64,000 nucleotides of DNA from Luteibacter sp. UNC138MFCol5.1 (lineage in GTDB: Bacteria; Pseudomonadota; Gammaproteobacteria; Xanthomonadales; Rhodanobacteraceae): assembly GCF_900110505.1 (NCBI RefSeq), contig NZ_FODZ01000001.1, positions 1 to 64,000 on the forward strand, given 5' to 3'. A program made the position numbers and the translations under genes. This document shows positions 1-64,000 of this stretch, piece by piece. Position 1 is the stretch's first letter. Each line of letters opens with the position of its first letter. Below the pieces are notes generated by a model. The model made no database searches, was not told the DNA's origin, and worked only from the letters and a program-made list of their open reading frames with translations.

Positions 1-21
1 CAGGATCAAACTCTTCACTTA
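1..21 (-). rRNA. 16S rRNA, 5' end only (continues beyond the window)
   Basis: Read on the minus strand, the first bases of the window give AAGTGAAGAGTTTGATCCTG, the conserved start of bacterial 16S rRNA. Only about 21 bases are present and the gene runs off the left edge. The exact mature 5' end cannot be fixed from sequence. The leader and promoters to its right fit an rrn operon transcribed leftward. Confidence 0.95.
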
Positions 22-173
22 AGTTTTCGACCGTCTAAAAGACGATCTATCTTTCTGAAGTGTTTAACCCCAACAAGAAAAAACTCATTGCTGACTTCTT
101 TCTAGTGGGACACTTGCATTTGGTTGACATCGTCAATCCACCGCAAGGCGTCCACACAATTCACCTGCGCACA

Positions 174-187
174 CTGTCAAAGATCAA
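174..187 (-). promoter_or_regulatory. boxA-like antitermination element in the rrn leader
   Basis: The minus strand reads TTGATCTTTGACAG, close to the rrn boxA consensus TGCTCTTTAACA. It lies between the predicted rrn start site (near 240) and the 16S start. BoxA in rRNA leaders recruits the Nus antitermination complex; the function here is inferred from that. Confidence 0.6.
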
Positions 188-246
188 TCACTTGCATCAT
201 CTTTCGTTGATGCCCTCTGAACATTTCGTCCCGAGGTGAGCCGCCC

Positions 247-274
247 ATTCTATATCGTTTTTCGTTTCCGTCAA
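247..274 (-). promoter_or_regulatory. rrn promoter P2 (proximal)
   Basis: On the minus strand, TTGACG (269-274) and TAGAAT (247-252) are separated by 16 bp and followed by a GC-rich discriminator. Just upstream lies an A-tract followed by TTTCACGAGGGTG. The same A-tract/TTCACGA arrangement precedes the distal promoter, so the pair looks like a duplicated promoter module with UP-like elements. Confidence 0.8.
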
Positions 275-366
275 CACCCTCGTGAAACTTTTTTTCGAGG
301 TCGCCGACCAGGCGATACAGCTGCCGTAGCGTTCGTCTTTCGACGTGGGCCGCTGCGGGGAGGCGA

Positions 367-394
367 ATAATACGGATTCCTAAGAATGCCGCAA
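367..394 (-). promoter_or_regulatory. rrn promoter P1 (distal)
   Basis: On the minus strand, TTGCGG (389-394) and TATTAT (367-372) have a 16-bp spacer. An A-run followed by CTTCACGAAAGGGG lies directly upstream (about 395-416), resembling the block ahead of the second promoter. It sits within 60 bp of the tyrS stop codon on the same strand, so tyrS read-through could also enter the rrn operon. Confidence 0.7.
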
Positions 395-425
395 CCCCTT
401 TCGTGAAGTTTTTTTGAAACCTGCG

Positions 426-1631
426 TTAAATCAGCCGGATACGCGCGAAGTTTCGTTTGCCGACCTGGAGCACGCCCTCGAATCCGGCCGTGAAGACCCG
501 CGAAGCGTCCTCCACGACCTCGCCATCGATGCGCACCGCGCGCTCTTTCAGCTTCCGGTTCGCTTCCGAATTGCTCGGCGTGACGCCCGCGGCCGTCAAA
601 AGGGCGGCCAGACGGAAGCCTTCGGCAGGCGCCGCGATGTCGGTGAGCGGCAGGAGCGAGGTATCGCCCTCCCCGCGCACCACCGCATGCCAGCCGGCGA
701 TGGCCTGTTCGGCGGCGCCCGCGTCGTGGAAACGCGTGGCCAACTCGCGCGCGAGCCTCAGCTTGGCGTCGCGCGGGTTCAGCGCGCCGGAGGCGATATC
801 CGCCTTCATGGTCGCCAGCTCGTCGAGCGACACCTCGAAGCTGAGCAGCTCGAACCAGCGCCACATGAGGTCGTCGCCGATCTTCATCGTCTTGGTGACG
901 ATGTCGATCGCCGGCTCGTTGATGCCGATGTAGTTGCCCAGCGACTTGGACATCTTGGCCACGCCGTCCAGTCCCTCGAGCAGCGGCATGGTCAGCACGA
1001 TCTGCGGCGCCTGGCCGTGATGTTCCTGAAGGGCGCGCCCCATCAGCAGGTTGAACTTCTGGTCCGTGCCGCCGAGTTCGACATCCGCCTCGAGGGCGAC
1101 GGAGTCGTAACCCTGCACCAGCGGATAGAGGAATTCATGGATGGCGATGGGCTGCTCGGCCTTGTAGCGCTTGGCGAAGTCGTCGCGCTCGAGCATGCGC
1201 GCCACCGTGTGCTGCGCGGCCAGGCGAATCATGTCGGCGGCGCCCATCTTGCCGAACCACTCGGAATTGAAGCGCAGTTCGGTCTTTTCGCGGTCGAGCA
1301 CCTTGTAGACCTGCTCGGCGTAGGTTTCCGCGTTCGCCAGCACGTCCTCGCGGGTCAGCGGCTTGCGCGTCACGTTCTTGCCGGTCGGGTCGCCGATCAT
1401 TCCCGTGAAGTCGCCGATCAGGAAGATCACCTGGTGCCCGAGGTCCTGGAACTGGCGCATCTTGTTGAGCAGCACGGTATGGCCGATGTGCAGGTCCGGC
1501 GCCGTCGGATCGAACCCCGCCTTGATGCGCAGGGGGCGCCCGGTCTTCAGGCGAGCCTCGAGGTCTTCCTTCTTGATGATCTCGTCGGCGCCGCGGGCGA
1601 TCAGTGCCAGGGCCTGCTCCAGCTCGTTCAT
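426..1631 (-). CDS. tyrS: Tyrosyl-tRNA synthetase
   Basis: This cytoplasmic class I synthetase charges tRNA-Tyr. The 401-residue protein shows HIGH at residues 48-51, KMSKS at 226-230 and a C-terminal S4 RNA-binding domain ([13 protein letters not shown] region), which together match the shorter TyrZ-like bacterial form. The start is the ATG at 1631, shortly after TGCTCTCT. The gene runs toward the rrn operon, ending about 30 bp before rrn promoter P1, and is divergent from mepM. Length is normal and no key motif is missing. Confidence 0.97.
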
Positions 1632-1745
1632 GCTTGCTCTCTATATAGGGGGATCGACGGCCTTCACATTCGTGTGTGAAAACGCCGTGGGGGTTAATTG
1701 TGCGTTAACCGCAAGATGTGATGCAAAGCCTTGATGGAAAAGGCG

Positions 1746-1805
1746 TTGACGGCCTTTGCACATGGCCGTTATGGTACGCGACAACTCGGGGCGAGCGGAT
1801 ACAAT
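1746..1805 (+). promoter_or_regulatory. Candidate promoters for the mepM-anmK unit
   Basis: TTGACG (1746-1751) with an 18-bp spacer and TATGGT (1770-1775) forms a plausible sigma70 promoter. A second good -10, TACAAT, lies at 1800-1805 just before the ATG at 1813. These signals argue against the TTG/ATG starts possible at 1756-1771, because they would lie inside the promoter. Confidence 0.4.
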
Positions 1806-1812
1806 AAAGACA

Positions 1813-3306
1813 ATGGGTGATGTGAACCGCGGAGCGCACAGCGCTCGCAAGCAGGCCATCCGGCGCAAGGCGCAGCGCCGTCATTCGCACTTCTACGACA
1901 GCCGCGCCCACTGGTCCTTCAGTCGCAACGCGTCGGCCGAGCCGCTGAGCTGGTCGCGCGAGCGCTGGATCCTCGCCGGCACCGCTTTCTTTCTGGTCAT
2001 CCTTTCGGCACTCGTGATTCCGGCCTGGGCCGGCGCGATGCGCAAGGAAACCGTCGCCACCGCGCTGCCACGCGTCAACACGGACATCCCGCGCCCCGAC
2101 GTGCAGTCGAACGTCGCCCTCGCCGTCGTGCCGCTCGCCGTGCCGCGCCTCGATCCCGCCAGCGTGAAGCCCCTCCCGCCGGTGGAAACCTGGAACACCG
2201 TGCAGGTGCAACCCGGCCAGACGCTCGCGGACATCTTCGTCGCGCAGGGCTTGTCGATGACCGATCTGCAACGCGTCATCGACGCCGCCGGCGGCACGAA
2301 GGTCTTCCACCAGATCAAGCCCGGCCAGGAATTCCAGTTCCTCGTCAACGCCGACCACACGCTTGAGGGCGTGCGGTTCGACCAGGACGAAACGAGCGTC
2401 GCCACGCTGCGTTTCACGAGCGGCAAGGCCGAACTCACCACGCAGAAGCGCGACGTGCAGCGTCGCGAGCACATCGCGCACGGCCTCATCGACAGCTCGC
2501 TGTTCGGCGCGGCGTCGAAGGCCGGCATGAGCAACGCGATGGTCCTGAAGCTCGCCGAGGTCTTCAAGTTCGACATCGACTTCGTGCAGGATCTCCGCGT
2601 CGGCGACAACTTCACCGTCGTCTACGACGACGTCTATAGCGACGGCGCGTTCATGCGCGAAGGCGACATCGTCGCCGCCGAGTTCATCAACCAGGGCAAG
2701 CGCTACACCGCGTACCGTTACAAGAACGGCGACAAGGTGGGTTACTACAGCGAGGAAGGCCGTCCTCTGCAGGGTTCGTTCCTGCGCATCCCGGTCGACT
2801 TCACGCGCATCTCGTCGCAGTTCAGCGCGGGCCGCATGCACCCGATCCTCGGCAAGATGCGCGCGCACAAGGGCGTCGATTACGCCGCTCCCTCGGGCAC
2901 GCCGATCCACGCGGCCGGCGACGGCGTCGTCAAGTTCCGTGGCTGGATGAACGGCTACGGCAACTTCGTCGTGATCCAGCACAACGCGTCGATCAGCACC
3001 GCCTACGGCCACATGTCGCGCTTCGCGAACCTGCGCGTCGGCCAGCGCGTCAGCCAGGGCAGCACCATCGGCTACGTCGGCATGACCGGCCTCGCCACCG
3101 GCCCGCACCTGCACTACGAATTCCGCGTCAACAACGCGCAGCGCGATCCGCAGACGGTCACGCTGCCGAAGCCGGAGCCGCTCCCCGCCGCGCAGCTGGC
3201 GAAGTTCAAGAAAGAGATCGTCGGACCGCAGCTCGCTCGCCTGAACCAGGTGGACAACAACACGAAGCTCGCCCGCAACGAGACCGCGAAGAACGACGGC
3301 GGCTGA
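1813..3306 (+). CDS. mepM: M23 family cell-wall endopeptidase, MepM-like
   Basis: Likely a periplasmic zinc endopeptidase cutting peptidoglycan cross-links. The 497-residue protein has a basic cytosolic N-terminus, one membrane segment near residues 51-72, a LysM/OapA-like segment (WNTVQVQPGQTLADIF) and a C-terminal M23 domain. Zinc ligands are visible: HKGVD near residue 352 and HLHYE near 432. The ATG at 1813 was chosen because upstream in-frame starts overlap the promoter. It sits 3 bp from anmK, giving a two-gene unit for cleavage and recycling of wall material. The family call is firm; the exact specificity is inferred. Confidence 0.9.
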   Translation: MGDVNRGAHSARKQAIRRKAQRRHSHFYDSRAHWSFSRNASAEPLSWSRERWILAGTAFFLVILSALVIPAWAGAMRKETVATALPRVNTDIPRPDVQSNVALAVVPLAVPRLDPASVKPLPPVETWNTVQVQPGQTLADIFVAQGLSMTDLQRVIDAAGGTKVFHQIKPGQEFQFLVNADHTLEGVRFDQDETSVATLRFTSGKAELTTQKRDVQRREHIAHGLIDSSLFGAASKAGMSNAMVLKLAEVFKFDIDFVQDLRVGDNFTVVYDDVYSDGAFMREGDIVAAEFINQGKRYTAYRYKNGDKVGYYSEEGRPLQGSFLRIPVDFTRISSQFSAGRMHPILGKMRAHKGVDYAAPSGTPIHAAGDGVVKFRGWMNGYGNFVVIQHNASISTAYGHMSRFANLRVGQRVSQGSTIGYVGMTGLATGPHLHYEFRVNNAQRDPQTVTLPKPEPLPAAQLAKFKKEIVGPQLARLNQVDNNTKLARNETAKNDGG

Positions 3307-3309
3307 TCC

Positions 3310-4437
3310 GTGGCGACCACGGACGGCCTCTACCTCGGCCTCATCTCCGGCACCAGCGCCGACGGCATCGATGCGGCCCTGGTCCGTTTCACCGACGGAC
3401 GGCCCGCACTCGTCGCGGGCCTGACGCATCCCTGGGAGGACGCGCTCCGCGCGAGGATCCTCGCGGTCGCGCAGAACGAGCTCCGTCTCGACCTCGACGC
3501 CTACGGGCGCCTCGACGTCGCCGTGGGGATGGCGTTCGCCGATGCCGCCCGCGCCGTGATCGCGAAGGCCGGCGTGCCGGCATCGTCCGTTACCGCCATC
3601 GGCTCGCACGGGCAGACCATCCGCCACCGCCCGTCGGGCACGCACCCGTTCACCCTGCAGATCGGCGATGCCTCGGTGATCGCGGAGCGCAGCGGCATCG
3701 ACACCGTGGCCGACTTCCGCCGCGCGGATGTCGCCGCCGGTGGTCAGGGCGCGCCCCTCGTACCCGCCTTCCACGCCACGGTGTTGCGTCCGTCGAAGGG
3801 CTCGCGCGTCGTGCTCAACCTCGGCGGGATCGCCAACGTCACGCGATTGACGCCCGAGGGCGACGTCACGGGTTTCGACACCGGTCCGGCCAACGGACTG
3901 ATGGACGCCTGGTGCCTTCGCCACCGCGGCGAAGCCTTCGATCGCGACGGCGTTTTCGCGGCCTCGGGTACGGTCGACGCCGCCTTGCTGGCCGAGCTGC
4001 TCGACGACGCCTATTTCGTGCTCGACCCGCCCAAGAGCACCGGCAGGGAACACTTCCATCTGGCGTGGCTCGACGAACATCCGCGCGTGGCCGATCTGAG
4101 TCCAGAGGACGTGCAGGCGACGCTGCTGGCGTTGAGCGCGGCCTCGATCGGCGACGCCATCGCGCGTTACGCGCCGGACGCCGTCGACGTCGTCGCATGC
4201 GGCGGCGGGGTGCACAATACGGCACTGATGCGTGCGCTCACGGCGCGCCTCGAAGGTCGCGTGTTGCGTTCGAGCGCCGAATTCGGCATGGATCCCGACC
4301 AGATGGAGGCGATGGCCTTCGCATGGCTGGCGTATCGCCGCGTCCGCGGCGAGCCGGGGAATCTTCCGGCGGTGACCGGTGCGCGGGGCCTTCGCTTGCT
4401 GGGTGCGGTTTACGCCGCACCGCAGGAATCGCGCTAG
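3310..4437 (+). CDS. anmK: Anhydro-N-acetylmuramic acid kinase
   Basis: Converts 1,6-anhydro-MurNAc to MurNAc-6-phosphate in cytoplasmic peptidoglycan recycling. The 375-residue protein begins with the hallmark LGLISGTSADGIDAAL and has GxG segments of the sugar-kinase fold (LNLGGIANVT, FDTGPANGLMD, CGGGVHN). The start is GTG, 3 bp after the mepM stop. Its stop codon overlaps that of the convergent RHH gene in CTAG. AmpG, which imports the substrate's precursor, lies 400 bp away, so three recycling steps are clustered. Confidence 0.97.
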   Translation: MATTDGLYLGLISGTSADGIDAALVRFTDGRPALVAGLTHPWEDALRARILAVAQNELRLDLDAYGRLDVAVGMAFADAARAVIAKAGVPASSVTAIGSHGQTIRHRPSGTHPFTLQIGDASVIAERSGIDTVADFRRADVAAGGQGAPLVPAFHATVLRPSKGSRVVLNLGGIANVTRLTPEGDVTGFDTGPANGLMDAWCLRHRGEAFDRDGVFAASGTVDAALLAELLDDAYFVLDPPKSTGREHFHLAWLDEHPRVADLSPEDVQATLLALSAASIGDAIARYAPDAVDVVACGGGVHNTALMRALTARLEGRVLRSSAEFGMDPDQMEAMAFAWLAYRRVRGEPGNLPAVTGARGLRLLGAVYAAPQESR

Positions 4438-4742
4438 AACGTCTCCGGAGCCTTCACCGGCCGCGCACCGGCATCGGCCAGCGTCGACGGCGACGCCTGC
4501 GCCAGCGCGGACAGTGCTTCCTGGAACGCGGCCTGTTCCTCGGCGTCCCACGCACCCGTCAGATGCGCGATGTCCCCCGGTTCGAGCAAAAGCTCGTTGA
4601 ACACGTCGCCCGGGCTCAGACCGAGCCCGTAGCGCAACGCGTGCAGAATGACTTCGTTGATCGACCAGCGCCGTTCACGGGCGAGCGTCTTGATCCGCTC
4701 GGCCATCTGCTCGTCGATATGTCTCACCACTATATCTGGCAC
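4434..4742 (-). CDS. Ribbon-helix-helix (FitA/Arc-like) DNA-binding protein
   Basis: A 102-residue protein whose first 40 residues (MPDIVVRHIDEQMAERIKTL, then RRWSINEVILHALRYGL) match the FitA/Arc ribbon-helix-helix pattern: an N-terminal beta strand with alternating residues, then two helices. The C-terminal half is acidic and alanine-rich. Such proteins are often antitoxins, but no PIN-type toxin gene is adjacent, so it may be a stand-alone regulator. The start is GTG with GGAGGG about 9 bases upstream. It is tail-to-tail with anmK. Confidence 0.75.
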   Translation of the reverse strand: MPDIVVRHIDEQMAERIKTLARERRWSINEVILHALRYGLGLSPGDVFNELLLEPGDIAHLTGAWDAEEQAAFQEALSALAQASPSTLADAGARPVKAPETF

Positions 4743-4823
4743 GTGCGTGACCCTCCTCGCGCATGCCCCCTGTGGGGCCGATGGTACACATTTCTGGCAT
4801 GACGCGAAGATCGGCCATTCGGC

Positions 4824-6128
4824 TTACGTCGCGTCGCCGCCTTCAGGCCGCGGCATCCGTTTCCACAGCCACGCCAGCACGATGAGCGTCGGCACGATCG
4901 AGACGGTACTGACCACGAAGAGCGACGCGTAGCCCGAATCCTTGACGAGGAATCCCGAGAATCCACCGATGACCTTGCCCGGAAGGTTCGCCAGCGCGCT
5001 CAGCAGCGCGTACTGCGTGGCCGTGAAGCTGCGGTTGACCAGGCCGGACATGAAGGCCACCAGCACCGGCCCGGCGAAGCCCTGCGCGAAGTTGTCGCCG
5101 GAAAGCGTGGCGACGAAGGCCCACGTCTGGCCGGGATTCGCGGCCATAAGCAGATAGAGCATGTTCGACAGCGCCACGCCGATGGCGGCGACCACGAGCA
5201 GCCGGCGCATCTCGAAACGCACGACGGCCCAGCCGCCCAGCAGCGCGCCGAGGATGCCGATGACCACGCCGTAGACCTTCGAGACCTCGGCGATCTGCGT
5301 CTTGCTGAATCCCGCGTCGAGATAGAACGGATACGCCATCACACCGAGCATCTGGTCCGGCAGCCGGAACAGCGCCACGAACAGGAGCAGGCCAAGGGCC
5401 AGGGGCGCACCGAACCGCGCGAGGAAATCGCGGAACGGCCCGACGAAGCCTTCCTGCACCGCGACGCGCAGGGGCACTCGCTCACGCACCCGATGCTCGG
5501 GTTCGCGTGCCACGAGCACCGTGACGAAGGGCACCACGAGCAGCGCGCAGATGGCCACGTACCCGCCCTGCCAGCCGAACGCGTCCGCCACGATCAGGAT
5601 GCCCGCGCCGCCGGCGATCAGCCCGAGCCGATAGCCGAGCGTGTACGTGGCGGCCAGGGCGCCCTGCGCTTCCTGCGGCGCGATCTCCACGCGGTACGCG
5701 TCCACGACGATGTCGATCGTCGCTCCCGCGATGGCCGCGATCAACGTCATGCCCATGAACCGCGGCAGCGACGCGGTGGGTGGCATCGCCGCCATGCCCA
5801 GCAGCCCGGCACCGAGCAACAGGATCGCGAACATCAGCCAGCCACGGCGCAGGCCGAGGCGCCCGAAGATCGGCAGCCGGAACCTGTCGACCACGGGCGC
5901 CCAGAGGAACTTGAAGTTGTAGGCGAACGTGACATAGCTGGCGATGCCGATGGCGCCATAATCGACGCCGGATTCCTTCAGCCACGCCGACAGCGTGTTG
6001 CCCACCAGCAGGAACGGCAGCCCCGAAGCGAGGCCGAAGAACAGCATGATGACCGCGCCCGGCTGGGCGAACGCCGCGAACAGACCATGCCAGCCCTTGT
6101 AGCGCGCGGCCTCCCCGCCGCTGCTCAC
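4824..6128 (-). CDS. ampG: AmpG-type muropeptide permease (MFS)
   Basis: A 434-residue membrane protein with 12 or more hydrophobic segments. The N-terminal block LFFGLASGLPFLLVGNTLSA and the NFKFLWAPVVDRF motif are typical of AmpG, which brings GlcNAc-anhydroMurNAc peptides into the cytoplasm. The start is the GTG at 6128, chosen because GTGA overlaps the xthA stop by 4 bp (translational coupling); longer in-frame extensions only mirror xthA. Proximity to anmK and mepM supports a role in wall recycling. Confidence 0.88.
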   Translation of the reverse strand: MSSGGEAARYKGWHGLFAAFAQPGAVIMLFFGLASGLPFLLVGNTLSAWLKESGVDYGAIGIASYVTFAYNFKFLWAPVVDRFRLPIFGRLGLRRGWLMFAILLLGAGLLGMAAMPPTASLPRFMGMTLIAAIAGATIDIVVDAYRVEIAPQEAQGALAATYTLGYRLGLIAGGAGILIVADAFGWQGGYVAICALLVVPFVTVLVAREPEHRVRERVPLRVAVQEGFVGPFRDFLARFGAPLALGLLLFVALFRLPDQMLGVMAYPFYLDAGFSKTQIAEVSKVYGVVIGILGALLGGWAVVRFEMRRLLVVAAIGVALSNMLYLLMAANPGQTWAFVATLSGDNFAQGFAGPVLVAFMSGLVNRSFTATQYALLSALANLPGKVIGGFSGFLVKDSGYASLFVVSTVSIVPTLIVLAWLWKRMPRPEGGDAT

Positions 6129-6895
6129 TCGGCGTAGTCCACGGTGAACGGCGCATGGTCCGAGAAGCGCTCGTCGCGGTAGATCGAGCAGTCGCGCAGG
6201 CGGTCGCGCAGGCTGGGGGTGACGATCTGGTAATCGATCCGCCACCCCACGTTGTTCGCCCGTGCCTGGCCCCGGTTCGACCACCAGGTGTACTCGACGG
6301 CGTCGGGCTTGATGGCGCGGAAGCTGTCCACCCAGCCGATCTCGTTGAACAGCAGGTCGAGCCAGGCGCGTTCCTCGGGCAGGCAGCCCGAATTCTTCTG
6401 GTTCGAGGTCCAGTTCTTGATGTCGTTCTTCGTGTGGACGATGTTCCAGTCGCCGCACAGCACGTAGTCGCGGCCGCTGGCGGCCCACTCGCGCAGGATC
6501 GGCGTCAGCCACTCCATCACCCGGAACTTGTACTGCTGCCGTTCGTCGCCGGACGATCCCGACGGGATGTAGAACGAGACGACGCTCAGGTTGCCGTAGC
6601 GGGCCTCGATGTAGCGGCCCTCGCAGTCGAAGTCCTCGCGGCCGAGCGACACGCGCACTTCGTCCGGCTCGCGTTTCGAATAGATGGCCACGCCGCTGTA
6701 GCCCTTCTTGCTGCGGGCGTCGTGGTAGAAGCAATGGTGACCGTCGGGCCGGAACATCGGGTCGGTGAGCTGCGATTCCTGCGATTTGGTTTCCTGCAGG
6801 CAGACGACGTCGGCGTCCTGCTTGCGAAGCCACTCGAACACGCCCTTGGTGGCGGCGGAGCGGATACCGTTGGCGTTCAACGAAATGATGCGCAT
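6125..6895 (-). CDS. xthA: Exodeoxyribonuclease III
   Basis: A 256-residue Mg-dependent 3' exonuclease/AP endonuclease of base-excision repair. Family motifs are in order: MRIISLNANGIRSA (metal-binding Asn), CLQETK (catalytic Glu), YSGVAIYSK, CGDWNIVHTKND and the C-terminal RFSDHAPFTVDY. The start is the ATG at 6895. It is divergent from pyrE and translationally coupled to the downstream ampG through a 4-bp overlap. Confidence 0.95.
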   Translation of the reverse strand: MRIISLNANGIRSAATKGVFEWLRKQDADVVCLQETKSQESQLTDPMFRPDGHHCFYHDARSKKGYSGVAIYSKREPDEVRVSLGREDFDCEGRYIEARYGNLSVVSFYIPSGSSGDERQQYKFRVMEWLTPILREWAASGRDYVLCGDWNIVHTKNDIKNWTSNQKNSGCLPEERAWLDLLFNEIGWVDSFRAIKPDAVEYTWWSNRGQARANNVGWRIDYQIVTPSLRDRLRDCSIYRDERFSDHAPFTVDYAE

Positions 6896-7006
6896 GGGGC
6901 CCTGTCGATGCGTTCGGCGATCCGCCCATGATAACCCGCGGGTGGGCCGCCCCTCGGACCCGGCTGTACCATGGCGGTCTCCCATCGCTCCCGCCCGAGA
7001 TCGCCC

Positions 7007-7654
7007 GTGCACGACTACCAACGCGAATTCATCGAACTCACCCTCGCCCGCGACGTCCTCCGCTTCGGCGAGTTCACCCTGAAGTCGGGACGCAGCAGCC
7101 CGTACTTCTTCAACATGGGCCGGATCGACTCGGGGGCCGCGCTGGCCCGCCTGGGGCGCTCGTACGCCGAGGCGGCGGTGCGCTCGGGCGTCCCCTTCGA
7201 CATGCTGTTCGGCCCGGCGTACAAGGGCATCGCCCTCGCCGCCGCCACGGCGATCGCGCTGGCCGACACCCAGGACCGCGACGTGCCCTGGGCCTACAAC
7301 CGCAAGGAGGCCAAGGATCACGGCGAAGGCGGCACGCTGGTCGGCGCGCCGCTGAAAGGCCGCGTGCTGATCGTCGACGACGTGATGACCGCCGGCACCG
7401 CCGTGCGCGAATCCCTGGAACTGATCCGCGCGCAGGGCGCCGAGCCCGCGGGCGTGCTCATCGCGCTCGATCGCCAGGAGCGCGGCCAGGGCGACCGCTC
7501 CGCCGCCCAGGAAGTCGCGGCCCAGTTCGGCATCCCCGTGATCGCCATCGCCAGCCTGGCCGACGTGCTGGCCTACGCCGGCGAACGGCCCGAACTCGCC
7601 GCCGAACATGGCCGGCTGGTGGCCTACCGCGACCGCTACGGCGTGAGCGGCTGA
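7007..7654 (+). CDS. pyrE: Orotate phosphoribosyltransferase
   Basis: Catalyses orotate plus PRPP to OMP in de novo pyrimidine synthesis. The PRPP loop [13 protein letters not shown] and the segments FGPAYKGI and [14 protein letters not shown] are typical of PyrE. The GTG at 7007 (then [10 protein letters not shown]) was chosen because it matches the usual PyrE N-terminus; an ATG at 6971 would add 12 unconserved residues. The protein is 215 residues long. The pyrE/xthA divergent pairing is common in gammaproteobacteria. Confidence 0.95.
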
Positions 7655-7675
7655 GGGAAAACGGCGATTGCGTCA

Positions 7676-7702
7676 CGCGGCCGGCGCGGCTTGCCGGCCG
7701 CG
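7676..7702 (+). terminator. Hairpin downstream of pyrE
   Basis: CGCGGCCGGC and GCCGGCCGCG form a perfect 10-bp stem with a 7-base loop just past the pyrE stop. There is no T-run after it, so it is a strong hairpin but not a canonical intrinsic terminator. It may stabilise the mRNA end or separate pyrE from the next gene. Confidence 0.4.
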
Positions 7703-7753
7703 CGCAATCCGCCTGCCCGCGCTGGCTATACTTCGTCGACAGGAGGGGAAAGC

Positions 7754-8407
7754 ATGCGAGCAGCGCGATACATCCTGGCGGGGGCGGCCCTGTGCATCGG
7801 CACGGCCGCGTTCGCCCAGAACACCACGAACAACAACGCCTACCGGTATCGCTGGAAGGATGCCACCGGGCATTCGTATTTCAGCGACAGCCTCTCGCCG
7901 GAGGCGATGAAGGCCGGCTACGACATCGTCAACGCCCAGGGCATGGTCGTCCGCCATGTGGATCGCCAGCTGACGGCCGACGAACGCGCCGCGGCGCGGA
8001 AAGTGGCCGACGCCCAGGCGGCGGCGCTGCAGGCTCAGCAGCAGCGCCAGCGCGAAGACGCCCAGATGCTCAACGCGTACCCGAACGAGGCCGCCTTCGC
8101 GGCGGCGAAGGGCGCCGAGCTCGACAACTTCGAGCAGGCGGCGCGCACCACGCGCCTCAATCTGCAGGGGCAGGAGAAGGCCCTCGCCGATCTCCTCGCC
8201 CGCGCCGGCGACCTCGAACGCGCGAAGCAGCCGGTGCCCAAGTACCTCAACGACCGCATCGCCGAGCAGCGCAACACGGTGGCGTCGCTGCGTACCACGC
8301 TGCAGCGCCAGCTCGCGGCGAAGGAATCGGCCAAGGCCAGCCTGGACGCCCAGCTCCGCCACTACAGGGAACTGAAGGCCGCCAGCGCCGCGAGCGGCCC
8401 GCAGTAG
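7754..8407 (+). CDS. Secreted DUF4124-type coiled-coil protein
   Basis: A 217-residue protein with a Sec signal peptide (MRAARYILAGAALCIGTAAFA) followed by a DUF4124-like segment (YRWKDATGHSYFSDSLSPEA) that is widespread in gammaproteobacterial periplasmic proteins. The rest is helical and rich in Ala, Gln and Lys, consistent with a coiled coil. The ATG at 7754 is set by a strong AGGAGGGG Shine-Dalgarno at 7741-7748. Function is unknown. It converges with algC, with 6 bp between the stops. Confidence 0.75.
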   Translation: MRAARYILAGAALCIGTAAFAQNTTNNNAYRYRWKDATGHSYFSDSLSPEAMKAGYDIVNAQGMVVRHVDRQLTADERAAARKVADAQAAALQAQQQRQREDAQMLNAYPNEAAFAAAKGAELDNFEQAARTTRLNLQGQEKALADLLARAGDLERAKQPVPKYLNDRIAEQRNTVASLRTTLQRQLAAKESAKASLDAQLRHYRELKAASAASGPQ

Positions 8408-8413
8408 CCGCCG

Positions 8414-10753
8414 CTAGAAAGGCAACGCGAGGGACTTGTCGACCGCCAGCACGCGCTGGCGGAACGATTGCTTGATGCGCTCGAGACTCCTGGCGCTATC
8501 GGCATCGAACCGGAAGATGAGTGCGGGCGACGTATTGGACGCCCGGACAAGTCCGAAGCCGTCCGCCCAGTCCACGCGAACACCATCGATCGTCGTGATC
8601 CGCGCATCGTCGAACGTCGCCGACGCGCGGAACGCGTCCATGAAACGGAAGTGCGCGCCCTCTTCCATGGGCAGACGCAGTTCGGGTGTCGAGACGCTCT
8701 TGGGCAGCGTGTCGAACAGCTCCGCCACGCTGCGTTCCTCCACGTCGCCGGCGACGATCTCGAGCAGGCGCGCCGCGGCGTAGATACCGTCGTCGAAACC
8801 GTACCAGCGATTGTTGTCGGCGAAGAAGAAGTGGCCGCTCATCTCGCCGGCGAGCGCCGCGCCCGTCTCGCGCAGCTTGGCCTTCATCAGCGAGTGCCCC
8901 GTGCGCCACATCAGCGGCACGCCGGCCGACTGCTGGATCACGCCACGCAGGTGGCCGGTGCACTTCACGTCGTAGATGATCGTGGCGCCGGGATTGCGTG
9001 CGAGCACGTCCTGCGCGAAGAGCATCAGCAGGCGATCGGGCCACACGATCTCGCCCGCCTGCGTCACGACGCCCAGCCGGTCGCCGTCGCCGTCGAACGC
9101 GATGCCGAGGTCGGCGCCGATCGTGTGCACGGCGGCGATGAGGTCGGCGAGGTTGCGCGGATCGGATGGATCGGGATGGTGGTTCGGGAACTGACCGTCG
9201 ACATCGCAGTACAACGGGATCACTTCACAACCGATGTCCTCGAGCACGCGCGGGGCCACCGCCCCCGCCACGCCGTTGCCGGCGTCGACGACGACCTTGA
9301 GGCGCCGCTCGGCGGCGACGTCGCCGGCGATGCGGGCCACGTATGCCTCGGTCGCCGACTGCTCGCGCCAGGTGCCCACGCCGTCGCTGGGCAGATTGCC
9401 CGCCACGATGCGCCGATGCAGGTCGGCGATCGCGTCTTCGGAGAGCGTCTCGCCGCCGATCACGATCTTGAAGCCGTTGTGGTCGGCCGGATTGTGGCTG
9501 CCCGTGACCGAGACGGCGCAACCCGTGCCGAAGTGGTACGCGGCGAAGTAGACGACCGGTGTCGGCACCATGCCGAGGTCGATCACGTCGATGCCGGCGG
9601 CCCGCAGGCCGTCCGACAGGGCGTGGGCCAGCTCGGCACCGGAGAGCCGCCCGTCGCGCCCGACGACGATCTCGCGGAGGTCGGCGTCGAGCATGCGCGC
9701 GCCGATGGCCTGGCCGATGCGATGGGCGATGTCGGCGGTGAGCGTCTTACCGACCACGCCGCGGATGTCGTACGCGCGGAAAATCGCCGGATCGAGCGAC
9801 GGCTCGCCGGCCGGCGGAGCGGCGACGGGCGTGGGCGCCACGACGGCGGCCGGCGTGGGCGTCGGGGGCAGCCTCGGCTTGCGCACGATGTCGGCCACCA
9901 TCACGTCCGGCTCGGGCATCGCCTCGGGTTCGACGGCCGGGCGGCGACGCAGCCCCCAGAGCAGTAAGGCGCCACCGCCGAGTCCCACCAGCGACAGCAA
10001 CGCGCCGAGCGCCTCCGAGTGCGGAATGACGATGAAGGCCTTGGGCATCGCGGCGAACACGAAGAGCGACGTGCCCTCCACACGCTGCCCTTCGGCTTCG
10101 AGTTCGGCGGACCGGGAACCGACGTCCAGCAGGCGCAGGCTCTCGCGCCCCTCGCCCTGACGCAGCTCGAGGCGGCCACCGCCCGGCGACGCGGCATCGA
10201 ACCGGGCCGCGATGTCGTCGAAGGGGTATTCGAGCCAGATCCAGGCGCGAACCGTGCCCTCGCCCGCCACCGGCTCGACCATGGATAGCCGTCGCTCGCC
10301 GTCCTTCAGCGACGTGGACGCCCGCGGCGGTCCGCTGCCGCCCAGGGCGGCCATGAGCTGCGCGGCCTTCGCGTAGCCGAACTCCCGGTAGTTGGCACGC
10401 ACCACCTCGTCCAGGCCGCCGCTGTAGACCTCGACGACGCGGACGGAAGGGAGCGCGGCGCGCAGCCGTTCCGCGGCCGCGGCGTGATCGTCGATGGACG
10501 TCGCGATGCCGCCCGCCACGAGTGCGCGCTGCAGGGCCTCGCGCTTGCCCGCGATCAGCGCGCCGAGTTCACGCGTGGTGTCCCGCTGGGCCGCATGCGT
10601 GCGTTCGGCGGCACTTCCCTCATCGGCGATCAGCCAGGTCTGCCATGCGCAGAAAACGCCGGCGACGAGCAGCAACGTCGCGCCCGCCAGGGGCAGCAAA
10701 CGTCGCAGATCCACACGGGACATGCGTCCCGCCCCTCCCTCTTTCGATGCCAT
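8414..10753 (-). CDS. algC: Membrane-anchored phosphomannomutase/phosphoglucomutase
   Basis: Interconverts hexose-1- and hexose-6-phosphates for surface polysaccharides and LPS. The 779-residue protein carries an extra N-terminal half: a membrane segment near residues 15-35, an apparently periplasmic region, a second membrane segment near 240-265 and a proline/alanine-rich linker. The enzyme domain starts at FRAYDIRGVVG (about residue 327). The catalytic serine loop SVTGSHNPADHNG, the metal loop AFDGDGDRLGVV and the sugar loop GEMSGH are intact. This long form is known in pseudomonads and xanthomonads. It follows dut by 26 bp. An alternative start is the ATG at 10723. Confidence 0.92.
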   Translation of the reverse strand: MASKEGGAGRMSRVDLRRLLPLAGATLLLVAGVFCAWQTWLIADEGSAAERTHAAQRDTTRELGALIAGKREALQRALVAGGIATSIDDHAAAAERLRAALPSVRVVEVYSGGLDEVVRANYREFGYAKAAQLMAALGGSGPPRASTSLKDGERRLSMVEPVAGEGTVRAWIWLEYPFDDIAARFDAASPGGGRLELRQGEGRESLRLLDVGSRSAELEAEGQRVEGTSLFVFAAMPKAFIVIPHSEALGALLSLVGLGGGALLLWGLRRRPAVEPEAMPEPDVMVADIVRKPRLPPTPTPAAVVAPTPVAAPPAGEPSLDPAIFRAYDIRGVVGKTLTADIAHRIGQAIGARMLDADLREIVVGRDGRLSGAELAHALSDGLRAAGIDVIDLGMVPTPVVYFAAYHFGTGCAVSVTGSHNPADHNGFKIVIGGETLSEDAIADLHRRIVAGNLPSDGVGTWREQSATEAYVARIAGDVAAERRLKVVVDAGNGVAGAVAPRVLEDIGCEVIPLYCDVDGQFPNHHPDPSDPRNLADLIAAVHTIGADLGIAFDGDGDRLGVVTQAGEIVWPDRLLMLFAQDVLARNPGATIIYDVKCTGHLRGVIQQSAGVPLMWRTGHSLMKAKLRETGAALAGEMSGHFFFADNNRWYGFDDGIYAAARLLEIVAGDVEERSVAELFDTLPKSVSTPELRLPMEEGAHFRFMDAFRASATFDDARITTIDGVRVDWADGFGLVRASNTSPALIFRFDADSARSLERIKQSFRQRVLAVDKSLALPF

Positions 10754-10779
10754 GTCGCCCCTTCGCTACCCCGGCAGAA

Positions 10780-11235
10780 TCAGCCAACACCCGTCGAGCC
10801 GAATCCTCCCTCGCCCCGCTGCGAGGGGGTGAACCCTTCTACCACCCGGAGGCGCGCTCGGCCGACCGGCACGAGCAATAATTGCGCAATCCGGTCGCCG
10901 GGCGCGATGGTCACCGGCGCGCTTCCGCGGTTCCAGCACGAGATCATCAACGGGCCCTGGTAGTCCGCGTCGATGACGCCGACGAGGTTGCCCATCACGA
11001 GTCCCTGCTTATGACCCAGGCCGGAGCGCGGCACGATCAGTGCGCACCATGCCGGATCGCCGATGTGGATCGCCAGTCCCGAGGGCACCAGCACGCTCTC
11101 TCCCGGTACCAGCGTCAGCGGCGCATCCACCGCCGCGCGCAGGTCCATGCCCGCGCTGCCCGCGGTGGCCGGTTCCGGCAGCGGAATGGAGCTGCCCAGG
11201 CGCGGATCGAGGATCTTCAGTTCGATGTCTATCAA
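10780..11235 (-). CDS. dut: dUTP diphosphatase
   Basis: Hydrolyses dUTP to dUMP, keeping uracil out of DNA and feeding thymidylate synthesis. The 151-residue protein has the five trimeric dUTPase motifs: [35 protein letters not shown] and the C-terminal [10 protein letters not shown] arm. The start codon is TTG: TTGA overlaps the coaBC stop by 4 bp, and no ATG or GTG gives the proper N-terminus. It is the middle gene of coaBC-dut-algC. Confidence 0.97.
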
Positions 11236-12437
11236 GGCGTGGTTCCGGTGAGGAATCGTTCGGCGATGAGCGCGACGAGCCGGTGGGCCAGTTCGGTCTT
11301 GGGCATCTCGGGAAGCGCTTCGTCACCGCCATGCCAGTAGACGTGCAGCGCGTTGTCCGCCACCTCGAAACCCTTGCCGCTCGTGACATCGTTCGCCGCG
11401 ATCATGTCGATGCCCTTGCGGGCCAGCTTGCCCTGCGCGTACCCCTCGATGTCGCGGGTCTCCGCGGCGAAGCCGACGAGGTACGGGCGCACGGACTGAG
11501 CGGCGAGCGCCGCGATGATATCCGGGTTTTCGGTGAGCTCGAGGCGCAGCGGCACGCCGCCCGCCTTCTTCAGCTTGTGGTCCGCCGCTTCGACGGGGCG
11601 ATAGTCGCCCACCGCCGCCGCGCCGATGTAGATGTCGGCACCCGCGCACGCCGCCACGACGGCGTCGTGCATCTGGCGCGCGCTGCGGACGTCGACGCGC
11701 TCGACGCCCGGCGGCGTGGGAAGCGACACAGGGCCGGCCACCAGCGTCACCGACGCCCCCGCGTCGCGCGCCGCGGCGGCGACCGCGAAGCCCATGCGAC
11801 CGGAGCTCCGATTGCCGATAAAGCGCACGGGATCGATGTCTTCATACGTCGGGCCGGCGCTGACGACGACGCGCCGACCGCGCAGCGGTTGCTCGCCGAA
11901 CGACGCCACGAGGATGTCGCGCAGTTCGTGCGGTTCCAGCATGCGGCCGGAGCCGATGTCCCCGCAGGCCTGGTCGCCGTCGGCTGGGCCCAGGACGCCG
12001 ACGCCGCGGACGCGAAGCGTGCCGACGTTGGCCTGCACGGCGAGGTTCGCCCACATCTGCTGGTTCATCGCAGGCGCCACGTACACCGGCGCCGCGGTGG
12101 CCAGCACGACCGTCGTCAGAAGGTCGTCGGCATGGCCGTGCGCCAGGCGCGCGATGGTGTCGGCGCTCGCGGGCGCGATCAGGACGCGCTCGGCCCAGCG
12201 GGCGAGCTCGATATGCCCCATCGCGGCCTCGCCCTGCTCGTCCCACAGGCTCACCCGCACCGGCTGGCCGGAAAGTGCCTGGAAGGTGGTGGGCGTGACG
12301 AAATGCGTGGCGCCTTCGGTCATCACGACGCGCACCTCGGCCTCGAGGTCGCGGAGGCGCCGCACGAGTTCGCAGATCTTGTACGCGGCGATACCACCGG
12401 TAACGCCAATCAGGATGCGACGCTGGCGAAGGCTCAT
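11232..12437 (-). CDS. coaBC: Phosphopantothenoylcysteine synthetase/decarboxylase
   Basis: A bifunctional coenzyme A biosynthesis enzyme of about 401 residues. The N-terminal flavoprotein decarboxylase half contains [20 protein letters not shown] and the [15 protein letters not shown] segment. The C-terminal CTP-dependent synthetase half contains the [20 protein letters not shown] signature. The ATG at 12437 was chosen because [11 protein letters not shown] matches the family start; the 54-base upstream extension reads through non-conserved sequence. It leads the dut-algC operon and is divergent from radC. Confidence 0.96.
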
Positions 12438-12595
12438 GGCGGGACGGCGGTTCGGAAGGCACGTTAGCTTAACGGATTTCCACCATCGCACTTCCGGAGC
12501 GATTTTTCAGAATCGTTCTATCGCCACATCGCGATCGCAACCCTACCTTGTACATCGTGCCGCAACCCCCGTGCGGCCCTCATCGAAGGGAAGCC

Positions 12596-13351
12596 ATGAA
12601 GTCGCCCACGAATCCGCCCTCCACGGTCCGCGATGCCACCGTGCCACCCGTCGCGTATCGCCAGCCGCCGATCCGGCAATGGGCCGCCAACGACCGGCCG
12701 CGGGAGCGGCTGTACGCGCACGGTGCGGCGGCGCTGTCCGACGCCGAGCTACTGGCCGTTCTGATCGGCAACGGCACGGCGGGCTGCGACGCCGTCGCGA
12801 CGGGGCGCGCCCTGCTTTCCCGCGCGGGTAGCCTCGGCCGCCTCCTCGCCGAGCCGGACCACCTGCCGCCCGTGCCGGGAGTCGGCCCGGTAAAGCGGGC
12901 GCGGCTGGTCGCCGCCCTGGAGCTGGCGCGTCGCGCCCTGGGCGAAGGACTGACCGACCTGCCCCGCATCGAGAGCCCGCGCGACAGTGCGCAGTACCTG
13001 CAGGCGCGACTGAGTCACCTGTCGCACGAGGTGTTCGCCTGCCTCTTCCTGGACACCAGGCATCGGGTCCTCGCGTATGAGGAACTGTTCCGCGGCACCA
13101 TCGACGGTGCCAGCGTCTATCCCCGCGAGGTGGTACGCGCATGCCTGCGCCATCACGCCAGCGCGGTCATCCTCGCCCACAACCACCCCTCGGGCGTCCC
13201 GGAGCCCAGCCGGGCCGACCGCGACATCACGCAGGTCCTGGTCGACGCGCTCGCCCTGATGGACATTCGCGTGCTCGATCACATCGTGGTGGGACGGGGC
13301 GAACCCGTTTCCATGGCGGAGCGGGGCCTGCTGCTGGCCAGGAGCCGCTGA
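12596..13351 (+). CDS. radC: RadC/JAMM-family protein
   Basis: A 251-residue protein with an N-terminal helix-hairpin-helix-like region ([16 protein letters not shown]) and a C-terminal MPN/JAMM domain with the metal motif HNHPSG at 195-200 followed by an Asp near 208. RadC is widespread and linked to DNA repair or competence, but its biochemical role is unsettled. The ATG at 12596 has GAAGGGA upstream. It follows no operon partner; the next stretch to argS is non-coding. Confidence 0.95.
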
Positions 13352-13357
13352 GCGGCC

Positions 13358-13392
13358 AAAAAAAGACGGCGCGAGTGCCGCTCGCGCCGTCT
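13358..13392 (-). terminator. Intrinsic terminator oriented for minus-strand transcription
   Basis: AGACGGCGCGAG and CTCGCGCCGTCT form a perfect 12-bp stem with a TGCCG loop. On the minus strand it is followed by seven T residues; on the plus strand no T-run follows. It therefore ends transcripts running leftward, yet there is no recognisable minus-strand gene between it and argS. Confidence 0.75.
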
Positions 13393-13797
13393 GGGGGTCA
13401 CCTTTCGAGGGAGGGGTGGGCGACCGTCGTGCCGTTGGGCCGGGGAGACACCGGGCACGAGAGACATTGTGACGATGAGCGATGACAGCGCCGTGACGTG
13501 CCGCTTTCGCGCCTGCTTCGCCACTGCGCCGTCGAAGTTATGCACACGGGCGCTTTTTCCCACTTGGCCGTCACAGTTGCTGTCCCGGCGCAAGTCAGGA
13601 TTGCAATGCATTGATTTAAATGATTTTCATGTGTTGCAGGGTCATGTCACGATGCGTACCTGCCTGTCGCCGTCCTGGCGGCTCCGTCTTGCCCACAGAG
13701 TTATCCACAGGCTGTGGATGGACGGGCTCCCCCGGCCGGCCGACGGCCGCGCGCCATCTGATAGGATTGCCGGTTCCATATCCGCGTCGCCCATCCC
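13393..13797. other. Gene-free radC-argS interval with DnaA-like boxes
   Basis: I see no credible protein-coding gene here. The stretch contains two matches to the DnaA box TTATNCACA (13538-13546 and 13701-13709). The second sits in a near-perfect palindrome, ATCCACAG-G-CTGTGGAT (13703-13719). An AT-rich tract lies around 13605-13635. The main chromosomal origin normally lies beside dnaA, so this more likely reflects DnaA-dependent regulation or titration, or a small RNA ending at 13358. Confidence 0.4.
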
Positions 13798-15486
13798 GTG
13801 AAACAAGAGCTGAAACAACTCGTCCTGCAGGCCATCGGCGCATTGCGGGAGTCCGGCAAACTGCCGTCCGACTTCGTGGCCCCGGATTTCGTGATCGAGC
13901 GGACCCGCAACCGCGAGCACGGCGATTTCGCGACCAACGCGGCGATGATGATGGCCAAGTCCGCCGGCCGGAAGCCGCGCGACATCGCGACCGATCTCGT
14001 CGAGGCCATGCCGGCCTCGGTCCGGGTGGGCAAGGTGGAGATCGCCGGACCGGGCTTCATCAATTTCTCGCTGGCGCCGGCCGCGTTCCACGCGGAGATC
14101 GAGCGCGCCCTCGCGGAAACCGACCGCTACGGCCGCAACCGCGATGGCGCCGGCCGCACCGCGGGCGTGGAGTTCGTGTCGGCCAACCCGACGGGCCCGC
14201 TGCACGTCGGCCACGGCCGCGCGGCGGCCATCGGTGACAGCATCGCGCGTCTTCTCGATGCGGCGGGCTGGAAAGTGTTCCGCGAGTTCTACTACAACGA
14301 CGCCGGTGTCCAGATCGCCAACCTGGCGCTTTCCACGCAGGCCCGCGCCAGGGGCATCGCCCCGGACGAAGCGGGCTGGCCGGAATCCGGCTACCGTGGC
14401 GACTACATCGCCGACGTGGCGCGTGCCTTCCTGGCCGGCGAATCGGTCGAGGCCGACGGCGAAACCGTCGTCGCCACCGGCGATGCCGACAACCTGGACG
14501 ACGTACGCCGCTTCGCCGTCGCTTACCTGCGCCACGAGCAGGACCTCGACCTCAAGGCCTTCGGCGTCGGCTTCGACGTCTACTACCTCGAGTCGTCGCT
14601 ATATGGCGAAGGCAAGGTCGACGAGACCGTTCGCGAACTCGTCGCCCACGGCCACACCTACGAGGAAGGCGGCGCGCTATGGCTGCGCTCGACGGACTTC
14701 GGTGACGACAAGGACCGCGTCATGCGCAAGTCCGACGGCACGTTCACCTACTTCCTTCCCGACGTGGCCTACCACCGCACCAAGTGGCAGCGCGGCTATG
14801 AGCGCGCCATCACCGAGCTGGGCTCCGACCACCACGGTTCGCTCGCCCGCGTGAAGGCCGGCCTGCAGGCGCTGGACACCGGGATTCCGAAGAACTGGCC
14901 CGAGTACGTGCTGCACCAGATGGTGACGGTGATGCGCGGCGGCGAGGAGGTGAAGATCTCCAAGCGTGCCGGCTCCTACGTCACGCTGCGCGACCTCATC
15001 GACGAGGCCGGCCGCGACGCCACGCGTTATTTCCTGATCGCGCGCAAGGCCGATTCGCAGCTGGTGTTCGACATCGACCTCGCCCGCTCGCAGAGCAACG
15101 ACAACCCCGTCTACTACATCCAGTACGCCCACGCCCGCGCCAGCCGCGTGTTCCGCGAACTGGCGGAGCGCGGCCTGGCGACCGATCGCGGCAACGGGAT
15201 CGCGAAGCTTGGCCGTCTCGACACGGAGCACGAGTCGATCCTGATGGTCGAGCTCTCGCGCTACCCCGAGATCGTGGAGTCCGCCGCGGCGAACCTGGAA
15301 CCGCACCTGATCGCGCAGTACCTGCGCGAACTCGCGGGCGCGCTGCACAGCTTCTATCACGAGCACAAATGGATCGTCGACGACGCCGATCTGCGTGACG
15401 CGCGCCTCGCGCTGGTGGCCGCCACGCAGCAGGTGCTCAGGAACGGTCTGGATCTGCTGGGCATTTCGGCCCCGGAGAGCATGTAA
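13798..15486 (+). CDS. argS: Arginyl-tRNA synthetase
   Basis: A 562-residue class I aminoacyl-tRNA synthetase charging tRNA-Arg. It has an N-terminal ArgRS-specific domain, the HIGH-equivalent HVGH in [14 protein letters not shown], the substrate segment EFYYNDAG and a C-terminal anticodon-binding helical domain. As in many ArgRS proteins there is no exact [18 protein letters not shown] occupies its place. The start is the GTG at 13798. The next gene begins immediately after its stop codon, so the two are cotranscribed. Confidence 0.97.
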
Positions 15487-16236
15487 ATGGCAACACGCAA
15501 GAAGGGCAAGGGCCGCCAGGCCGTCCGCAACGGCTCGAGCGGCATGCCAGGCTGGAGCTGGGCGCTGATCGGCATCCTCGCCGGCGCCCTGCTCATGGCC
15601 TTCGCGATGCGCGGCACGTGGATGCCGATGATGCGCCAGCACCAGGGCCCGGAACCGAACCCGCAGGCCACCGCGCAGAAGGGCAGCGATCCGGGCGTCG
15701 TCGACCAGGCCGAGGCGGAGAAGCCGAAGAAGCCCTCGTACGATTTCTATTCGGTGCTCTCCGAGAAAGAGGTCCGCATTCCCGACGCCGAGATCCGGGC
15801 GCAGGCGAGCGCCGAAGCGCAGCAGAAGCAGCAGCAACAGGCCGCGCAGGCGCAGGCACAGGCCGCGGCGGCGCAACAGGCACAGGCGCAGGCGCAGCAG
15901 CAGGCGCAGACGACCGCCGCGGCGGCGAACCTGCCGAAGGCGACGACGCAGACGGTGACCGCGACGCCGTCGCAGCCGGCACCAGCCGCGGCGTCGGGCA
16001 GCTCCGGGTACCTGCTCCAGGTGGGCGCGTTCCCGAGCGCGGCGGATGCCGAGGCTCTCAAGGCAAAGCTCGCGCTGCAGGGTTTCGTGGCCAACGTTCA
16101 GTCGGTCAAGGTCGGTGCGCAGACCTACAACCGCGTCCGCCTCGGCCCCTTCAAGTCGGCCACCGATCTGGAGAGCACGAAACAGCGCCTGCAGTCCGCC
16201 GGCATCAGCGCCATCGCCCTGAAAGAAGGCAGCTGA
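15487..16236 (+). CDS. SPOR-domain inner-membrane protein, FtsN-like
   Basis: A 249-residue bitopic protein with a basic cytosolic tail, a membrane segment near residues 20-42, a long Gln/Ala-rich low-complexity linker (about 105-145) and a C-terminal SPOR domain (YLLQVGAFPSAADAEALKAK to the end). SPOR domains bind denuded septal glycan, so a role in cell division is likely. The argS-SPOR order is familiar in xanthomonads. Its ATG directly abuts the argS stop. Confidence 0.85.
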   Translation: MATRKKGKGRQAVRNGSSGMPGWSWALIGILAGALLMAFAMRGTWMPMMRQHQGPEPNPQATAQKGSDPGVVDQAEAEKPKKPSYDFYSVLSEKEVRIPDAEIRAQASAEAQQKQQQQAAQAQAQAAAAQQAQAQAQQQAQTTAAAANLPKATTQTVTATPSQPAPAAASGSSGYLLQVGAFPSAADAEALKAKLALQGFVANVQSVKVGAQTYNRVRLGPFKSATDLESTKQRLQSAGISAIALKEGS

Positions 16237-16257
16237 TCCGTCGTGGCCCGCGCGACG

Positions 16258-16289
16258 AAAAGACCGCCCTCGTGGCGGTCTTTTTCTTT
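16258..16289 (+). terminator. Intrinsic terminator after argS-SPOR
   Basis: AAGACCGCC-CTCGT-GGCGGTCTT followed by TTTCTTT is a canonical terminator. An almost identical hairpin recurs after the second and third tandem paralogues further on (17689 and 18471), which suggests the element was copied along with the duplications. Confidence 0.9.
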
Positions 16290-16414
16290 GCAAGGAACGG
16301 CGCGCGGTTGCCGCTTTCGTGCCCGTTGACGCCAGTGGGATCCCGGCGTAGACCTGCGCGAACCGATGGGTATCCAGGGAGGACACCCGCGGTTGCCAAG
16401 CTCAAGGAGGAGTC

Positions 16415-16927
16415 ATGCGCAACGCCAGAACGAAAGGGGCCGGCCGCCTCATCGATACGCTCGCGACGCGGCTCGAAACGCGCCATCGGAGCGAATGGGG
16501 ATTTTCATGTACCGTCAACGACGTGTTCGTGATGAGTGCCGTCGCGCGTGCTGAAGAGGATCTGCACCCGTTGACGGGCGATCGCTTCTTCATGGTGGAC
16601 GACGCATGGACCGAGCGTTCCGCGCTGATCCAGTTGCTGGCGTTCCCGGCCGCCGGCCATGCTCACGCGGCGAGCGGCCGATACGACATTGGCCTATCGG
16701 AACAGCCCGGGAGCGGCGAAGCCGTTTACTTCGAAGAATGGCCGTTGGGATTCATCAGGTTTCTCCCGACCGGCGGCTGGATCGAGATTGAGTTCGCCGC
16801 TGATCGCACGAGCGTCGAGGGCACGTTCGAGTTCGACGCCACGAACGACACCGAGGGCAATCGATTTATCCGCCGCGGCAAGTTCTTCCTCCCCTACGCC
16901 GATCTCCCGGACCCCAACGCGCCTTAG
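16415..16927 (+). CDS. Divergent, leaderless member of a tandem unknown family (copy A)
   Basis: I do not recognise this 170-residue protein. Its C-terminal 110 residues align by eye with the three genes that follow: HAASGRYDIG against HAVSGRYQLG, GWIEIEFAADRTSVEGTFEF against GWVDVQFSPDRTHVDVTFEF, and a shared proline-rich end. Unlike them it has no evident Sec signal peptide; the N-terminus is basic and polar. The start is firm because AAGGAGGAG precedes the ATG. A cytosolic member beside secreted paralogues is odd and may mark a partner or an ancestral copy. Confidence 0.65.
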   Translation: MRNARTKGAGRLIDTLATRLETRHRSEWGFSCTVNDVFVMSAVARAEEDLHPLTGDRFFMVDDAWTERSALIQLLAFPAAGHAHAASGRYDIGLSEQPGSGEAVYFEEWPLGFIRFLPTGGWIEIEFAADRTSVEGTFEFDATNDTEGNRFIRRGKFFLPYADLPDPNAP

Positions 16928-16972
16928 CGCGAACCTGTGCGTCGCTTCACGACGTGTAAGTCGACGGATTTT

Positions 16973-16986
16973 TCAGACAAGTCTGA
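16973..16986. promoter_or_regulatory. Dyad TCAGA-N4-TCTGA upstream of copy B
   Basis: TCAGA-CAAG-TCTGA is centred about 72 bp before the copy B start and embedded in CGGATTTTTCAGA...TCTGATTCTTT. The arms are identical in the two downstream copies while the 4-base spacer differs (CAAG here, ATGG there), as expected for a protein-binding operator. Confidence 0.5.
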
Positions 16987-17050
16987 TTCTTTCCGGGGTG
17001 TGGGCCGGGCAGCATGCGAGGCGCGTCCTGACACACACCACGGAGTTTTC

Positions 17051-17659
17051 ATGCACCCATCGTTCCGCTCGCGCCTGTCGCGGGCCGTCCTTCTTTCCGC
17101 TCTTTCCAGCACCGTGTTCGCCATGCCGGCGATGGCCGACGACGCCACGATGTCCATCAAGGACTTCGCCACCCGGACCCTCGAGGCGTCGGCTCTCGGC
17201 GCCCGGTCCGACGGGATCATGACGGCGTCGGTCAATGGCGGCCTTCTCATGGAGCGGCAGGCATATATGAGGGAGCTGACCTGGCAGGGCACGCCGTTTT
17301 CGACGCTTTACGGAACAGACAACGGGAAGGGAGGCTCGATAACCATTGGCGTCATCCCACGACGCGGCGAGCTGCACGCCGTCAGCGGCCGGTATGAGCT
17401 CGGCGTTCCGGAAGGCCCTGGCACAGCTTTCGCCACCTACAGAGAGTGGATTCCCGCGCCGCCCGGATTCACTGGTTTCACGTCCTTCGACATCAAGGAA
17501 GGCTGGGTCGACGTACATTTCAGTCCCGACCGGACGCGCGTGGACGTGACCTTCGAATTCGTCGCGCGGGGCGGCGAGCTCGGTACCCGCGTGGTGAAGA
17601 GCGGCCGTTTCTCCGGCCCGAACTACGACCTTCCGCCGCAAGACGTGCGGACGCCTTAA
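17051..17659 (+). CDS. Secreted tandem paralogue, unknown family (copy B)
   Basis: A 202-residue unrecognised protein with a clear Sec signal peptide (MHPSFRSRLSRAVLLSALSS then TVFAMPAMA, cleavage before DD). The mature part of about 173 residues has no cysteines or membrane segments and looks rich in beta strands. Blocks shared with copies C and D are HAVSGRY, GPGTAFA, SFDIKEGWVDV, FSPDRT, TFEFVA and GTRVVKSG. It starts exactly 780 bp before copy C. Its upstream region carries the TCAGA dyad and its 3' end a copied terminator. Extracytoplasmic location is well supported; function is unknown. Confidence 0.75.
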   Translation: MHPSFRSRLSRAVLLSALSSTVFAMPAMADDATMSIKDFATRTLEASALGARSDGIMTASVNGGLLMERQAYMRELTWQGTPFSTLYGTDNGKGGSITIGVIPRRGELHAVSGRYELGVPEGPGTAFATYREWIPAPPGFTGFTSFDIKEGWVDVHFSPDRTRVDVTFEFVARGGELGTRVVKSGRFSGPNYDLPPQDVRTP

Positions 17660-17688
17660 TCGAATTTCAGCGAGGATCGCCCGACCAT

Positions 17689-17720
17689 AAGACCGCCCTC
17701 GTGGCGGTCTTCTCTTTGAC
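17689..17720 (+). terminator. Copied terminator after copy B
   Basis: AAGACCGCC-CTCGT-GGCGGTCTT followed by CTCTTT. The stem and loop match the terminator after the SPOR gene, with a weaker T-tract. Confidence 0.7.
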
Positions 17721-17750
17721 CTGCACGCGCCACGCAAATCGTCGGATTTT

Positions 17751-17764
17751 TCAGAATGGTCTGA
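17751..17764. promoter_or_regulatory. Dyad TCAGA-N4-TCTGA upstream of copy C
   Basis: TCAGA-ATGG-TCTGA lies in the same position relative to the start as in copies B and D. About 9 bp downstream is GTAGGTATAT, a possible -10 region that copy B lacks. Confidence 0.5.
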
Positions 17765-17830
17765 TTCTTTTGTAGGTATATCCCCGGCAGGATGCACAGC
17801 GCGTCCCGACACACACACCACGGAGGCTTC

Positions 17831-18439
17831 ATGTACGGATCGTTCCGCTCGCGCCTGTCGCGCGCTGCTCTCTCTCTTGCCCTTTCCACCGGCGCTTTCG
17901 CCATGCCGGCGATGGCCGACGACGCCACGTATTCCGTGAAGGACTACGCCACCCGAACCCTCGAGGCATCGGCTCTCAGCGTACAGGGCGACGGGGTCCT
18001 GAAGGCGTTGGTCAATGACAGCCTTCTTGTAGGACGCCAGGCGTATGCGATGGAGCTATGGTTTATGGGCCAAAGTTTCACGACGTCTCGCGCAACTTAC
18101 GACGGCAAAGGCGGCTATGTTCTCCTGGGCGTGGTTCCGCCACTCGGGGAGCCGCACGCCGTCAGCGGCCGATATCAGCTCGGCGTACCGGAAGGCCCTG
18201 GCACCGCTTTCGCCAGCTTCATCGAGGACATTACCTCTCCGCCGGGATTCACTGGTGGTATCGCGAGCTTCGACATCAAGGAGGGCTGGGTCGACGTGCA
18301 GTTCAGCCCGGACCGGACACACGTGGACATGACGTTCGAGTTCGTCGCGTTCGATGACGAACTCGGTACCCGCGTGGTGAAGAGCGGCAGTTTCTCCGGT
18401 GCACCAAACCTTCCGCCGCAAGACGTGCGGACGCCTTAA
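17831..18439 (+). CDS. Secreted tandem paralogue, unknown family (copy C)
   Basis: A 202-residue unrecognised protein with a Sec signal (MYGSFRSRLSRAALSLALST then GAFAMPAMA). The first 90 bases of the gene, and most of the upstream leader, are identical to copy D, which implies recent duplication or gene conversion. The body differs from B and D mainly between residues 35 and 90 (for example ALSVQGDGVLKALVNDSLL), while the C-terminal SPDRTHVDMTFEFVAFDDE block is retained. It has its own dyad and terminator, so each copy is probably a separate transcription unit. Confidence 0.75.
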   Translation: MYGSFRSRLSRAALSLALSTGAFAMPAMADDATYSVKDYATRTLEASALSVQGDGVLKALVNDSLLVGRQAYAMELWFMGQSFTTSRATYDGKGGYVLLGVVPPLGEPHAVSGRYQLGVPEGPGTAFASFIEDITSPPGFTGGIASFDIKEGWVDVQFSPDRTHVDMTFEFVAFDDELGTRVVKSGSFSGAPNLPPQDVRTP

Positions 18440-18470
18440 CCGAATTTCAGCGAGGGTCGCCCGACCAGAC

Positions 18471-18500
18471 GACCGCCCTCGTGGCGGTCTTCTCTTTGGC
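18471..18500 (+). terminator. Copied terminator after copy C
   Basis: GACCGCC-CTCGT-GGCGGTC followed by TTCTCTTT. The same element as after copy B, with the outer two A-T pairs lost. Confidence 0.6.
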
Positions 18501-18530
18501 CTGCACGCGGCACGCGAATCGTCGGATTTT

Positions 18531-18544
18531 TCAGAATGGTCTGA
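18531..18544. promoter_or_regulatory. Dyad TCAGA-N4-TCTGA upstream of copy D
   Basis: TCAGA-ATGG-TCTGA, 780 bp after the copy C dyad and in the same context, followed by GTAGGTATGT. Confidence 0.5.
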
Positions 18545-18610
18545 TTTTTTCGTAGGTATGTACCCGGCAGGATACACAGCGCGTCCCGACACACACACCA
18601 CGGAGGCTTC

Positions 18611-19219
18611 ATGTACGGATCGTTCCGCTCGCGCCTGTCGCGCGCTGCTCTCTCTCTTGCCCTTTCCACCGGCGCTTTCGCCATGCCGGCGATGGCCGAC
18701 AACCCCACGTACTCCATCAAAGAGTTCGCCAACCGGACCTTCGAGACGACGACTCTCAGCTCCCGGTCCGACGGGGTCCTGAAGGCATTGGTCAATGGCA
18801 ACCTTCTTGTAGGACGACAGGGATATTTCGTTGAGCAGTACTGGTTGGGCCAGCCGTTTTCGGGGCTCTTCGCAACGTACGACGGGAAGGGCGGTTATGT
18901 AACCCTGGGCGTCGTTCCACCCGTCGGGGAGCCACACGCCGTCAGCGGGCGGTATCAGCTAGGCGGGCCGGAAGGCCCTGGCACCGCTTTCGCTACCTTT
19001 TCCGAGAACATCCCCGCTCCGCCCGGGTACATTGGTGTCAGGGCCTTCGACACGCAAGAAGGCTGGGTCGACGTGCAGTTCAGCCCGGACCGGACACACG
19101 TGGACGTGACGTTCGAGTTCGTCGCGTTCGATGACGAACTCGGTACCCGCGTGGTGAAGAGCGGCAGTTTCTCCGGCCCGAACTACGACGTCCCGCCGCG
19201 GGAGGCGCCGACGCCGTAA
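18611..19219 (+). CDS. Secreted tandem paralogue, unknown family (copy D)
   Basis: A 202-residue unrecognised protein with a signal peptide identical to copy C. The mature domain is closer to copy B at its end (SGPNYDVPPRE). Conserved blocks HAVSGRYQLG, GPGTAFATF, GWVDVQFSPDRTHVDVTFEF and GTRVVKSGSF are present. Copies B, C and D have the same length and are spaced exactly 780 bp apart. The copied terminator is absent after D; a different GC hairpin follows. Confidence 0.75.
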   Translation: MYGSFRSRLSRAALSLALSTGAFAMPAMADNPTYSIKEFANRTFETTTLSSRSDGVLKALVNGNLLVGRQGYFVEQYWLGQPFSGLFATYDGKGGYVTLGVVPPVGEPHAVSGRYQLGGPEGPGTAFATFSENIPAPPGYIGVRAFDTQEGWVDVQFSPDRTHVDVTFEFVAFDDELGTRVVKSGSFSGPNYDVPPREAPTP

Positions 19220-19231
19220 CCGCAGTCCCCT

Positions 19232-19262
19232 CGCGTGCGCCGGCGACAGCCCGGCGCACGCG
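19232..19262. terminator. GC-rich hairpin between copy D and the dehydrogenase
   Basis: CGCGTGCGCCGG and CCGGCGCACGCG form a perfect 12-bp stem with a 7-base loop between two convergent genes. There is no T-run on either side, so it may act as a transcription barrier or RNA stabiliser. Confidence 0.45.
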
Positions 19263-19267
19263 TCATG

Positions 19268-20128
19268 TCAGGATGCGCGCTTCAGGCGGATGAGCGCCGA
19301 GATGTCGTCGTCGCCATAGCCCTGCGACATCAGCTCGGCGAAATCGGCCAGCGACTGCTCGATGATCGTGCGATCCGTGCCCGCGTCGGTGGCGATGCCA
19401 CGGACGATGCCGAGATCCTTGTGCAACAGCGCCAGTTTGAAGCCCACCGAGAACTCGTTGCGCAGCATCGTGGCGCCGCGCTTGTCGAGGAACCAGTTGC
19501 CTGCCGCGCCCGCGGCGAGCGTCGGGATCAGACGATCGGCATCGAGACCCAGCGCCTCACCCAGCGCCAGCCCCTCCGTGACCGCGTGGGCGATACCCGC
19601 GACCAGCACCTGATTCACGGCTTTCGTCGCCTGGCCGCTGCCGACCTTGCCCATGTGCGTGATGCGCGCACCGTAGGCCTCGAGCACCGGTCGTGCGCGG
19701 TCGAGCACATCGGCGTCGCCGCCGACCATCACCGACAGCTTCCCGTTCTTCGCGCCTTCGACACCGCCGGAAACCGGTGCGTCGAGAAACGACCCGCCCG
19801 CCTCGGCGATCAGGCGTGCCGCTTTCGTCGCGGTCGCTGGCGCGACGGTCGAATGGTCGATCACGATCGCGCCGGCCTTGAGCGAGGGAGCGAGCGCTTC
19901 GACGACGCCGATGACGTCGGCATCCGCGCTGACACACAGCGCGATCACGTCGCAGGACGCCGCGATCTCCGCCAGCGAAGGCGCGGCGACACCGAGCTCG
20001 CCCGCCAGCGCATCGGCCCGGGCCTGTGTGCGATTGCCCACGGCGGCCAGCAGGCCCTTCGCGTGGAGGTGACCGGCCATGGGCGCGCCCATCGCGCCGA
20101 GTCCGATGAAAGCTGCCTTGAGTGTCAT
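19268..20128 (-). CDS. NAD(P)-dependent beta-hydroxyacid dehydrogenase
   Basis: A 286-residue member of the 3-hydroxyisobutyrate/tartronate-semialdehyde reductase family. The Rossmann motif FIGLGAMGAPMAGHL is at the N-terminus, followed by the substrate motif DAPVSGGVEGAKNG and the catalytic lysine region QATKAVNQVLV. The substrate cannot be assigned from sequence; GarR-, MmsB- and GlxR-like enzymes share these motifs. It is convergent with copy D and codirectional with speA, 60 bp downstream of it. Confidence 0.85.
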   Translation of the reverse strand: MTLKAAFIGLGAMGAPMAGHLHAKGLLAAVGNRTQARADALAGELGVAAPSLAEIAASCDVIALCVSADADVIGVVEALAPSLKAGAIVIDHSTVAPATATKAARLIAEAGGSFLDAPVSGGVEGAKNGKLSVMVGGDADVLDRARPVLEAYGARITHMGKVGSGQATKAVNQVLVAGIAHAVTEGLALGEALGLDADRLIPTLAAGAAGNWFLDKRGATMLRNEFSVGFKLALLHKDLGIVRGIATDAGTDRTIIEQSLADFAELMSQGYGDDDISALIRLKRAS

Positions 20129-20188
20129 GGTCGTGCCTGGAAGAAAGAGGAAACGCGGTGCGGCGCGCAGCGGCGCCGCACCGTCCGG

Positions 20189-22078
20189 TCAGCGGCCTGC
20201 GGTTTCCGCGAGGTAGGTGTATCCGGTGAGGCCCTTGTCGAGCGCGGCGGCCAGGGTCTCGGCCTCCGTTCCCGCGATGCCGGCGGCCGCGAGGCGATCC
20301 GCATACGACTGGCGCAGCGCCTTGAGGTCGTAGCCGACGTAGTCGAGCATCAGGTCCGTCGTGTCGCCGCGGCGGATATGCGCGAACGCGTACCCGTCGT
20401 CCGTCGCGCGCACGTTCACCGCATCGGTGTCGCCGAAGAGGTTGTGGATGTCGCCCAGCGTCTCCTGATACGCGCCGACCATGAAGATGCCTAGCCGGTA
20501 CGACTCGTCGTCCTTCAGATCATGCAGCGGCAGGCTGACGTCCACGCCCTCGGCGTCGACGTAGTGATCGATGCGGCCGTCGGAATCGCAGGTGAGGTCC
20601 GCGATGACGCCGCGGCGCGTCGGCTCTTCGTCGAGGCGCGAGATGGGCACGATCGGGAAGATCTGGTCGATGGCCCAGATGTCCGGCACCGACTCGAACA
20701 CGGAGAAGTTCACGAAGTACTTGTCGACCAGCTTTTCGTCGAGATCGTCCAGCGCCTGCCGATGCGCCCGCTCGGCGGGCAGCAGGCGCGGGCGCACGGC
20801 GTTGGCGATGGCGTAGAACAGCTCGTCGAGGCGGGCGCGGTCGCGCAGGTCGAGCTGGCCCAGCGCGTACAGCGCCTGGCCTTCGGCGAAGTGGTGCTGG
20901 GCCTCGTGGAACAGCTCCAGCGCCGGACGATGGTCGAGCTCCGCGTGCGTCTCGCGCAGGTGGCGCAACACCGCCGGCTCGCCCGCGCGCTCGGCCGGAA
21001 TCGCGCCCTGCGGCACCGGTTCGACTTCGCTGACGTTGACGACCATCACGGCGTGGTGCGCGGTCATCGCGCGGCCGGATTCGGTGAAGATGACCGGCGC
21101 CTTCATGCCGTGCTCGGCCACGGCCTCGGCGAGCGGCTGCACGATACTGGCGGCGTACTGGCCGAGGCTGTAGTTGATGGAGTTGTAGCTGCGCGACCGC
21201 GTGCCTTCGTAGTCGACGCCGAGGCCACCGCCCACGTCGACGACCTCGATGGGCACGCCCAGGCGGTGCAGCTCGATGAAATAGCGCACGGCCTCGCGCA
21301 TGCCCGCGGCGATGTCGCGCACGTTGGAGATCTGCGAGCCCATGTGGAAATGCTGCAGCTTCAGCGTGTGCTTCAGGCCGGCCGCTTCGAGGCGCTCGAT
21401 CAGCTCCAGCACCTGGCCCGGGCTCAGGCCGAACTTGCCCTTGTCGCCGCCGGTGTTCTGCCATTTGCCGGCGCCGATCGACGCCAGACGCACGCGCACG
21501 CCGAGCAGCGGCTCGACGTCAAGCGCCTTCGCTTCGGCGAACACGTGGTCGAGCTCGGAAAGCTTCTCGATGACGATGTGCACGCGCAGGCCGAGCTTGA
21601 GGCCGATCAGCGCGAGGCGGACGTATTCGCGATCCTTGTAGCCGTTGCACACGACCATGCTGCCCGGGCGCGCGTGCGCCAGCACGGCCATCAGTTCCGG
21701 CTTCGAACCGGCCTCGAGGCCGAAGCCCTGCTCCCCGGCGGCGACCAGCTCGCTGACGACGCCGCGCTGCTGATTCACCTTGATGGGATAGATGGCCGTG
21801 TACGTGCCGGCGTAATCGGCATCGTCGATCGCCTTGGCGAAGGCCTGCTGGAGGCGCGCGAGGCGGTCGGCGAGGATGTCCGGGAAACGCACGAGCAGCG
21901 GCAGGCGCAGGCCCTCGCGGGTGGCCGCGTCGACGATCGCCGGCAGGTCGAGGGCCGGGCCCCCGTTGCCGCGCGGGCGGATCGTCAGGTGGCCATCGCC
22001 GGCGACGTCGACGTAGCCGTCGCTCCAATGGGGGATCGCGTAGGTCAGCTTCGCGCGATCGGTGGTCCAGTTCGTCAT
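20189..22078 (-). CDS. speA: Biosynthetic arginine decarboxylase
   Basis: Makes agmatine from arginine, the first step of the agmatine route to putrescine. The 629-residue protein has the PLP lysine in YPIKVNQQRG (near residue 100), the group IV decarboxylase motif HFHMGSQI, the glycine-rich VVDVGGGLGVDYEG and the FTESGRAMTAHHAV segment. The ATG at 22078 was chosen because upstream sequence is a GC-rich unconserved leader. It is divergent from speE, pairing the arginine and spermidine ends of polyamine synthesis; no agmatinase or agmatine deiminase gene is visible in the window. Confidence 0.95.
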   Translation of the reverse strand: MTNWTTDRAKLTYAIPHWSDGYVDVAGDGHLTIRPRGNGGPALDLPAIVDAATREGLRLPLLVRFPDILADRLARLQQAFAKAIDDADYAGTYTAIYPIKVNQQRGVVSELVAAGEQGFGLEAGSKPELMAVLAHARPGSMVVCNGYKDREYVRLALIGLKLGLRVHIVIEKLSELDHVFAEAKALDVEPLLGVRVRLASIGAGKWQNTGGDKGKFGLSPGQVLELIERLEAAGLKHTLKLQHFHMGSQISNVRDIAAGMREAVRYFIELHRLGVPIEVVDVGGGLGVDYEGTRSRSYNSINYSLGQYAASIVQPLAEAVAEHGMKAPVIFTESGRAMTAHHAVMVVNVSEVEPVPQGAIPAERAGEPAVLRHLRETHAELDHRPALELFHEAQHHFAEGQALYALGQLDLRDRARLDELFYAIANAVRPRLLPAERAHRQALDDLDEKLVDKYFVNFSVFESVPDIWAIDQIFPIVPISRLDEEPTRRGVIADLTCDSDGRIDHYVDAEGVDVSLPLHDLKDDESYRLGIFMVGAYQETLGDIHNLFGDTDAVNVRATDDGYAFAHIRRGDTTDLMLDYVGYDLKALRQSYADRLAAAGIAGTEAETLAAALDKGLTGYTYLAETAGR

Positions 22079-22394
22079 GGCTGTGACGATCTCCAAGTGA
22101 TTGTGTCGTGTCCCCATGGGGGGCGCGGAACAGTCGCAGCGGCGAACCTTGACCTGAAGCGGGCCTGGCGGCCGGGAGCCTCGCACGCCGCGGGGCCGAC
22201 CAGACTTGGTGCTGCGCGCCCCGGACGGGGCGGCAGACCGCCTATTGTAGCGGCCGCTCGTGACAGGGGGGTAACCCGCCCGGCGCTGGGTCGGAATGAG
22301 CCTACAGGCCGCCCCGGGCAAGGACGTGGCCGCACGGCGCCCCGGAGCCGGTACAATGCCCGGTTAGCCCCCTACCCGTTTTCAGGAAAGCGTC
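22079..22394. promoter_or_regulatory. Divergent speA/speE control region
   Basis: A 316-bp non-coding stretch. Toward speA, a TACAAT -10 lies at 22244-22249 on the minus strand, implying a leader of about 160 bases. Toward speE, TACAAT lies at 22352-22357 on the plus strand. Neither has a strong -35. The GC-rich speA leader could fold, but I see no riboswitch I can name. Confidence 0.45.
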
Positions 22395-23249
22395 ATGTCG
22401 CAGCAGCTCAGCTGGTTCACCGAAGCCCACCAGGCCTCGGGCTCTTCCATCGGTTTCCGCGTCGAGCGCCTGTTGCACGCCGAGAAGACCCCGTTCCAGA
22501 CCATCGAGATCTACCAGACCACGGACTGGGGCAATCTCATGGTGATCGACGGATGCGTCATGCTGACGAGCCGCGACAACTTCCTGTACCACGAGATGAT
22601 GACCCACCCGGCGCTGTTCACCCATGCGCGCGCCAAGCGCGTGGTGATCATCGGCGGCGGCGACTGCGGCACGCTGCGCGAAGTGCTCAAGCACGAGGAA
22701 GTCGAGAAGGCCACGCAGGTCGAGATCGACGAGCGCGTCACGCGCCTCGCCGAGCAGTACTTCCCGGAGCTGTGCGATGCGAACGGCGACCCGCGCGCCG
22801 AGCTGCTCTTCATCGACGGCATCAAGTACATGGCCGAGGCCGAGCCGGAGTCCATCGACCTCATCATCGTCGACTCCACCGACCCGGTGGGCCCGGCGGA
22901 AGGCCTGTTCAACGCCGCGTTCTACGCGAGCTGCTACAAGGCCCTGCGTCATGGCGGCATCCTCGTGCAGCAGTCCGAATCGCCGCTGGCGCACATCGAG
23001 CTGATCAAGGCCATGCGTTCGGCCATGCGCACCTCGGGCTTCAAGGCGGTGCGCACCCTGCCGTTCCCGCAGCCGTGCTACCCCACCGGCTGGTGGAGCT
23101 GCACCATGGCGCGCAAGGACGGCGATCTGTCGGGCTTCCGCGAGCGCGGCGCGATCAGCAAGAACTTCGCCACGAAGTACTACAACGCCGACGTCCACAA
23201 GGGCGCGCTGGCGCAGCCGGAGTTCATGCGCGAGCAGCTGGGCGACTGA
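22395..23249 (+). CDS. speE: Spermidine synthase
   Basis: Transfers aminopropyl from decarboxylated SAM to putrescine. The 284-residue protein has the SpeE landmarks YHEMMTHPALFTHA, VVIIGGGDCGTLREVLKH (nucleotide-binding glycine loop), the acidic VEIDERV strand, the DSTDPVGPAEGLF gatekeeping loop and the FPQPCYPTGWWS segment. The start is the ATG at 22395, with AGGAAAG upstream. A strong terminator follows. It is divergent from speA. Confidence 0.96.
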   Translation: MSQQLSWFTEAHQASGSSIGFRVERLLHAEKTPFQTIEIYQTTDWGNLMVIDGCVMLTSRDNFLYHEMMTHPALFTHARAKRVVIIGGGDCGTLREVLKHEEVEKATQVEIDERVTRLAEQYFPELCDANGDPRAELLFIDGIKYMAEAEPESIDLIIVDSTDPVGPAEGLFNAAFYASCYKALRHGGILVQQSESPLAHIELIKAMRSAMRTSGFKAVRTLPFPQPCYPTGWWSCTMARKDGDLSGFRERGAISKNFATKYYNADVHKGALAQPEFMREQLGD

Positions 23250-23271
23250 AACCCCCGGATTCCCCGCAAAG

Positions 23272-23301
23272 AAAAAAGGCGCCCCATGGGCGCCTTTTTT
23301 T
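23272..23301. terminator. Bidirectional terminator between speE and the convergent gene
   Basis: AAAAAAGGCGCCC-CAT-GGGCGCCTTTTTT is a 13-bp perfect stem with T-runs on both strands. It overlaps the stop codon of the convergent minus-strand gene. Confidence 0.92.
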
Positions 23302-24331
23302 ATTTCTCCAGTTTCGCCGGCTCCCAGCCCGCGGGCGCCTCCGGCGGAAGGCCGTAGGCGCGGAGCGAGGCGAGGACGACGCTCATCTCCGTGCCGCCGG
23401 TGCGGGCCAGCGACAGCAGCTTCTGCGCCGTGGCCTTGTCACCCTGCGCCTGCACGTTCAGGCGCGCGAACTGCTGCATCTGCCAGACGAGATTGAGACG
23501 GGCGTTCTTCGCGCTCTGCTGGTCGGCCGCGTCGGGCGACAGCGTCTCGCGCAGGTGCAGGCCGAGCGACCGGCCCAGCGGGCTGCTCCCCCACTCCAGC
23601 ACCTTCGCAAGCTTCAGGCAGTCGGCGACCACGGAAGCATCGGACTTGTTGTCGTCGCAGTACTTCGCGGCGACCTGGAAGCCCGGCATCGGCTGCGCAC
23701 TGGCGAGGCCGAACACGAGCACCATCTGCACGCCCGCGGCGCCCGAACCCTGCAGGGCGTTGAACGTATCGGGCGGCGGTGGGAGCTGGCTCACGTGATT
23801 GGCCAGCGCCTTGAGGCTCGCGCCGAGGTAATCGTCGTAGAGCTTCGCGTTGGCGGCCTTCGCGAGGTCCGTGCGAACGGCGTCGCTCGCCCCGGCATGC
23901 TCGTCGATGCCGAGCTTCAGCAGCCAGAACGCCGCGTTGTCCGATGCCTTCGACTGCAGCGCCGTCACGGCCTCGGGGTTGGGGCAGTTACCCGCCCTGG
24001 CGTCGCAGTCGGCCAGCTGGGCCCACGCGACCTGGGGACCTGCGTCGGCGTTGCGCGATGCGCGCTCGAGCAGCGAGTGATAGGTGAGCGTTTCCGGGAC
24101 GCCCGACAGCGGCCGCGCGAGGAGCGCGGCGGCAAGCAGCGGCTCCGACTCGGTCCGCAGCGCCAGCACGCTGGCGAGGTCCTTCTGGAACTGCAGGAGG
24201 GACTTGCTCTGGTCCTTCGCGACCGGCCCCTTCGCGGGGTCCTTCGCGGCGCCCGGCCAGGGCGTGGCTGCCAGGGTGGGCAGGGAAAGCAGGCCGGCCA
24301 GGGCCAGTGTCGCTACGCGGCGTCCCCGCAT
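23300..24331 (-). CDS. Exported helical protein of unknown function
   Basis: I do not recognise this 343-residue protein. It has a Sec signal (MRGRRVATLALAGLLSLPTL then AATPW) followed by an alanine/leucine-rich, mainly helical body without transmembrane segments. A Cys pair (DCDARAGNC) near residue 120 and another (YCDDNKSD...DCLKL) could form disulfides. The ATG at 24331 has GGAG about 10 bases upstream; an ATG at 24349 is possible. The terminator shared with speE lies at its 3' end. Confidence 0.6.
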   Translation of the reverse strand: MRGRRVATLALAGLLSLPTLAATPWPGAAKDPAKGPVAKDQSKSLLQFQKDLASVLALRTESEPLLAAALLARPLSGVPETLTYHSLLERASRNADAGPQVAWAQLADCDARAGNCPNPEAVTALQSKASDNAAFWLLKLGIDEHAGASDAVRTDLAKAANAKLYDDYLGASLKALANHVSQLPPPPDTFNALQGSGAAGVQMVLVFGLASAQPMPGFQVAAKYCDDNKSDASVVADCLKLAKVLEWGSSPLGRSLGLHLRETLSPDAADQQSAKNARLNLVWQMQQFARLNVQAQGDKATAQKLLSLARTGGTEMSVVLASLRAYGLPPEAPAGWEPAKLEK

Positions 24332-24506
24332 GGGCCATCTCCGTGACATAAAAGACGAGAGGATACGGTTCGACCATGAACGGAAGCTGCGCCGAACCGG
24401 CCCCATCTTGCACGAGATTGTTACTATCGAAGCCTGCACGGGGGGATTCCGGGCCGACACACGACCGACCGCAACACTCAATCCTGCGACAGAACAGGAG
24501 CTTATC

Positions 24507-24704
24507 GTGGATCAATTCGCCTTCCTCACCAGCGGGGGCGCTGGTTTCTTCGTCGGCTGGGGCACGCTCGCGCTGATCAATGCCGGCCTCGCCCAGGGAA
24601 AGAACCGCAGCGGCCTGCTGTGGTGGTTCCTCTCGCTCATCCTCGGCCCGATCGCCACCCTCATCCTCGTCGTGATGCCCAAGGTCCGCACGAAGATCTT
24701 CTGA
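24507..24704 (+). CDS. Small two-helix membrane protein
   Basis: A 65-residue protein starting at GTG 24507 with ACAGGAG 8 bases upstream. Two hydrophobic segments (GAGFFVGWGTLALINAGLA and LLWWFLSLILGPIATLILVV) are joined by a polar loop QGKNRSG, and a short basic tail follows. No known family is recognised. It is shorter than the usual annotation cut-off but has good codon use and a ribosome-binding site. Confidence 0.6.
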   Translation: MDQFAFLTSGGAGFFVGWGTLALINAGLAQGKNRSGLLWWFLSLILGPIATLILVVMPKVRTKIF

Positions 24705-24765
24705 GCTTGGACCCATGCCTGGGGGTGTGTAGATTAGGAACACTCCCCATGGCAGGTGCGCGCGG

Positions 24766-25398
24766 ATGCTTACGACGCTCGTGGCAAGCAGCAAGGGCGG
24801 TTGCGGCAAGACGACGGTGGTGACCCAGCTGGCGACCCACTGGGCGCACGCGGGCAAGCACACGGCCATCGTCGATGCGGACCGGCAGCATTCCAGCCTG
24901 CGCTGGGCTCAGCGCCGTCCGGAGAACGCACCGGCGATCGCCGCCATCGAGGGCAGCCGCCGCGCCTTCGACCGGCTGCCGGGCGGCGTCGAGCGCGTCA
25001 TCGTCGATACGCCCGCCGGCGTCGACGAGAAAGACCTCGAACCCTACATCGAGCAGGCGGACGTGATCCTCGTGCCCGTGCTGCCCTCCCACTTCGATCT
25101 CGACGCCACGCTCGATTTCCTCAAGGTGCTCAAGGGTATCGGCCGCGTGAAACGCGGCAAGCTCCCCGTCGGGCTCGTCGGCAACCGCCTTAAACCCTGG
25201 ACCAACGCCAGCCAGTCCGCACTCGCGGAACTCGGCGAGCGTGCGCCGTTTCCCGTGGTTGCGGAACTTCGGGACTCCCAGGCGTACGTATTGCTCACGG
25301 CGCTCGGTAAGGGCATCTTCGACTATCACTCGGAAAACGTGCGCGGACACCAGGACGACTGGGCGAAACTGCTTCGCTGGATCAAACGAAGCACCTGA
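24766..25398 (+). CDS. ParA/MinD-type ATPase, orphan
   Basis: A 210-residue deviant Walker-A ATPase with SSKGGCGKTTVVTQLATHWA at residues 8-27, switch-like DADRQHSSLRWAQ and a Walker-B-like VIVDTPAGVD. Such proteins position plasmids, chromosomes or cellular cargo on nucleoid or membrane. There is no ParB gene or parS cluster nearby, so it is probably a cargo-positioning or stand-alone ParA rather than the chromosome-partition protein. It is codirectional with the SixA-like gene, 63 bp upstream of it. Confidence 0.85.
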   Translation: MLTTLVASSKGGCGKTTVVTQLATHWAHAGKHTAIVDADRQHSSLRWAQRRPENAPAIAAIEGSRRAFDRLPGGVERVIVDTPAGVDEKDLEPYIEQADVILVPVLPSHFDLDATLDFLKVLKGIGRVKRGKLPVGLVGNRLKPWTNASQSALAELGERAPFPVVAELRDSQAYVLLTALGKGIFDYHSENVRGHQDDWAKLLRWIKRST

Positions 25399-25461
25399 AG
25401 TCGCAAGGGCAACGCGTCGGCAGTCACGCCACCACCGGTGGCATCGAGGAGGGCGACACCC

Positions 25462-25935
25462 ATGCAAGAGCTCATCCTGTTACGCCACGCCGAAGCCGCG
25501 CCGCAAGGCAAGGACGGCAAGGACGACCGCGAGCGAAAACTCACGGAACACGGCCGCAACGAGGCCCGCGCCGCCGGCGAGTGGCTCGCCTCCCATCATG
25601 TCCGCTACGACCGCGTCCTGTGTTCACCCGCCGAACGCACGAAGGAAACCGCCGCCCTCGCCCTCGGCCAGGTCGAACCCGAATACGTGGACGGCATCTA
25701 CGACGCCACCGTGGGCGACCTGTTCGAGCTGCTCGACCAGCAGCAGGGCGCCGAGCACGTGGTGCTCGTCGGTCACAATCCCGGCATCGAGCAACTGGTA
25801 GCCTTCCTCGTCGAGGGGCGCTCCGAAGATTACCGGGGCATGCCGCCAGGTGCGCTGGCGCGCCTCACGTTCCCCCATGGCCCGCTCGAACCCGGCAAAG
25901 CCAAGCTCGAGACCTTCTGGTCGCCACCGAACTGA
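25462..25935 (+). CDS. sixA: SixA-like phosphohistidine phosphatase
   Basis: A 157-residue member of the histidine phosphatase superfamily. The RHG-type signature reads LILLRHAEAAP at the N-terminus, with a second catalytic His in VLVGHNPGIEQL. SixA dephosphorylates phosphohistidine in phosphotransfer proteins; the substrate here is inferred. The ATG at 25462 has GAGGAGGGCG upstream, which favours it over the earlier in-frame ATG at 25438. It is followed 9 bp later by the YceI gene. Confidence 0.85.
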   Translation: MQELILLRHAEAAPQGKDGKDDRERKLTEHGRNEARAAGEWLASHHVRYDRVLCSPAERTKETAALALGQVEPEYVDGIYDATVGDLFELLDQQQGAEHVVLVGHNPGIEQLVAFLVEGRSEDYRGMPPGALARLTFPHGPLEPGKAKLETFWSPPN

Positions 25936-25944
25936 GTTTTCTCC

Positions 25945-26499
25945 ATGCGCCACCTGCTGTCGGCGTTCGTCGCGCTCCTGGCGACGACGCCCCTGTCCGC
26001 CGCCGACCTGCGCATCGACCCCGTGCGCTCACGCGCCGAATTCAGCGTGCGCCTCCTCTGGGTCAGCACGGTCACCGGAAGTTTCGACGGCATCCGTGGT
26101 GAGGTGACCATCGACCCGCCGACGCAGACGGCCGTCGTCAACGCGGACATCGACACCGAGAGCATCCGGATGGAGTCCGCCCGCCTGCGTCGCTGGGTCC
26201 TGGCCCCCGAGTTCTTCGACGCGGGTCACCACCCGCGCATCCACTTCGAATCCTCGCCTACCGCCCTGGAGGTCCTGAGCCAGGGCGGCAACGTGCAGGG
26301 CAGGCTGACCATCCGTGGCGTCACGCAGCCCGTGTCGTTCCGGCTGCAACCCACGCGGTGTCCCACCCACGGCATGGCGGGTTGCGTCCTCCAGCTGCAG
26401 GGGATGATCGATCGGACCGACTACGAGATGCGCGGGCGGCGCGGCGCGCTGTCCGACCGGGTCAGTCTGGGCATGGCGATAGTCCTGACGAATCCCTGA
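25945..26499 (+). CDS. Periplasmic YceI-family protein
   Basis: A 184-residue protein with a Sec signal (MRHLLSAFVALLATTPLSA) and the YceI lipocalin-like pattern: RSRAEFSVRLL, TGSFDGIRGEVTIDP, LRRWVLAPEFFDAGHHPRIHFES and LTIRGVTQPVSF. YceI proteins bind polyisoprenoids or amphiphilic lipids in a beta-barrel pocket; the ligand here is unknown. Two cysteines (CPTHGMAGC) near residue 138 may form a disulfide. It lies 9 bp after sixA and upstream of the PLD gene. Confidence 0.88.
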   Translation: MRHLLSAFVALLATTPLSAADLRIDPVRSRAEFSVRLLWVSTVTGSFDGIRGEVTIDPPTQTAVVNADIDTESIRMESARLRRWVLAPEFFDAGHHPRIHFESSPTALEVLSQGGNVQGRLTIRGVTQPVSFRLQPTRCPTHGMAGCVLQLQGMIDRTDYEMRGRRGALSDRVSLGMAIVLTNP

Positions 26500-26557
26500 G
26501 ACCGGGAACGCCGCGGAACTCACGTGGCGTTGTTGAGCGTCGCCTATCATCGCCGGC

Positions 26558-28498
26558 ATGCGCCGCTTCCTTACGATCCTGCTCCTCGCCGCCACGCTCG
26601 CCAGTGGTGGCTGTTCCCTGTCCCGCGAGCGGATCCGCAAGGCCGACGCCGTGGTGACGCTGACCGTCGACCGCCAGGATGCCTGCCCGTCCTCCGACGC
26701 CACCCGCTGCGCCGTCCCCTCGCCGCTGATCGACGCGGCCATCGAGGCCAACGGCGCGTCGACCGTCCAGCGCCCCGTCCACGTGGCGACCCTGCTCGAG
26801 GACGGCGAGAGCGCCATGGCCGCGCGCATCAGCCTGATCCGCGCGGCGACGAAGACGATCGACGTGCAGACCTACATCTGGGAGCAGGACGACGCGGGCA
26901 AGCTGGTGCTCGACGAGCTGGTGCATGCGGCCCGGCGCGGCGTCGAAGTGCGGATCCTGGCGGACCAGCTGTTCTCGTTCCGCGACCCGGGCCTGCTCGC
27001 GCGGCTGGCGCGCGCCAGCGACCACATGCAGATCCGCCTCTACAACCCCACGTTCCAGAGCGCGCGCACGCCGCCCCTCGAGTTCGCGGCGGGCATCCTG
27101 TGCTGCTTCTACAAGTTCAACCAGCGCATGCACAACAAGCTGATCGTGGTGGACGACCTGATCGGCATCACGGGCGGGCGGAATTACGAAGACCGCTACT
27201 TCGACTGGGACGGCGCCTTCGACTACGTGGACCGCGATGTCATGGTCGGCGGACCGGCGGCCCGCGCGATGGGCGCCAGCTTCGACCAGTTCTGGAACCA
27301 CAAGCGCTCCGTCCCGCTCACGCACCTGCGTGACGTGAATCGCGAGCTGATGGCCGACACCGACGATCCCCGCCATTGGGATCCGCCCACGTACGAACAC
27401 CCCGAGCGAGTGAACCAGATGATCGCCGACGCGACGGATGCCGGCTGGATCGCCACCCGTCTGCAACGTGCCACGCTGCGTCTCAACCGCGTCGAATACC
27501 TCTCCGACCTGCCCGGCAAGACCGACGAGCCCAAGCGTCGCGAGGTCCGCGCCCTGACGCGGCACATCATCGGCCTGCTGCGCAACGCGAAGAGCGAAAT
27601 CGTCCTGCAGACGCCGTATCTGGTGATGAGCAAGCCGGCACAGAAGGTCTTCAGCGGCCTGCGCAAGCGCCCCGACCCTCCGCGCGTGGTCGTCTCCACG
27701 AACTCGCTCGCCTCGACGGACGCGTTCGCGGTCTACGCCCTGTCGTACAAGCATCGCAAGCGTTACCTCACCGACTACGGCTTCGAGATCTACGAAATGA
27801 AGCCGCACCCGGCGAACGGCGATCCCGATGCCCTCGAAGGACGATCCGTCAGCATCGAGACGCCGCCCGTCGCTGTCGCGCACCAGGGCAGCGGCGGCGG
27901 GCGCACGCGCCGTTCGGACCGTGCGGCCCAGGCCGCCGCCGGCACGCCGTCCGAGTCGTCGGGCTTCCTCGCCATGGGCAGCCGCGCCGGCCGCGGTCCG
28001 CGCAACCGCCCCGCCCCGCTGCTCACCGCCGGCGTGCGTTTCGGCCTGCACGCGAAGTCGATCGTCGTGGACGACACCTTCGCCATGGTGGGCACGCACA
28101 ACTTCGATCCGCGCTCCGACCACTACAACACCGAGTCGGGCGTGATCGTCTACGACAAGCGGTTCGCCGACCGTCTGCGCGATTCGATCCTCCAGGACAC
28201 GCAGCCCGAAAACGCGTGGGTGATCGCGCCCCGTCAGAAGACCATCCCCGTCCTGTCGTCGGTCAACGAGTTCATCGGCGACGTCTCGGAACGTCTGCCG
28301 TTCTTCGACCTGTGGCCGTTCCGCTACGCGACCAGCTACGAGATCAAGCCCGGCTGCATCCCCATGCGCTGGACCGACCCGAAGTTCTTCGAGTGCTACG
28401 AGCCCGTCGGCGACTTCCCGGAAGTGGACGTGTCGCTGAAGCTGATCTACACGCGCATGATCACGGCCTTCGGCTCATCGGCCGCCGGCATCCTCTGA
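26558..28498 (+). CDS. Phospholipase D-family lipoprotein, cardiolipin synthase C-like
   Basis: A 646-residue lipoprotein (lipobox LASGGC near residue 20) with two HKD motifs: HNKLIVVDDLIGITGGRN near residue 192 and HAKSIVVDDTFAMVGTHN near 498. The architecture matches ClsC/YmdC, which makes cardiolipin from two phospholipids, but the protein is about 170 residues longer than E. coli ClsC. Part of the extra length is a low-complexity Gly/Arg/Ser/Ala insert (about 425-490) directly before the second HKD motif. Enzyme class is well supported; the exact donor and acceptor are inferred. Confidence 0.85.
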   Translation: MRRFLTILLLAATLASGGCSLSRERIRKADAVVTLTVDRQDACPSSDATRCAVPSPLIDAAIEANGASTVQRPVHVATLLEDGESAMAARISLIRAATKTIDVQTYIWEQDDAGKLVLDELVHAARRGVEVRILADQLFSFRDPGLLARLARASDHMQIRLYNPTFQSARTPPLEFAAGILCCFYKFNQRMHNKLIVVDDLIGITGGRNYEDRYFDWDGAFDYVDRDVMVGGPAARAMGASFDQFWNHKRSVPLTHLRDVNRELMADTDDPRHWDPPTYEHPERVNQMIADATDAGWIATRLQRATLRLNRVEYLSDLPGKTDEPKRREVRALTRHIIGLLRNAKSEIVLQTPYLVMSKPAQKVFSGLRKRPDPPRVVVSTNSLASTDAFAVYALSYKHRKRYLTDYGFEIYEMKPHPANGDPDALEGRSVSIETPPVAVAHQGSGGGRTRRSDRAAQAAAGTPSESSGFLAMGSRAGRGPRNRPAPLLTAGVRFGLHAKSIVVDDTFAMVGTHNFDPRSDHYNTESGVIVYDKRFADRLRDSILQDTQPENAWVIAPRQKTIPVLSSVNEFIGDVSERLPFFDLWPFRYATSYEIKPGCIPMRWTDPKFFECYEPVGDFPEVDVSLKLIYTRMITAFGSSAAGIL

Positions 28499-28523
28499 TT
28501 TTGGAGGCCCGGTGCGGCCCCGA

Positions 28524-29069
28524 TCAGTACCGCTGCGTCAGCTCGAAATTCACCGGCAGTTCCGCCGTGAAGCGCTGCGGGCGGTCGTCGGAGGCCGCGA
28601 AACGCCAGCCGCGCACGGCCTCGCGCGCGGCCCGGTCGAGATCGTCGTCGCCCGACGAACGGCCGATGGTGACGCTGGTGACGTCGCCGTCGGGCGTGAC
28701 GGTGACGCTGAGGACCACCTTCCCCTCGCGCCGTGCGCGAAGCGCGGACATGGGATAGCGGGGCGACGGCATATAGACGGGCTCGAGCGGCGCCGACGCC
28801 GCCGGAGCCGCCGTGACGGGCCGTTCCGCACGGGGTGCGACACGCGACGCGACGCGTGCCGTCGGCGTCGCCTCCGCGGCTTTCGGGGGAGCGAACCGCG
28901 ACACCGTCTTCGACACGAGCGCGGGAGCGGCCGTGGGCAGCGTCACCTCGGCGAGGCGGCGCGTCATCGGTGCGCGCTCATAGGTGAGCGCCGTCAGCCA
29001 GCTCGTGCCGGCGATGCCGATCACGAGGGCGAGTGCGCTCAGGGAGGTACTGGTACGTAGTGCGAGCAT
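28524..29069 (-). CDS. TonB C-terminal domain protein
   Basis: A 181-residue inner-membrane protein: one N-terminal membrane segment (residues 8-28), an Ala/Pro/Arg-rich periplasmic linker and a C-terminal TonB-type domain (PRYPMSALRARREGKVVLSV, GRSSGDDDLDRAAREAVRGW). It may couple the proton gradient to an outer-membrane receptor. No exbBD lies next to it, so it would depend on ExbBD encoded elsewhere; the ExbBD pair at 45 kb is a possible but unproven partner. Confidence 0.8.
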   Translation of the reverse strand: MLALRTSTSLSALALVIGIAGTSWLTALTYERAPMTRRLAEVTLPTAAPALVSKTVSRFAPPKAAEATPTARVASRVAPRAERPVTAAPAASAPLEPVYMPSPRYPMSALRARREGKVVLSVTVTPDGDVTSVTIGRSSGDDDLDRAAREAVRGWRFAASDDRPQRFTAELPVNFELTQRY

Positions 29070-29111
29070 GAGCCTTGCAGCGGCGGCGCCGTGGCACCGC
29101 CTTTCATCGAA

Positions 29112-30398
29112 TCAGGGACGTTCGAGGATCGCCGTGACGCCCATGCCGCCGGCCGTGCAGATCGAGATCAGGCCGCGGCCCGACCCCTTCTGCTCGAGCA
29201 TCTTCGCCAGCGTGGCGACGATGCGCGCGCCGGTCGCCGCGAACGGGTGGCCGGACGCGAGACTGGAGCCGTTGACGTTGAGCTTCGCCGGATCGATCGA
29301 TCCCAGCGGGGCGTCGAGGCCCAGCCGGTTGCGGCAATAGTCTTCGCTCTCCCATGCACGCAGCGTGCACAGCACCTGCGCGGCGAAGGCCTCGTGGATC
29401 TCGTAGAAGTCGAAGTCCTGCAGCGTGAGGCCTGCCTGCTTGAGCATGCGCGGCACGGCAACCGTCGGAGCCATGAGCAGGCCCTCGCCGTGGACGAAGT
29501 CCACCGCGGCGACCTGCGCGTGGGTGAGGTACGCCTGGATCGACAGGCCGCGCGAAGCCGCCCAGTCGTCGCTGGCGAGCAGCACCGCCGCCGCACCGTC
29601 GGAGAGGCCCGTGGAATTGCCGGCCGTGAGCGTGCCCTGCCCCGAGGTCTTGTCGAACGCCGGCTTCAGCGAGCCCAGCTTTTCGAGCGTGGAATCGGCG
29701 CGGAGGAACCCGTCGCGCTTCAGGCCGCGGAACGGCACCACCAGGTCGTCGAAGAAGCCGGCCTCGTAGGCCGCGCCGAGCTTACGATGGCTGGCCAGCG
29801 CGAGTTCGTCCTGCTCCAGCCGGCCCACCTTCCACTCCTTGGCCATGAGCTCGCAGTGGTCGCCCATCGACTTGCCGGTGCGCGGTTCGGCCACGCCCGG
29901 GAACGACGGCTTCAGTTCCTTCAGCGCGAAGCCACGCGTGGCGACCTGGAATTTCTCTTTCAGCGTCTTCGCGCGGTTCAGCGCCAGCAGGCGCTTACGA
30001 AGTTTCTGACCGTAGACGATGGGAACATCGCTCGTGGTATCCGAGCCGCCCGCGATGCCGGCATCGATCTGGCCCGTGGCGATCTTGTTGGCGATGAGGA
30101 TCGCGTTGTCCAGCGAGGTGCCGCAGGCGCGGGCCGTCGTGATGCCCGGAGTGGTCGGGGCCAGCCCGGACGACAGCAGCGCCTCGCGAGCGAGGTTCCA
30201 GTCGGACGAGTGGCGGATGACGGCGCCCATGGCGACCTCGCCCAGCTCCACGCCGTGCAGGCCGAACTTTTCCACCAGCGACCCGAGAACCTTGACCGAC
30301 ATGCCGAAATTGCCGACATCGGCGTAGGCGGTGTTGTTGCGGCAGAAGGGAATGCGGACGCCGCCGACCACACCCACGCGCTTTTGCGTCTTATCCAT
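29112..30398 (-). CDS. fadI: Acetyl-CoA acyltransferase (thiolase), FadI-like
   Basis: A 428-residue thiolase of the fatty-acid oxidation type. The nucleophilic cysteine lies in TTARACGTSLDNA, the catalytic His in YEIHEAFAAQ, the second His in LASGHPFAATGARI and the second Cys in SICTAGGMGV. The N-terminus VGVVGGVRIPFCRNNTAYAD resembles FadI more than AtoB. The ATG at 30398 was chosen by similarity; no FadJ partner is adjacent. It is divergent from the unknown 30587 gene. Confidence 0.9.
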   Translation of the reverse strand: MDKTQKRVGVVGGVRIPFCRNNTAYADVGNFGMSVKVLGSLVEKFGLHGVELGEVAMGAVIRHSSDWNLAREALLSSGLAPTTPGITTARACGTSLDNAILIANKIATGQIDAGIAGGSDTTSDVPIVYGQKLRKRLLALNRAKTLKEKFQVATRGFALKELKPSFPGVAEPRTGKSMGDHCELMAKEWKVGRLEQDELALASHRKLGAAYEAGFFDDLVVPFRGLKRDGFLRADSTLEKLGSLKPAFDKTSGQGTLTAGNSTGLSDGAAAVLLASDDWAASRGLSIQAYLTHAQVAAVDFVHGEGLLMAPTVAVPRMLKQAGLTLQDFDFYEIHEAFAAQVLCTLRAWESEDYCRNRLGLDAPLGSIDPAKLNVNGSSLASGHPFAATGARIVATLAKMLEQKGSGRGLISICTAGGMGVTAILERP

Positions 30399-30586
30399 GC
30401 TTGAAGAACGATCCAGACCGAGGGGTTTGCCCGCTGGCGGGCCCAAATGCGATGACGAAGGGATCGCGGACGCCGACGATCGCCGACGAACGCGTATCGG
30501 CAAGGCTAACCCGCATCCCCTCCGGGCGAAAGCCCGTCGTGGCCCGATGGTAGAATCGCGTTCCTTTGCCGTTCGGAAAAACCTGC

Positions 30587-31714
30587 GTGAACGAGTCCCT
30601 GATCGCCCGTCCCGCCGTCCTGGCGCTGGAACTGGCTGCCGGCGAGACGCCGGAGCGCCTGGAACTGACCCGCGACGAGGCACAGACGCTCGCCGGGCTG
30701 ATCGCCGACGACCTGCGCGCCCTCCTGCCCGGCGTCGAAGCCTCGCGACTGGCCGTGGCCGGGGCGCTGTTCGACGGCGTGGAGCTGCTGCGTCCGGGCT
30801 TTCCCGTCTTCGCCACCCTCGAAGAGCTGGCGCGGCGCATCCCGCGCGTGACGACGGCGGGCGGCGTGGTGGCCTTCGGCACGAGCGACGGCCACATGCC
30901 CGCCCAGCCGCTGGTCCCCGACCCAGCCTATGCCGGCGGCCCGATGCGGCTGATCCCCTGGATGCTGCTCGCCCCCGCGGATATCGCGGACGAACTGGCC
31001 GAGCGCATGGAAGTGGAACTGGTCGGCCGTGGCGAAGCCGGCACCGCCACGGCGGATTTCCTCATGCGCACGCTGGGCATGCGGCTGGAGCACGCCCGTT
31101 TCCTGAGCCGCGACGACCTGATGGCCCTGACCTGCGTCCAGTACGAACACGTGAACCTCGCGCCGCTGTGGACGATGCTCGAAGCTGCGCTGCTCACGCC
31201 GTACAAGGAAGAGACCGCGCTCGGCTCGCGCGGCCTGCCGCTGCATTACGCCGAGGGCCGCGTCGGCGTGCCCCGCATCGCCGACTGGTTCGCGCGCGCG
31301 GGGAACAAGGGCGCCAACCCCGTGCACGAATTCGCCGGCACGCTGTTCGAACTGCGCCAGTACGCGGCCCTGCTGGCCGCGCACCATGTGCCCCTGCACC
31401 TGGAAGGCGAAGCGGCTCGCACCGCCGGCTACCTCGTCGAACCGGTCGCCGACGCCGATCCGGCCCAGCCAGCACCCCTGCTCTACGCGCACGAGGCTGC
31501 CGGCCTCGGCATGGCCGCGATCACCGTGGCCCAGCCGGTCCCGGGCAAGGCACGCGTGCTCGCGCATGGCTACCCGCTGGCACCGGATGCCCTCGCGCCG
31601 CTCCTCGACGCCCTGGCGGAGCGGTATGGCGCCGCCAGCGAAGTCCACGCGCTGGGGCGGATGATGCTGGACGCCGATGGCGCGCTCACGGCGCCCGCAC
31701 CTGCCCTGCATTAG
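30587..31714 (+). CDS. Conserved-looking cytosolic protein of unknown function
   Basis: A 375-residue acidic protein without signal peptide or membrane segments and with good high-GC codon use. I cannot assign a family. Noticeable stretches are FGTSDGHMPAQPLVPDP, IPWMLLAPADIADELAERME and VQYEHVNLAPLWTMLEAALL. The GTG at 30587 was chosen over a TTG at 30566; TAGAAT at 30551-30556 may be its -10. It is divergent from fadI. Confidence 0.7.
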   Translation: MNESLIARPAVLALELAAGETPERLELTRDEAQTLAGLIADDLRALLPGVEASRLAVAGALFDGVELLRPGFPVFATLEELARRIPRVTTAGGVVAFGTSDGHMPAQPLVPDPAYAGGPMRLIPWMLLAPADIADELAERMEVELVGRGEAGTATADFLMRTLGMRLEHARFLSRDDLMALTCVQYEHVNLAPLWTMLEAALLTPYKEETALGSRGLPLHYAEGRVGVPRIADWFARAGNKGANPVHEFAGTLFELRQYAALLAAHHVPLHLEGEAARTAGYLVEPVADADPAQPAPLLYAHEAAGLGMAAITVAQPVPGKARVLAHGYPLAPDALAPLLDALAERYGAASEVHALGRMMLDADGALTAPAPALH

Positions 31715-31796
31715 CCGGAAATCCCCGAATAGTTCGATATACGGGCGGCGGACGACGAATTAGAGTGGGTGGCGAGTCAATTCATCGGCGACCCAC

Positions 31797-33926
31797 GTGC
31801 CATCCACCCCGTCTTCCTCTCCCCTCGAGACCCAGCTGAAGGAAAGCGAGCGCCGGTTCGCGCAGGCCTTTCAGTACGCCGCGATCGGCATGGCGCTCGT
31901 CCTGCCCGAAGGCCGCTGGCTGCAGGTCAACGATTCGCTGTGCGCGATGCTGGGCTACACCGAGCGGGAGATGATGTCGCTCACCTTCCAGGACATCACC
32001 CACCCCGACGACCTCGCCGCGGACCTCGCCCTGGTCGGCAAGCTGATGTCCGGCGAGTGCGCCTCGTACCACATGGAAAAGCGCTACATCCATCGTGACG
32101 GCCACGTGGTGCATGCGCAGCTGAGCGCGTCGCTGGTGCGCGACGACGAAGGCGAACCGTTGTATTTCATCTCGCAGATGCAGGACATCAGTGAGCGCAA
32201 GGCTTTCGAAGACGCCCTCTTCCGCGAGCGCGAGCTCGCCGAAGTCACGCTGAAGTCGATCGGCGACGCCGTGATCACCACGGATCCCCGGTTGATCGTC
32301 ACCTCGCTCAACCCCATCGCCGAGGCGATGACCGGATGGCCCAGCCACGAAGCCGTGGGCCGGCACATGGACGAGATCTTCCAGTTGCGCGATCCGCTCA
32401 CCCGCCAGCCGATCGCCAACCCGCTGCTCGTCGCGATCGACAAGAACAGCATCGTCGGCCTCACCACCGACGCCATCCTCATCCATCGCAATGGCTTCGA
32501 CAGCCCGATCGAGGACTCCGCGGCACCGATCCACGACCACGCCGGCAACGTGGTCGGCGGCGTCGTGGTGTTCCACGACGTGAGCGAGACGCGCGCCCTC
32601 GCGCTGAAGATGGCTCACCAGGCGCACCACGACACCCTCACCGGCCTGCCCAACCGGGCACTGCTCACCTCGCGCCTGGAGTTCGCCGTATCCGTCGCCG
32701 CGCGACGGCACCAGCGGGCGGCGCTGCTCTTCGTCGACATCGACCATTTCAAGCAGATCAACGATTCGCTCGGTCATGCCGCCGGCGACGCACTGCTGCA
32801 GAACGTCTCGCGGCGCATCCGCGCCGCGGTGCGCGCGGACGCCACCGTGGGCCGGCTCGGTGGCGACGAATTCGTGGTGTTGCTGCCCCACGTGGAGACA
32901 CCCGCGGATGCCAGCGAAGTCGCGGAGAACGTGCTGGCCGCGTGCAGCCAGGCCGTGAACCTCGATGCGGCGGCGTTGAGCATCAGCTTCAGCATCGGCA
33001 TCAGCGTCTATCCGGACGATGCCGAGGACGCCGGATCGCTGCTGCGGAACGCCGACACCGCGATGTACGAGGCGAAGATGCAGGGCCGCAACGGCTACCG
33101 CTTCTTCAACGCGAGCATGAACGAGCGCAGCACCGCGCGCGTGCGCATCGAGGTCGATCTGCGCAAGGCGCTCGCGCGCAACGAGCTCACCCTGCAGTTC
33201 CAGCCGAAGGTCGATACCGAGCTCGGAACCATCGTCGGCGCCGAAGCGTTGCTGCGCTGGCAGGTCGATGGCGAGGACGTCTACACGCCCGAGCACTTCA
33301 TTCCGGTGGCCGAGGATTGCGGGCTCATCGTTCCCATCGGCGAGTGGGTGCTGCGTTCGGCCTGCCTCCACGCCGAGCGATGGGCGCGCATGTACCGCCC
33401 GCTATCCGTGTCGGTCAACGTTTCCGCCCTGCAGTTCCAGCACACGCGGTTCTTCGAATCGCTGCAGTCGGTCCTCGACGAGACCGGCCTGCATCCGACC
33501 CTGCTCGAACTCGAACTCACCGAGCGCACGGTGATGGAAGGCGGCGACCACATCGTCGAGCTGCTGCGCAAGGTCAAGTCGCTGGGCGTGTCGCTGAGTC
33601 TCGACGATTTCGGCACCGGCTATTGCAGCCTCTCCTACCTGAAGCATTTCCCTGTCGACACACTCAAGATCGATCGGGCGTTCATTCGCGACGTCGCCTG
33701 GGACAACGACAGCGCCGCCATCGTCGGCGCCATCGTGACCATGGGCAAGGGCATGAACAAGCACGTGCTCGCCGAGGGCGTCGAGAGCGTGGAACAGGCG
33801 AGCTTCCTGTCCTCCGTGGGCTGCTCGCAGATGCAGGGCTTCCTCTTCGGCAAGGCGATGTCCCCGCGCGAGTTCGAAGAACGCATCGCGGTCGTCGACA
33901 CCGGCGACCCCACCGTCGACCCGTAG
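31797..33926 (+). CDS. PAS-PAS-GGDEF-EAL cyclic-di-GMP enzyme
   Basis: A 709-residue soluble signalling protein. The first PAS domain starts at ESERRFAQAFQYAAIGMAL, the second near residue 140 (RELAEVTLKSIGDAVITTD). A GGDEF domain has the intact motif GGDEF at 355-359, and an EAL domain has EALLRW at 483-488 and DDFGTGYCSL. Both diguanylate cyclase and phosphodiesterase active sites look complete, so either activity is possible. The PAS domains suggest redox, oxygen or ligand sensing. The start is GTG. Its TAG stop lies inside a REP element. Confidence 0.92.
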   Translation: MPSTPSSSPLETQLKESERRFAQAFQYAAIGMALVLPEGRWLQVNDSLCAMLGYTEREMMSLTFQDITHPDDLAADLALVGKLMSGECASYHMEKRYIHRDGHVVHAQLSASLVRDDEGEPLYFISQMQDISERKAFEDALFRERELAEVTLKSIGDAVITTDPRLIVTSLNPIAEAMTGWPSHEAVGRHMDEIFQLRDPLTRQPIANPLLVAIDKNSIVGLTTDAILIHRNGFDSPIEDSAAPIHDHAGNVVGGVVVFHDVSETRALALKMAHQAHHDTLTGLPNRALLTSRLEFAVSVAARRHQRAALLFVDIDHFKQINDSLGHAAGDALLQNVSRRIRAAVRADATVGRLGGDEFVVLLPHVETPADASEVAENVLAACSQAVNLDAAALSISFSIGISVYPDDAEDAGSLLRNADTAMYEAKMQGRNGYRFFNASMNERSTARVRIEVDLRKALARNELTLQFQPKVDTELGTIVGAEALLRWQVDGEDVYTPEHFIPVAEDCGLIVPIGEWVLRSACLHAERWARMYRPLSVSVNVSALQFQHTRFFESLQSVLDETGLHPTLLELELTERTVMEGGDHIVELLRKVKSLGVSLSLDDFGTGYCSLSYLKHFPVDTLKIDRAFIRDVAWDNDSAAIVGAIVTMGKGMNKHVLAEGVESVEQASFLSSVGCSQMQGFLFGKAMSPREFEERIAVVDTGDPTVDP

Positions 33927-34030
33927 GAGCGCGCCCTGCGCGCGACATGTTCTGAGGCCTCGAGCAACAGGCCCAGCCGCTGTTCGTCGCACGTACCCAA
34001 GGAACACGAACGCGAAAGCCGCGCTCCTAC
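33923..34030. repeat. REP doublet (REPIN-like) in inverted orientation
   Basis: GTAGGAGCGCGCCCTGCGCG at the left and, on the opposite strand, GTAGGAGCGCGGCTTTCGCG at the right form an inverted pair about 108 bp long. GTAGGAGCGC heads are typical of REP elements in xanthomonads and pseudomonads. The TAG of each head is the stop codon of the flanking convergent gene. Confidence 0.75.
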
Positions 34031-34488
34031 AACGGGGCCTCGTACATGAAGTAATGGCAGCGCTCCATGCCCAGCCCCGCATACGTCGCCTGCGCTCGCT
34101 CGTTCTCGAGCTCGACGTAGAGGCGCAGACCCACGGCGCCCGCGCCCTCGGCCATCGCTTTCACGTGCGCGTACATCCCGCGGAACACGCCGGCGCGCCG
34201 CGCCTCGGGCGCCACGTACACGCTCTGCACCCACCAGAAATCGCCATCGCGCCAGTCGCTCCACTCGTAGGTCACCAGCAGGCATCCCACCGCGCGGCCA
34301 TCGAGTTCGGCGACGAGGTAGAATCCCCGGCGGGGCTCGTCGAACACGGCGCGCACGCCGCGCCCGATGATGTCGGGGTCGAGGCGCTTCTGTTCGGTCT
34401 CCCACGCCATGGCGATGTTCCAGCGGGCGATGGCATCGGCGTCGTCCGGGGCGGCGCGGCGGATTTCGAGCGGCATGGCGTTATCCAT
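34027..34488 (-). CDS. GNAT-family N-acetyltransferase
   Basis: A 153-residue GNAT protein. It starts EIRRAAPDDADAIARWN and has the strand WVQSVYVAPEARRAGVFRGM (motif A for acetyl-CoA pyrophosphate binding) and the C-terminal LYVELENERAQATYAGLGM. The acceptor is unknown. The start at ATG 34488 overlaps the ntrC stop by 8 bp, so it is probably cotranscribed as the third gene after ntrBC; an ATG at 34476 is an alternative. Confidence 0.85.
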   Translation of the reverse strand: MDNAMPLEIRRAAPDDADAIARWNIAMAWETEQKRLDPDIIGRGVRAVFDEPRRGFYLVAELDGRAVGCLLVTYEWSDWRDGDFWWVQSVYVAPEARRAGVFRGMYAHVKAMAEGAGAVGLRLYVELENERAQATYAGLGMERCHYFMYEAPL

Positions 34489-35866
34489 GGGGCGGCCGCC
34501 GCTTGCGCGACGCACCGAGTTTGCGAGTGAGGGTGTTGCGGCCGACGCCGAGCGCCGCGGCGGCATGCTGGCGGTGGCCATCGTTCGCGATGAGCGCCAC
34601 CTGCAGCAAGGTCTTGTCCAGCGCGTCGCGCGCGCGGGCATGCACGTCGGCCTGGCCGTGAGCGAGGGCGTCCTGCGCCCATACGCGAAGGGCTTCCGTC
34701 CATTCCTCGCCGCGCGCCGGCGTACCCGGCAGGCTGCCGAGGTCGCCGGCCTGGATCTCCAGGCCCGGTGCGACCACCGCTAGCCGGCGGCAGAGGTTTT
34801 CCAGTTCGCGCACGTTGCCCGGGTATTCGCGCTGCTCGATGGCTTTCATCGCACCGCGCGAGAAACGCTTCGGCGGCAGGTTGAGGTCCGCGGCCGCCTG
34901 CGCGAGGAAGTGCCGCGCCAGCAGAGGAATGTCGCCGCGGCGCTCGCGCAGCGCCGGGAGCGCGATGCGGACGACGTCGAGCCGGTGTTTCAGGTCGGCG
35001 CGAAACTGACCGGCGGCGACACGCGCGTCGAGGTCCTGATGCGTGGCGGCCACGATCCGCACGTTGCCGTGCATCAGTTCACGACCACCCACGCGGTAGA
35101 ACTCGCCTCCCGCGAGCACACGCAAGAGGCGCGTCTGCAGGCCGAGCGGCATGTCGCCGATTTCATCGAGGAACAGCGTGCCGCCGTCGGCCTGTTCGAA
35201 GCGTCCCGCGTGACGACGCGTCGCGCCAGTGAACGCGCCAGCCTCGTGACCGAACAGCTCGCTTTCCAGCAGCTCCGACGGAATCGCCGCCGTGTTCAGC
35301 GCGACGTACGGCTTGCCGCTGCGCGCGCTTTCATCGTGCAGGGCACGGGCGACCAACTCCTTGCCCGTGCCTGTCTCGCCGGTGATCAGCACGTTGAGGT
35401 CGCTGGCCGCGACGCGGCCGATCAGGCGGAACACTTCGCGCATGGCCGCGCTCTCGCCGAGCAGCGCGTTCGTGTCCGAGCGCGTGGCGGGCACGACGAC
35501 CTCTTCGTTCGCGGCGGCGAGCGCGCGTTCCACCGCCTCCACCGCGCCGTCGAGATCGAAGGGCTTCGCGAGGTAATCCGCCGCACCCGCGCGATACGCC
35601 GCGGCCGTCGTCGCCACGTCGGTGAACGCGCTCATGACGATCACCGGCCCGATGTTGCGCCGGGTGAGGTCCTCGAGGAGATGCAGGCCGTCTTCGCCAG
35701 GCATGCGGACATCGGTGACGAGCAAAGCGGGGCGGCTTTCGTCGAGGGCCGCGCGCACCGCGTCGCCCGCGCTGAATTCGCGCACCGCGTGGCCGGCGTC
35801 GCGCAGCGCCTCCGCCAGCACGAACCGTACCCCGCGATCGTCGTCGGCGATCCATACTTCACTCAT
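34481..35866 (-). CDS. ntrC: Nitrogen regulation response regulator NtrC
   Basis: A 461-residue sigma54 activator: a receiver domain with the phospho-acceptor Asp near residue 52 ([13 protein letters not shown]), an AAA+ domain with Walker A GETGTGKE, the sigma54-contact loop GAFTGA and [11 protein letters not shown], and a C-terminal Fis-type HTH ([15 protein letters not shown]). It activates nitrogen-assimilation genes in partnership with NtrB. The ATG at 35866 overlaps the ntrB end by 8 bp. Confidence 0.95.
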
Positions 35867-36869
35867 GCGTGCGCTCCATCGGCAGGTACAGCGAAAAGAC
35901 GGTTTCGCCCGGGCGGCTCGTGTAACGCAGGTCGCCGCCGTGTTCGAGCGCGATCTCACGCGAGAGGGCCAGGCCGAGGCCGGTCCCGTCGGGGCGGCCC
36001 GACACGAGCGGCTGGAACAGCGAATCGCGCAGATCGTCGGGCACGCCTGCCCCGTCGTCCATCACGTCGATGCGCAGCGCCGCGCGCACCGTACGATCGC
36101 CCAGACGCGCGCCATGCTCCACGCGCGTGCGCAGGGTGATCGTCGATGCGCCGGCTTGTCCGGCGTTGCGCGTCAGGTTCAGCAGCACCTGCATCAGGCG
36201 ATCCGTGTCGCCGACGCTGTCGGGCAGGCTGGGATCGAAGTCGTGTCGCACGCGTGGCGCATCGGGCTCGGCGACCACCAGGCCTTCCAGCCGGTCGAGC
36301 AGTTCGTGGACGCTGACCGGGCCGATGCGCGCCGCCCCGCGATGCCGCAGCAGGCCATCCGCCAGCGCCGCCAGGCGGTCCGCCTCCGCGATCACCATGC
36401 CCGCGAGCTGACGCAGATCGTCGTCGCCCACCCGGCGTTGCAGCAGCTGCGCCGCGCCGCGCAGACCCGCCAGCGGGTTCTTCACCTCGTGGGCGAAGCC
36501 ACGCAACGTGGCGGACAGGGGCGTGGCGCCCGACGCGACGTCATGCGCCAGCGGATGGACCTCCACCAGCACCCGCTCGTCGTCGATCGGCTGCAGCGAC
36601 ACATCCGCGCTGACCTCCCGGCCTCGCAGACCGAGCGCCAGACCGCGCAAGTGAAATCCCCGCCCCTCCGCCAGCACCCGCGCCAGCTGCGCCGAGAGCG
36701 AAGGCGCCCGCATCAGCACCGCCAGTTCCTGCCCCTGCGCCGTACGCGGCCCGACATCGAGCACCTCGCCCAACGCGGGATTCAGCCAGGCGACGCGCCC
36801 GTCGAGGCCCACGACGGCGAGGCCGGTTCCCAGCAGGGTCAGAAGGTCTGTCTGATCGGGTGCATGCAT
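35859..36869 (-). CDS. ntrB: Nitrogen regulation sensor kinase NtrB
   Basis: A 336-residue soluble histidine kinase. It has an N-terminal PAS-like domain, an H-box with phospho-His near residue 127 (GFAHEVKNPLAGLRGAAQLL), an N-box (LLNLTRNAGQA) and G-boxes (DDGAGVP, GTGLGLALS). No membrane segment is present, as usual for NtrB, which responds to PII. A dyad GGTGCA-N5-TGCACC straddles the start codon; this is NtrC-like in bases but opposite in half-site orientation. No glnA is upstream; an accessory island begins instead. Confidence 0.94.
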   Translation of the reverse strand: MHAPDQTDLLTLLGTGLAVVGLDGRVAWLNPALGEVLDVGPRTAQGQELAVLMRAPSLSAQLARVLAEGRGFHLRGLALGLRGREVSADVSLQPIDDERVLVEVHPLAHDVASGATPLSATLRGFAHEVKNPLAGLRGAAQLLQRRVGDDDLRQLAGMVIAEADRLAALADGLLRHRGAARIGPVSVHELLDRLEGLVVAEPDAPRVRHDFDPSLPDSVGDTDRLMQVLLNLTRNAGQAGASTITLRTRVEHGARLGDRTVRAALRIDVMDDGAGVPDDLRDSLFQPLVSGRPDGTGLGLALSREIALEHGGDLRYTSRPGETVFSLYLPMERTHE

Positions 36870-36936
36870 TGCACCAATTTAGGGAGTGGCGGGGTGAAAG
36901 CGCAAGCCGCTTGGAAGCACGCGTTCGGACGGAATG

Positions 36937-36956
36937 GCAAAGTGTGTGCACTTTGC
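36937..36956. promoter_or_regulatory. Perfect 8-bp dyad upstream of ntrB
   Basis: GCAAAGTG-TGTG-CACTTTGC is a perfect inverted repeat in the interval between ntrB and the first island gene. It could be an operator for either direction or a mark of the island boundary. On the plus strand TGG-N9-TGCA also meets the GG-N10-GC rule of sigma54 promoters, but weakly. Confidence 0.35.
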
Positions 36957-37058
36957 TATCAGATGCTGGAAAACCCAGGCTGCTAGTCGATCCGTTGCAA
37001 GAATCCATTGATGCTTACGCGGTAGCCATTTAGTGACTCGACCAGTGATGGAAGCCAC

Positions 37059-37643
37059 ATGTTGACTGACGAAGGAAAACGACGGCGTGCCACTCTCGAC
37101 GCGGAGATCGCAGAGCGCATCGCTGCCTTCAAGGTCGAACAACGGGAAATGCTGGGGCAGCTAGCTGAAGTAGGCGTTCACGTTGACATGGTCAATGAGC
37201 TGCCCAACGTCCCCACCTCGGACTACGTGCAGGCGCTGCCGATCCTCATGAGGCACCTGCGTCGTGAATATTCGGAGGGCACGCTTGCATCGTTGGCCCG
37301 GTCGCTTGCTACGCAGGAGGCAAGCGAATATTGGGATGAGCTGGTTGCCATCTATAAGGCGTCCCCGGATCGGGCTTCCACTGGACCCGGCAACTTGCCA
37401 ATGGCTCTCGCCGCCGCGGTCGCTGCTGCGTGCCCGAAGAATCGCCTCGGCGATCTGGCGACACTCGTTAAGGACCAACGACTACCGCACCGAGTCCTTC
37501 TATTGACACCATTCAAGAAGCGCCGAGGCAGGGACCCGGCTGTAGCGAACCTTATCGACGAGCTACGACATGACCCAGCGCTAGCGAAGGAAATTGGACG
37601 CTGGAAAATCCTCCCCTCGCAGGCGGACCCGAGGAGCCATTAG
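37059..37643 (+). CDS. Unknown cytosolic protein, island gene 1
   Basis: An unrecognised 194-residue protein with no signal or membrane segment. The first half is charged and helical (MLTDEGKRRRATLDAEIAER). The middle (YVQALPILMRHLRREYSEGT, LASLARSLATQEASEYWDEL) resembles HEAT-like or immunity-type helical proteins only in a general way. Base composition is lower in GC than the ntrBC side. The start has GGAAG upstream. It is the first gene of the accessory stretch. Confidence 0.6.
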   Translation: MLTDEGKRRRATLDAEIAERIAAFKVEQREMLGQLAEVGVHVDMVNELPNVPTSDYVQALPILMRHLRREYSEGTLASLARSLATQEASEYWDELVAIYKASPDRASTGPGNLPMALAAAVAAACPKNRLGDLATLVKDQRLPHRVLLLTPFKKRRGRDPAVANLIDELRHDPALAKEIGRWKILPSQADPRSH

Positions 37644-37851
37644 CGTCAGTGGCCGGGGCGTACACTGGGAGTCCTGGATTCGGGCACAGTTGATGATGGC
37701 CACGCCGTCCGCCTCGCCCCCGTCGAGCGCAACGCCCCACGTTTTGCACCGAGTGACTGCGGGCTGCAAGACGAGGCGATCGTCGGCTAGCGGGAGGTTG
37801 GCGAAGGCCTTCGTCTATGAACGGTACTTCACGCGTCGGGAACTAAATGAG

Positions 37852-38331
37852 ATGAGCCATGGGCAAGGGATAGATGGATCGTCAGTCGATTGGTTGCTGA
37901 TCGCCAAGCACATTGAAGCGGCAAAGAATACGGTCATCCGTGAACACACCTCAGCGCTCATCAAGTTCGATGGTGAGCGCACCAACGGCAGGATCTACAC
38001 CGTGATCGTCTTCGGCGCAGGTTCGGATGATCATATTTTTCAGGCAGAAACGAGTGGGTTGGAAGGCGCCGTAACCAATGCTTTTCCCGTCGACAGTGAT
38101 GTTGAAACGTCTCAAACGGTGGGGCTGGCAGATCTCTTGAGAAAGTGGGACAAGTGGGCGAGGTCTGGGCTGATACTACTGCTTCAGATTTTTGTGAAAG
38201 ATGATTCGGTCGTTCACATGGCTTGCATCCGTGAAGGTCGCGGCGATGTTGTCGATATTCGCGTGCAAGCGCCGAGTGTGTTTATCGCGATATCCGAAAG
38301 TGTTCGGCAGTACGAACAAGTGCGCAGTTGA
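37852..38331 (+). CDS. Unknown cytosolic protein, island gene 2
   Basis: An unrecognised protein of about 159 residues from the ATG at 37852 (MSHGQGIDGSSVDWLLIAKH). The frame is open further upstream to 37594, but that part overlaps gene 1 and looks unlike the rest. It has alternating hydrophobic strands (GRIYTVIVFGAG, SGLILLLQIFVKDD, VFIAISESV) consistent with a small alpha/beta protein. The start is uncertain because no clear ribosome-binding site is seen. Confidence 0.5.
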   Translation: MSHGQGIDGSSVDWLLIAKHIEAAKNTVIREHTSALIKFDGERTNGRIYTVIVFGAGSDDHIFQAETSGLEGAVTNAFPVDSDVETSQTVGLADLLRKWDKWARSGLILLLQIFVKDDSVVHMACIREGRGDVVDIRVQAPSVFIAISESVRQYEQVRS

Positions 38332-38601
38332 GAAAGGTGCCAGCTCAGTCCGTCGTCATTTGCGTGCCAGCTGGGCTAACTCTCCAAAGCCGTGGCTCGT
38401 ACGTGAGCGCCACCTCACCTGATACTCTGCAGGGATATCTCGCGCCATCAACACCGAAGGCATGCACTACACTGCCTTTCCGCTCCCAACTCGATGCCTT
38501 CGGGTTCGAGCCCTCGGTATCGGGCTCAGACGTCGCGGCGCAGCATCCAAGGGGATCGCCGCGTTCAACACGACGAGCGTGCATCAATCGGCATCTCTGA
38601 C
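38332..38601. other. Island interval without a recognisable gene
   Basis: 270 bp between a plus-strand gene and a convergent minus-strand gene. It contains a small hairpin, GAGCCC-N8-GGGCTC near 38510. A T-arm-like GGGTTCGAGCCC occurs there, but no complete tRNA fold can be drawn around it. Confidence 0.4.
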
Positions 38602-38979
38602 TCAGCGTGCGTTCTCTTGTGAATCGTTTCTGCCCGCTCGCTCGGCCTGCAGTCGCGCGACTTCAAGCAAGGTCAGAGCCTCTCTCGGATAGAGGGCATA
38701 CGATAGAGATTCGACAAAGCCGTAAGGTGCAGGCTGCATCAGTCTGGCAGACTTTTCACCGATATCGACCCGTCGAGCGAGATTTGCCTGTACTAAGGTG
38801 ACGCTGCCCTCCTTAAGTTGCTCAAGCATCACTCTCTGATCGAGTAGAACGCGCTGATCGTCCAAGCGGCGGCTCACAAAAGAGACCTCCTGGCTCTTGA
38901 GAAATCCGAGCCAGAACGCGATCCATAGCGAGAGCAGCCATAGAACTAGAAGCCCGGCAGTGAAATATAATGTTTTCAT
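38602..38979 (-). CDS. Small membrane-anchored protein, island gene 3
   Basis: A 125-residue unrecognised protein from the ATG at 38979. It has a strongly hydrophobic N-terminal segment (residues 3-27, rich in Leu, Trp and Phe) and a polar, helical soluble part (RRLDDQRVLLDQRVMLEQLK). Topology suggests one membrane anchor with the remainder in the periplasm. It follows another single-span protein by 34 bp on the same strand, so the pair is probably cotranscribed. Confidence 0.5.
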   Translation of the reverse strand: MKTLYFTAGLLVLWLLSLWIAFWLGFLKSQEVSFVSRRLDDQRVLLDQRVMLEQLKEGSVTLVQANLARRVDIGEKSARLMQPAPYGFVESLSYALYPREALTLLEVARLQAERAGRNDSQENAR

Positions 38980-39013
38980 CGAATGTCTATGACGTCGATA
39001 TCCGACCTTGATG

Positions 39014-39364
39014 TCAACGAGAACCATGGGTGGACAAGTATGCATCGCCGTCTTTCAGTGAATCAGAAACCATAGCTCGCTCGTTCTTGGCTGCATACGG
39101 TTCAAACGACTTTAGCTTAGTAACGCTGGAGCGAATGTGGCTAATCAAGACATCCCTCGCCAGGCCGACCTGATTGTTATCCAGGAGCGATGCAACGGCG
39201 ATGCTGCCTTCCAGGGCACTGGCCTCGCACGCAAGCGGTATGCCAAGCCCGCTAGTTGGCTTCCTTTCGCCGGTGTTGCCTTGCCAATGACGCCCAGCAA
39301 TGAAAGCCGCGCCGGAGGCAACCGCTATAAGCAACGTCGCAGAAACGAGTTCAGCTCTTTTCAT
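39014..39364 (-). CDS. Small exported or anchored protein, island gene 4
   Basis: A 116-residue unrecognised protein from the ATG at 39364 (MKRAELVSATLLIAVASGAA). The N-terminal hydrophobic stretch could be a signal peptide or anchor. The rest is polar with one Cys (LACEASALEG). It lies 62 bp after the lipoprotein gene and 34 bp before the other small membrane protein, giving a three-gene run of envelope proteins. Confidence 0.5.
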   Translation of the reverse strand: MKRAELVSATLLIAVASGAAFIAGRHWQGNTGERKPTSGLGIPLACEASALEGSIAVASLLDNNQVGLARDVLISHIRSSVTKLKSFEPYAAKNERAMVSDSLKDGDAYLSTHGSR

Positions 39365-39426
39365 GGTTTGCACGTCATTTAAAAGTTTCCAGACACTGTC
39401 TGCATGTCGCGTTACGATCCAATGAT

Positions 39427-39720
39427 TTATTCCACCGGATCATCAAGCGAAGACGTTCTTGTCTTCACCTCAACGTCGCCTGTTTCCGAGACGTCAACGT
39501 ATACCAATTTCTGACTGCCGTCAGACTCTTTCTTGCATGCCCAAATGAACCGAGAGCCTCCGCCCTGGACCCAAGTCGTTTTACTGACAAAAAGTGGAGC
39601 CTCACATCTTCGCGTGCGAGCAGCCGCAGCCGAACTTAGAGCGTTAGCGTCTTCGTCATTTATCTTCCCGCCGCAACCGACGAGAGAGAGTGACGCAACA
39701 AAAAGAGAGAGGAACTTCAC
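39427..39720 (-). CDS. Small lipoprotein, candidate immunity protein
   Basis: A 97-residue protein starting at the GTG at 39720: VKFLSLFVASLSLVGC is a good lipoprotein signal with the Cys at residue 16. The mature part (EAPLFVSKTTWVQGGG, FIWACKKESDGS, LVYVDVSETGDVEVKTRTSS) is strand-rich. Its GTGA start overlaps by 4 bp the stop codon of an upstream frame remnant that resembles the tail of a secreted toxin. That coupling is why I propose an immunity role; this is inference, and no toxin is intact. Confidence 0.55.
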   Translation of the reverse strand: MKFLSLFVASLSLVGCGGKINDEDANALSSAAAARTRRCEAPLFVSKTTWVQGGGSRFIWACKKESDGSQKLVYVDVSETGDVEVKTRTSSLDDPVE

Positions 39721-39866
39721 TCTTCGACATCCGTTCTCAGTGTTCGCCTGCGACGAATCCATACATCGAATGCCGCCTCCTGCCGCGTAGCTTCTCGGTG
39801 CCCCATGTCGGCACACGTCCGGACGGGTCGGTCCCATGGGATGTCAAAGTCATAGACCCCAAGGGC
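39717..39866 (-). pseudogene. Remnant resembling a polymorphic-toxin C-terminal tail
   Basis: An open stretch of 49 codons with a stop just before it. It reads through VYDFDIPWDRPVRTCADMGH and FDVWIRRRRTLRTDVEE and ends at a TGA overlapping the lipoprotein start. Upstream sequence in another frame (GSSWGFDVHLGPWG) would join through a frameshift. The ADMGH stretch reminds me of nuclease toxin tails in Rhs- and CDI-type proteins, from memory only. It lacks a start and is too short to act. Confidence 0.35.
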
Positions 39867-40003
39867 CTAGATGCACATCAAAGCCCCAGCTGGAGCCTCC
39901 CTGATGCGGCGCGCAGCCCAATTACCGCCAAGACGAACACATGGATGGACTGCACAATCGATCCGCTGCAGCGCGCAGACCCCCACCCAGCTGTCGACCA
40001 CCG

Positions 40004-40501
40004 TCACATCTCTTCAGGCGTAAGCGTGACATAGCCCTCTTCCCAGTAGTCCTTACCGACCTCCATCGTCACACCGCTAAACGCGTCTGGGAATGAAGAA
40101 AAGCCAGGAAGTATCAGCGCTTGCGCCTTCGCCTTCTCGCGATCAGCCTTCGTGGCGAACAACCCGACCAGTCGTTCGTTGTCGACTTCCTCGGGCATCT
40201 CGTAGTCGTGAATCAGCAAGAAGCCTTCCGACCCCAGGACCGACCCGGGGGAATCCGTGACGACATCTCCGTCAGGCTCGACGGGCTGACCATGGATGAA
40301 CCCAGAGGCGAATCGTCGCTCCCCCACGACATGGCGGTCCACGAAGAAGCCGTCAGGAGCACTGGAGAATCCCGCTCGATCCAGGTATCGAGGTATCGCA
40401 TCCAGTGCATCCTTCTCGGAACGATAAAGACCAAGCATCTTCACGTCTACATTGGTGTCGGTAATGCGATGCGTATGCATGAGAAAATAGCCGATGGTCA
40501 T
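40004..40501 (-). CDS. Candidate orphan immunity protein with a decayed second copy
   Basis: A 165-residue cytosolic protein starting MTIGYFLMHTHRITDTNVDV. The N-terminal 55 residues (GLYRSEKDALDAIPRYLDRA) recur in a degenerate copy at 42686-42829. I do not recognise a named domain. It begins 12 bases after the stop of a short toxin-tail-like frame, with TGGAG between, which is the usual toxin/immunity layout. Function is inferred from that context. Confidence 0.55.
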   Translation of the reverse strand: MTIGYFLMHTHRITDTNVDVKMLGLYRSEKDALDAIPRYLDRAGFSSAPDGFFVDRHVVGERRFASGFIHGQPVEPDGDVVTDSPGSVLGSEGFLLIHDYEMPEEVDNERLVGLFATKADREKAKAQALILPGFSSFPDAFSGVTMEVGKDYWEEGYVTLTPEEM

Positions 40502-40513
40502 ACGCTTACTCCA

Positions 40514-40594
40514 TCAAGGCGTCTTGAAGTTCCGGTCTTCGTACGTCGTCTCGATATTACCGAAATCGTCGTGCCCTTCGTGGTCTCCGCGGCC
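40514..40594 (-). pseudogene. Short toxin-tail-like remnant before the immunity-like gene
   Basis: A 26-codon open stretch between two stops that reads GDHEGHDDFGNIETTYEDRN and then FKTP, ending 12 bases before the start of the 40004-40501 gene. Its composition (acidic, Asn/Asp/Thr-rich) is unlike shadow translations of the GC-rich genome. I interpret it as the last residues of a lost toxin; upstream sequence is rearranged at the 258-bp repeat. Confidence 0.4.
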
Positions 40595-40699
40595 CTATCC
40601 GCCAAGGGTCGATCAGTCAAGTCTTTGCCGTTTTCGCCGACGCATGGCCGCCGACCACGGCCGTCGCCAAGCGAGCGGACGCCCCTCGGCCCGAGGCGT

Positions 40700-40957
40700 C
40701 GAGCGTAGCCGCTCTTCAAGATGCGGGTCCACCGCCTTGATGAACTCGACGCCTACCCACCGTCCGCGTCACGACGGGCGCGAATGAACCAATAGGTCAG
40801 CCCCAGGGCTAAGGTCGCACCCGCCAGTGCAAGCACCTGGGACGCGCTTACCGCTTTGAGATCGAGCAGGATGAACTTCCGCGCAAGGGCGAGAATGGCG
40901 ATGAGCAACAGTACCGATGTCTGCACGATGCTCTGCTGTCGCGCGACCATGTACTGC
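40700..40957 (-). repeat. 258-bp perfect direct repeat, copy 1
   Basis: Identical base for base to 42830-43087, in the same orientation and offset by 2130 bp. The repeat carries the 3' part of psiE and about 50 bp beyond its stop. Right after copy 1, GACTC...TGCGCCG...GGCGACAGGA resembles 43786-43812, suggesting a deletion inside an originally longer duplication. Confidence 0.95.
40753..40957 (-). pseudogene. Truncated psiE copy
   Basis: The last 68 codons of psiE (from QYMVARQQSIVQTSVLLLIA to the stop) are preserved exactly, but the 5' half, including the first membrane helices, is missing and replaced by unrelated sequence. An in-frame ATG further upstream gives an 81-residue frame, but this is unlikely to be functional. 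Confidence 0.85.
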
Positions 40958-41086
40958 GTCGTTGACTCATGTTTGCGCCGTAGGTGGCGACAGGACAATC
41001 GCCGCGTTCTTCCCCCAGGTCCGGCCCCGCTGTGCCGTCATCGTCGATGTCACGAAGCGCGAAATGATTGCCACCTGATGACGCGA

Positions 41087-41887
41087 TCAGCTCTTAACGC
41101 GCCCCAGTCGATCGAGCCGCAGGCGCTGACGCTCGTCGGTCAGACGCGTCAACGCAAGGCGGACCGAGAGAATGGCTGCCAGCCCACTGCCGCCCGCGAG
41201 GAGCAACATCAGTGTGATCTGGTAGGTAGCGGCCTGCAGCGGATCGACGCCGGCGAGAACCTGGCCTGTCATGATGCCTGGCATGGTGATGATGCCGGCG
41301 GCGCTCATCTGATTAACGAGCGGAACCATCGCTCGGTATACGGAGCGCCTCTGAAGCGCAGCGGTCGATGTGCGATATGTCTGTCCCAACATCAAGCGAG
41401 CCTCGATCCCGGGCGCGTCCTGCGCCACGGATTCGAGCGCGCTGGCCATACCGATGCTTACTGCGTTGAGCACATTCCCAAGGAGAATGCCGACAATCGG
41501 GACGATGAACTGAGGCGACCAATGGGCGCCACGGGGAAGCAGGCAAGCGAAGGCAAACAGGGATGTGAGAACAGCCGGCGCGGCAACGCTTGTCAGGCCG
41601 ACGACGAAGTGACCGTGACGCAGCCGCTGCCGCGGCCGCGCTGCGGCTTCGCGTGCCGCAGCCAAGGTCATAGCGAGCACAAGAGTCGCAGTTAACCAAG
41701 CGGCATCAAGCGCGAAGACCATGCGGAGGATGAATCCCAAGGCGACGAGTTGCGCAAGCATCCGCAGGGACGCGATCACCAACGCACGATGTATCTGGAG
41801 CCGCAATATGACTGACAGCACCGCGTCCAGCACCACTACGACGGTGGCTATGGCGATATCGCCGGCATTGAGCGGAAGGGCAGTCAT
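41087..41887 (-). CDS. fetB: ABC transporter permease, FetB/YbbM-like
   Basis: A 266-residue integral membrane protein with about seven hydrophobic segments and the UPF0014/FetB pattern: LRLQIHRALVIASLRMLAQL near the N-terminus, PIVGILLGNVLNAVSIGM in the middle and MVPLVNQMSAAGIITMPGIM followed by TGQVLAGVDPLQAATYQI. In E. coli FetAB exports iron and eases peroxide stress. It overlaps the ATPase gene by 4 bp (ATGA). The two-gene unit lies between the 258-bp direct repeats. Confidence 0.88.
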   Translation of the reverse strand: MTALPLNAGDIAIATVVVVLDAVLSVILRLQIHRALVIASLRMLAQLVALGFILRMVFALDAAWLTATLVLAMTLAAAREAAARPRQRLRHGHFVVGLTSVAAPAVLTSLFAFACLLPRGAHWSPQFIVPIVGILLGNVLNAVSIGMASALESVAQDAPGIEARLMLGQTYRTSTAALQRRSVYRAMVPLVNQMSAAGIITMPGIMTGQVLAGVDPLQAATYQITLMLLLAGGSGLAAILSVRLALTRLTDERQRLRLDRLGRVKS

Positions 41888-42546
41888 GCTGATCGTAGAA
41901 CGCCACCTTCGAGTCGATAGATCGTGCTGGCGAGCCGCCGTGCTTGTGCCAGGTCATGGGTCACGAGCAACATCGCCGTGCCCGCCTCCCGGACGTTCCT
42001 GAGGCATCCTTCCACCGCCATGGAAGTATCTCCGTCCAAGCCGCTGGTTGGCTCGTCGAGGAGAAGTATGTCGGGCCTTGCAATGAGTGCCCGCACGAGG
42101 GCCAGACGTTGACGTTCTCCCGTGGAGAGCTCGACGATGCTCCGCTCCATGACGCCTGCCGGCAGCCGCATTGCGGCGCACAGGCGCGATGCTTCGTCGA
42201 TTCCTTCGTCCGGAAAATGCTCCGCGACCGTCGATGCCCACCAGCCAGCCACCGCGGGAACAAGCATGACCCGACGGCGCCATTCGGGGGCGGAATAGGT
42301 CTCGCGGAGGCGACCGTTCAAGGCGACGTGGCCGGTTCCCGGATCCAGATCGACCAATTGGCGCAACAGCAACGTCTTTCCGGCACCCGATGGTCCCATG
42401 ACCGCCACGCAATCTTTGGGAGCGAGCACGAACGACAGAGGCCCGATGCGCGCAGCGCTCAACTGCTCAACTGTTAGTCCGTTCGCATGCTCGTTTCGAC
42501 ATGGCGGGGACGGGTGACACGCTGGGCTGGCAAAAGGCACGGGCAC
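41884..42546 (-). CDS. fetA: ABC transporter ATPase, FetA/YbbL-like
   Basis: A protein of up to 220 residues with Walker A GPSGAGKT near residue 51, signature LSTGERQRLALVRAL, Walker B LLLDEPTSGLD and the H-loop LLVTHDLAQ. It partners the FetB-like permease. The start is uncertain: only GTG codons at 42546 and 42540 are in frame, and residues 1-22 look unlike the family. The rearrangement that placed the decayed immunity copy upstream may have replaced the original 5' end. Confidence 0.8.
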   Translation of the reverse strand: MPVPFASPACHPSPPCRNEHANGLTVEQLSAARIGPLSFVLAPKDCVAVMGPSGAGKTLLLRQLVDLDPGTGHVALNGRLRETYSAPEWRRRVMLVPAVAGWWASTVAEHFPDEGIDEASRLCAAMRLPAGVMERSIVELSTGERQRLALVRALIARPDILLLDEPTSGLDGDTSMAVEGCLRNVREAGTAMLLVTHDLAQARRLASTIYRLEGGVLRSA

Positions 42547-42685
42547 GTTTCCAAGGCGGCTTGTTCCAGCCTGAACTGTCAGCCTTAGGTTTTCCTTGCG
42601 CCGAGGTTAACAGGCCGTGGAGGAGGGCTGCCTCCGCCTTGCATCCACGTGCTTTCGCTAACAAAGAGTGGAACCTCACAGCGCC

Positions 42686-42829
42686 GGCTTCCACGTGGAA
42701 GCCGGCGGGAGCGCTGGAGAATCTCGCACGATCCAGGTATCGAGGTGTCGGATCCAGTGCATCGTTCTCGGCACGATAACGACCGAGCGTCTTCACGTCG
42801 ACTTTGGCGTCGGTAACTCGATGCGTATG
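42686..42829 (-). pseudogene. Decayed second copy of the immunity-like gene
   Basis: HTHRVTDAKVDVKTLGRYRA through FSSAPAGFHVEA matches the start of the 40004-40501 protein at roughly 70% by eye over 48 residues. The start codon is lost at the junction with the 258-bp repeat (42830), and similarity stops abruptly at the other end. Downstream sequence in this frame is unrelated. Confidence 0.75.
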
Positions 42830-43087
42830 CGAGCGTAGCCGCTCTTCAAGATGCGGGTCCACCGCCTTGATGAACTCGACGCCTACCCACCGTCCGCGTC
42901 ACGACGGGCGCGAATGAACCAATAGGTCAGCCCCAGGGCTAAGGTCGCACCCGCCAGTGCAAGCACCTGGGACGCGCTTACCGCTTTGAGATCGAGCAGG
43001 ATGAACTTCCGCGCAAGGGCGAGAATGGCGATGAGCAACAGTACCGATGTCTGCACGATGCTCTGCTGTCGCGCGACCATGTACTGC
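42830..43087 (-). repeat. 258-bp perfect direct repeat, copy 2
   Basis: Identical to 40700-40957. This copy lies within the intact psiE gene and its 3' flank. Together the two copies bracket the fetAB genes and the decayed immunity copy; recombination between them would delete a 2130-bp segment. Confidence 0.95.
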
Positions 43088-43344
43088 AACGTGTGATTGA
43101 ATTCGAGGGCGATCAACAGCGTCATGATCTCGCCGAACACCGTCTGGAATACCGCGTGGTCCAGTGGATCCATCGCGCTGAACACCAGGCCGTTCACGAC
43201 GCCCATCGCAAGGCGAACCAGGGCGACGATGATGATCACGCTGATCAGGAAGGTGAGAGCCAGCGCGACGAGCGCTTCGAAACGCTGGTAATAACCGAGA
43301 AGCGACCAGCTGACGGTGAGCTGTTTCAATCGACTCGATTGCAT
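42883..43344 (-). CDS. psiE: PsiE-family membrane protein
   Basis: A 153-residue protein with four hydrophobic segments (FEALVALALTFLISVIIIVA, GEIMTLLIALEF, SIVQTSVLLLIAILALARKF, VLALAGATLALGLTYWFI), matching the phosphate-starvation-inducible PsiE family, whose function is unknown. The ATG at 43344 is preceded by AGGATCACCTCC rather than a clean ribosome-binding site. Its 3' half is duplicated at 40753-40957. Confidence 0.82.
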   Translation of the reverse strand: MQSSRLKQLTVSWSLLGYYQRFEALVALALTFLISVIIIVALVRLAMGVVNGLVFSAMDPLDHAVFQTVFGEIMTLLIALEFNHTLQYMVARQQSIVQTSVLLLIAILALARKFILLDLKAVSASQVLALAGATLALGLTYWFIRARRDADGG

Positions 43345-43448
43345 GGAGGTGATCCTCTACCGGGCGCCGGCCTTGGCAGCGAATGCGAAGGTTCGAAGGA
43401 GCTCGCAGAACTCGATGCGGCCCCCTCGATCCGAACTGACTGGCCCCC

Positions 43449-43751
43449 TCAGCCGGGCAGCTTGTCGGCCAGTACATCGGCCTTGCGAATCACCGGTGCG
43501 CTGGCGAGCAGCTCGCTCGCGTTGTCCATCAGCGCCGCGGCGACCTTGCCGTTCAGATGGGCGTCGCGGCCCGTGTCGTCGCCGAAGGCATCGAAAATCG
43601 CGAACGTGCTCGAGTCGAAACGCACGGCGAACCAGGTGGTGGTGCCGGGTTCGGCATCGACGAGTCCCTTCGCGCTCTCGAGGAAGGAGGCAACGTCTTC
43701 TTCGCGGCCGGGCTTCGCGTGCAGTTCAACGTAGAGGCTCTTGGTCGTCAT
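43449..43751 (-). CDS. Antibiotic biosynthesis monooxygenase-fold protein
   Basis: A 100-residue ABM/YgiN-type protein: LYVELHAKPGREEDVASFLE, PGTTTWFAVRFDSSTFAIFD and a C-terminal helix. Members are small dimeric quinol monooxygenases or simply ferredoxin-like barrels; the substrate is unknown. It lies 104 bp upstream of psiE on the same strand. Confidence 0.8.
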   Translation of the reverse strand: MTTKSLYVELHAKPGREEDVASFLESAKGLVDAEPGTTTWFAVRFDSSTFAIFDAFGDDTGRDAHLNGKVAAALMDNASELLASAPVIRKADVLADKLPG

Positions 43752-43891
43752 GTCGATCTCCGGTGGGTGGTAGATCCGAACGACTCGATACTGCGCCGAT
43801 TGGCGACAGGATGCACGTGCCGCGTCACGATGAAGAGCGAATCATGATCGCGGGACGAGTTCGACCTTTATTCCCGGTCGACCAGGTGGTA

Positions 43892-45127
43892 TCAACGGCT
43901 GGTCGCCACACGGGTGCGCGTCGTGACGGCCTCGGTGCTTCGCTCCTGCGCGTCGCTCAGAACCAACGAGAAAAACATCACCTCGGCGCCGTTGTACAGC
44001 TTGAAGAGCACCCGATGGCGGCCCGCGGAGAGACGAAGGCGTATCTTGCCCTCGCTAAGGTTGTAATCGGCGATCTCGCGTTTCATCGATCGGGCATCCC
44101 GCAGAAACCAGGGCTTTACCGGCGCGCCGCCTTTCCAGACGAGTCGATCGTCCACCCACACTTTCGCCGCGTCGTCCGCGCCGATCCACGCCCATAGTTC
44201 ACTGTCGCGGTCGAGCCTCAACTCGGTGTAGCCGTAATAAACGGCGCTCTCGGAAGGGTCGGGGAGGAACAACGGGTATTCGCTTGCCCGGACATAGCGC
44301 CACGTGAGCGTTCTGCCCGACTTTCCTGCGTAGGTTCCGTCGAGATCGACGGCCAGCTCCGGCAGCTCCGGATGCTCCAGTGGCTGGTCGCCGATCGCAT
44401 CGAATGGCCCCACGACATACCACGTGTCGACGTACAGGCGGTTGGCATACGTGCCACCGGGACCGACGCTGCGGCCCCCTGCCGCCCGGACCGGCGCATC
44501 GAGGGGCGGGATGGACGAGAACCGTCCCCGCGGCACGACGTCCGCGCCGCGCCCACGAACCGTGGCGACATCGAACGGGGTCAGCTCGGCATCCCCTGCA
44601 GAACCGGCCAATCGGGCGCCTCCCGGCCCACCCTTAGCGTCCCCGGCCGCTGATGCGGCGCCGGGCGATCCCGACTGTGCGTCGCGCATCGACGTCGCGG
44701 CGAGCTGGGTTTCGAGCTGGGCCAGTTGCGCGAGTGCCTCGGCCTCCGTGCGCGGCATCTTCGGCAGCGCTGGCAGCTCGGCATGCTTTTTCTTCAGGGC
44801 GTCGTAGCGCGCTCGCGCTTGCTCGAGAGCGTCTCGCGCCGAATGAATGGGGCGGAACGGACGTGGCGCGGTGTCCTGCGAACGCTGCGCAAGTGCAGCC
44901 TCGGCGGATGACAGGTCGTTCAGACGCTGGGTCGCCGCCGCCCGGAAGGCGGCGTTGCGGGTCGCCTGCACCCGCCCGTACACGTCGTTCGAGGCCGGGC
45001 GGAGCTGAGTCAGGTAGTACGCCAGGCCCAGCACGAGGGCGTGCGTCAGGATGGACCAGAGCACATCGCGTGCCGGGCTTTCGTTTCGGATCGGGCGATA
45101 CGGATCCCACGACGATCGCCTGGCCAT
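43892..45127 (-). CDS. TonB-topology protein with a PA14/carbohydrate-binding-like domain
   Basis: A 411-residue protein with a short basic N-terminus, one membrane segment (near residues 21-40, DVLWSILTHALVLGLAYYL), a coiled coil (about 55-150; ALEQARARYDALKKKHAELP), a Gly/Ala linker and a C-terminal strand-rich domain. That domain (YVDTWYVVGPFD, LWAWIGADDAAKVWVDDRLV, RHRVLFKLYNG) resembles PA14 or galactose-binding-like modules. It has no TonB C-terminal domain. It is the last gene of an exbB-exbD operon (1 bp after exbD), the position where tonB would be expected. The start is the ATG at 45127. Confidence 0.7.
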   Translation of the reverse strand: MARRSSWDPYRPIRNESPARDVLWSILTHALVLGLAYYLTQLRPASNDVYGRVQATRNAAFRAAATQRLNDLSSAEAALAQRSQDTAPRPFRPIHSARDALEQARARYDALKKKHAELPALPKMPRTEAEALAQLAQLETQLAATSMRDAQSGSPGAASAAGDAKGGPGGARLAGSAGDAELTPFDVATVRGRGADVVPRGRFSSIPPLDAPVRAAGGRSVGPGGTYANRLYVDTWYVVGPFDAIGDQPLEHPELPELAVDLDGTYAGKSGRTLTWRYVRASEYPLFLPDPSESAVYYGYTELRLDRDSELWAWIGADDAAKVWVDDRLVWKGGAPVKPWFLRDARSMKREIADYNLSEGKIRLRLSAGRHRVLFKLYNGAEVMFFSLVLSDAQERSTEAVTTRTRVATSR

Positions 45128-45128
45128 G

Positions 45129-45551
45129 CTAATTCCGGACGTGGACCGCGAGGTTGGTGAGCCCTTCGAAGGCACACAGATCCATGATGCTTACGACGTC
45201 TTCGAACGGGGCATGGCGATCTCCGTCGATGCGAATCACCGCATGCGCATCGCGCGCCGCGAGGTCGCGCAGACGATCGTGCAACTGGTTCTGCGTCGTC
45301 GCGACGCCATCGACGTAGATCGCTCCGTCGCGCGCCACGGCGATGACCATGCCCGTCGTCGATGCTTCGTCCGCGCGAAAGGTCGCCGCGGCTTTCGGAA
45401 GATCGACGGGAATGGACCGATCGCGCTTGTTGTCCTGGTTCGCCTTGAAGGTGGTCGCCACCATGAAGAACATCAGCAGGAAGAAGATGCAGTCGATCAG
45501 AGCCACCAGCCCGATTTCCGGCTCATGATCGTCCCCCAGATCGATCTTCAC
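45129..45551 (-). CDS. exbD: ExbD/TolR-family proton-channel subunit
   Basis: A 140-residue protein with one N-terminal membrane helix carrying the conserved Asp (EIGLVALIDCIFFLLMFFMV) and a periplasmic ExbD/TolR domain (VDGVATTQNQLHDRLRDLAA). With ExbB it would form a proton-driven motor. The start is the GTG at 45551, set by the GTGA overlap with the exbB stop. Confidence 0.9.
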   Translation of the reverse strand: MKIDLGDDHEPEIGLVALIDCIFFLLMFFMVATTFKANQDNKRDRSIPVDLPKAAATFRADEASTTGMVIAVARDGAIYVDGVATTQNQLHDRLRDLAARDAHAVIRIDGDRHAPFEDVVSIMDLCAFEGLTNLAVHVRN

Positions 45552-46171
45552 GATGTCGCGCCGCTCGTCGTGCCCATGAAGTGGGTCCGCAGGAGCGCGC
45601 CCGCCTGCCGTTCCAGCTCGAGGCCAAAGGCGGTGATGCGGTATTTGAAACCGTGGTAGAAGGCCAGCGCCGGCAGAGCCACGCAAAGGCCGGCCGCCGT
45701 GTTGACCAGGGCTTTCGAAATCCCGCTCGCGAGCAATGCCGGATCGACGGGACCGGAGAAGGCGAGCGCATGGAATGCTTCGATCATGCCGGCCACCGTG
45801 CCGAGGAGGCCCACGATTGGCGCAACGGTAGCGATGATCGCCAGGGGATAGATACGGCGAAGATGGTCGCGAAGCTCGATGGAGGCGATGTCTTCCACGC
45901 CCTTCGTGATCGACGCCAGATCGTGCGCACGATAGTCCAGCATGTAGCGCAGCATGCGCGAGAGCGTACTCGGATCGCTCGAGATCAACGTCTGGACCTG
46001 GTCGATCCTGCCCTCTTGCCACAAGACATCCGCCCGGCGCGCGAGGCCCTCGGGGACGACAAGTCGCTTGCGAACGCTCCGAAACCTCTCGATAGCCACC
46101 AAGAGCGCGATCACCGACATCGCCAGCAAGACCAGGATGGCCAGCCCCCCTTCTCTCAGCTCACCCATCAC
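45548..46171 (-). CDS. exbB: ExbB/TolQ/MotA-family proton-channel subunit
   Basis: A 207-residue protein with three membrane segments: LAILVLLAMSVIALLVAIE at the N-terminus, then PLAIIATVAPIVGLLGTVAG with the conserved GLLGTV motif, and GISKALVNTAAGLCVALPAL. It is the first gene of the exbB-exbD-43892 operon. The conserved motifs place it in the MotA/TolQ/ExbB family; whether the motor serves TonB-type transport or another task is open. Confidence 0.92.
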   Translation of the reverse strand: MMGELREGGLAILVLLAMSVIALLVAIERFRSVRKRLVVPEGLARRADVLWQEGRIDQVQTLISSDPSTLSRMLRYMLDYRAHDLASITKGVEDIASIELRDHLRRIYPLAIIATVAPIVGLLGTVAGMIEAFHALAFSGPVDPALLASGISKALVNTAAGLCVALPALAFYHGFKYRITAFGLELERQAGALLRTHFMGTTSGATS

Positions 46172-46400
46172 GGAAACCCCGGCCGGGCATAAGCCGATGA
46201 CAGCTGGTGAGACGCAGGGAAGTCGGGGACGATCGAGCCGGCAGAGCAGGCAAACAGGCGACGATTCATAGGCGTCCGTTCATCAGCGAGTGCGCCGAGT
46301 ATAGGTCGATTTCCCGCTTCTCGCGGACCAGGGTTAGGGTCGCGAACGCACTGCCGCCCACCGGGCAGCAGCGGTCCAGGCCAAGTCGACGAATTCGGCA

Positions 46401-47591
46401 TCAGGATGACGGTTCGAGTTCGACCTTGATCCACCCGGGCTGCCGCTGGTCGAACTGCTCGTAGGCCGCCAGTGCGTCGCTCAGTGGCTCGCGTTCGGTC
46501 AGGATCGACGTCGGAACGACCTGCCCGCTGCGCACGAGCTCGACGAGCATGGGCACGTACTTGCGATGGTTGCAGTTGCCCATGCGCACGGTGAGGTTCT
46601 TGTTCATCGCCGCGCCGATGGGAAACAGGTTATCCGAGGGCGGGTAGACACCGATGATGGCCACGGTGCCCGCCTTGGCCACGGCGTCGACGGCCCAGGC
46701 CAGCGACTGCATCGGTCCGTCGCCCGCCTGGAAGTGGTCGGCGTCCTCGCGCGCGGCGGGCGACGCCTGCTTCGCCGTCTCGGGCGTATTCGACTTCTTC
46801 GCCGGTCCTTCGTGCGCGTGTTCGGCATCCACGCCCACCGCGTCGATGACCGAGTCGACACCGATGCCGCCCGTCAGCTGCTTGATCGTTTCGACCGGGT
46901 CTTCCTTCGAGAAGTCGATGACTTCCGCGCCCTGGTTCCTCGCCATCTCCAGCCGATCCGGATGCTGGTCGATCGCGAAGACGCGACCTGCGCCCATCAG
47001 CTTCGCGGATGCGATCGCGAACTGCCCTACCGGTCCGCAGCCGAACACGGCGACGAGGTGACCCGGCTTGATGCCGGCAAGGTCGGCACCGAAATAGCCC
47101 GTAGGAAAGATGTCGGAGATGAGGATCGCCTCGTCGTCGCTGACCTCGTCCGGCAGGCCGACCAGGTTGACGCCGGCGAACGGCACACGGACCTTCTCCG
47201 CCTGCATGCCATTCAGGCCGCCGGCTTCCTTCGGGCCACCGTAGAACGCGGTCCCCGGACCGTTCGGATTGGCGTTGTCGCACTGCGCCGAATAACCTGC
47301 GCGGCAATACGAGCAATAGCCACACGCGACCGTCGACGGGATGACTACGCGGTCGCCGACCTTCAGGTTGCGCACGGCCGAGCCGATTTTCTCCACCACG
47401 CCGACGCCTTCGTGTCCAAGGATCGTTCCCGGCTCGACGCCCGCCATCGTGCCGCGGATGAAGTGCAGGTCGGTGCCGCAGATCGCCGAGCTGGTCAGCC
47501 GGACGATGGCGTCGGTGTCGGCTTCGATGGTCGGCTCGGGCACGTCGTCGAGGCGGATGTCGCCTGTCCCGTGGAAGACGATGGCTTTCAT
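46401..47591 (-). CDS. Zinc-dependent alcohol dehydrogenase (FdhA-like)
   Basis: A 396-residue medium-chain dehydrogenase. Catalytic zinc ligands lie in SAICGTDLHFIRG and GHEGVGVVEKIG, and structural zinc cysteines in CGYCSYCRAGYSAQC. The Rossmann loop is AVFGCGPVGQFAI and the NAD-specific acid is in AIDQHPDR. A charged insert (HEGPAKKSNTPETAKQASPA region) resembles that of glutathione-independent formaldehyde dehydrogenases. The ATG at 47591 gives the normal MKAIVFHG start. Substrate is not fixed by sequence. Confidence 0.88.
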   Translation of the reverse strand: MKAIVFHGTGDIRLDDVPEPTIEADTDAIVRLTSSAICGTDLHFIRGTMAGVEPGTILGHEGVGVVEKIGSAVRNLKVGDRVVIPSTVACGYCSYCRAGYSAQCDNANPNGPGTAFYGGPKEAGGLNGMQAEKVRVPFAGVNLVGLPDEVSDDEAILISDIFPTGYFGADLAGIKPGHLVAVFGCGPVGQFAIASAKLMGAGRVFAIDQHPDRLEMARNQGAEVIDFSKEDPVETIKQLTGGIGVDSVIDAVGVDAEHAHEGPAKKSNTPETAKQASPAAREDADHFQAGDGPMQSLAWAVDAVAKAGTVAIIGVYPPSDNLFPIGAAMNKNLTVRMGNCNHRKYVPMLVELVRSGQVVPTSILTEREPLSDALAAYEQFDQRQPGWIKVELEPSS

Positions 47592-47690
47592 AAGATACTC
47601 CGGCATGTGAGAGCCACGACGTTATCGGTCGGGCCGTGAACGGCCGGCCCGCAAACTGTCGCCGTCCGATGATCGTCCGCGTCCGCGCGG

Positions 47691-49184
47691 TCAGATCGCC
47701 TTCTTCACGGGCGACGCAGGTGCCTCCACCCGCACCAGCTTCATCGGCGGCGAGCCTTCGATCATCGTGAAGCTCGAGAAGTCGCGCGTGAATTCGACCG
47801 TGATCCCCAGGGATTCGGAGCGAAAGCGTCGTCCGGAGAGCGTGACGAGTCGCTCCGCGATGGGCGCACCGGCATGCGCGTAAAGACCGTCCGGCCGGGC
47901 TTCGAGGACGACATCGAGTCCGCCGCCGACGAAGTGCCCGGCCGCTTTGGCGTACTCGGCAAGGCTGAGCGTTCTCTCTTCGCTCGCCGGTGCGGCGATG
48001 TCGGGCCAGCCGTAGTCGGTGGCCACCGCCCGGACGACATCGGCCACGATTCGCCGGTCACCGCCGTTGGTCAGCACGACGACGCCTTCGCCCTTGTCCG
48101 CATAGGCGATCATGAACACGTAATACCCGACGTTGACACCGTCGTGCATGAAGCGCGACGGACCGTTCGGATAGACGGCCACGCCCATGCCCCAGTTGTC
48201 CCTGACCGCGGTGAGCATCTGCCGCGTCATCGCCGGTGACAGACGATGACCCGTCTTGCCCTGGGCGGAGGCCTGGATGTCCATGATAAGGCGGGCCAGA
48301 TCCGCGGCGGTCGTCCACAGGCCCGCGGGCGCGAGCTCCGGCTGGAGGCGGTAGTTGCCGGCAACGACGCTGCCGTTTTCGTGCCCGAACGCCAGGTTGG
48401 TGACCAGCTCGGGCGACGGCGGCATGGCGAAGGCGCTGCGTGTCATGCCGAGCGGGCCTAGCACTTCGCGTCGCTCAAGCTCGGCGAACGGTGCACCGCC
48501 TGCGTCGGCGAGTGCGACCTGCGTCACGACGTAGCCACCGCCGGAATACTCGAACGTCTGCCCGGCGGGAAGCACGCTGCGCACGGCGGGCGTGTTGGCG
48601 GGCGGCACGCCGTCCAGGATCTGTTCGGGCGTGGGCAGCGGCACGCCGGGCATGTAGCCGATGAAGCCATGGACGCCGAGCCCCGACGTATGACTGAGCA
48701 ACTGGCGTAGCGTGACGCCGTGCGGCGCCAGCGCCGGGTCCGCCGGAAGTTTCCAGGAACGAAGCGCGTCGTCGATGTTCGCATCCAGCCCGAGCTTTCC
48801 CTGCTCGACCAAGCGCAACGCCAGTACGGCGGTGGCGACCTTGCTGATCGAGGCTGACTGGAACACCGTGTCGGGCGTCACGGCCTTGCAGCTCACGACA
48901 TCGCGCACGCCCCACCCGCGCGCCCAGGCGAGCTTGCCGTCGTGGATCACCGCGACGCTGATGCCGGGCACGCCGTACTGGCGCATCCGCTCGGCCAGCG
49001 TAACGGGCTTGTCGCCCTTCCGGATGACGGGCGGCAACAGATGCGATTCCACGTAGCGCGTGTGCGCGTTGTCCGGCCCACCCGCGGAAGCGGCAGGCTC
49101 GGGACACAGGGCGAACGCCGGCGCCGCGGCGAACCCGGCCACGACCATCGCTCCACGCATGACGAGTCTTTCGATGCCTCGCAT
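47691..49184 (-). CDS. Exported beta-lactamase-family serine hydrolase
   Basis: A 497-residue class C/penicillin-binding-like protein with a Sec signal (residues 1-25), the nucleophile motif SISK at 112-115, a YSG motif (FEYSGGGYVV near 215) in place of YxN, and a C-terminal lipocalin-like part similar in style to DUF3471. Members include esterases, D-amino-acid peptidases and true lactamases, so resistance cannot be assumed. It follows an M56/BlaR1-like gene and blaI by 40 bp on the same strand, suggesting inducible expression. Confidence 0.85.
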   Translation of the reverse strand: MRGIERLVMRGAMVVAGFAAAPAFALCPEPAASAGGPDNAHTRYVESHLLPPVIRKGDKPVTLAERMRQYGVPGISVAVIHDGKLAWARGWGVRDVVSCKAVTPDTVFQSASISKVATAVLALRLVEQGKLGLDANIDDALRSWKLPADPALAPHGVTLRQLLSHTSGLGVHGFIGYMPGVPLPTPEQILDGVPPANTPAVRSVLPAGQTFEYSGGGYVVTQVALADAGGAPFAELERREVLGPLGMTRSAFAMPPSPELVTNLAFGHENGSVVAGNYRLQPELAPAGLWTTAADLARLIMDIQASAQGKTGHRLSPAMTRQMLTAVRDNWGMGVAVYPNGPSRFMHDGVNVGYYVFMIAYADKGEGVVVLTNGGDRRIVADVVRAVATDYGWPDIAAPASEERTLSLAEYAKAAGHFVGGGLDVVLEARPDGLYAHAGAPIAERLVTLSGRRFRSESLGITVEFTRDFSSFTMIEGSPPMKLVRVEAPASPVKKAI

Positions 49185-49224
49185 CGTTCGTGTCCTTTCA
49201 GGGGGTATCGGGGTGGCAGACGTC

Positions 49225-50787
49225 CTACTGACGACGGACCACGCTGCTGACGATCAGGCCGTCGCGGTCGAGCAGGAAGAACACCTGCTCGGCCCCATGT
49301 TCGTGCTGCACGTCGTAGCTGTCCCAGCCATAGTCCGTGACGCCGTTGAATCGATACGACTGCACGGGACCGAGCGCGTCGAAGTACTTCGCCAGCGACT
49401 CGCGCTGCGCCGCGCTCTTCGGCGGCGTACCGGAGCGCGTGCCCGCGTCGGTGGGAGGATTGGTCAGAACGAGTCGCAGCGCTTTTTCGCTCTCGGGGTA
49501 CGGTGTCTGTTCGCGGATCCTCGCGGCGAGCGCTGCCCGGATCGCTTCGGCACGCGCCTCGTCGACGCGGTTCGCCGTCGCGGCCAGCGCGCCGTGGATG
49601 TAGACCGCCATGGCCTCGACGCGATCCCCCGCACCGCGGGTGAATTCGAGCCGCGCGTCGAGCACCGGAATCACGAACGACGTTTCGCTGACCGCGGGTG
49701 CGTCGATGGTCCCCTGCGCCATGAACTGGCCGATCGGCGTCACCGTCAGGTCGTCGCCCTTGCGCGCCACGGTGACCAGCGAGTAGTCGCCGAGTTCGTA
49801 CTCGCCGGCGTAGGCATCGAGGAGATCCGGGCTGATCCGGATGGCCCCGTTCGTGGCCGGCACGGCGGTGGCGGGAGGCGTCACCTGTGCCGCGAACACC
49901 GCCATGCCAAGCGCGACGCTGATCAGGGCGAACGCGGTGGCGCGTGCCCAGCGTCCTGGCTGCGAAAGCATGATCCTGATCCGGTGTTCGAGGAACGATC
50001 GCGATTCCGACATGGCGGTGACCGAACCGATGAATTCGGACTGGTTCTGCCCTACCTGGATCAGCGTCTCGCAGTACTCCTGCACCTGGCCACCCGAGCG
50101 CAGCACGCGCGCATCGCAATCGACCTCGATCGCGCAGCGAAGGCGATGGAACTGCCACCACAGCAGCGGATTCCATGGCATGGCTGAGAGCAGCACCAGG
50201 GCGCCGGCGACGAGCAGCGGATCGCGCGCCCGCAGATGCGACTGCTCGTGGGCCATGACGTAGCGCTGCTGCCCGACCGACTCGCGCATCACCCACGCCG
50301 GCACCACGATGCGCGAGCGGATGAGGCCGACCACGGCGGGGCCGGCGCTGTCTGAAACCAGCACGGGAACGCCGCACAGCTGGCCCGTGGTCCATCGGCG
50401 CTTGCGTCGCTGAAGGATGAGCGCGCTGGCGGACAGGAAGGCGACCAGAGTGAACGAGCTCGCGGCCCATATGTCGATCGCCGCCCTGTTCACCGACGGG
50501 GATGCCGTGTAAGCACTCGCTCCGCTCCAGTCGATTGCGACCGATGCCAGGGGAATCGAGGTGGTGTCCCGCAAGGCGATGGCGGACGCCGCGCGCGTCG
50601 GCGTTGCGGGCTTGGGCACCGAAACCGTCGCCATGCCGATCGGCAGCGCCACCGAGGCGACGATCGCGGCCATCCACGGCCAGCGCTTCGGCATTCGCCG
50701 GGACGTCATCGCCTTTTCGGTCATGAGGGCCGCCGCGCCGAGGGCCATCGCGACGAGGACGGCATACACCATCCAGGCCAGCATCAT
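49225..50787 (-). CDS. M56/BlaR1-like membrane metallopeptidase with a DUF3471-like tail
   Basis: A 520-residue protein with N-terminal membrane helices, the zinc motif HEQSH at 180-184 in VMAHEQSHLRARDP, a further helix near residue 305, and a long periplasmic end. Instead of a penicillin-sensor domain the end shows a strand-rich block (LDAYAGEYELGDYSLVTVAR) like DUF3471, then a last block (SYRFNGVTDYGWDSYDVQHE). In BlaR1/MecR1 systems such a protease triggers removal of the BlaI repressor. The start overlaps the blaI stop (ATGA). Confidence 0.8.
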   Translation of the reverse strand: MMLAWMVYAVLVAMALGAAALMTEKAMTSRRMPKRWPWMAAIVASVALPIGMATVSVPKPATPTRAASAIALRDTTSIPLASVAIDWSGASAYTASPSVNRAAIDIWAASSFTLVAFLSASALILQRRKRRWTTGQLCGVPVLVSDSAGPAVVGLIRSRIVVPAWVMRESVGQQRYVMAHEQSHLRARDPLLVAGALVLLSAMPWNPLLWWQFHRLRCAIEVDCDARVLRSGGQVQEYCETLIQVGQNQSEFIGSVTAMSESRSFLEHRIRIMLSQPGRWARATAFALISVALGMAVFAAQVTPPATAVPATNGAIRISPDLLDAYAGEYELGDYSLVTVARKGDDLTVTPIGQFMAQGTIDAPAVSETSFVIPVLDARLEFTRGAGDRVEAMAVYIHGALAATANRVDEARAEAIRAALAARIREQTPYPESEKALRLVLTNPPTDAGTRSGTPPKSAAQRESLAKYFDALGPVQSYRFNGVTDYGWDSYDVQHEHGAEQVFFLLDRDGLIVSSVVRRQ

Positions 50788-51158
50788 TTCGTGTCCTTGT
50801 CGGCGTGCTCGGCGAGCAGCTTGCGCATGCGGCCGATCTGCTCGGTCGTGAGCTTCTGCTCGGAGACCAGGTGAGAGAAAAGGAGTTCCGTCGAGCCCTT
50901 GAACAGTTTGTCCGTCAGGTGCTGCAACGCGTTCTTCCGAGCGGCCCGCTGCTTCACGCTCGCGAAGTAGCGGTGGCCCCGTCCCTCTTCTTCGTAGCCG
51001 ACGTATCCCTTCGCCTGGAGCGTGCGCAACACCGTCAGTACGGTGGTGTAGGCGAGCCTGTCGCTCAGCTTCTCGCGAACGTCCGCCACCATGGAAGGCC
51101 CGTGCTCCCACAGCACCTGCATGACGTCAGCCTCGCGGTCGGTGAGGGAGATCTTCAT
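50784..51158 (-). CDS. blaI: BlaI/MecI-family repressor
   Basis: A 124-residue winged-helix repressor: KISLTDREADVMQVLWEHGP, AYTTVLTVLRTLQAKGYVGY and a C-terminal dimerisation helix region. It is the first gene of the blaI-M56-hydrolase operon. Two 18-bp operator-like dyads of the BlaI type overlap its promoter, so autoregulation is well supported by sequence. Confidence 0.92.
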   Translation of the reverse strand: MKISLTDREADVMQVLWEHGPSMVADVREKLSDRLAYTTVLTVLRTLQAKGYVGYEEEGRGHRYFASVKQRAARKNALQHLTDKLFKGSTELLFSHLVSEQKLTTEQIGRMRKLLAEHADKDTK

Positions 51159-51179
51159 GCACGGCCCCTGCGGCGATAT

Positions 51180-51241
51180 CTACTAAAGATGTAGTAGTGA
51201 TACGCCCGAAGGGCCGCCCGCGTCAACTAATTATTTAGTAG
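51180..51241 (-). promoter_or_regulatory. blaI promoter with two BlaI-type operators
   Basis: On the minus strand, TTGACG (51221-51226), an 18-bp spacer and TATCAC (51197-51202) form the promoter. Operator 1, CTACTACATCTTTAGTAG (51180-51197), touches the -10. Operator 2, CTACTAAATAATTAGTTG (51224-51241), covers the -35. Their centres are 44 bp apart, about four helical turns. TACTA...TAGTA matches the known BlaI/MecI TACA/TGTA-type dyad. Confidence 0.85.
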
Positions 51242-51740
51242 ATGACGCGGGAGGGCGCTTCGCTTCGTAGGTCCCGACTTCACCGTCATCCGACAGTTCC
51301 GAGATCCTGGGCTCTCCACTGTAGGTGCTCAGCATGAGCGCCTTGCGCGCATCGCCCGTGACGATGAACAGGCTCGCGCCGGACGCGGCATTCGATACGA
51401 CCTTGAAGTGCTCCACCTTTCCGTTGGCGGAATCGAGCGTCAGCACGGCTTCACCGCCCTGGTCGACGGTGCCGTACCCCCCGCGCTCGGTGCCGTCCGG
51501 GCCGTTGATGACGATACCCGAGAGGTCACCCGCCCGGGTGCCCGTCTTCCCGTCGATCGTAGGTCCCGGTACGGGCGCCCCGATGACGACGCGAGGGATA
51601 CCGGCCGCATCGTCGATCACGATGCCCCTCGCGTGCAGGATTCGATCGCCTCGCTGCGTGGCGATGAAAGCGGCCGCCGAAAAGCAGACCGCGATCGACG
51701 ACAATCCGAGGCTCAGCCATGACACCACCGCTGCGCGCAC
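51231..51740 (-). CDS. Membrane-anchored protein of unknown function
   Basis: A 169-residue protein starting at the GTG at 51740, which has AAAGGAG 7 bases upstream; a longer in-frame start at 51785 lacks this. The N-terminal hydrophobic segment (VVSWLSLGLSSIAVCFSAAA) is an anchor or signal. The rest is Gly/Asp-rich with strand repeats (ARGIVIDDAAGIPRVVIGAP, GIVINGPDGTERGGYG, PRISELSDDGEVGTY) suggesting a beta-solenoid or propeller-like fold. No family is named. Its stop lies inside BlaI operator 2, so repressor binding could affect its 3' end. Confidence 0.6.
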   Translation of the reverse strand: MRAAVVSWLSLGLSSIAVCFSAAAFIATQRGDRILHARGIVIDDAAGIPRVVIGAPVPGPTIDGKTGTRAGDLSGIVINGPDGTERGGYGTVDQGGEAVLTLDSANGKVEHFKVVSNAASGASLFIVTGDARKALMLSTYSGEPRISELSDDGEVGTYEAKRPPASSTK

Positions 51741-51934
51741 CGTGAACTCCTTTATCGAATGGGTGGTTCCGGCCACGTAGCACACCGCCGTTGCGCGGCC
51801 ACCGAACGTCCGGCGACCATTTAGCCCGAGACGGCGCGAGCCCGCAACGATGCGCCATCCCTATGGATGATTGCGTGGGGCCGCGGGGTGTGATTTTTTC
51901 GACAGACCATCTTCAGGGAGCGTACCGCGCCTCG

Positions 51935-52837
51935 ATGTCCGCCTCGACGACCAACCGGTCGATGCGCTACCTGCGCGTCGACGACACCGAACTGCGATAC
52001 GCGGCGATGAACCGCAGCGGGCTCACCGTGAGCCGGCTGACGTGCGCGCGCGAAGGGCACGGCCCCAGCGATCCGCACGCGCTCGAAGGCGCTTTTCTCG
52101 TCGCGCTTCAGCTGGCCGACTATCGCGGCGAACTCTGGCGGAACGGACGAAGGGTGCCGACGCGCATGTTCGGCGCGGGCGAGTTCACGGTCTACGACTA
52201 TCGCGAACGCTGGCGGGCGAACCTGCTCAGCCGGTTCGACTGCATGAACTTCCATGTTCCGTTGTCGTCTTTCGACGCGACGGCGCTCGAGCTGAGACGT
52301 CCCGTCGACCGGCTCGACGTCGCCCCGGGCGTGAGCGTCCGGGACACGGTGGTGGAGAACCTCGCGAGCGCCCTGCTTTCTGCCACCGTCGCCCCGCAGG
52401 AAGCCAGCCGCGTCTTCACCGACCACGTGGAGATGGCCTTGCTGGTCCATCTCGCGACGCGCTACGGGGCCAGCGCGCCGGTGCCGACGCGACATGCCGG
52501 CGGCCTCGCGCCAGCGCAGCTCCGGATGGCGACGGAGATGCTCGCCGACGATCTCATGGGGCGGCTCTCCATCACTGACATCGCCGCCGCCTGCGGCCTT
52601 TCCAGCGGTTATTTCATCAAGGGGTTCAAGGTCTCCACCGGCCTTCCGCCGCACCGGTGGCTGCAGCGGCGACGTGTCCAGGTCGCCATGCAACTGCTCG
52701 CCGGCTCGACGGACGCACTGAGCGATGTAGCGTCCGCGTGTGGCTTCGCGGACCAGAGCCATTTCACGCGCGTGTTCCTCCGGATCGCCGGCGTCACGCC
52801 GGGCGCGTATCGCAGCGTGCGAGGCCCGGCTGCCTGA
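51935..52837 (+). CDS. AraC/XylS-family transcriptional regulator
   Basis: A 300-residue regulator with an N-terminal sensing domain and a C-terminal double HTH: SITDIAAACGLSSGYFIKGF and LSDVASACGFADQSHFTRVF, ending in the family motif GVTPGAYRSVR. The ATG at 51935 gives a normal length; upstream in-frame extension is unconserved. The convergent SRPBCC-like gene next door is a possible target, but no effector is predicted. Confidence 0.88.
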   Translation: MSASTTNRSMRYLRVDDTELRYAAMNRSGLTVSRLTCAREGHGPSDPHALEGAFLVALQLADYRGELWRNGRRVPTRMFGAGEFTVYDYRERWRANLLSRFDCMNFHVPLSSFDATALELRRPVDRLDVAPGVSVRDTVVENLASALLSATVAPQEASRVFTDHVEMALLVHLATRYGASAPVPTRHAGGLAPAQLRMATEMLADDLMGRLSITDIAAACGLSSGYFIKGFKVSTGLPPHRWLQRRRVQVAMQLLAGSTDALSDVASACGFADQSHFTRVFLRIAGVTPGAYRSVRGPAA

Positions 52838-52872
52838 GACCGCCGCGATCCGTCGCGGCGGTCGTACCCCGG

Positions 52873-53409
52873 TCACTTGCCCGCGTTGGCGCGTGCGCGG
52901 CGCTCGATGCTGGCGGCGAAGAGCGGCGTCTCGCGGCTGTTGTGATCGCTCGATGCCGACTGCCGCGCGGCGGCCGCCTGCTCGATCGTCATGCCGTTCT
53001 CGGCGAGCCACGCCACGTACTCCGGCGGCGCCGACGAGACGACCGAGTTCGTGTACTTGCAGCTCGTCTCGTCGATGGCCTCGACGGACAGATCCCAGAT
53101 CACCTGCACGCGGCTACGGCCCTGCGGCGCGAAGACGTCGGACAGCGACACCATCCGGCAGTGATTCGGTTCGGCGACTTCGGCGACGTATTGCTGGATC
53201 ACGAGCCCCTTGCCGATCATCTCGACATTGATCGACATCCGGCGGCCGTCGTCGGTCCAGGTGGAGCCGGCGGCGATGTGATCGGGTGGGCAGCAACGCT
53301 TGTACTCATCGCTCGGCAAGCTGAACAGCCATTCGGCGATGTCGACCTTGTCGACGGGCAGATTGATGACGGCGCTGTAGGCGGAGCGGGAAAGGACGTT
53401 ATCGGACAT
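52873..53409 (-). CDS. SRPBCC/START-like protein, tentative
   Basis: A 178-residue soluble protein with a pattern typical of ligand-binding helix-grip folds: SAVINLPVDKVDIAEWLFSL at the start, then long antiparallel-strand segments (RMSINVEMIGKGLVIQQYVA, SRVQVIWDLSVEAIDETSCK) and a C-terminal helix. Ligand and role are unknown. It converges with the AraC gene. Confidence 0.55.
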   Translation of the reverse strand: MSDNVLSRSAYSAVINLPVDKVDIAEWLFSLPSDEYKRCCPPDHIAAGSTWTDDGRRMSINVEMIGKGLVIQQYVAEVAEPNHCRMVSLSDVFAPQGRSRVQVIWDLSVEAIDETSCKYTNSVVSSAPPEYVAWLAENGMTIEQAAAARQSASSDHNSRETPLFAASIERRARANAGK

Positions 53410-53605
53410 GACGGGGTTCTCGTGGAGAAGGGTGTGACGAGATTCTCCCTGCGAGAACGCGGACGTTCTTGGCGTAACCGCATTGCAGTTAATCGTGGAA
53501 CGAAATCATCGGCGTGGAACGTTTCGGCTGTGCGAACCGAAAGAAAGGCCGTTGAAAATTACGAGGCGTATGCTTCCGCCCAAGTCCTCATCGAGCGGCA
53601 CCGTC

Positions 53606-54454
53606 ATGGCCAGGCTGGTTTTGTTTCTTCTCTTGTTGGGTGCGTCGCTGGCACATGCCGCGGATTCTCCCAAGGACGTCCAGGCGCTGATTGCCCGCGG
53701 CGACTATGCCGGCGCGGAAGCGATGCTGCGCGAGGCGGTGGCGGAGCACCCGCAGAGCGCGAAGGCGCATTACGTGCTCGCGGAGGTGCTGGCGCACCGG
53801 GGCAACATCGCCGATGCGAAGGCCGAGGCGACGAAGGCCGTCACGCTCGATCCCTCCACGCGATTCACCGACCCTGCGAAGTTCCAGGCGTTCCAGCGCG
53901 AGCTGGACGCGGCGCTCGGGTCCACGACGCAGGCACCACGCGGCGATACCGCCGCTCGTTTCGGGGATGACGCGCGATCCGCGACCGGCTCGGGCGGCTC
54001 GTCGCACTTCACGACGATCCTCGTCATCGGTGGTGTCGTGATCCTCGCCCTCATCCTGCTGATGCGGAAGAAGCGCGATGCCACGCCTGTCCCGGGCCCG
54101 TATGCCGGGACGCCTCCCACCGATGGCGTGCCGCCGTACTCCGGCTACACGTCGAACGGTCCTTATCCGCCCATGCCCCCACAGCCGCAGGCGCCTCACT
54201 CGGGCGTCGGCACGGCGGTCGCCGCCGGACTGGGCGGCGTCGCGGCGGGCATGTTGCTCGACGAGGCGCTCCGCTCGCACGGCGAAAGCACCGAGCCGCG
54301 CGACGTGACGCCGGTGAGCCGCGACGACCGCGACCCCTCGGGTCAGGCCTACGACGACCTGCGCGACCGTCCCATCGACATGGGCAACGACGATAGCTCC
54401 TGGGGCGACGGCTCGTCGGGCGACGACGATTCCTCCGACGACAACAACTGGTGA
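53606..54454 (+). CDS. TPR protein with one membrane span and an acidic tail
   Basis: A 282-residue protein with a Sec signal (MARLVLFLLLLGASLAHA), a short TPR-like pair (ALIARGDYAGAEAMLREAVA, AHYVLAEVLAHRGNIADAKA), a Ser/Gly linker, a membrane segment (FTTILVIGGVVILALILLM), a Pro/Gly/Tyr-rich segment and an extremely acidic Asp/Ser tail ending DDDSSDDNNW. The ATG at 53606 starts a clean signal peptide. Function unknown; similar TPR-anchor proteins are common in xanthomonads. Confidence 0.65.
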   Translation: MARLVLFLLLLGASLAHAADSPKDVQALIARGDYAGAEAMLREAVAEHPQSAKAHYVLAEVLAHRGNIADAKAEATKAVTLDPSTRFTDPAKFQAFQRELDAALGSTTQAPRGDTAARFGDDARSATGSGGSSHFTTILVIGGVVILALILLMRKKRDATPVPGPYAGTPPTDGVPPYSGYTSNGPYPPMPPQPQAPHSGVGTAVAAGLGGVAAGMLLDEALRSHGESTEPRDVTPVSRDDRDPSGQAYDDLRDRPIDMGNDDSSWGDGSSGDDDSSDDNNW

Positions 54455-54457
54455 TCG

Positions 54458-55042
54458 TCAGCGCGGCGCCAGGATGGCGTCGAAGGCCGGGGCGAGGATG
54501 GCCGCGAGGGCCTCGGGAGACGCTTCGGCGAGCGCCCGCATGCCCAGCATCTGCCGCATGAACTGGAACCCCGCGATCAGCGCGAGCGCCACGCCGGCGC
54601 GGAGTTCGGCCGACTCGCCCCCGAGAGACGAGGCCAAGGTGCGCTGGTGGTGCTCCTCCACCTGCTCGCGACAGATGGCCGCCGCGCGCTCGTTCGACGC
54701 CGACTTGAGCAGGATGAGGAAGCCGTCGAGTCGGGATACGTCGCCGGCTGTCCGCTCGATCAACGCACTCGCGAGATCGCGGCCTCGTTCCCTGGAAGCC
54801 AGCACGTCGTCGCGCAGGATCTGCGGCTCGGCGAGTGTCGTCGCCACCACCTCTGCGAACAGTTGCTCCTTCGAACCGAAATAGCGGTTGACCAGCATCG
54901 CGGTGACGCCGACCTGCTGCGCGATGTCGCGAACGCCCGCGCCGTCGTAGCCGAAGGTCGCGAACGCGTGGCGCGCCGAGGCCAGGATCGAAGCCCGCGT
55001 CGCCGCGGCGTCGCGCTTTCTCGGAACATCGGAGGACGTCAT
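54458..55042 (-). CDS. TetR-family repressor
   Basis: A 194-residue regulator with an N-terminal HTH (ILASARHAFATFGYDGAGVR, DIAQQVGVTAMLVNRYFGSK) and a helical ligand-binding domain. It is divergent from the SDR gene, with a duplicated 22-bp element between them, so it most likely represses both itself and the SDR gene. Ligand unknown. Confidence 0.9.
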   Translation of the reverse strand: MTSSDVPRKRDAAATRASILASARHAFATFGYDGAGVRDIAQQVGVTAMLVNRYFGSKEQLFAEVVATTLAEPQILRDDVLASRERGRDLASALIERTAGDVSRLDGFLILLKSASNERAAAICREQVEEHHQRTLASSLGGESAELRAGVALALIAGFQFMRQMLGMRALAEASPEALAAILAPAFDAILAPR

Positions 55043-55050
55043 GGCGGGAT

Positions 55051-55104
55051 CCTAAGTAAACAGGTGTAGACAAGGGTTGCCGCCTAAGTATACTGGTGTA
55101 GACA
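55051..55104. promoter_or_regulatory. Duplicated TetR operator between tetR and the SDR gene
   Basis: Two 22-bp direct repeats, CCTAAGTA-N4-GGTGTAGACA style, lie at 55051-55072 and 55083-55104 and differ at only two positions. Their 32-bp offset is about three helical turns. A plus-strand promoter (TTGCCG at 55077, TAGACA at 55099) overlaps the second repeat, so binding would block SDR transcription. Confidence 0.75.
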
Positions 55105-55114
55105 TCATGATGGG

Positions 55115-55930
55115 GTGGCTACAGTGGATCTTCGTCTCAGCGGAAAAACCGCACTCGTTACGGGCAGCACCTCCGGCATCGGCGCGGCGATCGCCCGGAT
55201 GCTCGCCGCGGAAGGTGTGTCGGTGGTCGTCCACGGTCGCGACGCCGGCCGCGCAGCGGCCGTCGTGGAATCGATCGAGGCGGCGGGGGGCCGCGCATCC
55301 ATGGCCCTCGGCGATCTGGCAATCGCCGCGCAGGCGGAAAGCGTTGCCGATGTGGCGCGTGCCGCTTTCGGACACATCGACATCCTCGTCAACAACGTCG
55401 GCGGCTCGTCCGACACGTCGCATGCCGACTGGTTCGGCGCCTCGGTGGATGAGTGGGCCGAGAACTACAACGCGAACACCCTCGCCGCCGTGCGCCTCAC
55501 ACGCGCCCTCGTTCCCGCCATGTGCGAACGCGGCTGGGGACGCGTCATCCAGATATCGTCGCGTAACGCGATTTCCCCGCATGCGCAATTCCCCGCCTAC
55601 GGGGCCGCCAAGGCGGCGCTCAACAACCTTACGCTCAGCCTTTCGAAATCGCTCGCAGGATCCGGCGTGACGGCGAACGCGATCATGCCGGGACTCATCT
55701 ACACCCCGCAGCTCGATCACTGGTTCGCCACGACCGCGAAGCAATTGGGCAGCGACGACCCCGAGGTCGGCAAGCAGTACGTACTGCGCAACGTGGTAAG
55801 ACAGACCGTGGATCGCCTGGGCATGCCGGAGGACATCGCGATCGCGGCCTGCCTGCTGGCCAGCCCGCTCAACGACTTCATGACAGGCACGATCTTCCGC
55901 ATCGACGGCGGTGCCACGCCGACCGTCTGA
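55115..55930 (+). CDS. Short-chain dehydrogenase/reductase
   Basis: A 271-residue classical SDR: cofactor motif TGSTSGIG at 17-24, NNVG at 93-96, and catalytic Ser148-Tyr162-Lys166 (YGAAK). The start is GTG 55115; a second GTG at 55124 is possible. It is under likely control of the divergent TetR gene. Substrate unknown. Confidence 0.9.
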   Translation: MATVDLRLSGKTALVTGSTSGIGAAIARMLAAEGVSVVVHGRDAGRAAAVVESIEAAGGRASMALGDLAIAAQAESVADVARAAFGHIDILVNNVGGSSDTSHADWFGASVDEWAENYNANTLAAVRLTRALVPAMCERGWGRVIQISSRNAISPHAQFPAYGAAKAALNNLTLSLSKSLAGSGVTANAIMPGLIYTPQLDHWFATTAKQLGSDDPEVGKQYVLRNVVRQTVDRLGMPEDIAIAACLLASPLNDFMTGTIFRIDGGATPTV

Positions 55931-56064
55931 CGCCGATGCCGCGGCGCAGTCGCACGCAACGACGAGACGAAACCTGCTTGCACGATTCATCCTGCCGCAA
56001 GGAATCGGAAGGCAGACTCCGGTGACGTTGATTCCGGCCTCGTGCCTCGTACGGAGATAGATCC

Positions 56065-56355
56065 ATGCGTACTCCCACCCTGCTCATGGCCGCCTCGCTC
56101 GGTCTCGTCCTCGCCTCGGGCGCCTTCGCTTCCGACCGTCCCGATCCGGGCAAGCTGACGAACAAGTGCCTCGACGCCGCGGGCAAGAAGTTCGACGTCA
56201 AGAACGACTACATCAAGCTGCAGCCGCTCGAAGCCGCGGACTCGGGCTACTCGATCGCCGGCGTCGCCAACGCGGGCATCGACGGCGAGAAGAAATTCAC
56301 CTGCGAGTTCGACAAGAAGGGCAAGCTCGCGAACCTGGTGCCCGAGGGCAAGTGA
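56065..56355 (+). CDS. Small exported protein of unknown function
   Basis: A 96-residue protein with a Sec signal (MRTPTLLMAASLGLVLASGA) and a Lys-rich mature part with two cysteines (NKCLDAAGKKF, KFTCEFDKKG), which may pair in a disulfide. The style KLANLVPEGK at the end is seen in small periplasmic proteins of xanthomonads, but I cannot name the family. It converges with the esterase gene. Confidence 0.65.
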   Translation: MRTPTLLMAASLGLVLASGAFASDRPDPGKLTNKCLDAAGKKFDVKNDYIKLQPLEAADSGYSIAGVANAGIDGEKKFTCEFDKKGKLANLVPEGK

Positions 56356-56390
56356 ACCTTCATCGCGCCACGGCCGCGACGACCCGGTAA

Positions 56391-57221
56391 CTATCGCGCC
56401 GGGTCGTCGTCGCCGGCGCGAGACGCCGGATAGGCCCACCGCAAGGCCGCCCGCTCGGATGCACGATAGATGGTGTCGTGCCGCTGCTCCGGGCGCGGAA
56501 CGTACGTCCACACCAGCCCTGGCGGTTTCGCCGCGCGCAGCGCGCGATCGAAGGCCGCGACGTTCGGTGCGATGTTTTCCTCGTCGGCCGATGTCAGAAA
56601 GAGGTGCCGCGAAGCGGCCGGCAAACTCCGCAGCAGCGCCGGGGCATCGCGGACGATGCCCGCATCGTTCCACCAGAGACTCGGGCTGATGGCGATGACC
56701 GTATCGAAGAGAGCCGGCTCGTGAAGCAGGCTCTCGATGGCGAACAGGCCGGCGAGCGACTCGCCGATGACACCACGGTGTGCGTCGGCCCGGTAACGCT
56801 TCTGGATTTCGGGCACGAGCTGCTTCGCGATGAAGGCACGAAACGTCGCCGAACCTCCCACCCGGGGCGCGATCTTCCTGTCATCGGCGACGGCCGTCGG
56901 ACCGGTCATGTCACGCCGGCGCTCCGTGTTTTCGATACCCACCAGAATCAGCGGCTGGATCTCGCCGGCCCGGATGCCTTCGTCCAGCGCCCGCGCGAGA
57001 TGCGGAAAGTCCTCCTGCAGGCCGCCGTCCGGCATGTACAGAACGGGAAACCGGCGGGCCGATGTCGCGTAACCCGGCGGTGTGTAGACGTTGATGCGCC
57101 GCGTCTCGGCCGGCGATGCCGACGCCAGCGAGAAACTCTCGTGAGCCGGCGGGACGTCGTCGGCATGGGCCACGAACGTGGCGGCAAGCACGACGAGGGC
57201 GATAACGGTGGTCCGTGGCAT
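56391..57221 (-). CDS. Exported alpha/beta hydrolase (esterase D/Fes-like)
   Basis: A 276-residue protein with a Sec signal (MPRTTVIALVVLAATFVAHA). The nucleophile elbow is GESLAG, with RINVYTPPGY and VLYMPDGGLQED upstream as in the esterase D/IroE group. The oxyanion-type segment SPSLWWND and a C-terminal His (RHDTIYRAS) fit a catalytic triad. Related proteins hydrolyse siderophore or acyl esters; the substrate is not clear. It follows the DUF155-like gene by 52 bp. Confidence 0.82.
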   Translation of the reverse strand: MPRTTVIALVVLAATFVAHADDVPPAHESFSLASASPAETRRINVYTPPGYATSARRFPVLYMPDGGLQEDFPHLARALDEGIRAGEIQPLILVGIENTERRRDMTGPTAVADDRKIAPRVGGSATFRAFIAKQLVPEIQKRYRADAHRGVIGESLAGLFAIESLLHEPALFDTVIAISPSLWWNDAGIVRDAPALLRSLPAASRHLFLTSADEENIAPNVAAFDRALRAAKPPGLVWTYVPRPEQRHDTIYRASERAALRWAYPASRAGDDDPAR

Positions 57222-57273
57222 GAAAGCGTCCCCTGAGCGCGACCTTCGACTCTAGCGGCTGTCGTGCCCCAGG

Positions 57274-58392
57274 TCACCACCGCGCGATCGTCATCGCGAT
57301 TTCGAGCGCGATCAGGGCGATGATGATGAGTTCGAGCAGCCCGGCACGGCTTGCCGCGGCTTCGTCGTAGAGCGCAGCATAGGTGTCGCGCACGATGGCG
57401 AGCTTCCGGTCGACCGCGCTGCCAAGCGCTGGCACCTGGAGCAACTCGAGCGCCTTCGCATACGCCATCGCGAGGTGGGGGCTACCCGGCACCTCGATGC
57501 TCGTGTCGAGCTTCTCCATCAGTTCCGTGACTTCGCCCACCAGCGTGTAGAGCCTGCGGGCCAGCGTCGCCATCCGCCGGGGCGCCAGCGCGGCGAACCG
57601 CTCGTGGGCGCGCGCGACCAGCGCGTACATGCGGGGGAGTTCGTCGTAGAGCAACGTGTTGTAGAAGCGCAGTTCGAGAACGCGGGCGTGCGCGGCCTCG
57701 AGCACATCGGTCATCCCGGGCACCCACGCGGCGCCCTGCATGTAGCTCCGCGATGCCCCCAGCGCGAGCAGGTCGTCCGCGTGATGCGAATAGCGATGCT
57801 CGAGCAGCCGCTCCCGCGCCGGCCCGGAGAGCTCGCCCGCATCGCCGGAGAGCAGGCGCGCGAGCTGCGTGTCGTCGGGAGCGTCGCGACCGGCGGTGGC
57901 CGTGACGACGACCATCAGATGTTCCTCGGCGAGAAGATGCTCGTCGCGCCGGGGAGGTACGCCGCATGTATCGAGCAGCCGGCGCAGCGCAGGATTCCAG
58001 ACGCCAGCCGGCCATCCCGTCGCGGCGACGGGATTCAGCGCATCGACCAGCGACAGCAGTCCGTCCCAGTCGAGATCGACGATCTCACAGGAGAACGACA
58101 GCGCGGCGACGCCGAATTCGTAGAGGCGCGCCGTCGTGTGCCCTTCGATGCCACGGCTTCCTGCGGGCCATGTCGCATAGCCGAGCACCACCGCGAGCGG
58201 CTCGAGGTCGACGATCCGGTCCCCCGGTGCGGCTTTCATATCTTCGTCGGAGGACGTCCTGCCGCGCACCGCTCCCAGGTCGATCGTGTCCGCGACGTCG
58301 ACCAGGCGCTGCACGACGACACGGCCGGACTGGATGCGGAACGTGGCGGTACCCGCAGGGAGCGGTGTCGTATGACCTTCGTCGCCGGCCAT
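57274..58392 (-). CDS. RMD1/DUF155-like protein with a C-terminal membrane helix
   Basis: A 372-residue protein with a soluble N-terminal part, a helical middle (RFYNTLLYDELPRMYALVAR, YTLVGEVTELMEKLDTSIEV) and a C-terminal membrane segment (LLELIIIALIALEIAMTIAR). This layout and the final EWxIVxLIxxE-like end resemble the RMND1/Sif2 (DUF155) family known from yeast and mitochondria. Function in bacteria is unknown. It is 19 bp downstream of dodecin on the same strand. Confidence 0.5.
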   Translation of the reverse strand: MAGDEGHTTPLPAGTATFRIQSGRVVVQRLVDVADTIDLGAVRGRTSSDEDMKAAPGDRIVDLEPLAVVLGYATWPAGSRGIEGHTTARLYEFGVAALSFSCEIVDLDWDGLLSLVDALNPVAATGWPAGVWNPALRRLLDTCGVPPRRDEHLLAEEHLMVVVTATAGRDAPDDTQLARLLSGDAGELSGPARERLLEHRYSHHADDLLALGASRSYMQGAAWVPGMTDVLEAAHARVLELRFYNTLLYDELPRMYALVARAHERFAALAPRRMATLARRLYTLVGEVTELMEKLDTSIEVPGSPHLAMAYAKALELLQVPALGSAVDRKLAIVRDTYAALYDEAAASRAGLLELIIIALIALEIAMTIARW

Positions 58393-58411
58393 GGCGTCCC
58401 TCCGCCGGCGA

Positions 58412-58618
58412 TCAGTCGAGCACGAAGCTCACGCGCATGCAGACGCGCCATACGGTGATCTGGCCATCCGGGCCGGTGCGTGCCTTGATGTCGCTCACCC
58501 AGGCGCCCTTGATGCCGTCGAGGGTTCTCGCCGCGCGCGTCAGCCCCTGCTGCACGGCGTCCTCGATGCTGCTCGACGACTCGGCGACGATTTCGATGGT
58601 CTTGGCGAACGTGTTCAT
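58412..58618 (-). CDS. Dodecin-family flavin-binding protein
   Basis: A 68-residue protein matching dodecin in length and pattern (KTIEIVAESSSSIEDAVQQG, then LDGIKGAWVSDIKAR and the C-terminal WRVCMRVSFVLD strand). Dodecins form 12-mers that store or buffer flavins. The ATG at 58618 is the natural start. An FNR-type box lies 88-101 bp upstream, toward the divergent DUF2238 gene. Confidence 0.88.
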   Translation of the reverse strand: MNTFAKTIEIVAESSSSIEDAVQQGLTRAARTLDGIKGAWVSDIKARTGPDGQITVWRVCMRVSFVLD

Positions 58619-58705
58619 GTCGGGGCTCCCGTCGAGAGATCGTCCTGGAGGACGAATGGCATGAGGGATTTCAGCCAAGTCTGCCCACCCCACCCGGCGC
58701 GGACA

Positions 58706-58719
58706 TTGACCCCGGTCAA
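58706..58719. promoter_or_regulatory. FNR/ANR-type box between dodecin and the DUF2238 gene
   Basis: TTGACCCCGGTCAA matches the FNR/ANR consensus TTGAT-N4-ATCAA at 8 of 10 positions and is a perfect dyad (TTGAC/GTCAA). It is 43 bp before the DUF2238 start and could serve either direction. No strong -10 follows. Confidence 0.6.
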
Positions 58720-58761
58720 CCGCCGGCGATTGGCGCCGCGCGCGAAAGCCAATACGCTGCC

Positions 58762-59424
58762 ATGCACCCTGCCGGGAACGACGCGATGCGCAACGGCTCC
58801 ACACAGCGGCCATACCTCGTCGCGATGCTGACGGCGGCTCTCGTCGTCGTCGCGATCTCCGCCTGGCGTCCTTGGGACGTGCAGGACTGGCTCCTTGAGA
58901 ATGCGCTCGTCGCCGTGGCGCTTCCGCTTTTCGTGCGAGGGCATGCGCGCATGCCCTTCACCCTGCTCAGTTACGGCGCGCTGCTGCTTTTTCTCTGCCT
59001 GCACGAGATCGGGGCGCACTACACGTATTCCGAGGTGCCTTATGGCGACTGGATCGTACCGATCGCGCCGTCTCACGGCCCAGGTACGGACGCGCGCAAC
59101 CACTACGACCGCTTCGTGCACTTCTGCTATGGGCTGCTGGTGATCCCGGCCGCCATCGAGCTGTTCGCGTGGCGCGCGCCTGCGAGGGGGCTTTGGCGAT
59201 GGATCCTTCCTCTGACCTTCATCATGGCGCACTCGGTCGTTTACGAGCTGGTCGAATGGGGCGCCGCCGTGACGTTCGGCGGCGACCTCGGCCAGGCCTA
59301 TCTCGGATCACAGGGCGACCCGTGGGATGCGCAAAAGGACATGGCCCTGGCCGCGCTGGGCGCCATCGTGGGCATGGCCCTGCTGGCGGCCATGCGCTGG
59401 ACGCCGCTGGTCGGGCGACGCTGA
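58762..59424 (+). CDS. DUF2238 (YjdF-type) membrane protein
   Basis: A 220-residue protein with about six membrane segments. The block LHEIGAHYTYSEVPYGDWIV, NHYDRFVHFCYGLLVIPAA and ELVEWGAAVTFGGDLGQAYL with GDPWDAQKDM is typical of DUF2238, whose function is unknown. An ATG at 58786 (MRNGSTQRPY) is an alternative start that would move the gene farther from the FNR-type box. Its stop overlaps the -35 region of the arsC promoter. Confidence 0.82.
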   Translation: MHPAGNDAMRNGSTQRPYLVAMLTAALVVVAISAWRPWDVQDWLLENALVAVALPLFVRGHARMPFTLLSYGALLLFLCLHEIGAHYTYSEVPYGDWIVPIAPSHGPGTDARNHYDRFVHFCYGLLVIPAAIELFAWRAPARGLWRWILPLTFIMAHSVVYELVEWGAAVTFGGDLGQAYLGSQGDPWDAQKDMALAALGAIVGMALLAAMRWTPLVGRR

Positions 59425-59450
59425 CATATCGACATATCGATATTTATAGA
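59421..59450 (+). promoter_or_regulatory. arsC promoter with an ArsR-type operator in the spacer
   Basis: CTGACA (59421-59426), an 18-bp spacer and TATAGA (59445-59450). The spacer holds the palindrome ATATCGATAT (59434-59443) within a CATATCGACATATCG repeat. A small AT-rich dyad inside the promoter is the usual ArsR operator arrangement. Confidence 0.65.
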
Positions 59451-59494
59451 AATGTAGTAGCCTTGTGGTGCATAACGGCCTGCGGAGCACGACC

Positions 59495-60022
59495 ATGACC
59501 ACGCGCGCGTTGAACGTGCTGTTCCTGTGTACCCACAATTCGGCTCGCTCGGTGCTTGCCGAGAGCATCCTGCGCAAGGAGGGTGCCGGACGTTTCCGGG
59601 CGTTCTCCGCGGGTAGCTCGCCCCGGACGTCGGTCAACCCCATGGCGATCGAGGTGCTGGACGAGTTCGGTTACCCCACGACGGGGCTCGAGTCCAAGAG
59701 TTGGGACACCTTCGAGGCGGAAGGCGCGCCGACGATGGACATCGTGATCACCGTCTGCGACAACGCGGCGGGCGAAACATGTCCGATCTGGCCGGGACGG
59801 CCCGTGACCGCCCACTGGGGCATCGAAGACCCGTCCGCTGTGGAAGGCTCGCCGGTCGATCGCAAGCGTGCGTTCGTCACGGCGCTACGTTACCTGCGAC
59901 AACGCATCGGCGCGCTCGTCGCATTGCCGACGGAACGGCTCGATGCGCTTGCCATGCGGCAGGAGCTGGTCCGCATCGGAAAGGGCGAAGGCGCTTCGCC
60001 GCTGGCGCGCGGAAACGGATGA
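59495..60022 (+). CDS. arsC: Arsenate reductase, low-molecular-weight phosphatase type
   Basis: A 175-residue cytoplasmic enzyme reducing arsenate to arsenite. The P-loop CTHNSAR at 12-18 is intact (catalytic Cys, Arg), with VITVCDNAAGETCPIWPG downstream holding the resolving cysteines and a DP segment (GIEDPSAVEG). It is convergent with arsR, which ends 4 bp away. Arsenite export would be by the ArsB-like protein. Confidence 0.93.
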   Translation: MTTRALNVLFLCTHNSARSVLAESILRKEGAGRFRAFSAGSSPRTSVNPMAIEVLDEFGYPTTGLESKSWDTFEAEGAPTMDIVITVCDNAAGETCPIWPGRPVTAHWGIEDPSAVEGSPVDRKRAFVTALRYLRQRIGALVALPTERLDALAMRQELVRIGKGEGASPLARGNG

Positions 60023-60026
60023 CGAA

Positions 60027-60392
60027 TCAGCGCGTGGCAGCGTGCCGCCTCTTCGGCGTTTCACCGGCGGCTTTCGCGCCGCGCTTTGCCGGCAGGCAGT
60101 CGCCGCCAGTCGCCGCGCAGCAGTTCTCGGTGAGGAACGCGACAAGCCCGTCCACCGCGGCGATCACCGGCGCGTAATAGATGAACCGGCCGGACTGCCG
60201 GCTCGTCACGAGCCCGGCGTGAAGCAGTTCTTTCAGGTGAAACGAAAGCGTGGCGTTCGCGAGGCCCAGACGCTCGCCGATCGCGCCCACGGGAAGGCCG
60301 TCCGGCCCCTGCTCGATCAGCAGACGGAAGATGGCCAGGCGCGATTCCTGAGCCAGTGCGGAGAGGACCTTGATGGCTTCGGGCGTCTTCAT
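60027..60392 (-). CDS. arsR: ArsR-family arsenite-responsive repressor
   Basis: A 121-residue winged-helix repressor with [23 protein letters not shown]. Near the C-terminus [11 protein letters not shown] has three cysteines (Cys-Cys and one seven residues later), like the C-terminal arsenite site of ArsR from Acidithiobacillus rather than the E. coli site in the HTH helix. It is divergent from arsB (90 bp between starts) and convergent with arsC. Confidence 0.92.
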
Positions 60393-60481
60393 CGAATGGG
60401 CCGGCAACGAATGGCCAGTGTAACAAATGCGCGCGCGGCGCCGTCGCCGCGCTTCCCTCACCTTCAGCACACCGGATCCGC

Positions 60482-61768
60482 ATGCTCGTTGCCACCGCGC
60501 TCTTCGTCCTGACCCTCATACTCGTCATCTGGCAGCCCCGGGGGCTCGGCATCGGCTGGAGCGCGGCAGGCGGCGCGATCCTCGCGCTGGCCCTCGGCGT
60601 GGTGCATCCGGGCGATGTTCCGGTCGTCTGGCACATCGTGTGGAACGCCACGGCGAGCTTCGTCGCCATCATCGTCGTCAGTCTCATCCTCGACGAAGCC
60701 GGTTTCTTCGAATGGGCGGCGTTGCACGTGGCACGCTGGGGCGGCGGAAACGGACGTTACCTGTTCGTCGCGATCGTGCTGCTTGGCGCCGCGGTGTCCA
60801 CCCTGTTCGCCAACGACGGCGCTGCGCTCATCCTCACGCCGATCGTGATGGCGATGCTCGGCGCACTCGGCTTCGGGCCCGCGGCGACGCTCGCGTTCGT
60901 GATGGCTGCCGGCTTCATCGCCGACATGGCCAGCCTGCCCCTGGTGGTGTCGAACCTCGTGAACATCGTTTCAGCCGATTTCTTCCGTCTCGGCTTCAAC
61001 GGTTATGCCGCGGTCATGGCGCCGGTCACGGTCGTCGCGGTGGCGGCGACCCTCGCCGTGCTGCTGGCTCGCTTCCACGGCGACATTCCCACGACGTACG
61101 ACATGGCACTGCTGAAATCGCCGGCCTCCGCGATCCGGGACCGCGCGACCTTTCGCACGGGCTGGGCCGTACTCGCGCTGCTCCTGGGCGGATTCTTCTT
61201 CCTCGAGCCCCTGGGCGTGCCGGTGAGCGTGGTCGCCGCGGCAGGCGCGATCGTGCTGCTGACCGTCGCGGCGCGTGGTGGGCACATCGCCATCCGCAAG
61301 GTCGTGAGTGGCGCGCCGTGGCAGATCGTGCTGTTCTCGCTCGGCATGTACCTCGTGGTCTACGGGCTGCGCAATGCGGGCATGACTCACTATCTCTCGG
61401 TGGTGTTCGACTGGCTGGCAGGACGTGGTGTCTGGATCGCCGCCGTAGGTACCGGGCTCATCAGCGCGGTCCTCTCGTCGGTGATGAACAACATGCCGAC
61501 GGTACTCGTCGGAGCACTGGCGATCGATGGCACGCACGCGAGCGGCGCCGTGAAAGAGGCGATGATCTACGCGAACGTGATCGGCTGCGATCTCGGCCCG
61601 AAGTTCACGCCCATCGGATCGCTGGCCACGCTATTGTGGCTGCACGTGCTGGCGCGCAAGGGCCTCATGGTCGGATGGGGCTATTACTGCCGCGTCGGGG
61701 TCGCGCTCACCGTACCGATCCTCCTTGTTACCCTGCTCGCCCTCGCGTGGCGTCTCGATCCGGGATAG
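60482..61768 (+). CDS. arsB: Arsenite efflux pump ArsB
   Basis: A 428-residue membrane protein with about 12 segments of the ArsB/NhaD (IT) superfamily. Landmarks are [40 protein letters not shown], and [18 protein letters not shown] with [19 protein letters not shown]. These match ArsB more than the unrelated Acr3. An FNR-type box begins 3 bp past its stop. Confidence 0.93.
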
Positions 61769-61770
61769 GG

Positions 61771-61784
61771 TTGATCCAGGTCAA
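61771..61784. promoter_or_regulatory. FNR/ANR-type box upstream of the Usp gene
   Basis: TTGATCCAGGTCAA fits TTGAT-N4-ATCAA with one mismatch. CATCAT (61806-61811), 21 bp downstream, can serve as -10; this spacing matches class II FNR activation (box near -41.5). The Usp ATG follows at 61841. Confidence 0.7.
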
Positions 61785-61840
61785 AGCCGGCCCTCGGCGA
61801 CGAACCATCATGGCGCCCTCACTCACGCGACGGCCCCGCC

Positions 61841-62632
61841 ATGGACATCCTCATCGACATCCAGTCCAGCGAGCGCGACACCCCGCACATCGCCTTCGCG
61901 TTCGCGCTCGCCCGTAGCTTTGCCGCGCATGTGACGGGCCTGCAGGTGATCGCGATGGACGCCATGGTCGTCGCCCTGCCCGATCCGCTGATCGTCCTCG
62001 AGAACGAAGAGAACGTGGCGCACCAGCGGCACGAATGGTGGGACGCCGCCTGCCGTCGCCACGGCGTGGCTGGTAGCTGGGAAGTGCAGCGCGGCGTGCA
62101 CCGGCGCGTACTCGTGCGCCGTGCGAGCTTCGCCGACCTCCTCGTCGGGCGCCTGCCAGGAAGCGGCTCGGGCATACCGCTGGGGACCGGCCTCCTCGCC
62201 CGCGTGCTGATGACCCGCGTCGCGCCGATGGTCCTGGTTCCCGACGCCTGTTCCGGCGCGCTGCCCAGACGCCTCCTCCTCGCATGGAACGGTTCCGCGG
62301 TCGCCGCGCGTGCGATCCGGGCCGCCCTGCCGGTACTCACGCGCGCGCGCCACATCACCCTTCTGGCCGGCGACAGAGCGGGACGACTCAGGACAGGTGC
62401 CGACGCGTTGCTGCGCGGGTGGCTGGAGCGGCATGGCATCGTGTGCGACTGGATCGAGTTGCCGGCGCAGGTGGCGGCGGGCGAAGCGATCTGCCGCTAT
62501 GCCACGGAAGCCCGGGCCGACGCGATCGTGATGGGCGCGTGGGGTCGTTCGCGGCTTCGCGAACTCGCTCTCGGCGGCACGACCCGCCACCTCCTCGCCA
62601 ACGCGTCGGTCCCGCTCTTCCTCTCGGCGTGA
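61841..62632 (+). CDS. Universal stress protein, tandem Usp domains
   Basis: A 263-residue protein built of two UspA-like units. The first starts MDILIDIQSSERDTPHIAFA and is degenerate. The second (LLAWNGSAVAARAIRAALPV, then MGAWGRSRLRELALGGTTRH) has the ATP-binding G-x2-G-x9-G-type motif. Such proteins help survival under oxygen limitation in several proteobacteria. It has an FNR-type box upstream and a CBS gene downstream with a similar box. Confidence 0.88.
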   Translation: MDILIDIQSSERDTPHIAFAFALARSFAAHVTGLQVIAMDAMVVALPDPLIVLENEENVAHQRHEWWDAACRRHGVAGSWEVQRGVHRRVLVRRASFADLLVGRLPGSGSGIPLGTGLLARVLMTRVAPMVLVPDACSGALPRRLLLAWNGSAVAARAIRAALPVLTRARHITLLAGDRAGRLRTGADALLRGWLERHGIVCDWIELPAQVAAGEAICRYATEARADAIVMGAWGRSRLRELALGGTTRHLLANASVPLFLSA

Positions 62633-62643
62633 GGGCCTTCCGA

Positions 62644-62657
62644 TTGATTTCGGTCAA
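62644..62657. promoter_or_regulatory. FNR/ANR-type box upstream of the CBS gene
   Basis: TTGATTTCGGTCAA, one mismatch to TTGAT-N4-ATCAA, begins 11 bp after the Usp stop and lies 58 bp before the CBS start. No strong -10 is seen, but the position is compatible with activation. Confidence 0.65.
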
Positions 62658-62714
62658 CGCCACGCGAGATGCGAGGCGGACACTCGGTGCGTCGCGGTAT
62701 TCCGGAGAGCGTCC

Positions 62715-63152
62715 ATGAGAGCGATCGATATCGGGCGGCGCCACGTGCCGACAGTGGCGGGCGACACACCCGTGACCGAGGTAGTCCACCTCATGCGCCA
62801 CCACCAGGTCTCGTGCATCGTCGTCGCGGAGGCGAGCCGCAGGCCGGAGGGCGTGGTCTGCGAACGCGACATCGTGATGCGCGGCATGCCACCCGACGCG
62901 GACCTGACGCATCTCACCGCCGCCGCGATCATGTCCACGCCCGCCGTCGTCTGCCACGTCGACGGCTCGCTCGCGGACATCGTCCAGGCGATGGCGGGCG
63001 GTGGCGTCGGCCATCTTCCGCTGGTCGACGATCTCCACCGCCTGGCCGGGATCGTGTCGGCGACGGATGTGACAGCGGCGGTCGCCGAGCTTCTCGGCGA
63101 GCTGGCCAGGGCGCTCGCACCCGACGCGCTCGCCGACCGCCCCTACGCCTGA
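62715..63152 (+). CDS. Tandem CBS-domain protein
   Basis: A 145-residue protein made of two CBS motifs (VTEVVHLMRHHQVSCIVVAE and VGHLPLVDDLHRLAGIVSAT) with no catalytic domain. CBS pairs bind adenine nucleotides or similar ligands and sense energy state. It lies 6 bp before the MgtC-like gene and likely forms an operon with it. Confidence 0.9.
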   Translation: MRAIDIGRRHVPTVAGDTPVTEVVHLMRHHQVSCIVVAEASRRPEGVVCERDIVMRGMPPDADLTHLTAAAIMSTPAVVCHVDGSLADIVQAMAGGGVGHLPLVDDLHRLAGIVSATDVTAAVAELLGELARALAPDALADRPYA

Positions 63153-63158
63153 GCGGTC

Positions 63159-64000
63159 GTGTTCCCGCTCCCACCGGAAGTCACCGCGCTCAGCGTCGCG
63201 CTCGGGGTCGGTTTGTTGCTGGGTCTCGAGAGGGAGCGGGCAAAACGCCACGGCTCGCGCGTGGACCAGGCCGGTGTCAGGACGTTCGCGCTGTTGTCGC
63301 TCGCGGGAGCGATCGCGGGCCTCATCGGTCTACCCGCGGTGTACGTCGCGGGGTCCTTCGTGGTGCTGGTCGCGGCCCTCAAGCATGCCGCCGCCGAGCC
63401 GTCCGACGCGGGTCTCACCACCGAGGTCGCCATGGTGGTCACGTTCCTGCTCGGACTGCTCGCCGTGTCCGCTCCCGCCGTCGCAGGCGGCACCGGTGTC
63501 GTCGCGGCGATACTGCTGGCCAACCGTCGTCGCCTCCATCGTCTGTCCCGCCAGTGGCTGTCGGAAGAGGAGCTCGGCGACCTGCTGACGCTGGCGGCGG
63601 CCGCGTTCGTGGTGATGCCGTTGCTGCCGGACCGCCCCATCGACCCCTGGGCCGTGATCAATCCGCGCGAGCTGTGGATGCTGGCGGTGGCGATCATGGC
63701 CATCGCCTCGCTCGGGTACCTCTCGCTACGGCTGCTCGGACCGCGCTTCGGGCTCGTGATCGCGGGACTGGCGGGCGGATTCGTCTCGAGCACGGCGACC
63801 GTCGCCGCCATGGGCGATCGCGCGAAGAGCACACCAGCCGCGACCCGCCTCGCGATAGGCGCGGCTTTGATGTCGAACGTCGGGACGCTGGTGCAGCTGG
63901 GCGTGATCGTCGCCGCGGTGTCGCCTGTCCTGGCACGGCAACTTGCCGTGCCGCTCGCCGCCGCCGGCGGCGCGGCCGTCGTGGTCGCCCTCGCGGCCGG
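63159..64000 (+). CDS. MgtC/DUF4010-type membrane protein, 3' end beyond the window
   Basis: A partial gene (at least 280 codons) from GTG 63159. The N-terminus has the MgtC/SapB signature (LGVGLLLGLERERAKRHG and GVRTFALLSLAGAIAGLIGL) and the rest is many hydrophobic segments of the DUF4010 type. Start and frame are clear; the end is missing. It probably follows the CBS gene in one transcript. Role uncertain; MgtC proteins are linked to magnesium limitation and acid stress. Confidence 0.85.
   Translation, partial: MFPLPPEVTALSVALGVGLLLGLERERAKRHGSRVDQAGVRTFALLSLAGAIAGLIGLPAVYVAGSFVVLVAALKHAAAEPSDAGLTTEVAMVVTFLLGLLAVSAPAVAGGTGVVAAILLANRRRLHRLSRQWLSEEELGDLLTLAAAAFVVMPLLPDRPIDPWAVINPRELWMLAVAIMAIASLGYLSLRLLGPRFGLVIAGLAGGFVSSTATVAAMGDRAKSTPAATRLAIGAALMSNVGTLVQLGVIVAAVSPVLARQLAVPLAAAGGAAVVVALAA

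Follow-up and report, generated by a model that had tools for sequence, protein, structure and literature searches.

Introduction

Three described systems or families offer the closest comparisons for the locus considered here, namely the Rcs phosphorelay of Enterobacterales, whose regulator RcsB is also present in Pseudomonas aeruginosa PA14, the DUF6252 family (PF19765), and the BvgAS/EvgAS-type two-component systems. In the portions of the published accounts drawn on here, the RcsAB box has the consensus TaAGaatatTCcta (PMC4325325), residue K180 of Escherichia coli RcsB reads a half-site (PMC5829831), and P. aeruginosa cupD1 has an RcsB site at about -75 (PMC3842833).

We analyzed a stretch of 64,000 nucleotides (the window) in which a first-pass annotation had singled out a tandem array of four paralogues. 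We consider it reasonably likely, judging from sequence, that these genes represent a lineage-specific exported all-beta family and that an RcsB-like phosphorelay turns on copies B, C, and D in concert. The analysis turns an anonymous array into a testable regulon with an operator motif, a regulator locus in 23 of 23 genus genomes, and a first target list.

Results

The array, its leaders, and its flanks

Open reading frames and direct repeats, the latter recovered at spacings of 780 and 780, both agree with the first-pass description of four tandem paralogues, A, B, C, and D, the last three 202 residues long with starts 780 bp apart, twice (Table 1). Copy A lies directly upstream and lacks a leader, as had been described, and the strong ribosome-binding site attributed to it is seen as aaggaggagtcATG. 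When the D protein (P0004) was searched against its own genome, it retrieved C (E 2.2e-96), B (E 5.3e-85), and A (E 1.6e-16), and the sole extra match stood at E 0.24. The leaders of B, C, and D, first described as Sec signals, look Sec-like by eye, each N-terminus having an Arg-containing n-region followed by a hydrophobic stretch and then AMA|D; the three proteins, from all of which Cys is absent, are probably exported, and the leader may be cleavable.

The flanking genes are presumably a SPOR-like gene, located after argS, and what we take to be a 3-hydroxyisobutyrate-dehydrogenase-like gene. About 3 kb separates them here, whereas 17 of the 18 relatives measured have a gap of 55-188 bp. 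A hairpin, GACCGCC-CTCGT-GGCGGTC, recurs 3' of the SPOR-like gene, B, and C. A terminator scan listed one of these three, the hairpin after C and not those after B or the SPOR-like gene, and terminator-like matches around the array are no commoner than chance (2 observed versus 2.6 expected).

Table 1. Positions of array features and flanking genes in the window
Feature	Position	Strand	Remarks
SPOR-like gene (presumed), left flank	15487..16236	+	matched in relatives
Copy A	16415..16927	+	170 aa; without leader, probably cytosolic; upstream RcsB-like site absent
RcsB-like dyad TTTTTCAGACAAGTCTGATT, unit B	16969..16988	+	64 bp 5' of start; 38.6 bits
Copy B	17051..17659	+	202 aa; leader present
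Hairpin AAGACCGCCCTCGTGGCGGTCTT after B	17689..17711	+	possible terminator
RcsB-like dyad TTTTTCAGAATGGTCTGATT, unit C	17747..17766	+	66 bp 5' of start; 38.8 bits
Copy C	17831..18439	+	202 aa; leader present
Hairpin after C	18471..18489	+	possible terminator; in terminator-scan list
RcsB-like dyad TTTTTCAGAATGGTCTGATT, unit D	18527..18546	+	66 bp 5' of start; 40.2 bits
Copy D	18611..19219	+	202 aa; leader same as C's
3-Hydroxyisobutyrate-dehydrogenase-like gene (presumed), right flank	19268..20128	-	

An upstream dyad tied to an rcsB-like locus

The matching dyad that the first-pass annotation saw upstream of B, C, and D reads TTTTTCAGA-N4-TCTGATT and is exact in all three units. All three dyads have the five conserved RcsAB letters (T-AG-----TC) of the cited excerpt, and the C and D cores agree by eye with its consensus at 9 of 14 positions, among them all five capitals. 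We built a matrix from 19 of 23 rcsB-like loci, excluding array sequence and leaving out L154, L158, L159, and L161; starts at three loci are misassigned (gaps 94, 102, and 104), with site letters unaffected. On the 64-kb window, the three best-scoring sites under this matrix are those of D, C, and B, in that order, followed by matches of 23.5 and 10.2 bits, and its maximum over 50 mononucleotide shuffles is 15.3 bits. The match of 23.5 bits, upstream of radC (12500-12525), was rejected as an array-type dyad, as its right half and spacing differ.

Across 23 genus genomes, with at most one mismatch allowed, the dyad occurs at 108 sites versus 8 for the reversed pattern. In all 23, it precedes a conserved gene encoding about 73 aa at one locus together with an rcsB-like gene, these 23 sites having been scored with a matrix whose training set held 19 of them. 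Among exact sites outside the array, only 20 of 41 lie 50-85 bp 5' of a same-strand start as placed by a crude gene caller, and in G015 a flank belonging to a dispersed cassette is common to 8 of 15 exact sites. Judged by its sequence and distribution, the dyad is a genus-wide element tied to the RcsB-like phosphorelay locus and not private to the array.

The regulator at this locus has REC and LuxR/GerE domains in the G000 and G011 proteins; the one proposed to act on the array is encoded at L140:6293-6931 on the minus strand. Among solved structures, its nearest relative is RcsB (E 1.4e-40), and for the G011 orthologue RcsB (3.2e-40) stands ahead of the best other PDB match, VraR (6.5e-19). 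A hybrid kinase with an SBP_bac_3 domain, seen for G000 only, adjoins the regulator, and in 14 of 23 genomes the locus includes a relative of the G000 kinase.

The dyad may instead be the operator of some other regulator controlling the 73-aa gene, in which case its proximity to rcsB would simply follow from the position of that gene. Binding by the RcsB-like protein is a prediction from sequence, and RcsB is the best of 64 NCBIfam models for the regulator at 162.4 bits, below the equivalog cut-off of 235 bits. Furthermore, 23 of 23 regulators retain K180 but have Arg in place of S184, the second of the base-reading residues (aligned by eye). We nevertheless regard this alternative as unlikely, because all 23 genomes retain the linkage whether or not the kinase is present, and because the AGA-N4-TCT core and its spacing fit the RcsAB box as given in the cited portion of PMC4325325. 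The two halves also change jointly, to TCGGA..TCCGA in G016 and one G009 site and to TAAGA..TCTTA in G020, a pattern that a dimeric regulator should produce, whichever one it is. A separate idea, that S184-to-Arg co-varies with A-to-C in the box, was rejected because G020 combines a TAAGA box with Arg.

Divergence and distribution of the family

Array copies differ from each other by a dN of 0.16-0.23 and a dS of 0.33-0.40, with whole-gene dN/dS of 0.48-0.59; a neighboring core gene compared with the nearest of 13 relatives gives 0.03 and 0.55. The amplification, first described as recent, is so only in this relative sense, copy dS being lower than that of the core gene. C and D have leaders that are 100% identical and upstream regions that are 93% identical, and their mature parts differ, with a dN of 0.29 over residues 31-103. 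The best reading is that the mature part of B-D is diversifying while promoter and leader are homogenised. Of the dose- or diversity-driven selection suggested earlier, signs of the latter are seen in these C and D differences and in copy dN against that of the core gene. Dose alone fares less well: because the dyad is genus-wide and tied to the RcsB-like locus, stress- or surface-induced coordinated expression would explain it better.

A profile search across the bacterial family (233 genomes) found the array family in four, its own included, all of one genus. Conservation, whose absence outside this strain would have told against the first-pass interpretation, extends to three further species, one of which (G009) has its own array at a different locus. 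In two species, the sole copy found is leaderless and sits at an lpxK-like locus (one of these genomes, G007, is 80% complete). Of the row sets compiled for the family, A3 took in five G009 copies; A4 was without the leaderless G009 copy, and its G007 row starts one codon early and is missing the last four residues. Among 369 class genomes, there were two matches, the own genome and G280, the latter judged to be a chance match, since its reading contains an internal stop and the region has no fitting ORF. In two scans of genome contigs, 7 and 54 stretches fitted the pattern, of which tblastn at E<=1e-3 confirmed none; because these scans used one and two short peptide patterns, distant relatives might escape them. 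A phage, plasmid, or viral origin was rejected, as D had no tblastn match (E limit 0.1) among 72,556 plasmid records and 50,697 phage records, and a viral-contig scan gave four pattern stretches, none confirmed.

A site lies 58-66 bp 5' of the start in every leader-bearing copy (three of three in the own array, six of six in G009) and in none of four leaderless ones. The G009 sites are weaker (24.9-27.8 bits, one of the six belonging to a truncated copy), with the left half kept and the right half degenerate. We count them as weak support because of that degeneracy and because an element upstream of radC, present in 12 of the 20 relatives scanned with scores of 13.4-23.2 bits, has the same left half. 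Still, the restriction of dyad-like sites to leader-bearing copies in two arrays at different loci suggests a module that would confer stress control and export together.

Could B-D be secreted antagonists and A a related immunity protein, in a contest with neighbors? Several leader-bearing copies do adjoin one leaderless relative, the mature part is fast-changing, and the distribution is patchy. In addition, A groups with B-D on a long branch (support 91/91) in a family tree of 11 rows whose long branches make it weak evidence. However, the leaderless copy found alone in two species seems not to need exported partners, and the one in the G009 array looks like a shortened sister copy whose promoter has decayed. 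The PADLOC anti-phage defence models gave no families at E<=0.1 for the four array proteins, and PHROGs gave a single weak match, to A (E 0.055). An antagonist and immunity pair therefore seems quite improbable.

Fold and domain searches

Profile searches and structure prediction, both proposed in the first-pass annotation, returned no confident known domain or PDB match. Copy A is predicted to form an all-beta domain, confident from about residue 31 (pLDDT 81.8, pTM 0.75), and the model of D has a pTM of 0.64. Foldseek found no PDB match at E<=0.001 with D and none in the PDB (E<=0.001) or the viral library with A, which does not by itself establish a new fold. The top structure matches, crustacyanin and GFP barrels, had a TM of about 0.2 and were set aside, and a PDB match to ThreeFoil (E 0.0011) was attributed to chance, being the sum of three weak repeats, none with an i-Evalue better than 12.

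The earlier statement that no domain is recognized was nearly right. Domain libraries give no confident domain for A-D, and the only lead, DUF6252 (PF19765), matches residues 88-158 of A below the gathering cut-off (E 0.025; 15.3 versus 27.2 bits). B, C, and D have no match to it, 2 of 11 family members match at E<=1, and none of 23 genus genomes scanned exceeds the cut-off. A G886 protein comes just under it (E 9.7e-6, 26.3 bits), and hhalign aligns the array family with this protein at E 0.003, yet with a probability of only 10%. Such leads would suit an unremarkable surface or periplasmic family of DUF6252 type without special regulation, its copies arising by neutral tandem duplication, but no match reaches the cut-off, and the retained dyads, identical C and D leaders, and dN/dS values would go unexplained, so we give this little credence.

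Discussion

We favor RcsB-like control of B-D, in which each of the three would be a self-contained unit made up of an RcsB-like operator, a Sec leader, and a diversified all-beta mature domain. In the own genome, the neighboring SBP_bac_3 hybrid kinase would feed the RcsB-like response regulator, whose most likely target is the TCAGA-N4-TCTGA dyad lying 64-66 bp 5' of every start; through it, the regulator would turn on B, C, and D together under envelope or surface stress. Their products would function in the periplasm or extracellularly, most likely binding a variable partner through the fast-changing residues 31-103, and recombination would keep promoter and leader alike. Adhesion, surface binding, or contest with neighbors, as first suggested, would be speculative roles for them. 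Copy A would be a leaderless relative outside RcsB-like control. The genes themselves, the dyads, their enrichment across the genus, their link to the rcsB-like locus, and their restriction to leader-bearing copies are direct observations; that this regulator binds the dyads, activates and does not repress, and responds to stress, and that the products are exported and bind a partner, we infer.

A bolder and rather doubtful extension is that an RcsB-like phosphorelay in this genus deploys fast-diversifying, modular exported beta proteins, with one operator-plus-leader cassette, held uniform through gene conversion, driving interchangeable mature domains at loci that vary by species. Deployment would be triggered by stress and would face a variable partner such as a phage, a competitor, or a host surface. 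The dyad motif could also be used for mapping RcsB-like responses outside enteric bacteria.

Comparison with known systems

The array family resembles DUF6252 in the weak HMM match of A and in a similar order of features, G-x-Y ... G-x-F-x-F ... G-x-F, which we take to be conserved in that domain. It differs in never reaching the gathering score and in the longer N-terminal part of its leader-bearing members. With BvgAS/EvgAS-type systems, the locus has in common a hybrid kinase with an SBP_bac_3 sensor adjoining a NarL/FixJ-type regulator, but by PDB and NCBIfam scores this regulator is closer to RcsB than to EvgA.

The likeness to the Rcs phosphorelay lies in an RcsB-like regulator with REC and GerE domains and, relative to the box in the cited excerpt, in an AGA-N4-TCT dyad with all five most conserved letters. 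As in the excerpt on P. aeruginosa cupD1, the array site also lies tens of bases 5' of the start. In contrast, the array core is TCAGA..TCTGA and that of the RcsAB box TAAGA..TCCTA, S184 is replaced by Arg, and the regulator falls under the NCBIfam RcsB cut-off. The partner here is a hybrid kinase, a related one being present in 14 of 23 genomes, and the predicted targets include small, apparently exported proteins.

The array dyad recurs at an rcsB-like locus

The inverted element upstream of B, C and D (the dyad; core TCAGA-N4-TCTGA) matches TTTTTCAGANNNNTCTGATT exactly at three places in the own genome, all in the array, and at 10 places with up to three mismatches, compared with 1 for the reversed control pattern. 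Across the 23 genomes of the genus, TTTTCAGANNNNTCTGA with at most one mismatch gave 108 matches versus 8 for the control, or 93 versus 8 when genome G015 is left out. Exact dyad matches number 44, and we examined the surroundings of the 41 that lie outside the array. Nearly half of these (20/41) are 50-85 bp ahead of a same-strand start, as placed by a crude codon-usage gene caller, and several that fall outside this range are part of a cassette scattered through G015, where 8 of 15 exact sites have one common flank; the cassette looks like a mobile or amplified element. Several of its copies (AAAGAGACCGAATTTTCAGA.TAGTCTGAGT) lie ~290 bp from small genes for YVLKSGHDLSIPCPLCKG-type proteins of ~100 aa.

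The recurrent gene behind the non-array dyads encodes a protein of ~73 aa. It adjoins an rcsB-like gene in 23/23 genomes of the genus, each time with an upstream dyad of at least 33 bits, and its family has no match in Pfam (two members scanned) or NCBIfam (one scanned). The dyad also precedes a gene for a small, apparently exported protein beside what we take to be a kdpE-like gene, for which the two of three members scanned have no Pfam match, and, in a single species, a gene for a trypsin-like protein (Trypsin_2). Near amino-acid-permease-like genes, sites in G009 and G014 that we judged orthologous by their adjoining genes differ by paired changes in both halves, which suggests that dyad symmetry is conserved.

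Locations of the elements and genes discussed
Feature	Location	Remarks
Element CGATTTTTCAGAATCGTTCTATCGCC	window 12500-12525 (+)	5' of radC
~73-aa protein family (YHIA..WGIFREG..DAIAFANFFADRE)	L140:9730-9945	alignment A5
Small exported-type protein, first species	L100:558-896	dyad 56-65 bp ahead in the three species
Small exported-type protein, second species	L105:528-917
Small exported-type protein, third species	L127:638-1033
Permease-side site, TCGGA-N4-TCCGA	L013:1055-1080	G009
Permease-side site, TCAGA-N4-TCTGA	L144:5423	G014
Dispersed cassette copies	L111-L121	G015

A 26-column matrix built from 19 of the 23 regions upstream of the 73-aa gene, with no array sequence, gave its three best scores in the window at D (40.2), C (38.8) and B (38.6), followed by 23.5 at a site 5' of radC and then 10.2; the maximum over 50 mononucleotide shuffles of the window was 15.3. 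These sites lie 64 bp (B) and 66 bp (C and D) ahead of the starts. A second array, in G009, has sites of 24.9-27.8 bits 58-61 bp ahead of its starts, and in both arrays only leader-bearing copies are so preceded, the leaderless copies (A and those of G009, G014 and G007) scoring below 0 upstream. In the G009 sites the left half of the dyad is intact and the right half degenerate, and because that left half is also common to the radC-upstream element, they lend weaker support than the sites of the own genome. The radC-upstream element has the left half of the dyad with a different right half and spacing; of 20 relatives scanned, 12 have a similar element (score of at least 13) 5' of radC, at 13.4-23.2 bits, one of the eight negatives having a stretch that ends short of the region.

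A rare family of seemingly recent copies

All four genes lie where the first-pass annotation placed them, and the starts of B, C and D are indeed spaced exactly 780 bp apart. C, B and A are 76%, 66% and 32% identical to D, whose search of the own genome returned the four array loci and one other match (E 0.24). In a tree with long branches, A clusters with B-D (91/91) and five G009 copies form their own group.

Pfam, NCBIfam, PHROGs and PADLOC gave no confident match for the family. The single domain lead is DUF6252, which A matches at E 0.025 and 15.3 bits against a cut-off of 27.2; we found no literature on this domain. A leaderless DUF6252-like protein slightly under the cut-off was found in 1 of 398 genomes of the phylum, G886. 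Within the family to which that organism belongs, 2 of 298 genomes match this protein, G886 included; profile comparison with the array family gave a probability of 10%. Because these scores are below the cut-off and the profile probability is low, we treat DUF6252 as a possible lead and do not claim membership. AlphaFold2 predicts an all-beta domain for D (mean pLDDT 63.9, pTM 0.64) and for A (81.8 and 0.75; block means of 74-96 from residue 31 onwards), with no match at E<=0.001 for either among solved structures or for A among viral models.

A profile of members from the own genome, G009 and G014, run against 233 genomes from the bacterial family, detected these proteins in 4, namely these three and, newly, G007, all within the one genus; class-wide, 2 of 369 genomes matched, the own genome and one chance match. 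The G009 array, on the minus strand, comprises five leader-bearing genes together with a leaderless and a truncated copy, and lies between presumed mtnD-like and mtnC-like genes; G014 and G007 (80% complete) each have one leaderless copy adjoining a gene that we take to be lpxK-like. In the own genome the array is flanked on one side by a SPOR-like gene and on the other by a dehydrogenase-like gene in convergent orientation. Among the 18 relatives in which both were found (G007 outside the count), the gap between them is 55-188 bp in 17 and 623 bp in G009, compared with ~3 kb in the own genome; the dehydrogenase gene was not seen in G005, G015 or G020 within the stretch covered after the SPOR-like gene. 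Different genes occupy the junction 3' of the SPOR-like gene in G020 (L067) and G015 (L066), which suggests an insertion-prone site, and the G009 gap (L021) is packed with REP-like units of a repeated GTGGGAGCCGCCATGGCGGCGAG type. The simplest reading is that the own-genome array was inserted at an unstable junction.

Between C and D the leader (first 90 bases) is identical and 115 upstream bases are 93% identical, at a whole-gene dS of 0.33 and dN of 0.16; for residues 31-103, dN is 0.29. Pairwise dN/dS among the three leader-bearing copies is 0.48-0.59 for the whole gene and as high as 1.12 for residues 31-103, the latter between B and D, in small samples without a significance test. The dehydrogenase-like gene differs from the nearest of 13 relatives measured by dS 0.55 and dN 0.03. 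Thus, the copies seem younger than the split from the nearest relative, their mature part seems fast-evolving, and their promoter and leader look homogenised.

A candidate RcsB-like regulator

All 23 genomes have a response regulator at the 73-aa-gene locus, which shares 71-100% identity with the G011 protein (itself counted). The own-genome regulator combines a REC with a GerE domain, and its kinase carries SBP_bac_3, HisKA, HATPase_c and REC; a related kinase is at the locus in 14 of 23 genomes, 12 of these aligning over the catalytic half only. RcsB is the nearest solved protein to the regulator (E 1.4e-40) and also to that of G011 (3.2e-40; next other, VraR, 6.5e-19). RcsB is also its best NCBIfam model, but the score of 162 bits falls short of the 235-bit cut-off: the regulator is RcsB-like and no certified RcsB.

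We propose that the phosphorylated RcsB-like protein would bind the dyads and jointly activate the 73-aa gene and B, C and D, whose products would be exported to meet a variable partner. Searches for RcsB with Luteibacter or Dyella, genera that we presume to be kin, returned nothing that looks related by title, and those for an RcsB regulon in Xanthomonadales nothing apparently relevant; as the broader literature (Xanthomonas, Stenotrophomonas, Lysobacter) was covered by a sample of titles, we do not claim that such a regulon is absent from print for related genera.

In E. coli RcsB, bases are read by K180 and S184 (PMC5829831); K180 is retained in 23/23 regulators of the genus, and the S184 position is Arg in 23/23. 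Compared by eye with the published RcsAB box, TaAGaatatTCcta (PMC4325325), the B core agrees at 8 of 14 letters and the C and D cores at 9 of 14, including all five capitals.
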